From Prosopocoilus inquinatus (Eukaryota; Arthropoda; Insecta; Coleoptera; Lucanidae), in contig CM069880.1 of assembly GCA_036172665.1 (NCBI GenBank), forward strand, positions 7,008,501 through 7,072,500: a DNA stretch of 64,000 nucleotides, given 5' to 3'. The notes under the pieces are model-generated. The model was not told where the DNA came from and did not search any database. It worked only from the letters and a program-made list of their open reading frames with translations. Both the position numbers and the translations under genes were made by a program. Shown here piece after piece: positions 1 through 64,000 of this stretch. The first letter of the stretch is position 1; each line of letters starts with the position of its first letter.

Positions 1-631
1 AAGTAATTACGAGTTTCGACTGAAGCGGGAGACGTGCAATAATACATTACACATCTCCTGCAATACAATAATGAAAGCAATTTGTAGAAAGCGTTCTAAA
101 ATGTATAACTATTAAACAAGTTAATGGCGGCGCAATTAAAAATGCACACTCCACTCAATTGTTAATGCAAGAACGGAATATTGATTTTACGAACTAATTA
201 TTTGTATTGCCAGACTCGCCGACTATTTCTATTCCTATCCTATAACGTTATGTGTTCACAATGCAAGCTGAAATAGTTATTGTTAATTCCTCTGTTAATA
301 TAACTCATTATACTGTCACGGCTAATTTTCATCCGACGTATTGACAACAAATACAGTAAGACCTTGCATACAAAATCATTTGAATGTTAACGTTGTTTAA
401 TCTATACATGTCAATTTGTTTAGATATACATATCAACTAGCACTAAGCTATTGCCATGTATGTACCAAACACATATTTACATTATGCATCCAATTCGGGA
501 AAATGATGTAAATAAAACTACATTGTTTTATAAAAAGTATTTCATATATAAGTCTCCTACCGAACGTTGTTTAAACCCAATTCAATATTTATGAATAAAC
601 TTGATTGAATAATTTCGTATTGCATAGTATA
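1..631. other. AT-rich non-coding DNA
   Basis: No open frame, RNA gene or clear repeat boundary is recognisable. The stretch is AT-rich like the rest of the window and is probably intronic or intergenic. Confidence 0.5.
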
Positions 632-1030
632 CAGAGTGCTGCAACATAGTAAAATAGTTTCCCCAATTATTTTACAGCAGAAATCCAATTAGGCTTTTTT
701 TAAAGTACCCTTCTACGCAGTTTAAAAGTTTTTCATTTGCTAAGTTTCAAGATATTTAAAAATAACGAAATTCACTTCATATCAAACTATCAGCACGGCC
801 TTGAAACGACTAGATTTATTAATCATCTGTTCAGTTTTCACAATCATGCTGATGGTTTGGTATAAACTGAATTTATTTTTAAAATATCTTGATACCGAGA
901 AAATGAAAAAATCTCAAATTGCACAGACAGATTCATCTTGAGGAGTACCTTAAAAAATCTAAATGGAATTTTGTTATAAAATAATTGGGGAAGTTTATAT
1001 TCGAGCATTTTTAAATTAATATGAGATTTC
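632..1030. repeat. Palindromic inverted-repeat element, copy 1
   Basis: Two diverged arms face each other (about 645-800 and 860-1010). Both contain the blocks CCCCAATTATTTTA, AAATCCA.TTAG and CAAGATATTTT, read in opposite directions. The same element recurs at 55855-56325. It has no coding capacity. This is the build of a foldback or MITE-like non-autonomous element; the superfamily is not assigned. Confidence 0.65.
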
Positions 1031-4000
1031 ATACGTTATGTTGTGTTCATTAATGTGCTTTAAAAAACTGTAATAATTTAAATCAAAAATAAATGTTGTA
1101 TATTATAATGTTTTAGTATATGGCAAGTGCTGTAAATATTTTTTTGTTTTAAGTTGTTTTCATGCTTCGAAAAGTGAGAAGTGAATGAATAATGAAATCA
1201 GAGTAGTGATTGAGTGCAAACAGGGGCAAGTAAGAAAGTAAAATTAAATAAAGAGATAAAAAATGTGATACGAGGAGATAAAAAAGTTTGTGAGGAAGAA
1301 AGTGCTGAATTTGTAACGGTATAACGCGTCGGTCCAGGGAGAAATTTCATTAAATCCATCGTCGAATCCCCTAGGTTCTGGAGTATTTTTCGTCAATATC
1401 AAAATTTAATTACTTTCATTAAAATCTTAAGGTAATTAACGAATTCTCGGCATGCTTATTTCGTGGGGTCGTAACATTTTGACGTAGTTTCAGCGTTTCG
1501 GCGAGATAAGCAGAAGAGGCCAAGAGAAGCGAAAACGATAGAATCCCGGAACGGCCGCGATGCGTTTTAATTAGTAAGCTTTCTACGTTTTGGAACATCT
1601 GTGAATAGGTTAGGTGAGAGGAGGGTAACTTTATTTATTGTTCTATCTGTTATAAATGGCGTTCATTTGCGTGGACGAGAGCAATACGCGAGTCCATCTC
1701 TTCCTAGGAACGTAATTTCCGAAAATTTAAATTACTTCCGACAGAAACAACGCCTCGACTTGTGTTTCATCTGTTACGAGAGACCGCATCACCAGAGTTA
1801 TTCTTCTTCTTATTGCCCTTGCCTTAGGAAACATTTTCTCAAGTGCTCACTAAACATTACCTGCATGCAGATTTTATCACAACACGCAGCCTGCGTTTAT
1901 ATTTATTACATTTTTAAACATTATGTTTCAAACATTCCATTTAAATACGAGTATGTTTCCACCATTGAAATCTATCGCTCGTATCTACCATTTGAACAAA
2001 AAAAAAACGAAAACAAATTGTTACATACGATACTTACTATTGTAAATCGAATTGACAATAGATTAATAAATAGTTTAAATAATTTGCCTTCCAAAAAAAT
2101 TTCAAAAAGAGGTGCATGCGCAATTACAGTTGCAATATAACAAAGTTTAATCAGTACCAATAAACGTTCCTCAGTGTAATTAAAAGTACTGGTATAATTG
2201 CAGTGCAATTAAAAGAAACGGCGCTCGTATATTTTTCCCTTAGACCGGATGTTTTTTTGTATCTCCAGGTAGTTTTTATCTATTAAAACAAGAATAATAG
2301 TAATTCGTTGAGAGTGAAATAGAGTAATATTTTTTGAAACCCCCGATGCCTTGACAATTTATCCACGTTGCGCTCCCCTCTCAGTTAATTATGTGAATTC
2401 CTTCATTCCACCTTCCTTTCTTTCTTACATGCAATATCTGCACCATCTCTCCCGTGAACCTATAAAATTGTGGCCTTGTTTAAAAAAAAAGAAAAAGCTA
2501 AAAGAAACGTGAGCTTTTGACTTTTTCAGATTATACAGACATATACAGGTTTGCCCCACGAAAATATTTGCTCGAGATAATGGTTGCTTAATTATGTCTT
2601 CATTTTCGTTTTGCTTAAAACGAGGACTAATTTTCATAATTGGTGTTGTTAGGTGATGCAGATGTGATGTTAAAGCAGTAGAGTAGTAGGATTTTGCTAG
2701 CTGCCAGCAACTTTCTCCTTCGGATATGGACAAATAATATATTATGTAATCGTTGGTCACACCTTGCATACTATTTTTAATAATTTTTTTGCTCGAGTTA
2801 GTTAAACACACCTGCATTTCCTTTTTTATTTTTTTTTAAAGCGACAGATCGATGATGATTGTAAATTACCTTCTTAATAAACATTAAGATCAAACAAGAT
2901 CATCGTCATCCTGAGGTGTGTCATGTTAATTTGAATTTGCCCAAACAACTATTAGGGTAGGTTGTTGAATTGCTACATTTCACATTCGCAATGAAGATAT
3001 CTCAAGCAACTGGCCACAAGTGTGCAGTATTTCAGGGAGGAGGGACTTCGAAACTGAGAAATTAAGTAAACTTCCCTCTTCATGTTGTAGTGGTCAACAT
3101 TTTACACGAGCACTCCAATGTGTTATTTATAATGTACGTTAGTAGTAACTCTTGTAATAATAATAATAATAATAATAATATGATGTTGAGAATGTCTTTA
3201 ATCATATTATTCCAACTGAAATTAGTTGAACGCGTTAGAGCTTTAATATCAGATTGCAGGTTGAACTACATAAACTTAACGCGTCAAATGCAATCTGAAG
3301 CTACAGTGAAATTAATCTAAACGTGTGCGTGGAGCCACTTCGGATTCACAACCTTGTAACACCACTCTGAGATAATTAGGTGACCCACCTTGGCACTCTA
3401 AGTTAGAGAGAACAGTCAAGTGCACGTCCGGATGAACAGAAAATTAATCTGTGATGGGATGCCATGCCAGTGTATATAACGTAATTTGACGCCTTTGTTG
3501 TATACAGATGAATTTTGGTAACAGGAACACATCAATATCCCCAGTTATGAAATTGGAACCAACAGCTTATCTCCACAAATTAATTCGTAAAATAGTTTTC
3601 TTAATTAAATCGTAAAAGTAAACCAGTACATCTTAAGAAGGACACATTTTTATATTTCATTCCTTCTTCAGACTAACACACCATATGTGTAATTCGTTGG
3701 CGAAAGAAGGAATATTTATTTCAATCCTTCGTCCGTTACTAAGTGCCTTAATGGTAAAATCGATAGATACCGCCGACGATTTCCCAATTTGTCAACCAGT
3801 ACACTACGAAATCTATAAATAATATATTATACATTAAGTTGGAGTAAGCTATCTGGATTATTTATCTACGACGGCACTTTTCCTCCAGACATGTTAAGAC
3901 TGCATGCACTTTTCAGAACAGAAATAATTTCCTCGGATCATAAAACCAACTGGAGGTTCCTCTTTTTTTAATTCCAGAAAATAGCGACTTCTCAAAGAGC

Positions 4001-4421
4001 CATGCAACTGCAATTTTAATTTATAAATTATAATGAAACCGTTTGTGAATAAGGTAATGGCAAATAACATGTATTTACTTGCTCCAACAACGTAATTACA
4101 TTTTATTTTTATAAAAGTGGAGCCCCCCCTCTCCTCCGCCCCGCTCTATTTTCATAAAAGTGAAGCCTCTTCTACACACATAAAAATTTGGAGGTAATTA
4201 TACTTTTTGCACACGAGGGAACAGTGTTATACAAAGCGTTCCACTTATATTTTTTGAGAAATTTAAACTTGTAAGTTTCAATTGTTTCTGTGCAAACGTA
4301 TATGTATAAAAAATGTTGCTATTACTCATAAAGATTATTTTACACGATATTTATAATTAGCCAAGTACACTATAAAGATATTCTTTTTTGTTCGCCGGTT
4401 ATGAATAAAATACCCCTACAT
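1031..4421. other. Non-coding DNA, no gene recognised
   Basis: Mostly AT-rich. A CpG-richer patch lies at about 1480-1570 and a pyrimidine-rich run at about 4120-4145. Apparent small ORFs here are low-complexity and lack coding character. A (TAA)n microsatellite sits at 3155-3181. No exon with plausible splice sites was recognised. Confidence 0.45.
3155..3181. repeat. (TAA)n microsatellite
   Basis: Nine uninterrupted TAA units. Confidence 0.95.
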
Positions 4422-4704
4422 TTTAGCGCTTTAATTCAATTGAATATCTGCAAATTGTGAATGCTTCGATTTAGGGCTATAGTTGTTGAGTAAAACATGC
4501 TTATTTTGAAGAGCTCTATCGAAATCTGCAATCAAAATTAGTACATTCCGTTTGAAAAAGTAGATTACTCACTTATGGAACATGCTATAAGCGTAAAAAT
4601 AATTTGTTCTCGTTAAAGGCGAAAACTTTTGTAGAAGACATTTTCTGTGATAATTAATAATTAAGGCGCTATTGAAAAAGTCGATATCAATGACCCACCC
4701 TGTA
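4422..4704. repeat. Interspersed repeat, also present at 20579-20880
   Basis: About 280 bp that align along their length with 20579-20880. Shared blocks include ATTTAGGGCT, CTTATTTTGAAGAGCT, CTCACTTATGGAACATGCT and TAATTAATAATTAAGGCG. In both places the block abuts the terminal motif CTCAATAAGGGC of the TA/TIR family. It is either part of a longer relative of that family or a separate element often found next to it. No coding capacity. Confidence 0.65.
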
Positions 4705-5537
4705 TACCGGGTATCTCAATAAGGGCAGGGACCACAGATATATAACAAACCGTAATACGCGCAGTTTCAGGAGAAAAAAAGATTATAGTCGAAGTGACCA
4801 AGAAGAAAATATTTTTAAGTATCTGAGTTGATCAGAAGGCTCAACTATAAAAATTAATTAATTTTACTAACAAAAGTGTCGGGATAAGCTAAAGCTTTGA
4901 TAGTTTAATTGAGAAGCTGAATTAATTCTGCACAACTTTGATTTTAGACTTACTTATCGTACCGCCATTAATAAAAATGGAGGAAAGAGTTGAATTATTT
5001 ACTTAAATAGTATAGAAGTTATAATAATTTTTAATCAGAAATTAATGAACTTCGGCTCGTTTGAAAAGAAATTTTAAGTTGATTTAAAGTGTGCAATCAA
5101 CGGCTAATTTATTATAAAGTAGCTAGAAGGCGCAATTTGCTAAAGTAATAGTTTTCCCCGGTTCTCCAAAAAGAGAAATTAAATGGAAAGGTGTATTTCT
5201 TTTGCAGCAGCTACAAAGCTCACAAAATAGTGAGTATTATGGTGAAAATCCGAAATAATTACAGTTTACAGAAAGTTCAAACAACTTTTCATTTCAAGGT
5301 AAAATAAAGCATACAATTTTTTTTATTAATGTTATTTAGAAGCATTTAATTGTTTTTAGGAACAGATGATATGTAAACACAAGATCAAAACAACAAATAG
5401 AGAAACAAGAATAATTCAAACACTAAATAAAAACAATGAACCATAGTCATGCACATGATTAACAAAGTTTCACTGTATCGCGTTACTATACTTTTTTATT
5501 GTCCGCATAGAGTTGTGTAGAAATTATTATTGATAAC

Positions 5538-6369
5538 TAGGGCTGGGTCCATATATCGACCGTATCGATACGCATTGTCAGCTGCACTGACGTGTCGAAT
5601 ATGGACACGTATCGGAATATCGGACGATACCTATCAATATATCGATACGTATCGAAATATCGAATATCGATATACCGACACGAATTGAATTGTAATGATA
5701 TTGAATTACAGACTAATCAAACATTTTATTTATTTACTTGTATTTATGTGGTTGAATCTTCGGTGTTATTATTTAAACTTATTTCAGCTCTATTTTTCAT
5801 CATTATTTTTTTAAAACAAAAATAAAAATTTTAATTCAGCAGCTTAATTCGTTAGTGTTATTTTTTCCAGTACTTTTTTTAAATGTAGGTACAGTATGTC
5901 TCTGAACTCATAACTTTTCAACATGGACATGCAGCTTACGACTTCGGTTAAATTAAATGAATTATTCCTAAACATCTAAGGACGTACGTACAACTTTTGG
6001 ATCTAAAAAATTCTGAGTTTATATGTGAAAATTAGTTTATTTAAATTTTCTTGAAATTTAAAAAACTGGACTTAACTGGTTTTTGCATTAAATTCTTGTT
6101 TTAAACCTCTGTTCGATATTGCGATACGTATTAATATATCGCTACACATCGATTCGATGTTTCGATACATCTCAATTCGATATTTCGATACATATCGATT
6201 CGATATTTTGATATGTATCGATTCAATATTTCGATACGTATCGATACGCATTGTACGATATTTCGATACATATCGATATATCGATACATATTGTTCGATA
6301 TTTGGATACGTATCAATACAGAAATCGTATCGAAATTCGATACACAATTTCTCGTATCGCCCACCTCTA
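5538..6369. mobile_element. Nested hAT-like non-autonomous element rich in CGATA
   Basis: Short imperfect terminal inverted repeats TAGGGCTGGG and TAGAGGTGGG (right end reverse-complemented) are flanked by an 8-bp duplication with one mismatch, TTGATAAC at 5530-5537 and TTGATATC at 6370-6377. An 8-bp duplication is the hAT hallmark. The interior has no transposase. Both ends are loaded with CGATAC, ATCGAT and TATCGATA words. Short ORFs here are translations of this simple repeat and are not genes. Confidence 0.65.
6112..6362. promoter_or_regulatory. Dense CGATA / ATCGAT motif cluster
   Basis: Over about 250 bp the sequence is built almost entirely of words such as CGATACATATCGATTCGATA, with more than a dozen CGATA occurrences on the two strands. 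A second, shorter block lies at about 5562-5685 at the other end of the same element. In Drosophila, CGATA clusters bind the insulator protein BEAF-32 and TATCGATA is the core bound by DREF. Whether the sites are bound here is inference. Confidence 0.45.
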
Positions 6370-7279
6370 TTGATATCCTTACAGACAGTAAATGGCTATT
6401 TCAAAATGAAAAATCGACAACATTTTGAAAATATTTTAGGTGCAAACCTTCGATCATTCTTGATGACAATATATTTCATACATTTCAAAGTGCTTTGCGT
6501 CATGTATCATTTTATTGTTCATTGCTTTTATTTAGTGCTGGTATTTTTCTCATTTATGAGTTTGTTTACTGTTTGGATCAAGTTTTCAAAAATTAACACA
6601 CGCATTTAAACATATTAATGTCTTTTGTATTCTGTATTTACCTCAAAATGAAAAGCATTACTGGATGGCATTTGTTTAAACTTTTAGGTTCGCTTTTATC
6701 ATCAGTTAATAGACTCATTTGATAATAACTCGTGAACGAAATAAAGGGGACACTTTCGGGCTTTTACCAAAATGTTCTCCTGATTGGATGCTCTGTACCC
6801 ACTGTAAAAGAAACACACCTCTCTATTTGATCTTTTTTTTGGGAAAACTGGGAAAAACTATTACTTTTGTATATAGCGCCCTCTAGCTAATTTATAACAC
6901 ATTAGTCGGAGTCGTCGAATAGACTCTTTAAATCAACTTAAAATTTTCTTCCAAAGAGCCGAAGTTACGATATTCTTCAGTTTCCTGCACCCTTATTAAT
7001 GGTGATGTGATAATAAGTCTAAAATCAAAGTTATGCAGAATTAATTCAGCTTTTCAATGACGCTACGAGAGCTGTAGCTATTCTGAGACTTTTCTTAGTA
7101 AAATTAATTTTTATTGTTGAGCCTGTTGATTGCGTCATTTTGCGGCCAACTAAGATACTTAAAATACTTCCTTTGAATTTCTGTGGGTCACTTTGATTAT
7201 AATTTTCTTTTTCCCGAAGCTGTAGGTGTTATGGTTTGCTATATTTCGTCGGTCGCCGCACTTATTGAGGCACTCGGTA

Positions 7280-8895
7280 TATTTTCAAAGCTACAAAAAT
7301 TCAGTCAACTATTTATTCATTTTTTAAATGTGAACAACAATTTCCAAACCTGAATCACTATTATAATGCTTTATGGAATAAACAAATTAAACGACGCTTT
7401 GTTAGTTGTTAACTGACGGTTCTGTTTTATTGCGAGTTTGATATCGAATAAAACGAAATGTTAAAGAAGCGATAAAGCCGGAAAATTATGAAGACATTTC
7501 GTTCTGATAATTCCAGCTTTATTTTAGCTCTCATTATACCGGCGGAGACGGTAGCAAGCAAGCAAGGCAAAGAGGAAACGAAAATTATTCACCTGTAATG
7601 TGTTAAGAGTGTAGAACGTTAATGAAAGCAAAACAATTTCGGCGTCATTTAATATGAAAAGAGGTCGCGAATTGAAAATTCAAATTTCAGCAGGAAGCTT
7701 AGGATTATCAGACTCAACGGTATTCGAGCTAATTTGCAATAAATTCTTATTAAGGCAACATCCTAAAATATGAAATAAAGGCAATTGTAAAATATCGCCC
7801 TGTTTTTCGTCGAAAATTGCCGACGATAAATCTCGGGGAGCGTAAATAATTTTTTTCTTTTCCAAAAGAAAATGATTTCATTTAGGTATATCAAGTGTAT
7901 TCAGTTGCACTTAAAATAAACACAGCCTTAATGTCTCATCCCATCCAAGGGATATATAAGTAGTTGGAAAACATCCAAATACTCGTAGGCGTGCTGAAAC
8001 GTACACTTCAGTGCAAAATGGAACAAATAACTGATAATGCGATAACATATGTATTATTATGGCTAACCTGTTATTTTATTTGCTTTCCAGACAAGATTAA
8101 TGACACTCTTCTAATTACCAATAGTTTCGAATATAATAAATACCATTAATAGTCTGAAGTTCACAGTTACTTAAAGCAGATGAATACTCCGACGTCTGAA
8201 AGTATTTCAGTTTAGAAACTTTAAATTAAAACGTTCGGTTCCTGTGACAAAAAGTATTTTAAAGTTGGGAATTCAAATAAATTCGATCTGTTAACAGTTA
8301 GAAGTGAAACTTTGGAGAAGGCAAATATTTCTAAAGTAATTTTTAACGGATGTGATGGGATGTGATGTGATGTGATATCACGGATGTTTCGCCCGGCCGG
8401 TGGAAACTCTTCTATCTATTATTTAGATGTTAGTGGAGGCTTTATTAAAACAATTCATCATAGGAATTAAAATAGAGTTCGAGTTTAATGGTTAAGCGCA
8501 GTATAAAAAGTGATGAATATGCACCGCCGAACTTGTGCTTAATATAACGTTCCTCAATGCAAAATTTATCCACATCGTTCCGTCGCTATATTAAAAAATC
8601 CGGGTGGTTATTGACAGTGTCAGAAATTTATGAAAACATTTCCGTAGATATTAGAAAGCATTCCACGATTTGATTTACCCAAAAATTTGCATTGATACAT
8701 TGTGTTGCATTCAATCGTCGTATTCATATCTGCTCTTACGAAATATGTCGATATCTGTCAACGGCGTCAAACAAAAAATTATCTTTAATAAAATTCCTCT
8801 CTACAATTTCGAGGGTGCGTTTATTCCTTCCCCTAAAGAACAAGCAGAACACACAAAGCTGTATGCACCCTGTTTCAAAGTAAGTCGGCACCAAT
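7280..8895. other. Non-coding DNA, no gene recognised
   Basis: AT-rich. The only structured item seen is a short GATGT-type tandem repeat at about 8349-8377 ending in TGATATCACG. Small ORFs show no domain or splice context. Confidence 0.45.
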
Positions 8896-9326
8896 GCTAA
8901 CTTTCTTATTTTTAGAGCGACAGAGTTGTTTAAATTAGCAAATTTGTTTGACCTGTTTCGCTCATTACAAATCTGAAAACAGAAAAACAATTGAATGTAA
9001 AGTTTTCAAGATATATTTAGTTACATGTTTTATTTTGATGGAACACCTTGTATATTATCATCGTCAACGAAAGAAAAAATGAATTCTAGTTGTAAGTTCT
9101 TATGTACGCGTTATTTGAAAAATGTTATACAACTGAGATACATCAACTTAAAATTGACACCAAGCCTCTCCTCTTTTTTTAATTGTAATTATGATTTAAT
9201 TCATTGGCCTACTCTAATGATGTGAAAAAATGGTATTTCAGATTGTTTTGTACATACTTACGTACTTTATCATAACCTAGCTTTATTAGCCTATGGTACA
9301 GAATAACCTAATACACCTAGTTACGC

Positions 9327-9370
9327 AAGGTGGTATTATACGCATTTTAACATGCGTATAATACCACCTT
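9327..9370. repeat. Perfect 19-bp hairpin
   Basis: Arms of 19 bp (AAGGTGGTATTATACGCAT and its exact reverse complement) are separated by the 6-base loop TTTAAC. Related GGTATTATAC words recur at about 9640-9720, so this is part of a local repeat and not an isolated RNA gene. Confidence 0.85.
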
Positions 9371-9766
9371 CCTTTGTGATCAAGAAGAAGGCATTTACTG
9401 AAGATGGCAGAATAGTTGCCGAAATACGTATCTACTTTTTAAACAAACTTTTTGTGGTTAGGTGGTTAAATCCAATTTTGTTTTTCTACGCGTATAAAAC
9501 GCAACTTTAAATAAAGTACGGTATTTCGAATGATTTTGTACAATTGTGTGTATTACATCGTATTTTATCCTAACCCAATTTTAATAGTGAGCAGTAGTAA
9601 ATAACTTAGCGTAGCTAATATAAGATGGTATTATACTCGTTCTGCAATGGTTAAAATGATGTAAATTAGTATTATACTTGTTTTAAAATGCGTATAAGAC
9701 AACTATATACCATCTTAACAAGTTTAAAATGCATATTATAAAACTTTACATCGTTAGCTGTCATAA

Positions 9767-9935
9767 GGGGCGGCTGTGGAAAATAAATTTCGTGTCGTTG
9801 CTTGATTCATACACGTTCAAGGAGTTACCAGTGCATCATTTCTGACATCTAAAGAATCTGACTTAGAAATACAAACGTTGTTGAAGTACATGCGAATGGT
9901 GTTAAGGCATGAATTATATTTTCCACAGCCACCCC
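9767..9935. mobile_element. Short MITE with GGGGYGGCTGTGGAAAATA termini
   Basis: GGGGCGGCTGTGGAAAATA at 9767-9785 is mirrored at 9917-9935 by a reverse complement with one mismatch. The element is 169 bp, non-coding and has no clear target duplication. It lies inside the large inverted repeat. Confidence 0.6.
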
Positions 9936-10310
9936 ATATGGTATTTGACATACGACATTTTTCAAATATGGCGTACATAGGAACTTCTTATTAAAATTCA
10001 ATTTTCTTTCGTTTACGATGATAATATATAGGGTGATCCATTAAAAGAAAACATGTAACAAAAAATATCTCGAAAAGTTTGCACTCAATTGTTTTTCTGT
10101 TTTCATATTTGTAATGAGCGGAACAGGTCAAACAAATTTGCTAATTTGAATAACTCTGTAGATCTAAAAATAAGAAAGTTAGCACTTTGAAGCACTGAAA
10201 AGTTGTTAATTTTCATCGAATTTGGCGTTATTGTTCTCTTTTTCCGACTAAATTGTATCTAAAAGTGAGTGTTTATTCCAACAAGGATAAGCTTAACTCT
10301 GCTCTATTAC

Positions 10311-10314
10311 ATAC
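10311..10314. other. Target-site duplication ATAC (left)
   Basis: ATAC directly precedes the left LTR and is repeated exactly after the right LTR at 16841-16844. A 4-bp duplication is typical of many insect Ty3/gypsy elements. Confidence 0.9.
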
Positions 10315-10645
10315 TGTTACGTTTCTAGGGTTTATGTTTATTTATTTAAACAAATAAAACACTCGATAAAAACTTAACCGTAATTTAATAAAGCTTAAAA
10401 AACTAATTTATTTCTAACAATTTATTTTCACACTAAAAATCTAACTTCGACGATCGCTGTTCGAATTCGACTGCCTGGTGAGTCAACTCCGGGCGATTTT
10501 ATATCATTTGCTGGCGTCTGGAAGTCTCTATGCTGGAAGATTCTAGTTTGTTCGATGTAGGCCCCGAACGCGTGACGGCCGATGACACATCGAAGCGGAC
10601 CGACTTCTTGACGCCTTGCGCTAATAGTCAGGTTGGCTCGCCACA
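10315..10645 (-). repeat. 3' LTR of the gypsy element
   Basis: 331 bp, nearly identical to 16512-16840. It differs by A for G in the A-rich stretch near its left end and by two extra bases (AT) near its right end. On the minus strand, overlapping AATAAA signals at about 10337-10346 lie close to the LTR end and could serve polyadenylation. The stop codon of the integrase-macrodomain ORF (TGA at 10628-10630) lies inside this LTR. Confidence 0.95.
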
Positions 10646-12625
10646 CTGCCCCCTTCTTAGAAACGTTTCGTCTCGAAATGTTCCTGGTGATAGTCTTGAA
10701 GGAGGGTGTCGGAATCTACATGCTGGCCCATTCTTGCAACTTCCCGCCTGGAAGAAGTAACAGTCTACGGTTTTGCTGTTGCTGACTGTTGCCTGTGGGT
10801 GGTGGCTGCAGACTAGGACTTCAATTCCCGTTCTGTGGAAGATGACTTCCAGCATGCTTCGAATTACTCTCCAGTCTAGTCCGTCCAATCCGCAGCCCAA
10901 TTTGGGGATGGCTAACTTCATCTGATGGTTCTTTATTAGCTGTCTCCTCAGGCTATATAGGGCTCTCCAGATACTTTGATAGTCAGGTTTACCGCTTGAT
11001 GTCTTCTTAGTGACTAAATAATGCACGTGGCGCCTCCGATCTGCCGTCGAATCAATGATCTGCAAGCTCTTGCCTACCACGGGATGCTGTCTTCGTAGCT
11101 CCTCGATTTGGCCAAATTTCTTCTTAAACACCTGAGTGATTCCTTTGGACATTTTCAGGTCTTCTGCTACGCAGTGGGCCAGACTGTACTCCAGTGGCAC
11201 TTTAAAGAGATCTTGTTGCTTCTTCGTGGTCACTCCAAACCGTGCCTTGCTTCCTTCGGCGTGATGAGGCATGAAGGTTTCGAAGTTCACTTCGGAAACT
11301 TGCGCCCTTTGTACTGTCCCTTCATCTGCTTCTCCATGGTAAGGGGCTATCCGGTTGAAGTGGATTACTTTGGGTTTGCCATGGGGGACCTTCCTGATGC
11401 GGTAAACGACGTCGTTGATCCGTTTCATCACTTTGTAAGGACCTTCCCAAGAGGTCTGTAATTTTGGGGAGAGGCCTCGACGTCTTTGGGGGTTATAAAG
11501 CCAGACCAGTGCTCCAGGGTGGTATCCCCCGTGTTGAGCGTTGATGTCATAGTGCTCCTTCATCCGATCGCTGGCCGTCTGTATATTGTGACGCACTTGG
11601 TTGTGGATATCATCCATTTTCCTGCGTAATTTGCTCACGTAATCTTCGTCGGCAGAGACTTCGCCAGGCTTCACACCAAACTCGCAGGGCAGTCTCGGCT
11701 CTCGCCCGAATACCACTTTCGCGGGAGTCTCCCCTGTTGTCTCATGAACAGATGAGCGGTATGCCATTAGAAACAGGGGGATGTACGTGTCCCAGTCCCT
11801 CTGATGATTGGAAACGACCTTGGACAAATGCCGGTTGATGGTTCTATTGAACCTTTCCACCATTCCGTCCGACTGTGGGTGGAGTGCAGTTGTTCTAGTT
11901 TTTCGTACGCCGAGCAGAGTACACACGTTCTTGAACAAGGCCGATTCAAAGTTCCTTCCTTGGTCTGAATGCAGTTCCATAGGTGCACCATACCGACTGA
12001 TCCATTCCCTGACAAGGACTTCCGCAATAGTGACCGCCTCTTGGTTAGGTAGGGCGTAAGCTTCAACCCACTTACTAAAGTAGTCCATTACCACGACGAT
12101 GTACTTGTTTCCACCATTCGTTTCTGGAAACGGGCCGGCTACATCGATGGCAACCCTCTCAAAAGGACTTCCAACGTTGTACTGTCTCATGGGAGCCTTA
12201 CCCCGCCTGTGGGGGCCGTTACTGGCTGCGCAGACTGCACACTTTCTGCACCAATCCTTCACGTCTTCCTTGCAGTTCACCCAGTAAAATCTTTCGCGCA
12301 CCTTCTCCATAGTCTTCTTAACTCCCAGATGCCCTCCCGAAGTTCCATCGTGAAGTTCCCTCAGAACTTCTGGCACCCTATTCTTGGGGATTAGTAACTG
12401 TGTCTTCTCTTCCATGCCTTCTGGATTCTCCATGCTTCGTCTCAGAAGACCACGATCCAACACTATGGAGTCCCACTGCGCCCAGTATGATTTTACGGAC
12501 GGTGCACATGGTGCTACCTCTTCCCAGGTAGGCCTCGCGTCCCTGCTTTTCCATTCTAGCACTAATTTCAAATCCGGGTCGTTCTCCTGGTCTCTTCGCA
12601 GTTCTTCGCCATTTGTCATCAACAA
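10628..12625 (-). CDS. Integrase fused to TARG1-like macrodomain and CCCH zinc finger
   Basis: A 665-codon open frame. Residues 92-132 form the HHCC zinc finger (H92, H99, C129, C132). The catalytic core has D161, D221 and E257 with 35 residues between the last two, so the DDE triad is intact. The GPY motif is at 395-397. Ordinary gypsy integrases end soon after; here residues about 471-607 align by eye with the macrodomain of human TARG1/OARD1, which removes ADP-ribose from glutamate. Shared motifs are SLAHC (481-485), FKKKFG (500-505), YLVTKK (536-541) and GCGLD (577-581). K540 and D581 match TARG1 Lys84 and Asp125, with the same spacing of 41. A C-X7-C-X5-C-X3-H finger follows (C622, C630, C636, H640), and the frame ends inside the 3' LTR. 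The first triplet is TTG and the frame opens just after a TAG, so it is probably not initiated independently. It lies +1 relative to the upstream RT frame. Hydrolase activity is inference. Confidence 0.9.
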   Translation of the reverse strand: MLMTNGEELRRDQENDPDLKLVLEWKSRDARPTWEEVAPCAPSVKSYWAQWDSIVLDRGLLRRSMENPEGMEEKTQLLIPKNRVPEVLRELHDGTSGGHLGVKKTMEKVRERFYWVNCKEDVKDWCRKCAVCAASNGPHRRGKAPMRQYNVGSPFERVAIDVAGPFPETNGGNKYIVVVMDYFSKWVEAYALPNQEAVTIAEVLVREWISRYGAPMELHSDQGRNFESALFKNVCTLLGVRKTRTTALHPQSDGMVERFNRTINRHLSKVVSNHQRDWDTYIPLFLMAYRSSVHETTGETPAKVVFGREPRLPCEFGVKPGEVSADEDYVSKLRRKMDDIHNQVRHNIQTASDRMKEHYDINAQHGGYHPGALVWLYNPQRRRGLSPKLQTSWEGPYKVMKRINDVVYRIRKVPHGKPKVIHFNRIAPYHGEADEGTVQRAQVSEVNFETFMPHHAEGSKARFGVTTKKQQDLFKVPLEYSLAHCVAEDLKMSKGITQVFKKKFGQIEELRRQHPVVGKSLQIIDSTADRRRHVHYLVTKKTSSGKPDYQSIWRALYSLRRQLIKNHQMKLAIPKLGCGLDGLDWRVIRSMLEVIFHRTGIEVLVCSHHPQATVSNSKTVDCYFFQAGSCKNGPACRFRHPPSRLSPGTFRDETFLRRGQCGEPT
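10646..10658 (-). other. Polypurine tract
   Basis: Read on the minus strand, AAGAAGGGGGCAG abuts the 3' LTR. This is the expected position and composition of the primer for plus-strand DNA synthesis. It overlaps the 3' end of the coding frame. Confidence 0.8.
10796..11215 (-). other. Macrodomain segment (TARG1/OARD1 type)
   Basis: Codons 471-610 of the integrase ORF. Macrodomains bind ADP-ribose, and the TARG1 branch also cleaves it from glutamate through a lysine and an aspartate, both of which have counterparts here. The segment is in frame, uninterrupted, and lies between the integrase GPY region and a CCCH finger (10706-10762), so it is part of the element's polyprotein and not an adjacent host exon. 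It also lies within both LTR boundaries. Confidence 0.85.
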
Positions 12626-14960
12626 TGGCTGTCCTCGCAGTCGTGGCTATTTTCTCGTCCAAACGACTACAGTGCTTACAGTCTTCGGCACAGGGCCTTC
12701 TCGACAGAGCATCGGCATTTCGATGGCTAGTTCCTGCCCGATGCTGAATTTCAAAATCGTACTCCTGAAGTCGTTCGATCCATCGTGCAACTTGCCCTTC
12801 TGGGTTCTTGAAACGGAGAAGCCATTTTAGAGCGGCGTGGTCGGTCCTCAGCAGGAAGCGTCTACCATACAAGTACTTGTAGAAGTGTTCTATCGTTTTT
12901 ACGACGGCTAGCAATTCCCTTCTTGTGACGCAATAGTTTCGTTCCGGCTTTGATAGGACTTTACTGAAGTAGCCGATCACCTTCTCTTGCCCCTCTTGTA
13001 TCTGGGAGAGTACGCCACCAATCCCAACGTTGCTAGCATCTGTGTCCACGACGAACTTACCTTCCGGGAGAGGATAACTCAGAATAGGAGCACTAACCAA
13101 GTACTGCTTTAGTTGTTCAAAGCCAATTTGACACTGTTGGTCCCATTCAAATGGACGACCTTCTTCAGTGAGTTTTGTTAACGGCTTAGCAATGTCTGCA
13201 AATCCAGGAACGTAGCGCCGATAGTAAGTGCACAGGCCAAGGAAACTCCTTATTTGGTGTTTATTTCTGGGAGTTGGCCAGTCTTTCACCACCTGAATCT
13301 TCACAGGGTCCACGGCGATTCCGTTTCCATTAACAATGTGCCCCAGGTAATTCACTTCCTTCTGGAACAGGTGACACTTCTTGAGGCTAAGCTTTAGTCC
13401 AGCTCCGCGAAGCCGCTGGAACACTCCTTCCAGGTTCCTTAGGTGGTCGTCGAACGTCTTTCCCACGACAATTATGTCGTCAAGGTACACCATGCACGTT
13501 GTCCAGGACAGACCTTTCAGAACCGTCTCCATTAACCTCTCGAATGTCGCTGGGGCATTACATAACCCGAATGGCATCACTGTGAACTGCCACAGACCCA
13601 TACCAATGGAAAACGCCGTCTTTTCTCGATCTTCGGGCGCCAGCTCCACTTGCCAATATCCACTCTTTAAGTCCAAAGTTGAGAAGATCTTTGAGCCGGC
13701 CAGGGTGTCCAGGGTATCATCAATCCGGGGCAAGGGATAGCTGTCCTTCTTGGTGACATTATTGAGTAACCGGTAGTCTACACAGAACCTGGTGGACCCA
13801 TTCTTCTTCTTCACAAGCACTACTGGTGACGCCCACGGGCTGCTTGATGGTTCTATTACATTATCCTTTTCCATCTCGCGAATAATGCGTTCCGCTTCCT
13901 CACGCTTCGCCAACGGTAATCGCCTTGGAGCTTGACGGATAGGTCTTTCTTCTCCAGTCTCTATTTTGTGTTTCACGACATCAGTTCTTCCCTTGGATCC
14001 ATTTTCTACCTCAAATACATCTTGATAGCGGCCGATCAGATTCTTTGCTTTTGTCTTCTGGTCTGGAGTCAATTCCTGGGCTGTTGACATAACCATTTCC
14101 CATAATTTCTTTGGGACTTTCGCTTCTGGCACGTTTGTTTCAAGTTGCCGGGAGATGGAGGACACCATGGTGCAGCTTCCCAAGATTGTTCCTTTCTTGA
14201 TATTGACAGAGAAACAATTGACGTTCATCAGGCGGACAGGTACTTCCTTCTTCGCCGTCAACAACATTTTCCCAACGAGGACTCCTCTTCCAATCCTTTG
14301 ATCATCAGTATTAGGTTCAACCATAATGACTTGCCCATCTTGAAACACACCGTCCAGTTTTGCGTCGACGATAACCTCTGTCCTGCTGGGTAATACAACG
14401 TCTTCAGCGAGGACTACTCGAGCGGCCACGTCCCCTCGTTGATGTAGAACCAACTCCTCATTATTGACCGCCATCACGCCACGCTTTAAGTCCAATTGGA
14501 ACCCGTGGGCACACATGACGTCCATGCCCAAAATTGCCTCGTCCTCTATATCTGCCACCAGTGCACGGTGTTTTATTGGAGTTGAACCAATGGTGATGAT
14601 AACCTCTACTTCACCGTGGACAGTTGCTGATGTTCCAGTTGCAGTTTTCAGTTTCCACTTTGTCGGCTCGGTGCGTCCAGATGACTTAATGACGTCGGGT
14701 CTTAGGATGGTCTTCGTCGCACCCGTATCCAACAACATGGTGTGAGGAATGTCATCAATGGTAACATCCACGAAGATACTGCTGGTTAACTGCCGTAGGG
14801 ATATTACTTGGTTGGCTTTCGTCTTTGGGGGCCTTTGAATACGGGTCGACGTTTGCCCCTCTGCACCGACCCGGCTTAGTTTAACTGTGGCTTCCTTGGA
14901 TCCTGTCTGGGCTTTGGACATCGCCTGCGAACATGTCCTTCCTCCTGGCAATTCCAACAC
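12378..14960 (-). CDS. Pol: protease, reverse transcriptase, RNase H
   Basis: An open frame of 860 codons that overlaps gag in the -1 frame. The first triplet is GTG, so translation is expected by frameshift from gag and not by its own start. The aspartic protease active site is LLDTGA (76-81, D78). RT runs from about 360 to 540, with D430 in STLDLKSGYW and the YLDD box at 492-495. RNase H has D641 (TDAS), E682, D707 (TDHAALKWL) and D750 (NADALSR). All expected catalytic residues are present. After about residue 770 the peptide no longer resembles pol and the expected sequence continues in the +1 frame (integrase ORF), so the last roughly 90 codons are probably not meaningful. The RT-RNase H tether is standard for Ty3/gypsy. 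Confidence 0.93.
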   Translation of the reverse strand: MLELPGGRTCSQAMSKAQTGSKEATVKLSRVGAEGQTSTRIQRPPKTKANQVISLRQLTSSIFVDVTIDDIPHTMLLDTGATKTILRPDVIKSSGRTEPTKWKLKTATGTSATVHGEVEVIITIGSTPIKHRALVADIEDEAILGMDVMCAHGFQLDLKRGVMAVNNEELVLHQRGDVAARVVLAEDVVLPSRTEVIVDAKLDGVFQDGQVIMVEPNTDDQRIGRGVLVGKMLLTAKKEVPVRLMNVNCFSVNIKKGTILGSCTMVSSISRQLETNVPEAKVPKKLWEMVMSTAQELTPDQKTKAKNLIGRYQDVFEVENGSKGRTDVVKHKIETGEERPIRQAPRRLPLAKREEAERIIREMEKDNVIEPSSSPWASPVVLVKKKNGSTRFCVDYRLLNNVTKKDSYPLPRIDDTLDTLAGSKIFSTLDLKSGYWQVELAPEDREKTAFSIGMGLWQFTVMPFGLCNAPATFERLMETVLKGLSWTTCMVYLDDIIVVGKTFDDHLRNLEGVFQRLRGAGLKLSLKKCHLFQKEVNYLGHIVNGNGIAVDPVKIQVVKDWPTPRNKHQIRSFLGLCTYYRRYVPGFADIAKPLTKLTEEGRPFEWDQQCQIGFEQLKQYLVSAPILSYPLPEGKFVVDTDASNVGIGGVLSQIQEGQEKVIGYFSKVLSKPERNYCVTRRELLAVVKTIEHFYKYLYGRRFLLRTDHAALKWLLRFKNPEGQVARWIERLQEYDFEIQHRAGTSHRNADALSRRPCAEDCKHCSRLDEKIATTARTAIVDDKWRRTAKRPGERPGFEISARMEKQGREAYLGRGSTMCTVRKIILGAVGLHSVGSWSSETKHGESRRHGREDTVTNPQE

Positions 14961-16411
14961 ACCAGCGGCTTCTTCTGCTTGAAGACCTGTTCCACAATGC
15001 GGCGAACATCCTCGGCGGTGGTATACTCCCTGGGTCGCTCCTTTATAGCAGATCCCACCTTGGCGTTAGCGGATTCTTCCTCTTCTTCCTCTTGGAAGTC
15101 CATAGCCGCTCGCACCTTGACATGCCCTCTTGAGACTCGTCTCGCCGCTTCAAATTCCAAGGCATAAGCCAATGCGTTCTTGGACGTCTTCGGATGAGTC
15201 ATTCTCAATGCCTGCTGGTTGTCTGGGTCACGGATTCCATCTATGAAGGTCTGCACCGTCAAACATTTGAGGAATTCAACAGGAGCTGTGGGATATGCCA
15301 ACTGGGCCAGACGCGCAACGTCTGCTTCGAATTCCTGAAGAGTTTCTCCGGATTTCTGACAGCGATTCCTCAACTGCGCATGGTATACCTCGGTCAGATG
15401 GGCCTGTCCGTAACGCATTTCCATCCTATTCACCAGCTTGTCGAAGTCTTCTTGTTCCTCTGGCGGCATCGTCTGTAGCACATCGATAGCGTCCCCTCTC
15501 AAGGCCACAATTAACGAAGTGGCTTTTTCGCTGGCCGTCCATCTGTTCGCCTTTGCTGCTGCTTCGAACTGTTTGAAGTAGTTGGGCCAAGAAGATTTTC
15601 CATCGAACGTCGGTGGTTTTATTTTTAATTTCGAATTTTCTGCTGGTCCTTCCACAATTCGGGTTTCATTATTTTCTAGTACTTCTATTGGTGGCTGATC
15701 CCCGAACACTCGCAACCCCGCCATGATTTGTTCCAGATTTTTGATTTTATTATCCTGCTGGAATATTATTTCTTCCACATTTTCTTGCAAGTTCCTTGTT
15801 TCTTCCGATATTTTTACCACTAGTTGATCTTCAAGTCCTTTTGTTTGTTCTAGAAATTTCTCGTCGAAATTTCTGGATTGCTCTCGAAATTTCTCGTCTA
15901 AGTCTCTAGATTGTTCCAACAATTTATTCTGTAATTTGTCGAAATTTCCAGCTTGTTCTAGAAGCTTCTCCTCTAAATTTCTGGATTGTTCCATTAATTT
16001 AGTTCGCAACTCGTCTTTGAAGTTTACAGATTGTTCTCGAAGTTCGTCCTTGAAATTTTCAGATTGTTCTAGAAGCTTCTCTAAATTTCTGGATTGTTCT
16101 TGAAGCTTCTGTAAATTTCCAGACTGTTCTTGAAACTTCTCGTCCAAATTTCTGGATTGTTCTCGAAGTTCGTCCTTGAAATTTCTGGATTGTTCTCGAA
16201 GTTCATCTTTCAAGATTTTATTAAAATCGACGGGACCACACGAAATTTCAAAAAGGAAGGTCTCTGGATCTTCACCAGCTGTTAACAAATCGGATCGGAG
16301 ACGCTGTTGAAGTGCGCCTTTCAAACCACAGGTTTCTAACTCTCGTTCTTCCAATTCGGTTTTTAATTCGGCCACTTTTAAGTCTTTCAACAACACTTTT
16401 CTCGTAGCCAT
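14876..16411 (-). CDS. Gag polyprotein with SAP-like head, coiled coil, zinc knuckle
   Basis: 511 residues starting at an ATG in good context (AACAATGGC). Residues about 6-42 resemble a SAP helix-turn-helix motif (LKDLKVAELKTELEERELET and following). Residues about 66-190 are a run of near-repeats of the type KDELREQSRNF, mostly 11 residues long, predicting a long coiled coil. Residues about 262-430 resemble the retrotransposon Gag capsid region (PPTFDGKSSWPNYFKQFEAA). A basic, acid-punctuated linker leads to a CCHC zinc knuckle at 485-498 (C485, C488, H493, C498), which would bind RNA. The frame ends CAG TTA AAC TAA, so a GTTAAAC heptamer abuts the stop and the pol frame is entered by a -1 shift. 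Confidence 0.92.
   Translation of the reverse strand: MATRKVLLKDLKVAELKTELEERELETCGLKGALQQRLRSDLLTAGEDPETFLFEISCGPVDFNKILKDELREQSRNFKDELREQSRNLDEKFQEQSGNLQKLQEQSRNLEKLLEQSENFKDELREQSVNFKDELRTKLMEQSRNLEEKLLEQAGNFDKLQNKLLEQSRDLDEKFREQSRNFDEKFLEQTKGLEDQLVVKISEETRNLQENVEEIIFQQDNKIKNLEQIMAGLRVFGDQPPIEVLENNETRIVEGPAENSKLKIKPPTFDGKSSWPNYFKQFEAAAKANRWTASEKATSLIVALRGDAIDVLQTMPPEEQEDFDKLVNRMEMRYGQAHLTEVYHAQLRNRCQKSGETLQEFEADVARLAQLAYPTAPVEFLKCLTVQTFIDGIRDPDNQQALRMTHPKTSKNALAYALEFEAARRVSRGHVKVRAAMDFQEEEEEESANAKVGSAIKERPREYTTAEDVRRIVEQVFKQKKPLVCWNCQEEGHVRRRCPKPRQDPRKPQLN
14879..14885 (-). promoter_or_regulatory. Candidate -1 ribosomal frameshift heptamer GTTAAAC
   Basis: In gag phase it reads G TTA AAC, immediately followed by TAA. 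Slipping back one base at this heptamer leads exactly into the pol frame (GTT AAA CTA), where the protease follows. GTTAAAC is a heptamer known to work in arterivirus recoding. A downstream stem or pseudoknot was not modelled. Confidence 0.6.
15840..16215 (-). repeat. Degenerate 33-bp coding repeat in gag
   Basis: About eleven copies of a unit that reads GATTGTTCTCGAAGTTCGTC-like on the plus strand and encodes the 11-residue pattern DELREQSRNFK. Some copies are shortened or lengthened by a few codons. Hendecads give slightly left- to right-handed straightened coiled coils. The copy number probably varies between element copies. Confidence 0.75.
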
Positions 16412-16493
16412 TGTTTTTTTTTTCCGATACTGTACTTATTTAATAATCTGATTAAATTTAATTTACTTTAAATTGTTTATTTATTTGCACAAA

Positions 16494-16510
16494 CCCCACA
16501 CCTGACACCA
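16494..16510 (-). other. Primer binding site
   Basis: One base inside the 5' LTR, the minus strand reads TGGTGTCAGGTGTGGGG, complementary to a tRNA 3' end finishing ...CCTGACACCA. Such an end suits a leucine tRNA whose acceptor begins GTCAGG; the tRNA identity is inferred. Confidence 0.75.
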
Positions 16511-16511
16511 C

Positions 16512-16840
16512 TGTTACGTTTCTAGGGTTTATGTTTATTTATTTAAACGAATAAAACACTCGATAAAAACTTAACCGTAATTTAATAAAGCTTAAAAAAC
16601 TAATTTATTTCTAACAATTTATTTTCACACTAAAAATCTAACTTCGACGATCGCTGTTCGAATTCGACTGCCTGGTGAGTCAACTCCGGGCGATTTTATA
16701 TCATTTGCTGGCGTCTGGAAGTCTCTATGCTGGAAGATTCTAGTTTGTTCGATGTAGGCCCCGAACGCGTGACGGCCGATGACACATCGAAGCGGACCGA
16801 CTTCTTGACGCCTTGCGCTAAGTCAGGTTGGCTCGCCACA
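16512..16840 (-). repeat. 5' LTR of the gypsy element
   Basis: 329 bp. In element orientation it begins TGTGGCGAGCC and ends GTAACA. Its near-identity with the 3' LTR marks a recent insertion. It should contain the promoter; a TATA-like sequence is listed separately. Confidence 0.95.
16694..16700 (-). promoter_or_regulatory. TATA-like box in 5' LTR
   Basis: The minus strand reads TATAAAA about 140 bp into the LTR, upstream of the presumed R region. Position and sequence suit a core promoter. The start site was not identified. Confidence 0.45.
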
Positions 16841-16844
16841 ATAC
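16841..16844. other. Target-site duplication ATAC (right)
   Basis: Exact match to 10311-10314, closing the insertion. Confidence 0.9.
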
Positions 16845-19214
16845 GTTTAAATGGTGAACATCCTATCTCCGTTTTTCGTAACTCCGCAAACGGATGGACG
16901 CGAGGGAACACCGAACAAGTGTTCCCTGGCGTCCAAAAAGTGTTAGAATTAACTCCAGATTTTTATCAGTGTATAAGACAAGCGCAAAAGTACAAACAAG
17001 CACATAAACAAACACAAAATAAAAACATGAAATAAACTTCAAACCGAGTTTGTTTACCTTTCAGATCTAAAATTCTATTGGGGAGACATTATTTATAAAT
17101 ATGACTGTACCTCCGAAAACTGCATGCTAGCGGAAAGAGGAAAAATATTTTAGTACATATTTTAAACGATCGATTCATGCTCCTCCCCCTCGCCCCCCCC
17201 CCCCACACTACACGAGGCTTAAAATTAAACTTTCATTTAAAAAAGATGAAACTCTCTAATTAATCTCGAATAGACATTTTGTCTCCGAGGATAATTAAGT
17301 GGATTACTGCTTGCTGCTTTCGTTCTTTCTTTCTTTCCTTTTTTCTTCTGTTTCTTTATGCTACTTTATCTGCGTTTATAATTACTTAAAATCCCCTTAC
17401 TCGTCCGGGCACCAAAGAAATGAAATAAACACGAAAGACACAAAGGGAAATGTAATGCACGAGATTATTTTAATTGCCCCTATGTTTTAGAAGCTGAAAG
17501 CAGATTTTAATATGAATTTTCTTGCTCGTCTTATTCCAACTAAGGATATTTACGAAGGACCGAAAATTTTGATTTGATCATTTTGAGTGAGTTGATTTTA
17601 GGTAAATAAGGGCCAGGTAAGAAATCATAAATATTTAGTGGCTTCTTGTGCGGTCGTTCTCTTTTCTGTTGGTAACACTGATATTTAGAGAAAATGTGTA
17701 TAACAAAACGTTCAATCTAGCGCTAGTATTATTACATAATAGCTGTGGGCTGTTCGTCATCGTCATTTAAATAATCCCACCGAACAATCGCGTCTCGTGA
17801 AGGGCCCTCTCTATTCGGTTGTTGTAATATCGACGTATAAGCCCTCCCCCCCTCACAATTTATTTAATGAATAGAAATATTTTCTCAGTGAATGAAATAC
17901 CTGAAATTTCCGAAAATTTCGCAGCCAGACAGAACGAAAAACGAATTTCCCTGGAACTTACTTATTTTCGCGATGTAATTAATTAACTGGCAGGAGGAGC
18001 ATTATAAATAAGTTGCTTCGCCGACCACATTTTGAATGAGTTTCTGTTGTATTACGCACTGTAAGCTGGGGTCTTGGGGTTTGGAAATTATGGACGGTTG
18101 AAACATTTTAGAGGCCGGCCGGATGGGTCGGTTGCCTTAACTGCCTGTAACTCTAACATGTATCGTCTATTTTTGAGAGGAAATCGTAATTTCCCTTAAT
18201 GGTCGTCGTATAATTTTTTTTACTCAGTCTTGCCAGTTTATGTAACACTGTCATTACTCTGCTTTATATTTACACGCTTTTTGCGACCACCAAGCAGTTT
18301 CTCACACTCACAGATGAAATGAGAATGACATAAATGTAGCTCGAATTGAAATAAAGAGCTTCAATAAATAAAAATAGTTTAGATTTAATTACAACAATTA
18401 TTGTAAAGACTATTTTCTCACAAATTTCATCGGACAAACGTCGACTTCAATTACAATAATCACATAAAGAAGTGGCGACTAAAATAAGCAGAACCAGTTG
18501 GAAAACTCTAATAATTAGAGTTTAAGTATATTATGAAGAGAAAAACGAAAAGATGAATAGAATTAAACCCGGAAAATTACAATAATGACGAAATTGTATG
18601 TAACCTCATATCAGCAGAAAGCTACATTTAAGTGTTATCCATTTGTGAAATAAAAAGTAAGCCGTTCCATTAAAGAAAAAATGGGATACCGAATGTTTCG
18701 TAAGTATCGATCTCTCGGTATAATGCAAAAAGATATCTTAATTTTGTTCACATTTTCATAAAGCCCAAAGTCCTAAAAATATCGTGTTAGATTTCGTTCT
18801 CCCAGTAATCAGAAATTCGTATTCAAACTGACTGAATTTCTGAAGAAAAAAAAGATTATTTTACGAAAGCAGTTCAATAAATTCAATATATATTTATACC
18901 GCTGTAATCAGCTCACTGCGGCGCATGCAAATACCTAAAAATACATGCGGTGTTCTATTAAAAAAAAAATAGTTTCCACGAATCGCCATTTATCTGAACG
19001 CTCTGTATAGTTCAAAATAATTTTACAATATGCCGCGTGTTTAGTATAAAATTTTATCGACTTTTTTCCTATTTTTTTTTCCCACAGAAGAAATACGCAT
19101 CGTTGGGTCACCCTGTGCAGAGGATGCTCGCAATCAAAAACGATTTGCGACAAGTTTTTTAACATTATCATAGTTATTCTTCTGTCTGTCTGTGCCATTA
19201 GAAAATAATTCGCG
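16845..19214. other. Non-coding DNA, no gene recognised
   Basis: AT-rich. It holds an imperfect 15-bp hairpin at 16896-16934 (GGACGCGAGGGAACA facing TGTTCCCTGGCGTCC), a C-run near 17190-17203 and a thymine-rich stretch near 17320-17345. The 17-19 kb part shows no exon or TIR pair that I can support. Confidence 0.45.
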
Positions 19215-19720
19215 TCTTATCTCTGTTTTAATCCATTGTCTCTTGTTTTCTCTTTTTCTTAAATTAATAAGCGTTCCTGTTTCTCTTAATAATAGTTGCT
19301 AACGACTGAAAATATTTTTTTTGGAATGATGATCGCTTTATTAAGTCTATCATCGTCTGATCCTCATTTGTTTTTCGTCGATTTTCTTGATACTTCATTT
19401 TTTCACCATCTTACTTTTGACCTTTTATTTTTTCAATTCATTTTTATGGTTTTCTTTTGTTATTATTTTTTATAGTTGGTGATTGTCACTCCTCTGTTTT
19501 TTTTTAATTAGAAAATTGAAAATCTTTTCAGAGTTCTAATCGATTGTCTCTTGTTTTTTATCTTCCCTGAATTGATAAGTGCTCTTTTGTTTCTTTTTAT
19601 AATATTTGCCAACGACTGAACGTATTTTTCGTTTTATTTATTTTCTCCTCAAGCTTGTCACCGTTCGTTTAATCTTCCTTTGTTCTTGTTAATCGATTTT
19701 CTTGAACCCAAGCAATACGC
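19215..19720. repeat. Tandem duplication, period about 308 bp, T-rich
   Basis: Blocks ATTGTCTCTTGTTTT, AACGACTGAA and TCGATTTTCTTGA appear in the same order at about 19235-19400 and 19543-19710. The copies are diverged. Thymine-rich sequence of similar style occurs at 60320-61400. No coding capacity. Confidence 0.55.
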
Positions 19721-20443
19721 TTTGATTTAATTTTCGTGTGTTCAACCACATTTTGGTTTTGGTTGGATAAATTTCTCATACTTTTTAATATTCTTCAACG
19801 TGTGTTTGATCATCGTTTGTCTTTTCTTGTCGTTTGCATTGATCCTTCGTGTTTTACGTCACATTTTGTTGAGCACAAGTATCTTTTATTTTCCGTTTAA
19901 CTGTTTCATGAAAAATTATTTTCTTTATCAATAATTTTAGGTGGCCTCGTTTCTTAAGTGAAAGTTGTGTGAGGAATGACAAAGAGAAATTTCGTGACAG
20001 ATATATTATTGGGTTCGAAAGAAATTTAATTGAAAAATAATGATTTGGATTTTTTTTTAATTTTAGGGTTTTCTTTGAACACGGTAGAAGCTAGACAAGT
20101 ATATCGACTAACAAGGTTATACGTTTAGCTCCGTACGCGTTGTGCTACCTCTCTTGCACAATCCGTCTTACGTTCACCTGGTTATAACGAAGAAGCGTCG
20201 CACTGGATCACTTGTATCTTTCAAAGTGTTTTTGTATCTCATTATGTTCTGCATGAACATTTATTGGGGAGACATTATTTTTAATTTTGACTGTACATAC
20301 TCGAATTTAATGTTGTGAAATGTAGTCAATACAGAAAGGACTATTATTTAAACTGTTTACATAAATGATTAGGATAGTTCTTGCCTCCTTTCATGATACT
20401 ATGTACGAAGAATAAATAACTCGCTTTTAATAATAAGTGTAAC
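19721..20443. other. Non-coding DNA, no gene recognised
   Basis: T-rich to 20060, then AT-rich. No ORF with domain character and no bounded repeat. Confidence 0.4.
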
Positions 20444-20930
20444 GGGTGTCTCAATAAGGGCGGCGACTGGCGGTATTTAGCAAACCGTAATATCTACAGC
20501 TTCGGGAGAAAAAAGACTTTATAGTCAAAGTGACCAAGAAAAATTCAAAGAAAACATTTTTAAGTACCTCTACCTCTACATTTTAGCTCACTAAATCAAT
20601 CGATATATCTACAGATTGCGAATGTGTCAATTTAGGGCTGTAGTTGTGTAAAATATGCTTATTTTGAAGAGCTATATCGAAATCTGCCATAAAAATTGGT
20701 ATATTCCATTTAAAACAGTAGTAGTTAGTTTGGCAGATAACTCACTTATGGAACATGCTGTATATAGAAAAATAATTTGCTGATACAGAACTCGTTAAAG
20801 GCGATAACTTTTGTAGAAAACATTTTCTCTTATAATTAATAATTAAGGCGTTATTGAAGAAATCGATACCAATGACCCAAGCTGTATATTGGGCATCTCA
20901 ATAAGGGCGGCGACCGGCGATATACAGGCT
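20444..20930. mobile_element. Fragments of the TA/TIR family with embedded repeat
   Basis: The terminal sequence CGGGTGTCTCAATAAGGGCG at 20444 is followed by about 135 bp that match the left arm of 4707-7277. The sequence then switches to the 280-bp repeat shared with 4422-4704 (20579-20880). A second terminus-like CATCTCAATAAGGGCGGCGA follows at about 20894. It reads as nested or chimeric copies. Confidence 0.6.
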
Positions 20931-21344
20931 GTCCATTTTTCGAGTGCCACTATGGTGATCTCGCTTATCTTAAAAGTTACGAAGTTGGTTAAATTGGGGA
21001 AAAGTTGTGCATTTTCGTGCTGGATAATAATTTGAAAAGAAATTAAAAATATCTTCAATGGTTTTGAAAATATTGAAAAAGAACCAAAATATGAGATTTT
21101 AGTTTTTTCACGATAAACTAATCGTATCAGGCATTTCTAATCCAGACTTTATTCAGACACTTTTTTATGGAGAATTCGAATATGCAATAATTTTCAAGAT
21201 GACGGAGAAACTCCTGGCCACTTCATCTTTTCTTATGGACACTATTATGGATTTTAACATTTTGAGATTACGTTTTTTTTCCCTATTAATAACACCAAAA
21301 ATTCAATTTTTCATCTTTTGCGAAGGGAATGCCATATTCGAATT
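20931..21344. other. Non-coding DNA with a small inverted repeat
   Basis: AGAATTCGAATATGC at 21171-21185 is mirrored at 21331-21346. Apart from this no gene or bounded element is recognised. Confidence 0.4.
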
Positions 21345-21436
21345 CTGTTTCTCAAGCACTCTCTTGAAGAAGAAATTTATTTCTTAGCTATTTTGAAACT
21401 CTTCCCCGGACATTAAATTTATTATTACCACAGATT

Positions 21437-21450
21437 AACAGATGGCGCCA
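21437..21450 (+). promoter_or_regulatory. CTCF-like motif AACAGATGGCGCCA, first copy
   Basis: The Drosophila CTCF core is close to (C/T)AG(A/G)(T/G)GGCGC, which CAGATGGCGCC satisfies. A second site of identical core lies at 21721-21734, and the same core recurs in the element at 22968-24137. Binding is inference. Confidence 0.35.
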
Positions 21451-21720
21451 CTTATACTTCAAACTTCTTATGTTAAATAGCTGCTTCTGTTCAACATTAT
21501 TTATTCGAAATTCTATTTTTTTATGCTAAGCAAATTAAAACTGTTTAACTGCTTCTGATTATCTTATTTCTATAAATGTGACAAGAGTTGTCAAAATTTT
21601 AAGTTTTAAGAAAATATTTTTCAATTGTTTCTCACTCTCTCGAAGAAATTTAATTCTCAGCCATTTTGAAACTCTTTCCAGGAAATTAAACGGAATTAAA
21701 TAGAACTGCGACCACAGATT

Positions 21721-21734
21721 AACAGATGGCGCCA
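21721..21734 (+). promoter_or_regulatory. CTCF-like motif AACAGATGGCGCCA, second copy
   Basis: Second copy in the duplicated block, same orientation as the first. Confidence 0.35.
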
Positions 21735-21810
21735 CTTATATTTCAAACTTCTTATACTCCATAGCTATTTCCGTTCAAATATATTTATTCAAAATTATAT
21801 TTTTGTTTCG

Positions 21811-22959
21811 TTATAGTTTATAGTCGATTGTATTTGCTCGCTTTGCTCGTCTTTTTGATTATTTCTCTTCTTTCTGCGACTTTGAATTAAACAAATGAAA
21901 GAAATAACTGTTTTCCTTTCCCCACGCGATTTTTTGCATCTCTTTTTACATATTCTAAACGTCGAGTTTGTTATTCTTTGTAATCGATTGTTTTTTCTTC
22001 ATAATCGATCGTCTTCTGACAAGATCAGTTCTATGCAGACTTGTAATGTATTTGTACCTCGGAAAAACTTGAAAACCAATTTTCAAACAATCAATCAAAA
22101 AATCAATCAATCAATCAAAGAAAAAAGATCCTGAAACTTCTCCAATATAAGTTACTTAGTAAAATTTCAAATAAGTAAGTTAGCTATTGTTGCGGCTTCC
22201 CATGAACTCCTAGTAAATTTTTATTAATGTGGATGCGGCTTAAGATACAACTTATTTGCTCCTGGATAGAATCACTGAATATTAATTTTAGAAGAAAGGT
22301 ACATAGGTATTTTAATTTTACGACGTCCTCATAGCTTCACTCCTTGCAATAAATTATATAAAAAAAGATTCTCTTGTCGATATAATATTATGTTCTGGCG
22401 ATATTAAAAACTTTTTAATAATTAAAAGTCGTTTTCTGTAGTTGTGATTCACGGAACAAAACTGCCAGAAGAAGCAGGCCCTGCTTACGCAATTTTGTTT
22501 ATTTGTTCAGAGGTACATGCGCTTCTTCAGTGCACAGGCAATTCGGTAAACGAATAGAAGTGATTGTACTTACAAATATGAGTAATTTCTTTTTCTGTTT
22601 GTCTATAATAAATGTCTATAATAAAATTGGCTTTATTGTAAATCAAAACAGTGTCAGTGATTATAACTGCATTAGTGCCGCGTAGAGGTAAGTGAATTTT
22701 GAAATCCGTTAAGTTTTTCTATGTGCGAATTACAATGCAGGAAAAAATTGTGATTTCGTTAGCGACATTCGTTTTCAAACTTATTTTGTCCTGGAATATG
22801 TATGCGATTGTACATGAAATCGCAGAAATCTACAATCGCAATTTAATAAAAATCTCCTGGATTTCGTTTAGACATTTTTCGTCAGCTACGTTCTCAGCCG
22901 GTCATATGGTAGGGGCTCATACTTAAAATTTATTTATTTATATCAGATTTTACTTATTT
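21811..22959. other. Non-coding DNA, no gene recognised
   Basis: AT-rich. A short (AATC)n run lies near 22090-22122. ORFs of 60-79 codons have no recognisable domain. Confidence 0.4.
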
Positions 22960-22967
22960 GTATCAAG

Positions 22968-24137
22968 CAGTGGCGTAGCTCTAGGGGTTACAGGGATGGC
23001 AAAGCAACCCGGCGCCAGGACGCCATAGGCGTAATATTAATTATAATTATAGACGGTTTCATATTTTCTTGATTTCTAAAAAAAATCACAGACGCGGAAA
23101 AGTGAAATGTCCAGAAAAGAAAGAAAAAGAAAAATAAAATAAAATAAAATTACCGAATCGTCTTTATACTAAAACTGGGAGAATTAAAATTAAAATTCAA
23201 AGCAAGTGAAAAAGAAGTTGAAGAATAGCTACGTTTCAAGCGTTAATTTCCAACGTGGCGCCATCTGGTAACCGGTGCCTTACGTTTGTAACTCGTCGGG
23301 AAAGGATTAAAAAAAAACTGAAAACGCTAGGTTTACGAACGTTAAAAAACAATGTTCCCAAAACGACTTTTAATAAATTAATAAAATTTAAACGCATTTG
23401 CGAAAGAATTTATTGCCATTTGTGGCGCCATCTGTTATCCTAGATCGTAATTTTGTTCTCTTTATTTGTGGGGGAAGCAATTATTGAAAAACGCTAAGAA
23501 AAATTCTAGAAATGACCTTACGAAAAAAAAATACTTTCGAATAAATACAGTTGATCACAAATTGGAAGTTTCTAATAGTTGTTAATCTGTATACAGTCGT
23601 AATTAAATTTTGTTTCGTTTAATTTTTAACAGTTTTTCAAAACAAGTGAAAACAAATTTCTTCTTCGAGAAGACACAGTTGAAGCGTTACTTCCGCTAGT
23701 TATCAGGAGCTTTTCTAATAACAATAAACATATATGGCGCCATCTGTAATCACGAGTGGTAACTTTGTCTCTTTCATTTGCGCTGAAACAATTTTAAAGA
23801 AGCAACTGAAAACTTCGAATAAATAAGATTTAAACGCAAAGCGAAAGAATTTATTAGCACTTGTGGCGCCATCTGTTAGCATGGGTCCTAACTCAAAATA
23901 TTCAAGAAATAACGTTACGAAAAACAATTTCGAATAAAGTTGAATGGACGGAGATATTAGAATGCAAGACGCAATAGCTGAAAATGAATTTCTTCAAGAA
24001 AGAAGTGTTCGAGGAACAATTGAAGCGTACCCCGCTAGTTTCCAGGAACATTTCTAACCTAAAATGATTGACAACCACTGTCACTTTTCAGAAATAGGAT
24101 AATTCAGAAGGCGGCTTGGCCTCTAGCTACGCCACTG
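22968..24137. mobile_element. Non-autonomous hAT-like element, 1170 bp
   Basis: Terminal inverted repeats CAGTGGCGTAGCTCTAG and, reverse-complemented from the right, CAGTGGCGTAGCTAGAG. They are flanked by a perfect 8-bp target duplication GTATCAAG (22960-22967 and 24138-24145). The CAGTGGCG terminus and 8-bp duplication are typical of hAT elements. No transposase is encoded. The interior holds four copies of GGCGCCATCTG at 23257, 23424, 23736 and 23875 in one orientation, some with flanking similarity (GCGAAAGAATTTATT, ATTTGTG). It is therefore partly built of internal direct repeats. Confidence 0.85.
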
Positions 24138-24145
24138 GTATCAAG

Positions 24146-25074
24146 AATTGTGCTAAACTCAGACTGCCTTTTCTGTTTAAAAGTTCTACTAATTCATGTT
24201 TTAATTATGTATTTTTGGTTTAATATAAGGTGGCCACAGTTACTCCGATTTTAGCGGGACAGTGCGTTTTGGAGAGAATATACTTTAATGCCAGTTTTCA
24301 CATTTGTGTTGTAGATTGAGATACAAAATATAAAAAAAGTATTAACTGATTAATTATTCGGCTAGTCACACTCCATAAATAAAGTTCTTTATTTGTTTAT
24401 TTACAGGCTAAGTTTCAGTTTTGGGTAGTTAGGGTTAACAATATATCAAATTTTATTTGTTTTGTTACTTCATCGTTACTATGTCCTGGAGTGAAGTTCC
24501 ACACGCTTCTGAATTTTTGAAATATATTATTTCAGTTTGTTTTGCAACGTTTTAATGTTTAACAACCTTGCCCTAATTTCTGTACAAAAATGTCGTCCCC
24601 TTCTCTCCCTCTCCCAAAAGTAGTTTGTTTTTTGGTATTGTGTTTTACTGTTTGCTAATAATATTTCTTAATGTGAAATGACATTGTGGAGTGAATGAGT
24701 ACGTAAGCAAGTAACTTTATATCTTGAAAGATCTTACTCCATCGAGGATCATAGATGAAGTTAAGTTTTAAATCTTATTTTATTTTTATTTTTCTGTGTT
24801 TTAAAACTTATCTATGGTGCTACTATAACGTCAAGTACGATCTCAGCCGTTTAGAAGTTCTACTAATTAACGTATTAATAATTTGTTTTTGGATTAATAT
24901 GGCTTTAAATTTTTCACTGCTTTCTTCGAGCTAGTGGACATTTTCAGTTTGTAATAACATTTCTTTTTTTTAATCAGAAAATAATAAGATAAATAAAATT
25001 TCCTTTTAAACGAGCTGAAGTTCGTTTATATCTGATAAAGACTACACAAGTTATAGATGTTTTTAAAGTAAATA
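24146..25074. other. Non-coding DNA with a weak direct repeat
   Basis: GTTCTACTAATT plus about 40 similar bases occurs at about 24182 and 24856. No gene recognised. Confidence 0.4.
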
Positions 25075-25327
25075 ATTCAATTGTTTCTTCTACCCTTACT
25101 AATGTTGTTATGAAGTCTAAAATCAAAGTTGTGCCGAATTAATTCAGCTTTCCAATGACGCTATTAAAGCTGTAGCTTATTCTGAGACTTTTGTTAGTAA
25201 AATTAATTTTTATTGTTGAGCCTATTGTTTGTACGCCCTTGCGATCAACTCAGATAATTAAAAATATCTCTTGGTCACTTTGACAATAATCTTTATTCTT
25301 CCGAAGCTGTAGGTATTATACACCCGG
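25075..25327. mobile_element. Partial copy of the TA/TIR family, right arm
   Basis: About 250 bp match the right arm of 4707-7277 (CTAAAATCAAAGTTGTG, GAATTAATTCAGCTTT, TTTATTGTTGAGCCT, CTTCCGAAGCTGTAGGT). The copy runs close to the CACCCGG terminus. The left arm is missing. Confidence 0.65.
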
Positions 25328-25690
25328 TGTATACATTAAGAGTAAAGAGGAGTGCATTGAAAAGGGTTTAGCAGGAAACCATAAACCAAAAAGTTAGCTA
25401 AGAGTTTAACATAATTATAGTTCATTTCGGTGTTAATATTAAAATTTTCAATTACCCTTCTAAAGTTTGTTATACCCCCTAAATTGGATCTGGAATCGCT
25501 CGTAGGTATATTAACTCTTGTAATACGATTTTATGTTATTAGTTAGCCATTCCTGCACAAGTCATTCTAGGAAATAATTTTTATTTAACGAAATTATCCG
25601 CCAAAGCAAGCAAAAAGCAACAGCTAACTCAATAATTATTTCTATAACAATTGTACGGTTCAGTGGCGTACGCAAAAAAGTAGTACTCAC
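25328..25690. other. Intronic sequence downstream of the plexin PSI exon
   Basis: The minus strand begins GTGAGTACT at 25690, a good splice donor. The rest is AT-rich with no further exon recognised. Confidence 0.55.
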
Positions 25691-25791
25691 TTATTTTCAA
25701 GGGAACACCATCCACAGTACGGATCTTTGGCATTTAAACATTCCCAACAGGACTTATACACGCTACACTCCTGCACCTTCACTTTTGACAC
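25691..25791 (-). CDS. Plexin exon: first PSI (cysteine-rich) domain
   Basis: Plexins are single-pass semaphorin receptors that steer axons; the PSI domain links the ligand-binding sema propeller to the stalk. This 101-bp exon lies between a pyrimidine-tract acceptor (TTTTTTTCAG, minus strand) and the donor GTGAGT. It encodes 33 residues plus two bases. Cysteines fall at 9, 15, 18, 26 and 29 (C-X5-C-X2-C-X7-C-X2-C), with the hallmark DPYCGWCSLEN at 23-33. It starts in phase 0, matching the phase-0 end of the exon at 32895-33023, whose last residues MTERK lead naturally into VSKVKVQECS. It ends in phase 2, so the next exon must begin with one base. The DPYCGWCSLE wording is closer to plexin B than A in my recollection, so no symbol is given. 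Semaphorins also have PSI domains, but the upstream exon supports plexin. Confidence 0.85.
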
Positions 25792-27142
25792 CTGAAAAAA
25801 ATTAAATGTATTATTATTAGTATATCGAGTAATAAATTACGAATTAATGAATTTAATTTACATCTACATCAATTTCAAATTAGAAATTACACATTTCATT
25901 TCCTACATCTCCACAAACGTAACAGCAAGAAAAAAAAGAAGCCAACATCTAACGGTAACTTAATTTGTTACATCTATCATCTGAGTGTTCCCAGGTGAAG
26001 AACACATAAACAAAATTTCGCGCATACCGATTACCGATTACATAAAATTTACAAGTTTCATATTAAGCAAAAACACACATCCACATGTATATAAAGTTAA
26101 TATATTTAAAAGTCGACGCAACAATATTTTATGTTATTTATCCGTCTGTTTCTTATTAACGTAAGATAAAATCGAGAAAGTGTAAGACACTACGCGTTTA
26201 TTTCAACTAACAAACAAAACAACCCATCTGTTTAACGTGACGCAAATAATATAAATTGCTGTTACCAACGAAAAGCAGCATAAATAATTATGAAGTTTGT
26301 GCAAGTTCCTCCAGTAATTTAGAACTCATTTATAATTAAATGAGTTCAGAAGTCCAAGCTGAAGTAGTGAAACGAGGTGAAATAACAAATGGAATTTATT
26401 TATTTATTGATTTTTATCTCGTGTTTAATTGATTTTGTCTTCGAATAATAAATTGAATTTGAGTGACACGCAGAGAAAAAAAAAATAAGATTAAAACGTC
26501 GTATAGATTTCATATCCCTCCCGAAATGATTTTATTTTCGACGTAAACCGCCATCGATATCATTCAATCCGATTTCTAAAAGAAAATTTTGCCCTTAGGC
26601 AATAATACTCCCGAAATACAGGGAATTATATTACTATAATTTAACGTCTCGGCCCAAATTTTTAATAAAAAACGTGTCCGTAATTTTAAACACGTTACCT
26701 GTTTTTGTATTTCCTTCACATACACGTTCCTTTTTCTATATTCTCAATCAATAAAATATAAAGATTAAGTATTATATTCTTCTTAGACATATTTTTCATA
26801 ATACAATACGAATTCTTTGTTTTGAAATCAAGCAAGCAAAACCTAAATTGAAAATTACAGAAAAAAAAAGTGCCAGACAAGGGTAGAATAAATTTATTAA
26901 TTGCTACTACATTTGTTATTATTATTTATGCTTGTAATTGCAGATGTCATAATGCTTGACGCTATCTGATGGTTTCTAAGTACCCACGCTCGCTTAAGAC
27001 ATTAATCGAAGTAATTATTTAATGATACATTATTGTCGGCATTCCATTCCAACAAAACGTTTTATAAAATAAATTTATTATTATGTCGGAAGAACTAAAT
27101 TATAATTCAATGAAGCTTCCAACTACCAACTAATTAGCCTGG

Positions 27143-27254
27143 TTTTCTTCCACGTTTGCTAGTCGCCAACGACTGCCATCGAGTATCAACAACCAATTAA
27201 ACAACTCTGATTGGTTGTTGATACTCGCTGACGACTAGTGAACGTGGAGGAAAA
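27143..27254. repeat. Long imperfect hairpin
   Basis: The inner arms GAGTATCAACAACCAAT (27181-27197) and its exact complement (27210-27226) enclose 12 bases. Outer arms TTTTCTTCCACGTT..CTAGTCG pair with 27231-27254, with an 11-base bulge on the left. This is a small foldback MITE or, less likely, a structured intronic RNA. Confidence 0.65.
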
Positions 27255-28697
27255 TCATGCTCTTAGAATCACGTTCTGTATAAAAATAGGAGCGCATTTG
27301 AGAAAAACCGTTTGAAATAGTAAGGTCCAGACTTCTTAGGGAATGTGAAATATTTGGAGCTCGTGATATGAGTCGACTAGAGGAGAGAGAAAACGGGTTG
27401 TGCTTTCCGAATAAAAATTTATCGATGTTCGTTCGTTTAGTAAACGTATCCCTTCCTTTTTTTTAAACATGGAAATAGCAAAAAAAAGTATTACCATCGA
27501 CATTGTTTTCAAAATGTATGCAGCCGTAATTTAATGCGTGAACAGGTGCAACTCTCTCTCTTGTAATTTTTTTTGTAACTCTTCAATCAAATTCGTTGAT
27601 GTATATCATGCAATATTAAGTTTCACCGTTCACTGAACCAAAATAACGGAGAGAAAGTTTTGAAGCCATTAACGAGTGGATAATGAATTGCCTTATAAAA
27701 TAGCTTGGTACCGAGAGAAAATAATTGAAAATGCAAACGTGCAAGCGCACTCCTCACAATAACCTGGAAATCGGTGCGTTTCAAAACACACCTTCCACAA
27801 GAAGTAAAAGCGGTTTTAATATTTATAGGATTTTAAAGCAATTTATTACTGTACCACTACGCCGTTTTTAATTAATAATTCTGCGCGATTCAACTAATTC
27901 TGATTCAAATCAAAGCTGAATAGATTTTATATTAATGTCGCAGAATACCCTATTTAATGACTTCTACATTCAGTATAATATACTAGAGAGAAATAATGAT
28001 ATAGTACAGTAAATGACGATGATGATTTATTGAAACTAAACAGAGTGAAAACATATACTAATGTAACTGCTAAGTTAACAGTATTTAACATTTTTAGCTC
28101 CTCTAGATGGTTACAATAGTTTAGAAGTAACAAAACATATGTATGGTTGAGTGACAAATGCTTTTATTCTCTCAATTAATTTTATAACTTATAATTTTCT
28201 TTATATTATTTACAATGTTACGTGATATACTTATGTGTTTAATCTTATATTTTTGTTTTTATTTGCAATTCAATTTACTATTTTGACGTGTTCTGTATCA
28301 CAGCTGTGATGTAAATGAACAAATAAACACAATACAATACGTAGCAATTGCTAATTTTCAAGCAAAAATTTGTTTTCCTTAAAAGGCGCCATTGGTACTT
28401 TTTAAACAATCATGTTTAAAGTCATTTTATGCGTAGTTATATTAAAGTAACTAAACAGGCTGAAGAAAAACTTCTGCAGTCGAAGAAACTGGGTGTTAGA
28501 AACCTTTTGAACATGAGTGTATTGAAACAAAAATTAATTACAATTATACTTTGTAAAATATTGATAATTCTGTTAAATAATAATTTGTAAAAGAAGCAAC
28601 TAAAATTAAAATAAAATTTCTGTTTTTCCTGTGCTAATTGTTAGAAATAAACAGAAAAATCTTGAAAATAATTGTAATAGTTCTAAATAGTCTAATA

Positions 28698-29047
28698 ATG
28701 GATACCGGTTTTCGGTAATACCGAAATTTCGATTTCGGTATTAACAAAATTAATTATTATTAATAAATCATCAGATTCATTAAGTAATTAATTAAAATTT
28801 TTAAATAAACCTTATCACACTACAAACGTGGTAAAGTGTTATAACTAGGGCATTTGTAATACCGAAAAACTGGAATACTGAATACTTTTTTATCGACCAG
28901 AAATTTGAAATTCCGATTTCGGTATTAACAAAATTAATTACTCAATAAATTAGATGATTTATGAATTATTAATTAATTAAAATTTCTAAACGATAAAAAA
29001 GTGTTCGGTATTTGGGATTTTCGTTATTACGAAAAACCGGTATCCAT
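28698..29047. mobile_element. Small TIR element, ATGGATACCGGTTTT termini
   Basis: ATGGATACCGGTTTTCGGTAATA at the left is mirrored at 29025-29047. Inside, CGATTTCGGTATTAACAAAATTAATTA-like sequence occurs twice in direct orientation (about 28730 and 28915). 350 bp, non-coding, no convincing target duplication. Confidence 0.55.
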
Positions 29048-32000
29048 GGCTTAGTTACACACGTTGTGGTGTGATAAGTAGGCTTTGCATTTGTAAATGT
29101 GCATATGTAAATGCATATTTTGAACATTTTTATAAATAAATGCATATTTTAATTCTTTAAGACGTTAACGCATAATTCGCTGCATTTTTTGTTTTAATTA
29201 CAAATTTGTCGTTATTTCTTGTTGCTAAGTGCAAACTGACACTTTATTAAAGCTCAACTAATCACAAAGTGAACTCAACCCAAGTTATCCCAACCAAACT
29301 ACAGTCAAACATGTGCAACAAATTAAAATGCAAAAAATATACCAATATACCTAAATCTCAAAAGAAAAAATCAAAATTCAGTTGGAATTAAGTGCAGACA
29401 ATCTGAAAAATCAGTACATATTTTAAAATCAGAATACTTGGAAATAATAAAAGGACTGCAGCTTAAGGCGCGCCCTCAGGCGCCCAGGTGTTTGGCCTTA
29501 TACCGTGCGAAAGTTTATAGCAAATGGCAACTCTACTGCTGCCTAGTAAGCTATAATGCACAAAGCGGCCAATGCGGACACATTCGCGTGTCGTCGCAAA
29601 TTTTGAAATGCAGTCGAAATAAGAAGATTGTCAGGCTATGGGCACAGTTTTTACAATGGGTGTCGGTACCTTTGATGTTCGTGTCTTCAATCTAACCACT
29701 GCACATTCTTCCACGAGTTTATTCTTAAATGGCAGGTGCGAACAATTGAAATTAAAATTTAACTTTTGCAGCACGCAACAATCTCCGCTACGAGAAACAA
29801 AAATATTCTAGCCGACAATAGGTACAAATTTACTTTTGGGAATTTGATATTGTAGTTAAATTTAATTTATTTCTATAATGACTTGACTAAATAATTTCGA
29901 ATTAAAAAAGATGTTTTTAACAGAAAAGTAAATATGTGTTAATACAAAAAAATACAGTAAAGTCAGTATATATGGAATTCCCATTCTTTGGGCCGTCATA
30001 AATTCTGAACTAAGATACTAAATACTCAGATATTTTAATTTAAAAATACTTTATGTTGTTTTCCAGCGGTTGCATATAATAAATTTAAGAAATACATAAT
30101 TTTTTGGGAAAATTCTGTAACAAATTAAAAAAACTGCATTTTCATGATATGATTTAAAATTGGGGGTAAATAAGGGAAAATATGCAACACTTGTTGAATT
30201 AATAAGGTGAAATATCAACTGTTGTACTAATCTACACTATAACAAACTAACTTTGGTGTAAAAACACTTTTACTTTAAAAAATATGCCAAAATATATTTT
30301 TTTGGTACCGCGCGAAAACTTCCAAAACGATAAATTCACAAAATCATGTACTGTAAAGTTATGCAATCTTACCGGCTGAGAACCTCTATGTAGTGACCTA
30401 CAACACCGAAACTCATGTTAATGCCAGAGTCGTTTAACAGATGGCGTTTCTTATTTAAAAAATACCGTATTCCATATTAGCCGGTTTATTCCATATATGC
30501 CGACTTTACTCTAGGTACTATTTATTCTATAGAAGTTAATTTTTAGTGCATATTTAAGTGCACATTCTTGATGATTTTGGTGCATATTTGCCTGCATATT
30601 TTTTAATGTATAATTATCCTAAGCTTAGTGTAAGTTTTATTTCAACAGTAAAGTAACTATGTTAATTGAAATAAATAAGTATAAAAAATTAAATACTTAT
30701 CGATGTTAGTGATTGTTAACGAAATGAGTAAATTATAAAGAAGTATGTTCCGTTAAGAGATGCAAAATGTAAAAATTATTGTTGTTAGGTAAATTCAGGG
30801 TGAAAGAGTTGAAGTTGGTGTTTGGTAATTTTTGCACGTTAAAATGAAATTATAAAGGTAGAAATATAATGCTTCCTGTCTGTGCTTGTTTTATGCGTTT
30901 CTGGAAATAAAACGATTCCAATTTCGAGTAATGTTGGTTTATGTTGTTATAAAGGACTAGAATTTAAATTTTTAAATCATTACATATGCATGCGATTTCA
31001 GCGTAACACGTTTTGCATATTATTAGGAGGAAATAATTTACATAGAGGGAATTGTTTGCGTATGTTCATGACTGTTTGATATTTTAGGAAATTTAAAATT
31101 CCGAAATGTGTCCGGAACACAACAGAAGGCAGAAGCCACTGGGTGACGGAAGTGCATGCATATCAAATGAGCACGTATTTTCCGCCCGCTCATTTACTCG
31201 AATTAAGAATACTCTCACGTCAGGAAGGAGAAAAAAAAGAAAGAAAAAAAAAACGTGGCATTAATTGCTGATTTCCGAGTGCAGGGGGAATTGATTTTTT
31301 AAGGGGGAGGGGTATGTAAACATATTTTTTAAGGGGGAGAGGTATGTAAATACGAGGTCTGGGGTTGCGGTAAACGGAAATGGTTATTCAATCGTATGAG
31401 CGTTTTCAGTTCGAAAACTGTTCTTTGCGAGTTTACTCAAGTGAAATTTCCTACGGTAATTTAATAATGGCGCGAATACATCGGGAGTAGTTGTTAGGTT
31501 TTAAACGGTCGAATATTCGGGTTCATATAACCGAAAACGGCGATCGGGACTAACGAGATGAGCGCTGTATATACGATGTGGTGGCATTAGAGCGCGAACA
31601 TGTAATTGCGATTAATGCCGCCCGCGTTGTTTCAGCAGATCAGAGCGAAACTGGATCAACACATTTCAATCGTTTCGCTGATTAGCGTAAACCGGCTGAA
31701 TGTTGAATGTGCGAAATAGAAGGTTCTGTGAGTAAGGTGGGCGGTAGAGAGGCATATCGGTCAGGTTTTGGTCAGTATAGGGTTTGTGGGTGAAGATTGT
31801 ATAAACAGTGAAATAGCGGCGTCGGTGGTGCGGGAGCGGTTCACAGCTGCGACTGAATATAAGATAACAGCTAAACGACCACGGTGGCGGGCACGCACGT
31901 CCAGCTCACGCCAAGGCGAGGCACGCACGATGTGGGCCGCGGCGTCCCGACGCGCCTGCGTCCTTTTAAGAGGGGAACAAACTTTTCATTGATCATGTTC

Positions 32001-32894
32001 TCCTTTCTCACTAAGCCAAGTTTATTGAGTTGTCTATAGCCTCAGTAGGTACAGATTCGCCCAGTTTTGTACTCAACTTTGGCCCAAACATTTGCATTGC
32101 CACCCCCCACTTCGTCATCCCGTTTATTATTGTCACATCACATCAGTCAAACCCTAAGCAGAAGTCTTCCGATTGCGTCGGCAAACACGTATGGAAATCG
32201 GAACACTCGAAAAGTAAACAGTCTCGAGAGCAGTAAATTCGCATCTCAAACAATCACGTACCAAACGAAGTAAATAGCTGAATCACGCCCAACACTTTAT
32301 AACAACGGGCGTCTCTTAAAATATATTAAGCGAAGTGGGATGTGAGGAGGGTACATACGAACAGGGAGAAATGATCGGGAGTCGACGAGATTACGAGGAA
32401 AGTCCACGAACCCCGTGGGACACACCGGTGAACGCACCCACTGCACATTTTTATCAATATAAACACGTTTACACAGATGGCATTTGCTAACATCACTAAA
32501 CGTAATCGCGGAATGCGGATACTTGATCGCACCTGGAAACACATAATATTGAAATGAAAGAGCATCGCCTCAGTCAAGATGAGGTAATGTCATCTACCAG
32601 GTCGATATACCCGACCGGTCTAATTCGATACAGCAAAGCCCAGGATGGTCTCTAGAGCCATTGACCGCCACAATATTCGTCGATCTCATCTCTGCAAACC
32701 TTTTCCCGGAGATAAGGTGTCTCATTCGCTTAAACTTTTTTCTAAATATCCGAGTCCGTCGGCTTTCGCGGATAAAGGGAACTGGGTCGAGGTGTTTGTT
32801 GTGTTTGTTTCAATTAAAGAGCGGGAGTTGCAAGTGCAACAGAACGTGTGCGAGGATGCGTGACCAAAACCAAGATAACAGCAATATTACCTAC

Positions 32895-33023
32895 CTTTCT
32901 TTCCGTCATGACGTAAAGATGCATGAGCTGCACGTCGAAGTGTAAGTCCGGATTGACGGGAGAATTTTCCTCCACCGTCAAATCCCCGTATTCCAAAGCC
33001 GTAGTGGAAGATTCGACTACCAC
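32895..33023 (-). CDS. Plexin exon: end of sema domain
   Basis: A 129-bp exon (43 codons, phase 0 at both ends) with acceptor TTTTTGTTACAG and donor GTAGGT on the minus strand. The peptide starts VVVESSTTALEYGDLTVEEN and ends HLYVMTERK. In plexins the last blade of the sema propeller reads ...KVVVES..., then ...SPVNPD..., then LY.MTE..V just before the PSI domain, and this exon follows that order. The next exon downstream (25691-25791) supplies the PSI. Base composition is clearly more GC-rich than the surroundings. The upstream sema exons should lie to the right on the same strand; I did not find them in the remaining 31 kb and they may be outside the window or missed. Confidence 0.8.
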
Positions 33024-34080
33024 CTGTAACAAAAATTGAAACAAACCATTAACATGTACCCACACATACACACTAAATCACTAGATATATTACGTAAGTT
33101 AGTACGGCGAAATATTTAATAACGGCGAGCGGTAAATTACCAAAGGATAGAGAAACCACAGCTATATTGAAATATTCTACATATATGGCATATTCTCTTC
33201 CATAACAACTTCAGAAACTGCAGGTTATACTAGAAATTTAGTTACACGTGTATATATAAAGCTACATTTCATACGACCGCAAATTAGCCTGTACAGATAG
33301 AGAACCACGGGGAATTTCAGGCGAGTGCTTCATTTCTGCATGTATAACAAGGAAATCCTCCCATACAAACCATTTTATTATATTATCAACCACCCCATAC
33401 ATTAATTACCGATGCGATACAAAAAACAAATTCTTACGCAAGAGATAGTTACATTCCACGACTAATGGATTTCTTTAAATCGATTCCGATGGTGTGTGCA
33501 AGGCGGGCACAGAGTGTATGTATTCCCAAGGAACCCGACGCTACTAGTTTTATTGCAGTTTACGTAACAGATATAAATCCTGTACTCGATCACTTAACCT
33601 AATGAGCAACGATGCGAATCTTATACCAATGGAAACACTTCTCTCGATATACGACGAAAATAAAAGTTCCACGCATTCTTAATACCTTATTCGGCTTCAT
33701 ATGCTTTCACTCTTCTTCTTGTTCTTCAATCTTTAAACATTATTCATCAATTTTTGTTCTTGCACACAACTACATGTATACATAGACGATAACAAGAATT
33801 TCCAAGTCCTCTGTCAAATTTTCACGAATATAGACGGACGCATAATTCAAAATTGGAATAATATAATTTTTAATATACATATACTTACTACCCAAGTAAC
33901 ATGCAATAGTTGGTATAAATTAAACGTATAATACAGTTCTTGAAATATATAAATACTAAATACCATGCTACCGCGATCGTTGGAACTATTGGCAATTAGT
34001 AACATTTTGTGACTGACTGATGTTAATACATTACATTAATCTGGTACAAGTACATGAGTAATAATAAAACTTGCACTTTA
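33024..34080. other. Probable plexin intron, nothing recognised
   Basis: AT-rich, no TIR pair, RNA gene or exon that I can support. Confidence 0.4.
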
Positions 34081-34843
34081 CAGTCTGTATCAAAGTTATA
34101 TACCATACACGTAACGTGTATTCATCTGAATTTGTGGTCTAGTGACCGTTGGAACTGTTAAACTCATGTCGTGAATTAAATCATACGGTTTACCTTTTTA
34201 TTTGACATTTGCACAAATAATACACAAATTTATGATTACAGTTATGTTTCTTTATAAAAGGCCACCATTTTCCTCAATACATTCTCGCCCAAGTGAATTA
34301 AAAACTTTTTTCTGCAATCCTTTGTCGAAGCTCATTTAGGTCGTTAAATATGGAAAATATTGAATTTTTAATGGCGAGCCATAAAAAAAGTCACATACTG
34401 TCATTTGTGCACTGTTTCAAGAACTTCCGGAGTAGGTTTGGACACAAGCCTGAACCGTGTCTTCTCAAAACACTCCCAGTCTTGCGAAATACACTTACAT
34501 AGTGACCTGCGGCTGTCTGAAAATGTTTAAACTCCGTAACCAGGAATTCATGACGAAATTCTTTAAAAGTGTCTTGGAGCGAGTAAGACCAAATACCATT
34601 TATTTTAACTTCATTACGAAAACAAAATAAATTCTATTATGAAAATTTTTTAAAACCACTTTCAGAAGTACACGTTAATTTTAAGGTATACTTCTCCAAG
34701 TTAGAAATATGTTTGACATACGCCGGTAAAAAAAAAAACTGGCACTAAAAAGTGCGTGTGACAGACGTACATTGCAGTCAAAACTCACTAGACCACAAAT
34801 TCAGATGAACACATATATACATGGTATAAAATATACAGATTGA
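34081..34843. mobile_element. TIR element with about 60-bp arms
   Basis: CAGTCTGTAT..TATACCAT..GTGTATTCATCTGAATTTGTGGTCTAGTGA at 34081-34147 is mirrored by 34783-34843. The block TTCATCTGAATTTGTGGTCT is exact in both arms. The interior (about 630 bp) encodes no transposase; a few translated words suggest decay. Superfamily unassigned. Confidence 0.6.
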
Positions 34844-35576
34844 ATCCGGTAACTAGGTAAATAGGCGTTGGGAGTCTCCGCACATATTACTGTTCCAATC
34901 ACATATGAAGACTGCATCGTCTGTTTAGTTGTCCCGTACCGTCTGCCTAGTTGCGTGACTCAATCTGTATAACTTGACCGTAAGCGTTTAATAAATATAC
35001 AGGGTTATTCAGTTTGGTATTCGCGGCCCCATATCTTCTTTATTTTAATAAAAATATATATTAAACCCTATATATTTTTAAATGGCTTATAAAACTACAT
35101 CAGATGAGTTACACAAATCAGGTATACCATAAGGTATGTCAAAATTGCGAGTGTCAACTTTTCTTTGTTTAAATCACACCCTATATCTTTTCTGAGCGAT
35201 TCTTGTAAAGCGTGTTCTTGTCTATGCTACTGGACATAAAAATCTTATAGTTTCATATGAAAGTTTTTGAAAAAAAAAAAAGCTGTAAAAACAATGGTGT
35301 TCATTTGTTATTTTACTATAAAATCATTATTTTTGAACATTTTAAATTTTAAAATGCATGTTGCCACTTGTTACTTTACTATTAAATCAAAATTTGTTAT
35401 TTAATTTATTTCAAACAGCATATCTTTTTTAACTGTGAAACTAAAGTCGTTATTCCGGTCCGCCCACCTTATATGCCGCCGCTGTTTTCATGGTCTTTTT
35501 CTCAAAAACTTTCTTATGGAACAATAAACTTTATATAAATTTTTTGTGCAAATCGTTTTTGATTGCAGTGAGAACC

Positions 35577-35641
35577 TCGAGCAGCCTCTGGACAGCTGTT
35601 TCAGCCCTGCTTGGGGCTTCTTCAGCAGAAACGTAGCTCGA
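35577..35641 (-). ncRNA. Hammerhead ribozyme, array copy 1
   Basis: Read on the minus strand: stem I outer TCGAGC, internal loop TACG, stem I inner TTTCTG, core CTGAAGA, stem II AGCCC-loop-GGGCT, core GAAA, short stem III C-AGCT-G, cleavage triplet GTC, then CAGAGG, CT and GCTCGA closing stem I. All invariant core positions of the consensus (CUGANGA, GAAA, NUH) are met. Predicted cleavage is 3' of the C at 35591. Confidence 0.85.
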
Positions 35642-35888
35642 CATTCCCACTGCAGACCAAAAACGACTTGCCCAATTTATTCGCAAATGCGATGTAAGAA
35701 TGATGAACATATAAAATAGCGACATCTTACTATCGCTTTTTGACCTAACATTGCAGTAGGATAGACAAATTGAAGCGGGATTTGCTCCTAATGAGTCCCC
35801 CATGCAAGGCGGCCATGCTTGCTGTCAAGGCATAATGAAAGATTTTAGAAAAATTTTGTGCAAATCGTTTTTGATTGCAGTGAGAACC

Positions 35889-35953
35889 TCGAGCAGCCTC
35901 TGGACAGCTGTTTCAGCCCTGCTTGGGGCTTCTTCAGCAGAAACGTAGCTCGA
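35889..35953 (-). ncRNA. Hammerhead ribozyme, array copy 2
   Basis: Identical to copy 1 over the motif, 312 bp further on. The minimal, palindromic stem III (ACAGCTGT) is of the kind that functions as a dimer in newt and Penelope-type hammerheads. Confidence 0.85.
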
Positions 35954-36200
35954 CATTCCCACTGCAGACCAAAAACGACTTGCCCAATTTATTCGCAAAT
36001 GCGATGTAAGAATGATGAACATATAAAATAGCGACATCTTACTATCGCTTTTTGACCTAACATTGCAGTAGGATAGACAAATTGAAGCGGGATTTGCTCC
36101 TAATGAGTCCCCCATGCAAGGCGGCCATGCTTGCTGTCAAGGCATAATGAAAGATTTTAGAAAAATTTTGAGCAAATCGTTTTTGATTGCAGTGAGAACC

Positions 36201-36265
36201 TCGAGCAGCCTCTGGACAGCTGTTTCAGCCCTGCTTGGGGCTTCTTCAGCAGAAACGTAGCTCGA
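36201..36265 (-). ncRNA. Hammerhead ribozyme, array copy 3
   Basis: Motif identical to copy 1, in a unit that carries the GAGCAAATCG variant outside the ribozyme. Confidence 0.85.
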
Positions 36266-36512
36266 CATTCCCACTGCAGACCAAAAACGACTTGCCCAAT
36301 TTATTCGCAAATGCGATGTAAGAATGATGAACATATAAAATAGCGACATCTTACTATCGCTTTTTGACCTAACATTGCAGTAGGATAGACAAATTGAAGC
36401 GGGATTTGCTCCTAATGAGTCCCCCATGCAAGGCGGCCATGCTTGCTGTCAAGGCATAATGAAAGATTTTAGAAAAATTTTGAGCAAATCGTTTTTGATT
36501 GCAGTGAGAACC

Positions 36513-36577
36513 TCGAGCAGCCTCTGGACAGCTGTTTCAGCCCTGCTTGGGGCTTCTTCAGCAGAAACGTAGCTCGA
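36513..36577 (-). ncRNA. Hammerhead ribozyme, array copy 4
   Basis: Motif identical to copy 1, GAGCAAATCG-variant unit. Confidence 0.85.
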
Positions 36578-36824
36578 CATTCCCACTGCAGACCAAAAAC
36601 GACTTGCCCAATTTATTCGCAAATGCGATGTAAGAATGATGAACATATAAAATAGCGACATCTTACTATCGCTTTTTGACCTAACATTGCAGTAGGATAG
36701 ACAAATTGAAGCGGGATTTGCTCCTAATGAGTCCCCCATGCAAGGCGGCCATGCTTGCTGTCAAGGCATAATGAAAGATTTTAGAAAAATTTTGAGCAAA
36801 TCGTTTTTGATTGCAGTGAGAACC

Positions 36825-36889
36825 TCGAGCAGCCTCTGGACAGCTGTTTCAGCCCTGCTTGGGGCTTCTTCAGCAGAAACGTAGCTCGA
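36825..36889 (-). ncRNA. Hammerhead ribozyme, array copy 5
   Basis: Motif identical to copy 1. It lies in the unit shortened near the inversion point, but the ribozyme is complete. Confidence 0.85.
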
Positions 36890-37281
36890 CATTCCCACTG
36901 CAGACCAAAAACGACTTGCCCAATTTATTCGCAAATGCGATGTAAGAATGATGAACATATAAAATAGCGACATCTTACTATCGCTTTTTGACCTAACATT
37001 GCAGTAGGATAGACAAATAGAAAAATAGAATAGAAAAATTTTGTGCAAATCGTTCTTGATTGCACAAAATTTTTCTAAAATCTTTCATTATGCCTTGACA
37101 GCAAGCATGGCCGCCTTGCATGGGGGACTCATTAGGAGCAAATCCCGCTTCAATTTGTCTATCCTACTGCAATGTTAGGTCAAAAAGCGATAGTAAGATG
37201 TCGCTATTTTATATGTTCATCATTCTTACATCGCATTTGCGAATAAATTGGGCAAGTCGTTTTTGGTCTGCAGTGGGAATG

Positions 37282-37346
37282 TCGAGCTACGTTTCTGCTG
37301 AAGAAGCCCCAAGCAGGGCTGAAACAGCTGTCCAGAGGCTGCTCGA
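37282..37346 (+). ncRNA. Hammerhead ribozyme, array copy 6
   Basis: Same motif on the plus strand. TCGAGC 37282-37287, TTTCTG 37292-37297, CTGAAGA 37298-37304, stem II 37305-37309 with 37316-37320, GAAA 37321-37324, GTC ending 37332, CAGAGG 37333-37338, GCTCGA 37341-37346. Predicted cleavage is after 37332. Confidence 0.85.
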
Positions 37347-37593
37347 GGTTCTCACTGCAATCAAAAACGATTTGCACAAAATTTTTCTAAAATCTTTCAT
37401 TATGCCTTGACAGCAAGCATGGCCGCCTTGCATGGGGGACTCATTAGGAGCAAATCCCGCTTCAATTTGTCTATCCTACTGCAATGTTAGGTCAAAAAGC
37501 GATAGTAAGATGTCGCTATTTTATATGTTCATCATTCTTACATCGCATTTGCGAATAAATTGGGCAAGTCGTTTTTGGTCTGCAGTGGGAATG

Positions 37594-37658
37594 TCGAGCT
37601 ACGTTTCTGCTGAAGAAGCCCCAAGCAGGGCTGAAACAGCTGTCCAGAGGCTGCTCGA
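37594..37658 (+). ncRNA. Hammerhead ribozyme, array copy 7
   Basis: Identical to copy 6, 312 bp downstream. Predicted cleavage is after 37644. Transcription across copies 6 and 7 would release a 312-nt monomer. Confidence 0.85.
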
Positions 37659-38087
37659 GGTTCTCACTGCAATCAAAAACGATTTGCACAAAATTTTTCT
37701 AAAATCTTTCATTATGCCTTGACAGCAAGCATGGCCGCCTTGCATGGGGGACTCATTAGGAGCAAATCCCGCTTCAATTTGTCTATCCTACTGCAATGTT
37801 AGGTCAAAAAGCGATAGTAAGATGTCGCTATTTTATATGTTCAATAAACTTTATGTTCAGTAGTATAGACCAAGAAGATGCTTTACAAGAATCGCTCATA
37901 AAAAATATAGGGTGTCATTTAAATAAAGTTGACTATTGACAATATTGACATACCTTATGGTAATTATGATATATGTAATTCATCTAATATAGTTTTAGAA
38001 GTCATTTAAAAATATATAGGGTTTAATATATATTTTTATTAAAATAAAGAAGATATGGGACCGCGAATACCAAACTGAATCACCCTG

Positions 38088-40248
38088 TATATACGTTTAT
38101 TAAACTATATTGTACTTTGGGGTGTTGCTTAGGTAACTTCATCCAATCAAAAGAAATAAGAAATACATATGGGAATGGGATATTGGAAAGTATGTTTACT
38201 TCGATAATCAGTTCGGAATAAGTTCCGGAATTGTTTATTTAATGAGAAGAAAACTGTATGTTTGCGAAAATAAACGGTCGGAATTATCTTGAAATTAGAT
38301 AGCGAGCGAAACTAGAATCGTAAAATTCAGAAAGCGATTAGTTCCGAAGGTCCCATAATGTGTGTTTAAGGAAAATGAAACATGGACGAAGTTAATCCTG
38401 AAAGAGTTTCGTTGAAATTGATTACACGTTGTAAGTATCGCTTATTTCCGAGATCATCATTCCACACACGTTCGGACAAGAGAAACTCTTAACAACGAAC
38501 TTATGTCTTATATTTGTACAAAAAAAAAAGTTTCCCTTGGAGGACAGGATTAATAGAGTTAGGAGTATGTGTTTTATATATGAATTGCTTGCAGCTGGGG
38601 AAGCTTATTTGGAAAACCTTTTTCATAATAAGAGGAGTAGATTTTATTAAGCTGGTTTTCCAAAAAAAAAGGAAAAAAAAATCGAGGGAGGAGATTAAGC
38701 TGTTCGCAGAGTTATTAAGTGAAACATGTTGTACATATTGTGGAGGATAGTTAGGTGCTTGTTAGAAAGAAGGAAGTGTGTATCCGCATCCCTGGGAAAC
38801 TCCCCTAGTATTGCTTTACCCACGTTGTTCTTGTAATAAGATTTGCCGCAGCCCTCACCTGGTCGGACCTCGACGTATTCCCAAGACAATTATTTAAGGA
38901 CACACTGCTATTTTACTCGCAAAATTACGTTCACGATGGAATTTAACGGTCAACGTAAATACCGCAGTTATGGCTTTCAAATTAGGGACACTTTAAACCG
39001 GTACAGCTATCTGACTGTGTATGCGTGAGGTTACGATGGTTAATCCGACGCCTGACCGCCCAGAAACAATAAAGGTTCTTAGCGTGCATGAATTACAGCT
39101 CGACGCGGTCGATACGATACCGCTCGAACAAATCAATCTGAGCTGGACCCAGAAAACACCTTTACCAGCAATCGGGTATATTCGACTTAGCAAATAAATG
39201 CAAAATATTTCATGTGCACGCAATAAAACCAACCCCCGCCACCCGACGAACCTTTTCGTTCACTCCCATTTTGTTTATCAGAGGAAGGATTTAATATTTG
39301 CTCAATTGCAGACCGTATCGATTTTGTATTATTACCTACTTCCTAATAGCAATTGAACTACCATCATAATAAAATGCAACGACGGATTCGCAAATGACGC
39401 ATGTTTCGTTTCCACATAAATAATAATAAATAATAAAGCCGCATTGCGTTCGACGGCGTAATATTGCCTCGGGGAATAACAGAGGGGGTCGGGATTAGGT
39501 CGAAATAAAATATAAAATATTATGGGCCCAATGAAATATTACAATACGCACACACATTGTGACCAACTCTTCCCATTGCAGGGGGTTTAAGTATTATAGA
39601 AACTTCGTAACGCGAAACTTACGAGACACGACTTTCAATCACTTTCTAAATGTTCTCTTTCCTAAAGAGCCTATAGACTTTGTTAACAACTCCTCGAGAA
39701 AACCTTATGGAAACGAAAATATTCTCTTTTCCAACTAACGGAACATCTATCTCAATAACAATATTCCTTATTTCTCTTATATTGTATTCTACTGAATCAC
39801 AACTACAACATCTCAAAGTTTCTTTTTTTCATACGTATTAAAAACTGGAGGCAGATCTACTTTTACAATAAGTTCCTACCAATTAATTCAGATTAACCTA
39901 TCACCTCAGATAAGAAATTTCTAAAAAAGGACGGAGGCAGGGGTTTGAATGTGTGAACAAAATAATAGAAGAAGTAATTTATATGGACGACCAGTAGTTT
40001 CCCAAATTGGGGACCAAAGACAAGGTAATTAATTACTTAAGGCAAGATTGGGGGAATAAGGAAGGATGTGGGAGACATTCAAACTTCAAATCTTAGTTGC
40101 TTGTCATTGTTGTGTGTGTTTCCTGGTCAAGAAAGATGACGGTACTCAAAGATTGGTGCCTTTTGTTTCTTGATGACAGGCTTCACACAGCTCTTTAGGA
40201 ATTCTAAGTGCGTGATACTAGCAGTAGTAATCCTGTTTTTATATTAAG
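38088..40248. other. Non-coding DNA, CpG-richer patch without clear exon
   Basis: 38740-39240 has higher GC and CpG than its surroundings and short ORFs on both strands, but no domain and no acceptor-donor pair that fits. It may be a conserved regulatory sequence. The remainder is AT-rich with nothing recognised. Confidence 0.4.
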
Positions 40249-41180
40249 GCTATGCCAACCCTTTTTTGGGTTGCAAAAAACGTAATGTTGGAGGGCTCCA
40301 TGCTAGCCCTCCAAAATTACTACTTTTGCAAAAAAACGTAATGTTGGAGGGCTCTACGCTAGCTCTCCACAGTTACTACTTTTGCAACCAAAGAAAGGGC
40401 TAGCATAGCATAGCCCTTCCTTCGTAGATTGTTACTATGAATGAGTTCTATAGGGTTTTCCAATAAGAGCGTGAGAAATTTCAAATGGGACACAATGATA
40501 ACTACAAGTGATAGTCCTTTAATCTTTATTTTATTTCGAAGAACAATTGTTGGCATTACATATGTTTTAAAAATAATATCGTTTAAATATCTTCCTCGAC
40601 TTTGTCTGACTAAACGCATTTTGGAGACCCAACTTGCGACTATTCTTTCACATATATCGCGTGGTATATTTGTATTGCTTTATTGAATGTTCCGTTTAAG
40701 GTCAAGAATTGTTTGTGGCTTATTATTATGAAAATTACGCATTGGGTCAGAAATGGATTTAATCTGAAAACAATATCTTTTCTGCAAAAATGGATAGACT
40801 TTCAACTGCTCAAGAGCCTTTGCCTTCAAATCTTTGAATGATTTAATTTCAAATGCAGATCTTTATGAAAAATTCCTTGTCGACATTAACTTGACACAAT
40901 AAGCGGAAGTCATTTATTATCAAGATTTATCGTTCACATATCAAAGCAATCTCGTTTTTGGCATTTTTGGCAGTTCTGACGCATTCATTGGAAAACTCTT
41001 TAGATGTAACTACGATCCACCTGAAAGCAAGCAAAGAATAGCATCACATGTAAAAGTTTTTTACCCACCCTTTTTTGGGTTAAATACAGAAGGAGTAATT
41101 TTGCAATCCAAAAAACAATTGGCATAATCTTTTATATGCGACGCTATTCTTTGCTTTCTTGCATTTAGGTTGATCATAGT
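40249..41180. repeat. Complex of short hairpins and inverted repeats
   Basis: A 56-bp unit containing CGTAATGTTGGAGGGCTC and a TGGAGGGCT..AGCCCTCCA hairpin occurs twice in tandem (40281 and 40337), followed by AAGGGCTAGCATAGCATAGCCCTT. The motif CCCTTTTTTGGGTT occurs at 40258 and again at 41067. GCAAAGAATAGC at about 41031 faces GCTATTCTTTGC at 41148-41159, with paired flanks. It looks like one or two decayed non-autonomous elements. Confidence 0.5.
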
Positions 41181-43536
41181 GCATCTAGAACTCATTCCTA
41201 GTCACCATCTTCGCCAGAAAGGCATTCCTCATACCTTTCTGCTTCATACCATCGCAAAATTTGTTCACGAGTATTACGTCAATTATGGGGGCAATTGCTT
41301 TGGGACCAACTTGCTGATTGATACTTTATGAGAAGTGGAGGACATCACTCTTTAGAAACTAACATATTGCTCTATTCCTCTGTTTGGATGCTTAAATGTG
41401 GACATCCAGGACGAAAGCTAAAAAAAGACCGAAGCTGACGGAGGAAAAGAAAACAGAAGGTAAACAGTACAGAAAGCAAGACAGATAGACAATAGTGGAG
41501 CAAATTTATACCTGGTTAACACAATAAAATCCCTGAAATCCTCTGCTTGCCATGAATTTCCATTTCGTAGCTTCATTTTTCCATGAATACCAATGGGTCT
41601 TCTGGCCTCTCTAATATTATATTATTAACACGGACTTCTCAAAATCCCAATTTTTGCCAGCCTGTAAATTTTAAATTTCAATTTAATTTTCTTCTCGATC
41701 AATTGATGAACCAAACCAGTATATTTGGCTGGTCGATGAAAAAATGAGTTTTAGGTACCCCTGGACTCTGCTTTTATTTACTTCCCTTTAAGACTTGATA
41801 AGTTTAAAATAGAGCGTCCTTCGGTAATATTGATTACATGACTGCGGGATGCCCAATCTTATTAGATCATTTCAGAAGTGGGTTGGAATAAAATTAGGTT
41901 CCAATTAAACCCCTCAGGGCTTCGAACTAGGCCCCATACGAATTTCGGCAGTAAATTGATTATTGAATAGAAACTTTCTGGAAAGAAATAAGGGCAAATG
42001 AATTTTAATCATATTTTGATGCTTTCGTCATTGTATGAGTTTTGATTTTGTTTTTAATCATTGGTTTATACTTTGTTGAATGTTTTTAATTGTGATGTTG
42101 GAATGTGATGAAAGAATTCCAGTGGATTTTATAAACGACAAATAACATAATCGTTATTTAATCAAAAATCGTTAACAAAATTTGCCGATATCAGAATTTT
42201 CCATTTTAAGTTTTAATATCGCCGATAATTGGAATTCGGTTACATTGCAACGCGTATTTAACTTGAAATAACGTTCGTTTCAATTTGGAATTAATATCGG
42301 ACGAAACAATTGTACTGAATCGCGGGATTATTAGATTACTAATAACGGTTATTTTGTATAATTTAATTATTGCTGAGAATTTCGTTTATTATTCGCCACA
42401 TTTTATGAAGCGTTCGATACACTAATTAATTCAATCACAGATAGAGTTTACTGTGTTAATGTTATTATAAACTTTTAACGTTAACGTGTTATTGTGAGCA
42501 AGTAATCCGCCTGTTAACAACAAACAGAACAAGAGCCGGTGTTTATTTTTGTTACGATTTTTAAATGCTAAAGTTTAATTAATAATTTAACGCTTTCACC
42601 TTCGAGCGTAGGAGTGGCTTAAGGGGAGCTGAAAGGAAGGAAAACGTTAAAGAGAATTCAGCTTTTTATAAAATTTTGATTGGTTTCGTTTTGAGATGGC
42701 TGTAGTTAAAAGAAATTTCTAATAATAAAGAATTAATTCGTAACGTCTCAGAAAAGCGAGTTAATTTACAAATCAGAGAATAAGATTAAATATATTTGAC
42801 GCAATTAAAAGTTTGAATCAGTTATCGGCTTAATAATTAAGGCCGTGAGAAATTACGGAGCTTAATTTTCCGCCTTTTTCTGAACTCCCTTCGCTCCACC
42901 GTTCGCCTTTTTTCTCGCTAACAAATTATTCTGTTATTACACACGCGATTAATTAACTAATTAACGAAGTCATCTTTAAGCTCGCACTTATGACTAGAGC
43001 CCATTATTGTTAGAATATTGTTAAGAGGACGACTTCAAACGGACCGACTCTTCAATGAAACCAGTCGGTGGAATGACTGGCTACTATACTTTGGAATCAC
43101 ATTAACATCTTCCTTTTTTTAATTAAAATATTTCGAAGAACGAAACAAATTACCTACTACAATTCAGATACTTTTAACATCACTGATTATTATCATTATT
43201 AAAAGATTTATACATATTTCGATTTCGTCGTACAGAAATAGAAAATTAAGACAACCCTATTTCTTGAATGAACATAAGAGGTTCGATTCTAATTCAATCT
43301 ACAATAAAAAAAAAAATTGGATTACAGAATTGATACGGAGAGATATTTTTCTAGATAGATTTTTCGATACATTTCATTTCTTCTTACAGTAACGAAAGAC
43401 TACTCTGTTTTCTTGGTGTATCTAAAAGGTTTGGTCTTATTTCTATCTACACCAAGAAGCTTTTGGGCTGCAGAATCGGTTTGAACCTAGAACATGTTCT
43501 AGTTTTGTAGTATTTAATATTTTGAACGTATATTTG
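41181..43536. other. Non-coding DNA, no gene recognised
   Basis: AT-rich. A small hairpin (TTCTTGGTGTA facing TACACCAAGAA) lies at 43413-43459. No exon, RNA gene or bounded element. Confidence 0.4.
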
Positions 43537-43561
43537 TCGCCCTCATTGAGACACCCGGTAT
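43537..43561. repeat. Isolated terminus of the TA/TIR family
   Basis: CGCCCTCATTGAGACACCCGG followed by TA matches the right terminus of 4707-7277. The adjoining arm is not recognisable. Confidence 0.5.
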
Positions 43562-45895
43562 AGCTTGGCAATTAGGAAGGAGGAGTCAGTGGAAATTTTC
43601 CTGTTTTTTTTTTTTTTTTGAAAATCCCAGAAGTTTGTAGAATCTAAAACGGATTCTATATTTAAAAAATGAGCTAGGAGACATTAAAAATGTATGCCTA
43701 ACGTAAAGTTGTCGGAGATTTTCAGGGTGCTTAGTGAACACCCTTTGGAAATTTGCATAAAATAATGAGTAATAAAACTTGTTACGTATAGAACAATTAC
43801 TTCAAAAACGGGTTGGTTTAAGTCGTTTATATATACATACCGAGGGAGAAGAAAATAAGTAAATTTCAAGGATGAAAAAGTGTGGGTTGGGGTGGAGAGG
43901 GGAAAAGAGTAAATTCAAGGAGAACTAGTGCTTAAAACTTAAATTTCGGTTAAGAGTTATAAATTCCTGAAGTAAACAAAGTGATATTATTTTGCAGAGG
44001 TTGTTAGTTTGTAGATGATAATTTTTTGCTTGGAAGTTTTGTGTAGCACGGGGAGCAATCAATCTTCGACTAATATATTTTTTATTTATGTACTTTATAA
44101 TATTTTTCCCCCGGAAGAAAGTTTCTGGTAAAGTTTTAGAAAAATGATTTATTATTAATGCTGCCACAATATGAAGTTGGATAAGCGAAGTAAATGATAC
44201 ACTTAGTTGCGTTTGTATGTCGGGAAATGTTTGGATGAATTAAAGGTGAAGTTAAATTAATGGAAAATTTTCCGTGACAGGCTAATGTGACTTGGGGGGG
44301 TCGCGACGCATTCGATAAAATATAAACAGCTTTTAAAAAGTGTTCCGCTGTTGTAGAAATTATTTTGCAGATATAAAAGTTATTATCGAGTTTGGGACAA
44401 TTTACTTGGAAAAAGTTAGGGCCGATAAAAACAATAAAAAGCGGAGAAAGTCTCGGACCACACACAATGTCACGTTTGAATTGATTCGAGCCCTAACATT
44501 CCCTTTTCAAACACCAGGTTACATTTACAGAATTAGTAATCGAACTGAAATAAACGTGGAAACTTCGGTTCCCCTCCCCCCCTCTTGCGCCTGTGTGATT
44601 TGTAAAAGGGTTTCGTCCATTTCTATTTTATTAAAAGCTCCTCGAAAGCTCCGCCGGCAAAGCGAAACAAGTTGCAATAAGAAAACTGTCATGTGCAATT
44701 GTATGTACCTCGACGTAATCACAACTTGACATTGTCCGATCGCTAAAATATTGATGTCTTTGGAACAAAAGTCATACCACATACGAACGACGAGTTTATG
44801 TGGCACAAAATGGGAGATTCGTGTTAATCCGATGGGTTGCAGAAAATATGGCCGTGCACGTGCTAAAGCTCCCAACCCCTGCAGACACCCTGAAATATTC
44901 AATAAACATGTTAAGTTTCAGGTGTCATGGCTGGGTTTTATTTATTCGGTTGGTGTTAAAAATTTACTGCGTGCCGAGTTTCTTTAACGGTGGATTTTCA
45001 TAGTACTTTCGGAGCGTTTTAAAACTGTATCGACTATAAAAACACTCGTTTTATTTAAGTACTACGGACACAACTGTGACGAAGCGCCATTTTACGTTAA
45101 TACCATTATCATAAAAATAAATTATTTCACCAGTGGCCGCCGTAAATCCAAATGCCAATCGCTATTATCAATTTAACTCTCTATTTAATTCATATACAAG
45201 GATAAGTTTAACGAAGGCGATCCGATCCGTTTCGTATCTCATCTCAAATCCAATTAGGCACTTACGTACGAATACAAATTTCAATACGTCTGTATCTCGA
45301 ATTAAAATAATCCTCCCCGCTATATTTCAACTTTCTATAGAATTATCTTCGTATATACAGTTTCACTCGCACCATAATTCGTTTCACCTCGCTCAGTTAA
45401 CGAGGTGATTCTCAATATACAAGAACCCAAACAGAAAACAAAATTATTCACTTTATGTATGCAGGATCTCATACATGGACTTTGTATATAATTATCAATT
45501 CAGACTAATTTCAAGCGCATAAACTAATTTTAACTAGCACATTTGAAATAACTGCAGAGTTATCACGTTTTATAGAAACATCAATGTACAGTCGTGCACA
45601 TTTTAAATGCCATCTACAACTTGACAATTCAGTTGAACCGTCAGATTTACATGCGTTTTAGTTGCGGATGATTGTACATATACAGTACAGATGTCCGACT
45701 TCGACTACATACTCGAATTAATTACTCGACTTACACTTTGTCATCATCGTCGATTAATTAGGTATAATTCCGAAAATATAGGAAATTTCATGGGTTGGTT
45801 TAGTTATCCTATTGACTCTTACATATACATTTTTGACTTGTTCATTCACCGTTTGTTTATTTTACTATGACTGTGCACTTGGAACCAATAAATTA
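43562..45895. other. Non-coding DNA, no gene recognised
   Basis: A T-run near 43600-43620, a G-run near 44293-44301, otherwise AT-rich. ORFs of 80-130 codons overlap each other on both strands and show no domain. Confidence 0.4.
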
Positions 45896-46178
45896 TAATT
45901 AATATACTATATGAAAAGTCTTTAATTGCAATATATATATTTTATCATTCTTTCTATTCTAGACCGGTTTCGCAAACATGCATCATCAATACAAGTGCAA
46001 CTTTATCATATAGAGTATTTACAATTTTTTTTCTATATACTCTACATGTTTATATACTAAAGGATAAAAATGTACTGCTACTAATGATGCACTTGCGAAA
46101 CCGATCTAGAATAGAAAGAATAGGAAATATATATATTACAGTTGAAGACTTTTCATGTAACATATTAATTAAAATATA
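45896..46178. mobile_element. Palindromic MITE, about 90-bp arms
   Basis: The left arm (45896-45988) and right arm (46081-46178) are reverse complements: ATGAAAAGTCTT, AATATATATAT, TTCTTTCTATTCTAGA and CGGTTTCGCAA occur in both, ending in TGCATCAT. The loop is about 90 bp. Non-coding foldback MITE. Confidence 0.75.
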
Positions 46179-49100
46179 CTATCATATCTAGCCAAAAAAT
46201 TATTTTTATTATTAAATCATTCCATTTAATCGAATCTATATCTCTTATGCCAACGCTGGGAATGTTATTTTGGACATACTGTATAGTTAATTAAGGTAAT
46301 TTGATAGTAGGAGAGTGATAGGTGTTAGTAATAGTATAAAGCATCTTCCATGATAAATAAGCGTTTAAATAAATATAGCGAGGCTTGATTAAGTAGAAAA
46401 TTCAAATAGTGGTTAACCCTCTCCGATGGTGAATATATGTCCTGTTCGCATTCGGAAGTTTCGAAAAGCCGCGGAGGGCGTAGCTACCCTTGCTGCTCGT
46501 TCGTCCAGGGTTGCCAACAGTGATAATTGCGAGCTGTAATGGGGCACGGATACATCTGTTTACAGTTCTCAGACGGGATTACAGTGCGATTACCTTCAGT
46601 TGTGAGAATAAGCCCCTGCCCTCCTCACAAACAAACACGCAGTTCAATTTACTTTTGGTTTACACGAGATTTACTGCGGCCGTTTTTAACTAAAACCGCA
46701 TCCAATAAATAATAAATTCGGGCAAACAAACCGTAATCGACTTTGATCCTGGTCTTAATTTAGAATGAATGCTCATTCCAATTTTAAATGACACATTGAC
46801 GCCTGCGCCTTTGATTTTTTCAAGAAGAAGGAGAATGCATTTGTTGTCGCCCCTCCTGTAGATTAATCATTGATTTTTCCATATGCACTCGTTTAAACTG
46901 TACTGTGTGTTCGAAAAAATTCGAGCTGATAAAATAAATTCTGGAAATTGAACGCCATAACTCATCAACAAATCCCGTTTAGAATAAAAAATAAACATAC
47001 TATACGTTTTTTTTCCGCTTTACATTCCATTCGCAAATGTTTCTGGTATTACAGGATTTCCACCTAGGACGAGATATTGAATTTAATGACTTTCCTGAAT
47101 TTCCATTCGGCCGTTATTTGAACAAGTGCGTAAAAAAACAGGGATAATTCAATCTAGATAATTTGTTTTACAACGAATTAGTTGATGATTTATAATACGC
47201 AAACACGTAACGTACCGTACGTGTTTTGGATTTACCACGAAATTTCTGCTTTGGATCCGCAACGGATAATAATATAAATAAATCGACTTTTAAGATGAAT
47301 CGGAAATAAATCTTTCGGTGGGAATCTAAAAATCTAAACCACAAAAGCGGAGAAAGTTCAAGGCTGACGGTCGACCAACTCATTCTAGAATACCTAAACT
47401 AATAAAACGAAACAATTTCACACCTCGAGTGAAAGAATGCATTGACAGACGTTTAAAAATTCATTTGTAATCACGTGCTAACTCAAAACCAACACATGTT
47501 CTTTATTTTAATAACAGAACGTACACACCGAACGTCTTCAGGCCCCCAGCTCGAACTTAATTTGTGCTAAATGTGTGCGGCAAGATTTAAACATCCGGTT
47601 TTATTAATTTACTTCCATTTTTTTTTTTCATTTATTTTTATCATCTGCCCGGAAACAACACTTCACAAGCTAAAACTTTTATATCTCTATTTCTTTTACC
47701 ATGTACACATTCAAGATCGAATTTTCAAATTCATAAGTCATAAATTTATTACTTCCTGTTGGATTCTATTTGAAATAGGTATACAGATAAGACCACTCCA
47801 AGTAGGCACAGAATTTAAATGGGCAAATGTAATCAAGTGGGGAGATCAGTGTTATGCGGCAGTCACTTGTATGCTAACGTGTGGAATATTTTTACATACA
47901 CGGTGATCCTAATGAAGAGGTTGCAGTTGGGAGTGATGAAGAAGATGAACATATTGTTCTCAAAATCAAGATGAGACTTGTTCTACACCTAGTGCAGATG
48001 TAATAAGTAGTCGAGATGCTAAAAAAAGCAAACCACAGAAGATACAACATTAAGTGAAGAAGAATAAGTGCAAGGGAATGTGAAAACAAAGAGTAAGGCT
48101 ATTGCTTCCTGAAACAAAACCTGAAATAAGATATATTGCCTTGTATTTTGAATAATTATGTTTCAAATCATCTAGTAACCTCCAAAAACATTCCTTTTTG
48201 CTTTTGGAAAAGAAAAGAAATATGGCTTACATGTTGTAGGGTATTAAATAATAATATCACCGAAGCATTAAATTGTTGTACAATGGACATGTATTTACTA
48301 CGTTTTGAATTTGTTTAAAGTAAAGTATATAGAAGCATTCTAGTTTATGGTAAGCATTGCGACACAAAGAAATGTTGTTACATAGAAGTAAACGGGTATT
48401 TTAGGAAAAACGAGCGAATGTCCTTGCCTGAGGCAGAAACTTTTTCTATATCACCGTAGGTTGCGTCACGTTCCAACCGGTTTCTTTAGGTATTACGCGC
48501 TCCTGTCTATCATACATGCAAAAGCAGCAAATAAAATACATTGACCCGTTTTATATTTCCATTTTAAACCGAATGTCACGCGAGTATTAAACTAATCCAA
48601 CGTCTAATTAAATTTAATCAGATCATAGCGCTTAAAACGCGGTTGGTCGGTCTCAGGTTTTCTTTTCCAAATCGGTTGCTCGAATTCAGTAAAACTCACA
48701 AAACAAGATAAATCGAATTTAAAATTAGAATCTAAAAAGTCTACATCCTTTTAAATTTAACATGCAAAATGTGCTACGCCTATTCTTTGGAATCCTCATC
48801 TTCTAGGTTAGTCATGTGATCCACACTCGATTAGTGCACAGGCTCCATGAATCATCCCTTGTACTGGGGAAGTGCGTAGATTTCGAATCAACTTGGCCTG
48901 TAGGGATATATTGACCACCCTCCTCACTCACTCACATATTAGCTAACTTTTCCTAACGCAATTTCTAAACTTGTATTAACAACAGTAGAATCCCATCAAA
49001 AATTTTAATTCACTACTACGACTATTATAAACAAACGTCTCTGGATTATCCTCATCAAAAAAGTTGTCATTTTTAAACATTCGTATAACAGTTGCCAAAA

Positions 49101-52100
49101 TATTTTCCTAATGACATAAAATGAGATAAAACGATGACATCATTAAACTAAACAAACATATTTGATATGTTGTATGTATTTTTTGCTAGACTAATCCTAA
49201 TCAGAAAGTGAAAATAAATAACACACATAAAGCAAAATAGAGCGAATCAGTCCTTACAAACTGACGATCAGTAAATTAGACTAATCAGCAACTGAAGTGG
49301 AAATTTAATTAGCCAGGGAAATAACACTAATTTGTTGTCGGTAAGTGAATTTCAATTATTCTAAGCCACCGCTTTCTCCAATAAATCAATCCTATTCGTT
49401 TATACACGTGAGATTTGATTTTTTTTAACGCTCGGCTAGCAAATTTAAAACAACTTTCAAAATGAGCTATTGTATACGTTATGTCAAAGCTCGGGGGGAG
49501 AGTTGTTCTTGTTCTGTCGAATCCGCATAAAAAATAATTCCGCCTGAAACGGAATTCATCGCTTTTTCTTTCAGTCCAGATTTACCCCCGTTTCCCGGTG
49601 CGTTTGAAAAATATTAAATAAGTAAATACGGGACCGCACGAACGAAAAAGGCATTGAATTTTATGTTCCAACATTCCAATCCATTTTCCTAGCTAGTTTA
49701 AAACAATTTCACCATTAAAAAAAAATTCAGTTGCTTCAGCGACGACTTAGGAATTCTAAACAGATAAGAGAACATAATGACTGTAGTAGGTATATCGCGT
49801 TACATCTTGAACATTTACAAAGAGGAACAGATGTTTCGTTATTGTTGCATGCAAATAAAAGTCATAAACTTGCGCGTTCTTTTTCAATTCTGCAGACGTC
49901 TCCGATGATAAATCAAAAACATAATTTGTTAGTTACAAAGTAATCGATGAAAAAAAGAAACATTTTCTACAAAATCGAAGTCCCCTATTATTATTATTTT
50001 GATTTACTTCAACTTCTTCAGTCTTGAATATATGCACACGTTATTTCAGAATTCCACAGCTGCAAAAAAAAATCGACGTGGAATTGTAAGCATGCAAGAG
50101 CTCGTTGTAGGCGTACGATATTATATGTTTATAATTTAATTATAATGTACAGACAAGCAAGTTTTATACATCCTACACAAAAGTATAATGATCAGTTTGG
50201 AAAGGAAGAAAAAATTCAATCCACGTATTTTTATAATCATCGAAATTACGTAACCTACAAGATTATCCAAAATAGTTATGTTATCACAATAACACTGCGT
50301 GTATTCTTAATAATTAATTAACAGCGACAGGCAGACAGACGAACGGATATTGCTCACTCAGTACTTGTGCAAGATGATTTTTAAATCAGAAATTGCAATA
50401 TCTTATTAACATCTCGTTCTTCATCATGAGTAATACTAATAAATACAATAACAACAAATTCCAAAAATGAAGTGACTCACTCGCTGTTATATTATTATGT
50501 TTGTATTATTATTATTCCAAGCATGTAACATGCATAATTAAATCGACACACTACGAATATAATTATTGACTTTCTTAGCCCGACGAAATCAAAAAGTGAA
50601 CGGATGTGATAATTTCTTTTATGTCACGTTTTATTTTGCCGATGTCCTCAAATAAATAAGGATGAACAAATTGATCTACTTTCTTAAACTAATTTAAAAT
50701 AAACTTTGGTATTCCTACCAAATTCGTTTGAATAATGTAAGAAAGAACTCTGCTTTGTGTTTGGCGAGAAAAACTTAAGCCGTCGTGTTTTTCCTCCGCA
50801 AATTTAAAATTAAAAAAAAAAAGAAAATCTAGTATTTAATTTACAGCATCCGTCGAAAGTTTCCTTCCTCCGCCGTTCGGAATTTATCTGGAAAATAAAC
50901 GTTTCATTAGGTTTATCTGGAATGCGCCTTTCATTTTATTTTCCAATAATTTCGGCGTCGCTTCACTCATTTTGACCGCCATTGAGTTATCGATCGGCGA
51001 AATGTCTTTTCTAGATTGCTCCTTGGGCGTCAGTTTAAGCTTGATCAAATTCGACTGAATAATGTAACACCTCTTACTCTCTGTGACCAGTAAATCATAT
51101 TATATACTCTTTTTCTTAAATTCTCAATTTACACAAAAGGATCTTCTTGCGTTTGAATCTTTAAATTAATCCTATGTTGCTTTCATCATCGCAGCACCCT
51201 GTATAATAATCAAATAATCCTTAAGATGTGTTGAAATATTTTCGTTTAGTAATTTAGCTAAGAACAGTCATTTATCTATATGGATATACTACAAACAGTG
51301 AAGTGGATGCTCAAAAACATATTTGTGGCGAGGGTGTATCGATTTATTACGTACGTGATAAATTAAATGGAACAATGAAGAGAGAAAACAACATTCGAGT
51401 TAATTAAATTAATAATATTAAAAAACATGGGTGGGTATCGATTTTTTGCAAGTTATTTTAAATTTTCGCAGTTTTTTAATTTCTATTTTTAGAATCGATA
51501 CTTACAGTGTTATTGTTCCGATTCATAGAGAAAGGATTACGTTTCAATAATGGTTGGGAGAGGGTGGGTGTACTTTAAACCGGAATTAGAGAAGGAATCG
51601 ATGAAGAACTCGACCGAAATGTTTTATTAACTTCCAGGCATTATATTCTGTTTACAAGAAATATAAAGCTTTACACCTTAAGGCTTTATTTGAGCACACA
51701 TGCGCAGAATTGTGTTCGGGATTAAAACCCTCTGAGAATTTTGATTTACCTCTCCATCCAGCTTCGACGGAATTATAGGTTTTTATTTTTATGCGAAGAA
51801 ATAAACGAAATATTTCACTCTCTCCCTTATTGTCGTCGAAATGAAATATCAATATTAGCATAAAACGGCCATAATATGATTGAAATATAAATTACGTTCG
51901 TTGTTAAAACCGTCGGGCGTACGCAGATTTTATTGGTAAAAGTTAATTCTATGCAAATTATTCGGAAGTGCAGCGTAATTTATGTGAAAAATGAAACGAA
52001 AAAGAGCTCGTAGATGAATAAGGGCGTGCCTGTGGTCTGGAAGAACGTCGGAATGAATATAAAGCAAAAATAACTTAATAAAGTAATTAGAAAACGTATT

Positions 52101-53369
52101 CTGCGACACCTTGAGTCTTGAGTACATCGCGGAATCAAGAGACCAGAGATTGTGTGAATGCAAATGAAGGCTCAAATCTTGCATACCAAGCAATAGTGCC
52201 GGTAATACGGGGTAGATCTTATACTGGGGCGCCGCAATTGCCAGAATGAGCCCGTGTAGTACACCACCTCATGTTGACGGAGCAAATTGGAAATAAGAAA
52301 CGAGCGGCAATCAGAAGCGCCACAAAATCTGCTATGTTTGACAAGGCCAGGACGTGATGAAAAACTCACTTCAATGAGGTGTCACCCCGGCATTTCACCT
52401 GCGGAATAACATAAAATAACATCAAAGGACGCATTATTGCTTCCTTTATTATATCCATATTACAGTATCAACGCACGTACAACCGTTCTCAGCGTTATTA
52501 TCTCTGAATATGCATTACGATTTTCATTCACGATGTAAAATTGTCACGATTGAACACGTATAACCATATTACCAACAACACAAGCCACAATTAGTGTTCC
52601 GACCGCTGTTATTTATAAATTATACGCACACACACAAAATATATCGCACATCACGACTAGAATACATTCTTTATATTCCTTTCAATAAACAATATTTACA
52701 AATTAATTTTAAAAAAAACACAAAAAATTTAAGCACTCCGTAGAAAAGTAATGGCTTTTTTCATACAATTTCAAGAAAAAACAATTAGAGCAACATGTAT
52801 CAAAACACCTCGTACACAGACAACAGTTGTCTTCAATCAAGTTCAATCGTATTGACCAATGACAACTGATTCTATCACATTTTATATGAAACATAACAAC
52901 ATGTATATGAAAAACAAACGTAAATAACAAAAATCAGAACAGCCTCTACAAATAATGCAAACGTAAAGTTGGCCTCAATCATACTGCGCATAAAACAATA
53001 ATTTATTTCAATAAATTCAGAACAGCAAATATGAAGAGACACCGTACAAAGATAATGGTTTTTTTTTCATTAAATCTTGACGATATTTTATACAAAATAA
53101 AATATATTTTAATAAGTTTATGAAAAACCGACTTGAGCAACAAAAATCAGAACATTCCCTAAAAATAAATAACACCCCGTGCAAACGTAAAGTTGGTCCT
53201 AATCATATTGCGCATAAAATAATAATTTATTTTATCAAATTCACGAATAATCGATCAGAACAACAAATATTAAGACACCCCCGTACAAAAATAATGGTCA
53301 TTTTTATATAAAATAAAATATATTTCAATAAGTTTATGAAAAACCGACTTAAGCAACAAAAATTAGAAC
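46179..53369. other. Non-coding DNA, two GC-richer patches
   Basis: 46420-46690 and 52150-52420 are richer in CpG than the rest. In the second, a minus-strand acceptor (TTATTCCGCAG) and donor (GTGAGT) flank 29 bases, too little to call an exon. ACCCTGTATA near 51196 resembles a TIR-element end. Otherwise AT-rich with no gene recognised. Confidence 0.35.
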
Positions 53370-54065
53370 GATGAACAGATAAAATAGCGACATCTTACGA
53401 TCGCTTTTTGACCTGACATTGCAGTAGGATAGACAAATTGTAGCGGATTTGCTCCTAATAAGTCCCCCATGCAAGGCGGCCATGAAAGCTGTCAAAGCAT
53501 AATGAAAGTTTAAAAAAAAATTTTTCGTTTTTGATTGCAGTGAAAACCTCGAGCAGCCTCTGTACAGCTGTTTCAGCCCTGCTTGGAGCTTCGTCAGCAG
53601 AGACGCAGCTCGGCATTCCCAGTGCAAACAAAAACGACTTGTCCAATTGATTTATTCGTCTCTGCTTATGAAGCCCCAAGCAGGGCTGAAACAGCTGCAC
53701 AGAGGCTGCTCGAGGTTTTCACTGCAATCAAAAACGATTTGCACAAAATTTTTTTAAAACTTTCATTATGCTTTGACAGCAAGCATGGCCGCCTTGCATG
53801 AGGGACTTATTAGGAGCAAATCCGCTTCAATTTGTCTATCCTACTGCAATGTCAGGTCAAAAAGCGATCGTAAGATGTCGCTGTTTTATCTATTCATCAC
53901 TCTTACATCGCAATTGCGAATAAATTGGACAAGTCGTTTTTGTTTGCAGTGGAAATGTCGAGCTACGTCTCTGCTGACAAAGCCCCAAGCAGGGCTGAAA
54001 CAGCTGTACAGAGGCTGCTCGAGGTTTTCACTGCAATCAAAAACGATTTGCACAAATTGTTTTTA
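53370..54065. repeat. Degenerate inverted copies of the 312-bp unit
   Basis: One minus-strand unit (about 53370-53640) meets a shortened plus-strand unit (about 53660-53770), followed by another plus unit (to 54060). The copies diverge from the 35.5-37.8 kb array by scattered substitutions and small indels. They are older or belong to a different subfamily. Only the minus copy keeps a consensus ribozyme core. Confidence 0.85.
53549..53613 (-). ncRNA. Hammerhead ribozyme, diverged copy
   Basis: The core reads CTGACGA..GAAA with cleavage triplet GTA. Stem II is AGCTC with GGGCT (one G-U pair), and stem I keeps TCTCTG with CAGAGG. All changes from the array copies fall at positions free to vary (N7, H17) or keep pairing. 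The two neighbouring plus-strand copies have core mutations (CTTATGA with GCA, and CTGACAA) and should be inactive. Confidence 0.65.
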
Positions 54066-55262
54066 GAAATTAGGACATCCCCTAAAAATAGTTAACAACA
54101 TCATGCAACCGTAAAGTCGCAATCATACTGCACATAAAATAATATTTATTTCGACTGGTTCACGAATTCACGAACAAATGGTCAGTACAACAAAAATCAA
54201 AACACCCCGTACAAATATAACGGTTTCCTTTATTGAGTCTCTTGAGGGAATTTATGAAAAACAATTAAAACGACAAAAGGTAACAGTTTCTTTCACTGAA
54301 TTCTAATAGTTCCAATTTAAACAAATTATAGAAAAACCGACGTGAAGATCAACAAGAATTTCTTTCTTTTTCTTTCCTTAGTTATTTTGTCAGCGCGATT
54401 TCCATCCATCAAAACTACATTGTGACTTCTGCAAACAACAACAAACGAACAATAATAGAAGTTGCCGTTCTGTTATTGTTAATTTTCCTCGTGATTTGCT
54501 TTACAAGATTAAACAGGATGGTGGCCAGTTAGTTTCCAGTGCGTTATTTAAATAAACTCATCTCTCGTTTTCCCTTGAGAACCATTTCTATTATTTCGCG
54601 TTCTGTGTTAAAGCTTCTGCTCTTTTTCACTGCACTGGGAAGTTTAGAAAATCTGCGGACATCAGTTTAGGATTCACTCTAAAAATATTGCTTTATTTGA
54701 TTTTCTCTTAATAAGATATACAGGATGATCATTGTCACTGTAGGAAATGTATATATATATATAGGAAATTGGCATCACTGGCTACCCTCGATTATAACAT
54801 TTTTGATTAAAAACATCAATTAATTTATTATCAATGGTAGTCATGCTAATTTCCTATGTTCCGAATTGAAAATGATCAACGAGTGTGTATAAAAATCAAT
54901 AATAAAAAGAAACTTAAGAACGGAACAAAAGCAGACGAGTGGGAAAATCGGAAGCCCGAGAATACAGAATGTATTGATGCGCGCAAAATATTCTTATTTA
55001 AAGCCTTCGTTAAAAACATTCAGTTTTATTTATATCGAAAACGAACACTGGTTCATGCATCGGGAAGCTTCAGAAAGTTGCCAGTATCCGGTGAGCTTAA
55101 ACTGACGACGTAGTTATATAACCTTGCAAAATTTAGGGAATTCTTTTTCATGATACTTTTGATTCTTCTTCTTCTTCTTACGTTGTTAAAAATGTATAAA
55201 GAATCTATCAATTTTGCAAGAAAAATGTCATAAAAGTAACAAGCCATTGATACTGTGAGCGA
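54066..55262. other. Non-coding DNA, no gene recognised
   Basis: AT-rich, with a (TA)n run near 54752-54764 and a (TTC)n run near 55166-55178. GGAAAT near 54745-54773 and ATTTCC at 54850 are mirrored, hinting at a small inverted repeat. Confidence 0.35.
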
Positions 55263-55271
55263 TTGTTTAAA

Positions 55272-55683
55272 AAAAAACCTTCTTGTTACCATTACCTTAA
55301 AGCCAATGCAAAACTATACATCGCTGCAATTGAAAATCCGAATGCATTTATTGCTGATGTAAATAGTATTCTGGATAAACATCTTCCAACCAATAAGGAT
55401 ATTCATCAAGAAGATGTTAAACGTATGACTCGATTAAGTAACTTCGTAGAAAAAATGTATATGCAGAAGGTCAAGACTTTTAACAGGAAGAAAGGGCCAC
55501 TTGTTGGTAAGTACAATGGGTGCAATGGAACTCTTCCTTAGACAGAACAAAAGACAATGTTGCAGTAAATGCCATTCAGAATCACATTAGTGGTCGTCAG
55601 ATGAGTGACGATGAATCTTCGTTTGGTGATACTCGCAATCAGTCTCATACAACTTCGCATCCAGTACACACCGACTGCAAAAA
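55272..55683 (+). pseudogene. Coding-like segment, unassigned, frame-broken
   Basis: About 75 codons of non-repetitive, balanced amino-acid composition (for example DVNSILDKHLPTNKDIHQED) run to 55506, where GTAAGT follows. A second open stretch in another frame (AVNAIQNHISGRQMSDDESS) runs to 55683, again followed by GTAAGT. The two could be exon pieces with donor sites, or one decayed ORF of a mobile element with a frameshift. No poly-A-free start or acceptor is seen upstream. I do not recognise the family. Confidence 0.3.
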
Positions 55684-55854
55684 GTAAGTTAAATCTTTTA
55701 TTTCGTCACGTCTTATATGAGAATTATTTCTGGAAGAAAGAAACATTTGACTTTAGTGAGGCACTGGCCTCTTTGTGTCTTGCTTTCATGTAATTTGACG
55801 ATAATGTATACGGGGTGCTGCCTTTTGAAACGCAACATCGTAAATCCCATATTA

Positions 55855-56325
55855 TTTTAAAATTGCTCAAATATTGGCTTCCCTAATTATTTTTCAGCAA
55901 AATTCCATTTAGGTTTTTAAAAGTACTCCTCAAGATGTTAATGTCTGTGAAGTTTAAGAATTTTTCATTTGCTCAGTTTCAAGATATTTAAGAAAGATCA
56001 GTCACAAAATTCAATTTATACCAAACTATCAACACGGACCTGATCAATAAATATTAAAATAAATGACTGGAAATTTTTTTTCTATAACGAACTAGATTTA
56101 TTACTTATCTGTTCAGTTTTCACTATTATTGATCAAGACCGAGCTGGTAGTTTGGAAAAAATTGTATTTAGCTACAGAATCTTTTCTAAATATATTAAAA
56201 CTCAGAATATGAAAAATTCTCAAACTTAACAAACAGATTCATCTTGAAAAATACTTTAGAAAACCTAAATGGAATTTTACCGTAAAATAATTAGGGAAGC
56301 AAATATTCGAGCATCTTTAAATTAG
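55855..56325. repeat. Palindromic inverted-repeat element, copy 2
   Basis: Left arm 55855-56030, right arm 56130-56325, with CTTCCCTAATTATTTT, AAATTCCATTTAGGTTTT and GAATTTTTCAT in opposite directions. Same family as 632-1030. Confidence 0.65.
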
Positions 56326-58459
56326 CCTAACCAAGATAAAATATTGAGTGAATCTTGCTTAAAGTGAGAAAGGGCTTGCCTCAGGGTTTAGCTTTAGGCC
56401 CTCTCTTCTTTCCAATATTCATCGGTGAAGTTGGTGAGGTTACTTTTACGTAATAAATTACATCCGAAATTAACAATATTTGTTCTAATTGGCAGTGTGA
56501 ATTCGACTATTTCAGTAATTAATAATAATTAATTGAGGAGGTAACATTCAAAAACCGAGAGTGCAATCAGATACAGTTAAAACTCGATATGTATAAAGGT
56601 TGTAAAGACATGTAAAATAATACACGTCCAAAATTGTTTTCCCAAAATTATTGGGACATATTTGATTTCCTCAATTGAAAACCGTTTTGAAGATTATTTA
56701 GAATTTTATAGAGAAGTTGTAATATGATGTGATGATATTATTTATGTAGAATAGCATTTCCGAGTAAGTTGGGGTAAAGCAAATATGAATGAAATGATTG
56801 GATTGGATGGTATTTCAATGTATCAAGCAGTGGATGTTAATATAGGAAGGATAGAATTTGCTTCATAACTTGAGGTTAGATAAATTCAGTGTCCGGCAAC
56901 AAATTGTTGCGGTAGAATAACCAGATTAACATTCTGGTAGGTAGCTAATTTTAGCTGGAAGGTATATGCGTATTACTATGCCGCAGTGGCACTTTATTAC
57001 TACGGCCCCTTATTTCACACTGGCTGTGACTACTCATTCATATGTAAGTGCTTCTTATATGAAATTGTAATTTGGATAAACGCTTTCGTCATTCGTGCCT
57101 TCCACCTAATATATGCGGCTGAATCTTGAATTTAAACTGACGTCTTGTTCTTCGGCTATGAATACTACTAGCGCTCGAGGAATTTATAATAACAGCAACA
57201 GAAAGTAACCGATCGGAATGAACTTTTTCGACTTCAAGGATGGATGGTTTATGTTTTCGTTTTTTAGCACTAGATACTCCTATGTAATTATGCGTTATTA
57301 TGTTAAGTGCCTGAATATATTTTATGTAAATAATATTTCTGGATAATGACCGCGCGGCTTGAGCTCATGAAGAATACAAAACAGAAAGGAAAAAAATGCT
57401 GTAGGTTGCATGCTGTTTCTTTAGGATTAATTTCGGCGGGCGAGGTGTAGGTGATTTTATAATATGTATTACCTATATACAAGTTTTGAAGCTTCACTAA
57501 TGCGCTCACTCACTCACTCACTGAATGATCATTAGTGTTGATGAGTGGACGTGCAAGTTGCGAATGCATTATTACGTTTATGATTTTCCATCAATAAAAA
57601 TATTTAACATATTTACGATGTACTCCCGCTCTTAACTAAAAACACAGCGAACTGTTTAGTGTGATAAAAGCATTATATAATTCAAAATGCGCATTTATTC
57701 AGCCATTATATTCCACCAAACGTATATGGTGGACAATAAACGTTGAACAAAATCGATTGTATCGCCTATTTTAATGCACTTTTACTCACTCTTTTTTTTA
57801 CATATAAATCACCTTAATGTTGAGGGAAATATCATATAACAACTGGCAAGCACGGAAACTCGTATACTCCAATAAAGTCTTGGAGGAAATAAAATTATAA
57901 GCGAATGTGCGGTAAACGAGATACGCAAGTCATGTGCAACAGATCAAGCAAACCGGGTTGTATGCTTCCTTCTGAAGACCCACCCTACTTATTTCACTCT
58001 AGATATTTCTGAGATTGTCGCGTTACTGCAAGTGCCTTGATACTTGTCACGCCCTCACAGCCGCTGGAAAGGAAATATGCCCTCTCCTTCAGCCAGCATT
58101 ATAATGCCTCATTGATATGTGTAGCATATGACGCACCACCTCTACAAGTGCGCTCTGGTAACCCGACCAGAGGACCCATACCAAACGCCTCACATCCGCT
58201 GTTTTATCGCCCTCTAATTGATAAACCTACAACACACGTCGTTCCCTCGACCTTTCCCCAAAATCCTCATATCGCACAAATTCTGACACCTAATACCATA
58301 AATGCTTAAACAACGCCACATCATTCTTCATTAAGACGATTATTTTACTCCGCCAACCCGAATAATGAAATTTTCGTGTCCCACTTTACTCAACGCAAAC
58401 AAAAAAATGTACTACATAATTTTAAACCAACATTTGCCACAAGTTCCAAACCACCAGCA
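56326..58459. other. Non-coding DNA, no gene recognised
   Basis: AT-rich, with an (ACTC)n run near 57505-57521. 57950-58310 is GC-richer and has a 90-codon plus-strand ORF without recognisable domain. Confidence 0.35.
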
Positions 58460-58650
58460 GCAAATAATGCATAATCTACGTGATAACTCACATCCATCAT
58501 CATGAACTTGATTAACCGTGTGGAGATGTCTGGATATCTAATTCTATGCCAGGAATTCAGGGAATACATCAACACCTCAAGATCGATTTGACAAATCTCA
58601 ACACACACACATCCCCATTTAAAAAATAATTTTCTATTCTTCATATATGG
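58460..58650. repeat. Interspersed repeat, also at 59907-59989 and 62735-62870
   Basis: ACATCCATCATCATGAACTTGATTAA and GTGTGGAGATGTCTGGAT recur at 62757-62802. CATCAACACCTCAAGAT recurs at 62837. The final 84 bp (ATTTGACAA..ATTCTTCATATAT) recur in direct orientation at 59907-59989, so the decayed transposase lies between two direct repeats. Confidence 0.6.
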
Positions 58651-58774
58651 GTGTGTTAACTAAAAATTTGCACACAAAGTTTGGAGTACTACCAAAGCCA
58701 CTTAATAAGCTGGCTTTGGAAGTTCTTTTTATCTAGTAGCCTGTTGTCAAGTTACGATGTACAACTGTTAGGAT

Positions 58775-59816
58775 ATGATGATAATTGTCAAAATAGTTTC
58801 AGCAATGGAAGACCTTAACGAATTAAACCGTAGAAAGTTAATTGGCGAATTTTATACTCAAAATGTATATGAAGGAAAGTCTTTTACTGTTAAACATTTT
58901 TCTGAGATGGGTATTTGGAGAAGAACAGTGTACAGTATTATTTCCAGACTTGATGAAGGAAAAGTATTAGAAAGAAAGGTTAGAAGTGGAAGAAAGTGCG
59001 AAAAATGACGGAAAATAAGAAGAAATGTTTGGAAAATAAAGCTGGGCAAACTTTGAGAAAATTAGGCAGATGATTTAAAATTTCGCACGTATATGTACAC
59101 AAGATTTTAAAACAAAGAAATATTACCTTTAGGAAGAAAAAATCCGCCCCAAAATATATCAGAAAGCAACTTAAAAAACAAAAAAACTTTATTGAGGAAA
59201 CTTCGAGATACAGTTTTAAAATCTTCAAATGATGTTGATATTGTCATGGACGATGAATATATTTTACGTTTGATGGAAGTGACTGTGCCGGCAATAAAGC
59301 CAAAGTATTTTGTCAAGAAGGATCAAAATGTAGATACTGAAGTCAAATTTAAAAGACACTCTAAATTTCATACAAAAGTTTTGGTATGCTTAGCGATTTG
59401 CTTTAAAAGTATATCCAGAGCCTTTATAGCGCCTTCTAGACTTTGTGTTAATAAAGATGTCTACATAAAGGAGTGCATACAAAAAAATATTAGTTCCCTT
59501 TCTTAGAAATGTCCTAGTGGTTAATATATCTTTTGGCCAGACATGGCTACAGCTCATTATGTAAATGAGAACCGTTTTCGAACGGTATGGAATACCGTTC
59601 ATTACATGGGAACAAAACGTTACAAACGTACCCCAGATAAGGCCAATTGAGCGTTTTTGGTGTTTTCTAAAACAAAGTGTATGAAAATGGTTGGGAAATA
59701 CATACAGGTGAAGAATTAATTGAAAGAATAAATTTCAAAAAAGCCGTCTGCGAGAAATTGATGGCCAGAACGAAGACCAAAATAAGAATACAGCAGATCA
59801 CGGGTCAGATTATGTA
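58775..59816 (+). pseudogene. Decayed Tc1/mariner-superfamily transposase
   Basis: Reading across several frameshifts and stops, an N-terminal helix-turn-helix region (about 58805-59090; LNELNRRKLIGEF, FSEMGIWRRTVYSIISRLDE) is followed by a DDE domain. The first aspartate lies in VDIVMDDEY (about 59235-59260). The second lies in FWPDMATAHY (D codon 59540-59542). The glutamate lies in RPIERFWCFLKQ (codon 59649-59651), followed by NGWEIHTGEELIERI. These match the arrangement in Tc1/mariner-type (IS630-like) transposases. At least three frame changes and in-frame stops show it is inactive. Possible TIRs (GGGTGTGTTAACTAAAAATTTG at 58648 and a weaker inverted match near 59890-59914) bracket it. 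Confidence 0.8.
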
Positions 59817-59989
59817 ATTGGTTAGTGATTCAGTTTATTCATGTTATTTGTTAAGTCATACCTAGTTTTGAATTCATATAAATGTATTACAAATTTTGTG
59901 CATCAACACCTAAAGATCTATTTGACAAGTATCAACACAAGCACATCCCCACCATTTAACATTCTATTTTTTATTCTTCATATATAAAA

Positions 59990-61921
59990 AAATGATTTGG
60001 TTAAACCTGATTGTATAAAATCAAGTAAGATGTAAAAGTTTCGACAATTAGTACAGTTCGATTTTCCAAAAAATCAGCATAATTTACAACAAAGCTATTC
60101 AATACACCTCTACTTATCTTGCCCTTTGGGTGGAGATGCACAACGAGGTCTTAATTCACAGACGTTAGTTTACACGGTAAAGTATTTGGGACCTCGTCAA
60201 CATGGAAGTAGCTCGAAAACTCCTCTGAAATCCAACCGACCTACTGTAGGTATCTCGAAACTAAGTTTTTTCGGCGCCCCGGGCTGAACAATTTTCAGTG
60301 CCCTATACACTGATAATGTGGACTGACATTTTTTTTACCTCCATATTATTGTATTATTGTTAATTTTATTTGTTTATCAGGATGATTGTAACGTTTTTTT
60401 CCTTTTGATGACTTTTTATCTTATAAGGCGTTACGCTCCACGCACTTTCTTCTTTCGTAGGCGTTGCTGTTTTTTTTTTTAAATTATTATCACATGCCAC
60501 CGGCGGAAATCGTCAATTTTCTTTCGTTTTTTGTTCACCATTGTGCTCGTTTCGTGTTTTAATTTTGTCTCTTTGTTCTCTTTTGTTTCTTTTTCTCGAA
60601 ATACTCTTTTAGATCGTGTATTCTTTTTTAATTTGACGTCCAGACTGGCATGCTTAAATATGAAATACAAACAGACAGCACTCAGAATGTCAAATTAAAA
60701 TGAAAAAAAAACACAAATTTTTCTATTGACGTTATTTTTGTTTTTCTTTTTTTCAAAAATAATTTTCAAGCAGTTTGCTGGTCTTCTGTTGTATTTTTGA
60801 TCATGTTGTTTTCGTATGCCGCTGTATTTTTTTACTGTATTTGATCTTCTTGCAGTCATTCTTAATTTTTATTAGATTTCTAATTCGTTTTTAATTTAGC
60901 TCCAAAAAATCTTGATTATCTTTTGTTTGTCGTTCGCCTTATCATTGTTATTACTTCATTTTGTTCTTTTTATCGAGTTTATGTTTCATATTCCATCGGT
61001 GCTATTTGCAATTTAATTTCTTATTTGTTTTCCCGTCAATTTTTTATAACTTTTAAATAGTGCCTTACGTAATCGTATTTTTTTTTAATTTCGTTTTTGC
61101 AATGTCAGGTCAAAGCCATTGCAGGATGTCGCTACTTAAACTTTTTGTTATTTTTTTGTTTTTGATTTTCTCGTTGTAATTTTCTTCCTTCACTTGTTCT
61201 TCCTGCAAGTTTTCTTTCACTTTTCACTAATGTTTTTAATTTTTTGTATATATATAGAATCCTTGATCTTATTTTGGTAATCCTTTCCGAATTCTAGTTC
61301 ATTTTGTTCGTACTCTTTTGTTTTTTGTTGGGTTTTAGGCCTATTATCTTTTAGAGTTAACCCAAGAATCAAAAGCGTACGGCAAATTGAAGAAAAAAAA
61401 GAAACAATTTTTTCTTAAATGGAATAGCCTCTCTCTACTCGTGTATTGTTTGTTAAGATGAAACTCTCTTACAGGCGAATAGGAACGAGTTCTTACGAAG
61501 TTTAATTTATTTGGCGCGAAAATTTAAATATGCACACAAATTTACTGTTTTATTATAGCTATAAACAATATCAATTTATAAATTACTGAAATTATTATTC
61601 AATACAAAAGATTCTAGTACGGCGGCCTTCAAAATAGGCGCCCCGGGCAATCCCCCGTAACGTCAGCTCGTTTATCCGGCCCTGCTCGAAACCAAGCATA
61701 CATGTTAACAACGGGTAAAACTCGTAATGACACGCGGTTATATTTTGACCGAATACTGTAAAGCCATTATTTTGCTGCATAATCGATTTTAAAAGGAAGA
61801 GTTGTGCCTTGCACTCTTCCGTTCTAAACCGCAACATTTTTGGTTTCTCCTTAAATGAGAAAATTCGACTTAAAAAGTCCAACTTGCTTTTGAAGCCTGG
61901 AAAAGTCATCAAGGAAACTGA
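59990..61921. other. T-rich non-coding DNA with repeat remnants
   Basis: 60320-61400 is strongly thymine-rich. At 61100-61137, GCAATGTCAGGTCAAAG..GGATGTCGCTACTT is a remnant of the 312-bp satellite outside its ribozyme part. GCGCCCCGGGC occurs at about 60275 and 61638, the latter ending in CGGCCCTG, reminiscent of hAT-type termini. A minus-strand ORF at 61595-61912 overlaps this terminus and is not supported as a gene. Confidence 0.4.
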
Positions 61922-61985
61922 CTAAATATTGGCCTTCACAAGATTCGAACTCAAGACCTCTGGTTGTTAGAGCATTGGAGCATCA
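61922..61985 (-). repeat. tRNA-like fragment, possible SINE head
   Basis: The minus strand carries GAGTTCGAATC (pol III B-box-like) preceded by GGTCTT and followed by pairing-poor sequence. It is too degenerate for a functional tRNA. Confidence 0.35.
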
Positions 61986-62084
61986 CCAATAAAACTATAG
62001 TGACTTAATTTCCATTTCGAAAATGCAAAAACAATCCTTGCAATAACGTTTATAACTTTTGGCTTTGGTAACTGTTCTTTTTTT

Positions 62085-62255
62085 TGTAATGTGGTGATAT
62101 TCAACAGTCTTAAGTCATAGACTTATGAAGACAACGCCAAAAAAATGTTGGGTGTATGAAGTGAATACTGACCACCACCCAGAATTAACTCGAGTGTGAT
62201 TCGAACTCAGAACCTTGCCGATCCTCTTACCACGAGACCGTTAACTTTACCCCAG
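62085..62255 (-). repeat. tRNA-derived SINE, copy 1
   Basis: On the minus strand an A-box-like GTGGTAAGAGG and a B-box-like GAGTTCGAATCAC (62194-62208 region) are followed by CACTCGAGTTAATTCTGGGTGGTGGTC. The same head occurs at 63895-64000. The cloverleaf is incomplete, as expected of a SINE. Confidence 0.6.
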
Positions 62256-62734
62256 TCTACGCTCATTTTTGGCTTTTTTGACCTTTTTAGCGGTGATTAT
62301 TCCAGGAAGTCACTTTATTAAAAGTAGCTGGATCTATCTTTGATTAGGCATCTCTACTTAGTTACAGTTTGTAAGCTGACATTATTAAAGCTCAGGATCA
62401 AAGAAAAAAATTCATTTCGTATCACACGAAATTGAATTGGACGATCCTATTTTTTGTTTGTGATATTTCTACCTCAATTTTAAATGTGGCAGTATGTATC
62501 GTGTGCCTGACGAATTTAAAACAAAATGAAAGCGTTTTTCTCGTTCGAAATGAAATACACTGTAATAAAACGCGGCGCAATAAATTTGTTTTGTATTATG
62601 AAGTGAAATTTAAACCAATATTTAGCATAAAACGGATGTCTATTATATTGTGAATTCAGATATGCAAACATAAAAATTGAAACCGACGTTTTGCATATGA
62701 TTTTAGCTCGGCTTCGAAGAGCATAAATAAATAA
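62256..62734. other. Non-coding DNA, no gene recognised
   Basis: AT-rich, no supported feature. Confidence 0.4.
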
Positions 62735-62870
62735 TGCATATTGTAGGTAATAATGCACATCCATCATCATGAACTTGATTAAGTGTGTGTGGAGATGTCT
62801 GGATGTCTAATTTCATGGCAGAAATAAAGGGAATACATCAACACCTCAAGATTGATCGGACAAATATGAG
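62735..62870. repeat. Interspersed repeat, copy of 58460-58595
   Basis: Shares CATCCATCATCATGAACTTGATTAA, TGTGGAGATGTCTGGAT, GGGAATACATCAACACCTCAAGAT with 58485-58590 in the same orientation. Confidence 0.65.
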
Positions 62871-63889
62871 TGTTGGTATGTATGTATTTTGGGCATAGCC
62901 AGGATTCGCTGCTTGGATTTGGTTAAATATTCGAAGACTTCTTTTCCTCTTGGCTACATGAACGTGCAAACGGATAAATGAAAAGTAAAACTCATGGAGT
63001 AACAATATCATAGGTAGGTTCGGTAGCAAATACCATTAATTAAAGTCACTATTAACGAGAGTGTAAAAACGCTCCTCGTTTTGGTAAAAATAAAACTGGG
63101 AGCTGTTTCAGTACCTAATAACTGGTGTAGCTGGTTGCAGTGATTCATTGTTGGCACAGTAAAAATGCTGCAGTTGACGTTTGTTGACACACAGTTATTT
63201 TTACAAGCGTTTATTGGAGAGTCTATGAGGAGAGAACCCATGCGAATGAGTGTTATAATTACATCGTGGGCTGAACGTGGATGTGAGCGAATGAATGGCT
63301 ACGATTAACCAACAAAGAAACAAATATATGCCGGCGAGAGGAGTTCAGAATTTAACAATAAACGGGATGCGAGTGTTGGTGGCGTACGCAATTATTCAGC
63401 AGTCCCAAACAAATCTCTTTAGTTCATGTGAGAACTTACTCCTCATATATGTCCACCACAAGAAATAATCTCTTTCATTTGATACACGTTTATTCCATTT
63501 AAACACTCTGATACTATAATGAATCCTATTATTCCTTCACATCCATTATTTCATAATAACAACCCCCACCCCCCACCCGATGTCTTTTCTAAACAATTAA
63601 CGTCCAAAATATACAGCGTGCGCCACTGCCACATCATCATTTATAAAGCAGTTAATCACCTAACGGGAAATAATCGCACAAATTCATTTTAGCAATGACG
63701 TTAGGATTATTTTTTTTCTTTTTTTGATATGTGGTCATGCCCAATGCGGAGGGGAGGGGGAGGTATCAACTCTCAGACTTATAGAGCGTAAGCGTATTTT
63801 GTGTGTGTAAATCTTACATTACTTTACTACTTTGAAACCGTTTCGCCATTGAAGAGAAAGCAGTGTTGATTTCTTACTTCTCAAGGTAC
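62871..63889. other. Non-coding DNA, no gene recognised
   Basis: A C-rich run near 63563-63580 and a G-rich run near 63748-63763. Otherwise no supported feature. Confidence 0.4.
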
Positions 63890-64000
63890 TTAAGAGGACC
63901 TGAAGAGAATACCGACCACCACCGAAAATTAACTCGAGGGTGATTCGAATTTACGACCTTGCATTTACAAGGCCGATCCTCTTACCATTGGACTGTTCAG
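63890..64000 (-). repeat. tRNA-derived SINE, copy 2, cut by window end
   Basis: The minus strand reads CTGAACAGTCCAATGGTAAG, then AGGATCGGCC, a B-box-like ATTCGAATCACC, then CTCGAGTTAATTTTCGGTGG, closely matching copy 1 at 62085-62255. Confidence 0.65.

Follow-up and report, generated by a model that had tools for sequence, protein, structure and literature searches.

A TARG1-type macrodomain, predicted to be a hydrolase, ends the Pol of a Ty3/Gypsy-type retrotransposon in a beetle genome

The 64,000-nucleotide stretch of Prosopocoilus inquinatus DNA analysed here (the window) contains a recently inserted LTR retrotransposon whose Pol ends in a macrodomain of the TARG1/OARD1 type followed by a CCCH zinc finger. 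The explanation we prefer, at a probability of roughly 0.55, is that this Pol-terminal domain of a young Ty3/Gypsy-type element is a probably competent hydrolase, kept by selection, that strips ADP-ribose added by PARPs from components of the element.

The element is of the Ty3/Gypsy type, as identified by its LTRs, target site duplication, gag and the order protease, RT, RNase H and integrase (Table 1). The two LTRs differ by one mismatch and one 2-nt gap, and the integrase has the DDE triad D161, D221 and E257. The five final codons of the pol frame fall within the 3' LTR, so the macrodomain and finger form the extreme C-terminus of Pol; no env gene, a trait of errantiviruses and retroviruses, follows pol in the window element. 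Nor does the window frame hold a chromodomain C-terminal to the integrase, the chromovirus trait (Pfam, E up to 1). Within gag, a 75-nt repeat occurs seven times in overlapping copies at positions 15822-16241, several of them at 33-nt spacing; these encode an array of coiled-coil-like units of the EQSRNL type. The SAP domain (PF02037) is also listed in many Aromia gene models of the same element type. Beside the element lies an inverted repeat (8895-9077 and 10002-10184; 183-nt arms, 90% complementary, 924 nt apart), and the insertion is flanked by diverged direct repeats (4482-4742 and 20640-20924; 87%) that belong to another repeat family.

Table 1. Features of the retrotransposon, in window coordinates.
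Feature	Position	Strand	Description
LTR retrotransposon	10315..16840	-	6526 bp; two LTRs, ATAC duplicated on both flanks, gag and pol frames
5' LTR (element sense)	16512..16840	-	329 nt
3' LTR (element sense)	10315..10645	-	331 nt
Target site duplication ATAC	10311..10314 and 16841..16844		Both flanks of element
Probable primer binding site	16494..16510	-	Begins TGG beside 5' LTR; assigned by position only
Probable polypurine tract	10646..10658	-	Purine-rich, adjoins 3' LTR; assigned by position only
gag	14876..16411	-	SAP domain, coiled-coil-like repeats, CCHC knuckle
gag CCHC knuckle	14912-14962	-	Pfam scan
gag SAP domain (DNA-binding motif)	16289-16390	-	N-terminal; Pfam scan
pol, first frame	12378..14960	-	Protease, RT, RNase H
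Protease	14517-14771	-	In first pol frame
RT	13332-13814	-	In first pol frame
RNase H	12759-13067	-	In first pol frame
pol, second frame (window copy)	10628..12625	-	665 residues, listed start TTG; integrase, TARG1-type macrodomain, CCCH finger
Integrase H2C2 zinc-binding domain	12218..12391	-	Pfam Integrase_H2C2, residues 79-136
Integrase core	11885..12166	-	Pfam rve, residues 154-247
Integrase C-terminal domain	11342..11443	-	Pfam Integrase_p58_C, residues 395-428
TARG1/OARD1-type macrodomain	10802..11242	-	Residues 462-608
K540	11006..11008	-	Counterpart of TARG1 Lys84; alignment to TARG1
D581	10883..10885	-	Counterpart of TARG1 Asp125; alignment to TARG1
CCCH zinc finger	10700..10774	-	Residues 618-642, Pfam zf-CCCH

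An initial annotation had read a single frame from integrase through macrodomain to CCCH finger, and the minus-strand frame, its Pfam domains and the TARG1 match bear this out. Pfam Macro scored 16.8 bits on the window frame, under the cut-off of 22; direct alignment of the window macrodomain with human TARG1 gave an E-value of 6e-30. The segment is predicted to be a macrodomain, as claimed, and the closest fold to its predicted structure is TARG1; a structure model of the entire frame was too poor over the integrase to use. Human TARG1/OARD1 removes ADP-ribose from glutamate by means of Lys84 and Asp125, and the proposed counterparts K540 and D581 occupy these positions with a spacing of 41 in both proteins. 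The TARG1 residues given as binding ADP-ribose in the available part of PMC5928194 (G43, I44 and G123) correspond to G495, I496 and G579. Human Ser35 is replaced by Ala, which is also found in the fly OARD1s returned.

These positions are conserved well beyond the window copy. Of 24 element rows, 23 have the catalytic Lys and 23 the catalytic Asp, and most retain the binding glycines. A 160-row alignment, which includes the window, five fly OARD1s and P0130 and is dominated by Aromia (on clustering, one Aromia group takes 115 of 152 rows), showed K at the K84 position in 153 rows, with one R and six gaps, and D at the D125 position in 155, with one E, one G and three gaps; the R and the E both belong to P0106. 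The window domain thus resembles TARG1/OARD1 (C6orf130), the ALC1-like macrodomain hydrolase, in fold, sequence, Lys/Asp pair and binding glycines, and differs from it in being fused into the Pol of an LTR element, with a CCCH finger added in the window family. Judged by its residues, it is probably catalytically competent, and we predict a hydrolase of Asp/Glu-linked ADP-ribose.

The finger has the expected C-X7-C-X5-C-X3-H form (C622, C630, C636 and H640) and scored 25.3 bits against a Pfam cut-off of 20.5. A match to CPSF30 had a whole-chain E-value of 5.9e-14; since this sums across five fingers, the best single one giving 0.0049, an origin from CPSF30 was set aside and the finger is taken as an ordinary CCCH finger.

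To follow the window family, the macrodomain-CCCH segment was used as a query against the 650 Mb host genome assembly that contains the window (G000:C12). Of 1484 candidates at first look, 150 were scored, the window's own copy among them; all of these matched at 95-100% identity, and 148 had no stop. The integrase-macrodomain stretch was taken from 60 copies and the window (61 rows, one of which, L032, was left out for gaps). Nine key residues were all present in the 60 kept rows, five of which had a stop within codons 79-657. Twenty insertions, mostly picked for long open frames, were inspected at their two ends together with the window. Both ends were clean in 17 insertions, of which 16 carry a 4-bp duplication, with the form RTAY in 13. 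The clean ends, duplications and near-identical copies indicate that the window family is young and that its integrase has worked.

Relatives in other species were also found. Protein searches returned 143, 10 and 182 relatives (the best 120 of the 143 and the best 120 of the 182 being listed), and the best identity to the window frame was about 57% among the matches listed (best 120 of 143). Integrase core, macrodomain and CCCH finger occur together in Harmonia axyridis (P0097), Diabrotica virgifera (P0106), the contigs P0001, P0010, P0105 and P0142, and P0075. The last of these contigs, deposited as the powdery mildew Erysiphe pulchra, is probably beetle DNA inside a fungal assembly; its macrodomain pairs with the Harmonia one in the tree (95/87). 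The gene models looked at from Aromia moschata (many) and Molorchus minor have C-terminal parts of the integrase, the macrodomain and the finger; the integrase core is missing, probably because of the gene-prediction procedure. Pyrocoelia pectoralis and Gonioctena quinquepunctata have shorter macrodomain proteins. The named animals among the relatives are, we take it, all beetles. The initial annotation had raised the possibility that other copies lack the segment; those in the same genome, at 95-100% identity, keep it, as do the other species examined. Across 15 pairs of six element lineages, median identity was 82% for the integrase core, 58% for the macrodomain and 52% for the finger, and we count the lower conservation of the macrodomain against our preferred explanation.

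Near 12.6 kb in the window copy, a shift of frame separates integrase from RT, and it is this shift alone that places the start of the second frame downstream of RNase H. In P0105 and P0142 the frame is continuous from RNase H into integrase, and, of the 150 same-genome copies listed, over 40 lie in open frames of at least 1400 aa, so that intact frames exist. A programmed frameshift signal was therefore rejected, and the break is either private to the window copy or an assembly error. Some of the 150 copies have open frames of about 1950 aa, not 1480, perhaps gag and pol as one frame.

The window family is one of several macrodomain-bearing families in the same genome. A fly OARD1 query (P0126) gave 150 scored matches, of which 20 were examined and sorted by eye into the window family (L157) and families A (L138-L141), B (L142-L144, L146, L147), C (L148, L150, L155), D (L152, L153, L156) and E (L145, L149, L151, L154, the last a 210-aa open frame with a family E-like macrodomain). 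None of these 20 was clearly the host's own OARD1 gene. The positions of G43, K84, G123 and D125 are G, K, G and D in all 20 loci, and that of I44 is L in two (L149 and L151).

Two positions within Pol were seen. Families A, B, C and E have no integrase core in the macrodomain frame; a stretch of 41-47 residues in L138, L139 and L141, 23-27% identical to the integrase C-terminus, was taken as chance. The piece upstream is a retroviral aspartyl protease above the Pfam cut-off in four of four loci scanned (L138, L142, L151 and L150) and is assumed by family for the remaining members; in L151 it also carries CCHC knuckles. Downstream of the family A macrodomain (L128) lies an RT in the same open frame, and RT shares the macrodomain's frame in family B as well, one copy of which is listed with a 1953-aa open frame. 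In C (L150/L159) and E1 (L145/L161), RT follows within 1.8 kb, in a different frame in the copy read; in the two E2 copies, the piece examined downstream of the macrodomain yielded no RT. In family D an integrase, or the C-terminal part of one, precedes the macrodomain, as in the window family, and no CCCH finger is present. L152, of family D, has no stop across 773 codons; its macrodomain is preceded by a GRPKK stretch, which we take to resemble an AT-hook, and followed by a repeated W..EDEIPL.EL motif. RT identity to the window element was 86% for P0142, 64% for D, 55% for A and B, 54% for C and 53% for E1; A, B and E1 are 82-99% identical to each other, C is 44-54% identical to all, and D is 48-52% identical to A, B, C and E1. 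A TARG1-type domain at one of two Pol positions is therefore shared by four RT groups, 44-64% alike: the window type, D, A/B/E1 and C.

Placement bears on whether the domain reads ADP-ribose or erases it. As a reader, the macrodomain would tether the intasome to ADP-ribosylated chromatin, by analogy with the chromodomain of chromoviruses and Ty3. The slot after the integrase C-terminal domain, which holds the macrodomain in the window element, is the chromodomain slot in Ty3 (PMC8632968) and likewise in chromoviruses (PMC3605345), as far as the available parts of these sources go. The Diabrotica protein (P0106) has both catalytic positions altered, K to R and D to E, and still retains the domain, so the domain may only bind in some lineages, a point that we count against our preferred explanation; the kept binding glycines are in line with reading too. 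However, binding alone would not need the catalytic pair that nearly all element rows keep, families A, B, C and E place the domain away from the integrase, and the RTAY preference is as expected of a sequence-guided integrase. A reader role would suit the geometry of the window family and the Diabrotica variant, and the conserved catalytic pair less; we consider it unlikely.

Selection on the macrodomain was assessed by Nei-Gojobori dN/dS in 17 pairs. Between diverged lineages, dN/dS was 0.13 for A/B (dS 1.39) and 0.22, 0.17 and 0.19 for E1/E2, E1/E3 and E2/E3 (dS 0.40, 0.95 and 1.02); for D/D2 it was 0.24 (dS 0.05). Pairs of near-identical copies scattered from 0.24 to 0.84, with 0.80 coming from 4 differences and 0.84 from 8; two of the 17 pairs had no silent change, and two A/B-versus-E pairs were saturated. 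Relaxed selection across the segment, which the initial annotation had also raised, did not appear between diverged lineages, and these comparisons support purifying selection on the macrodomain between families. The claim rests on between-family comparisons because the sample within the burst, taken entirely from best macrodomain matches, is biased to intact macrodomains, and within-family tests are low in power because young copies are almost identical. Counting variants in at least 2 of 60 rows, pN/pS was 0.28 for the macrodomain, 0.30 for finger and tail, 0.27 for the linker and 0.17-0.23 for integrase parts. Macrodomain variants in at least 6 rows comprised 1 silent and 5 replacement changes, numbers too small to judge, though they run against the between-family result; in an earlier set of 20 rows, the 7 shared variants of the macrodomain had given 0.74.

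A functionless piece of a host gene, captured by chance and carried along, could persist in young, near-identical copies in which within-family tests are weak. The low ratios between diverged lineages, the conservation of the same residues across elements from several beetles and the spread over two Pol positions and four RT groups make such passive carriage very improbable. Sequence, predicted fold, kept catalytic and binding residues and between-family purifying selection instead support the capture of a TARG1-type domain.

The history of that capture was examined by comparing families and by tree tests. Between A and B (L138/L128 and L142/L158), DNA identity is 71-76% in the macrodomain and 95-97% over most of RT; the two are thus mosaic, and modules recombine between families. 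In a macrodomain tree of 34 rows, whose deep order is poorly fixed, the window-type sequences group together as a clade (97/98), outside which fall four viral-contig rows and a clostridial row. A smaller tree of 26 rows, made before the other families were included, had placed the element rows then known in one clade (98/96). None of three groupings was rejected by AU tests: the 24 element macrodomains all in one clade (p 0.458), those after integrase as a group (p 0.134), and those between protease and RT as a group (p 0.226), a set to which L154 was assigned by likeness to family E only. On these trees, one capture passed around or several captures are both possible.

In the explanation we prefer, the macrodomain would reach the particle within Pol and, after or without cleavage, would remove ADP-ribose from Asp or Glu of element proteins, with PARP-type host enzymes as its source. 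Alternatively, it may remove ADP-ribose from the phosphate ends of element RNA and cDNA; according to the available part of PMC7050489, nucleic-acid ends bearing ADP-ribose are substrates of TARG1, and PARP1-3 can place the modification on DNA ends in vitro. The removal within the particle that we infer would keep reverse transcription or integration complexes working. Fusion to integrase alone had pointed to integration. The domain's placement between protease and RT in related families suggests that the common factor is presence in Pol rather than attachment to integrase, which makes a role specific to integrase breaks only one option and widens the candidates to all steps that take place in the particle or the pre-integration complex.

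A target earlier in the cycle can also be imagined, in which the domain would work on chromatin or RNA ahead of integration and so counter ADP-ribosylation-based silencing or restriction of element RNA or transcription, with the CCCH finger holding RNA. The finger follows the macrodomain in the window-type family, and, besides its activity on nucleic-acid ends, TARG1 is described as binding RNA (PMC5928194, in part); SIRT6 silences L1 through MARylation of KAP1, as given in the available part of PMC4695847. However, the absence of the finger from family D and its weak best single-finger match in solved structures speak against this, and we hold it to be doubtful.

Macrodomains also lie within the polyproteins of alphaviruses and rubella virus, and their fold matches that of the window domain. 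The DarG antitoxin and the TARG1-like macrodomains of viral contigs are prokaryotic or viral, unlike the window's. Eighteen viral-contig loci (L001-L018) have TARG1-like macrodomains with 29-38% identity to the window domain; when only the window frame served as query, a search of viral contigs found no relative. On a clostridial contig (L019:3284-3736), a stand-alone TARG1-like macrodomain lies directly upstream of a presumably hisI-like frame, with what we take to be a hisF-like frame farther upstream. Among retroelements, some fish Epsilon-like endogenous retroviruses carry macro-domain ORFs (Basta et al. 2009, as cited in the available part of PMC4977317) and so also join retroelement and macrodomain; compared by description only, these are additional ORFs in vertebrate retroviruses, whereas the window domain is an in-frame part of Pol in an insect Ty3/Gypsy-type element. 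Gene capture by crocodile endogenous retroviruses involves other genes, in the portion of PMC4299795 available. No description of a macrodomain in the Pol of Ty3/Gypsy elements was found in the titles and abstract openings covered, with most subscription journals outside reach, which is weak evidence of absence.

Macrodomains serve as counter-defence in vertebrate RNA viruses, and vertebrates have many antiviral PARPs; insects are thought to have few. On a broader view, which we offer tentatively and at less than even odds, beetle LTR retrotransposons of several RT groups would have repeatedly acquired or exchanged a host-type ADP-ribosyl hydrolase, placed at two sites in Pol, ADP-ribosylation being an unrecognised antiretroelement defence of insects and the macrodomain a counter-defence as in alphaviruses and coronaviruses. 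That selection retains a TARG1-type hydrolase, apparently an active one, in several LTR lineages of a single insect genome suggests ADP-ribosylation as a pressure on retroelements there. Such a pressure becomes testable in insects, and the integrase-hydrolase and protease-hydrolase-RT proteins are natural probes of the step that it may hit.
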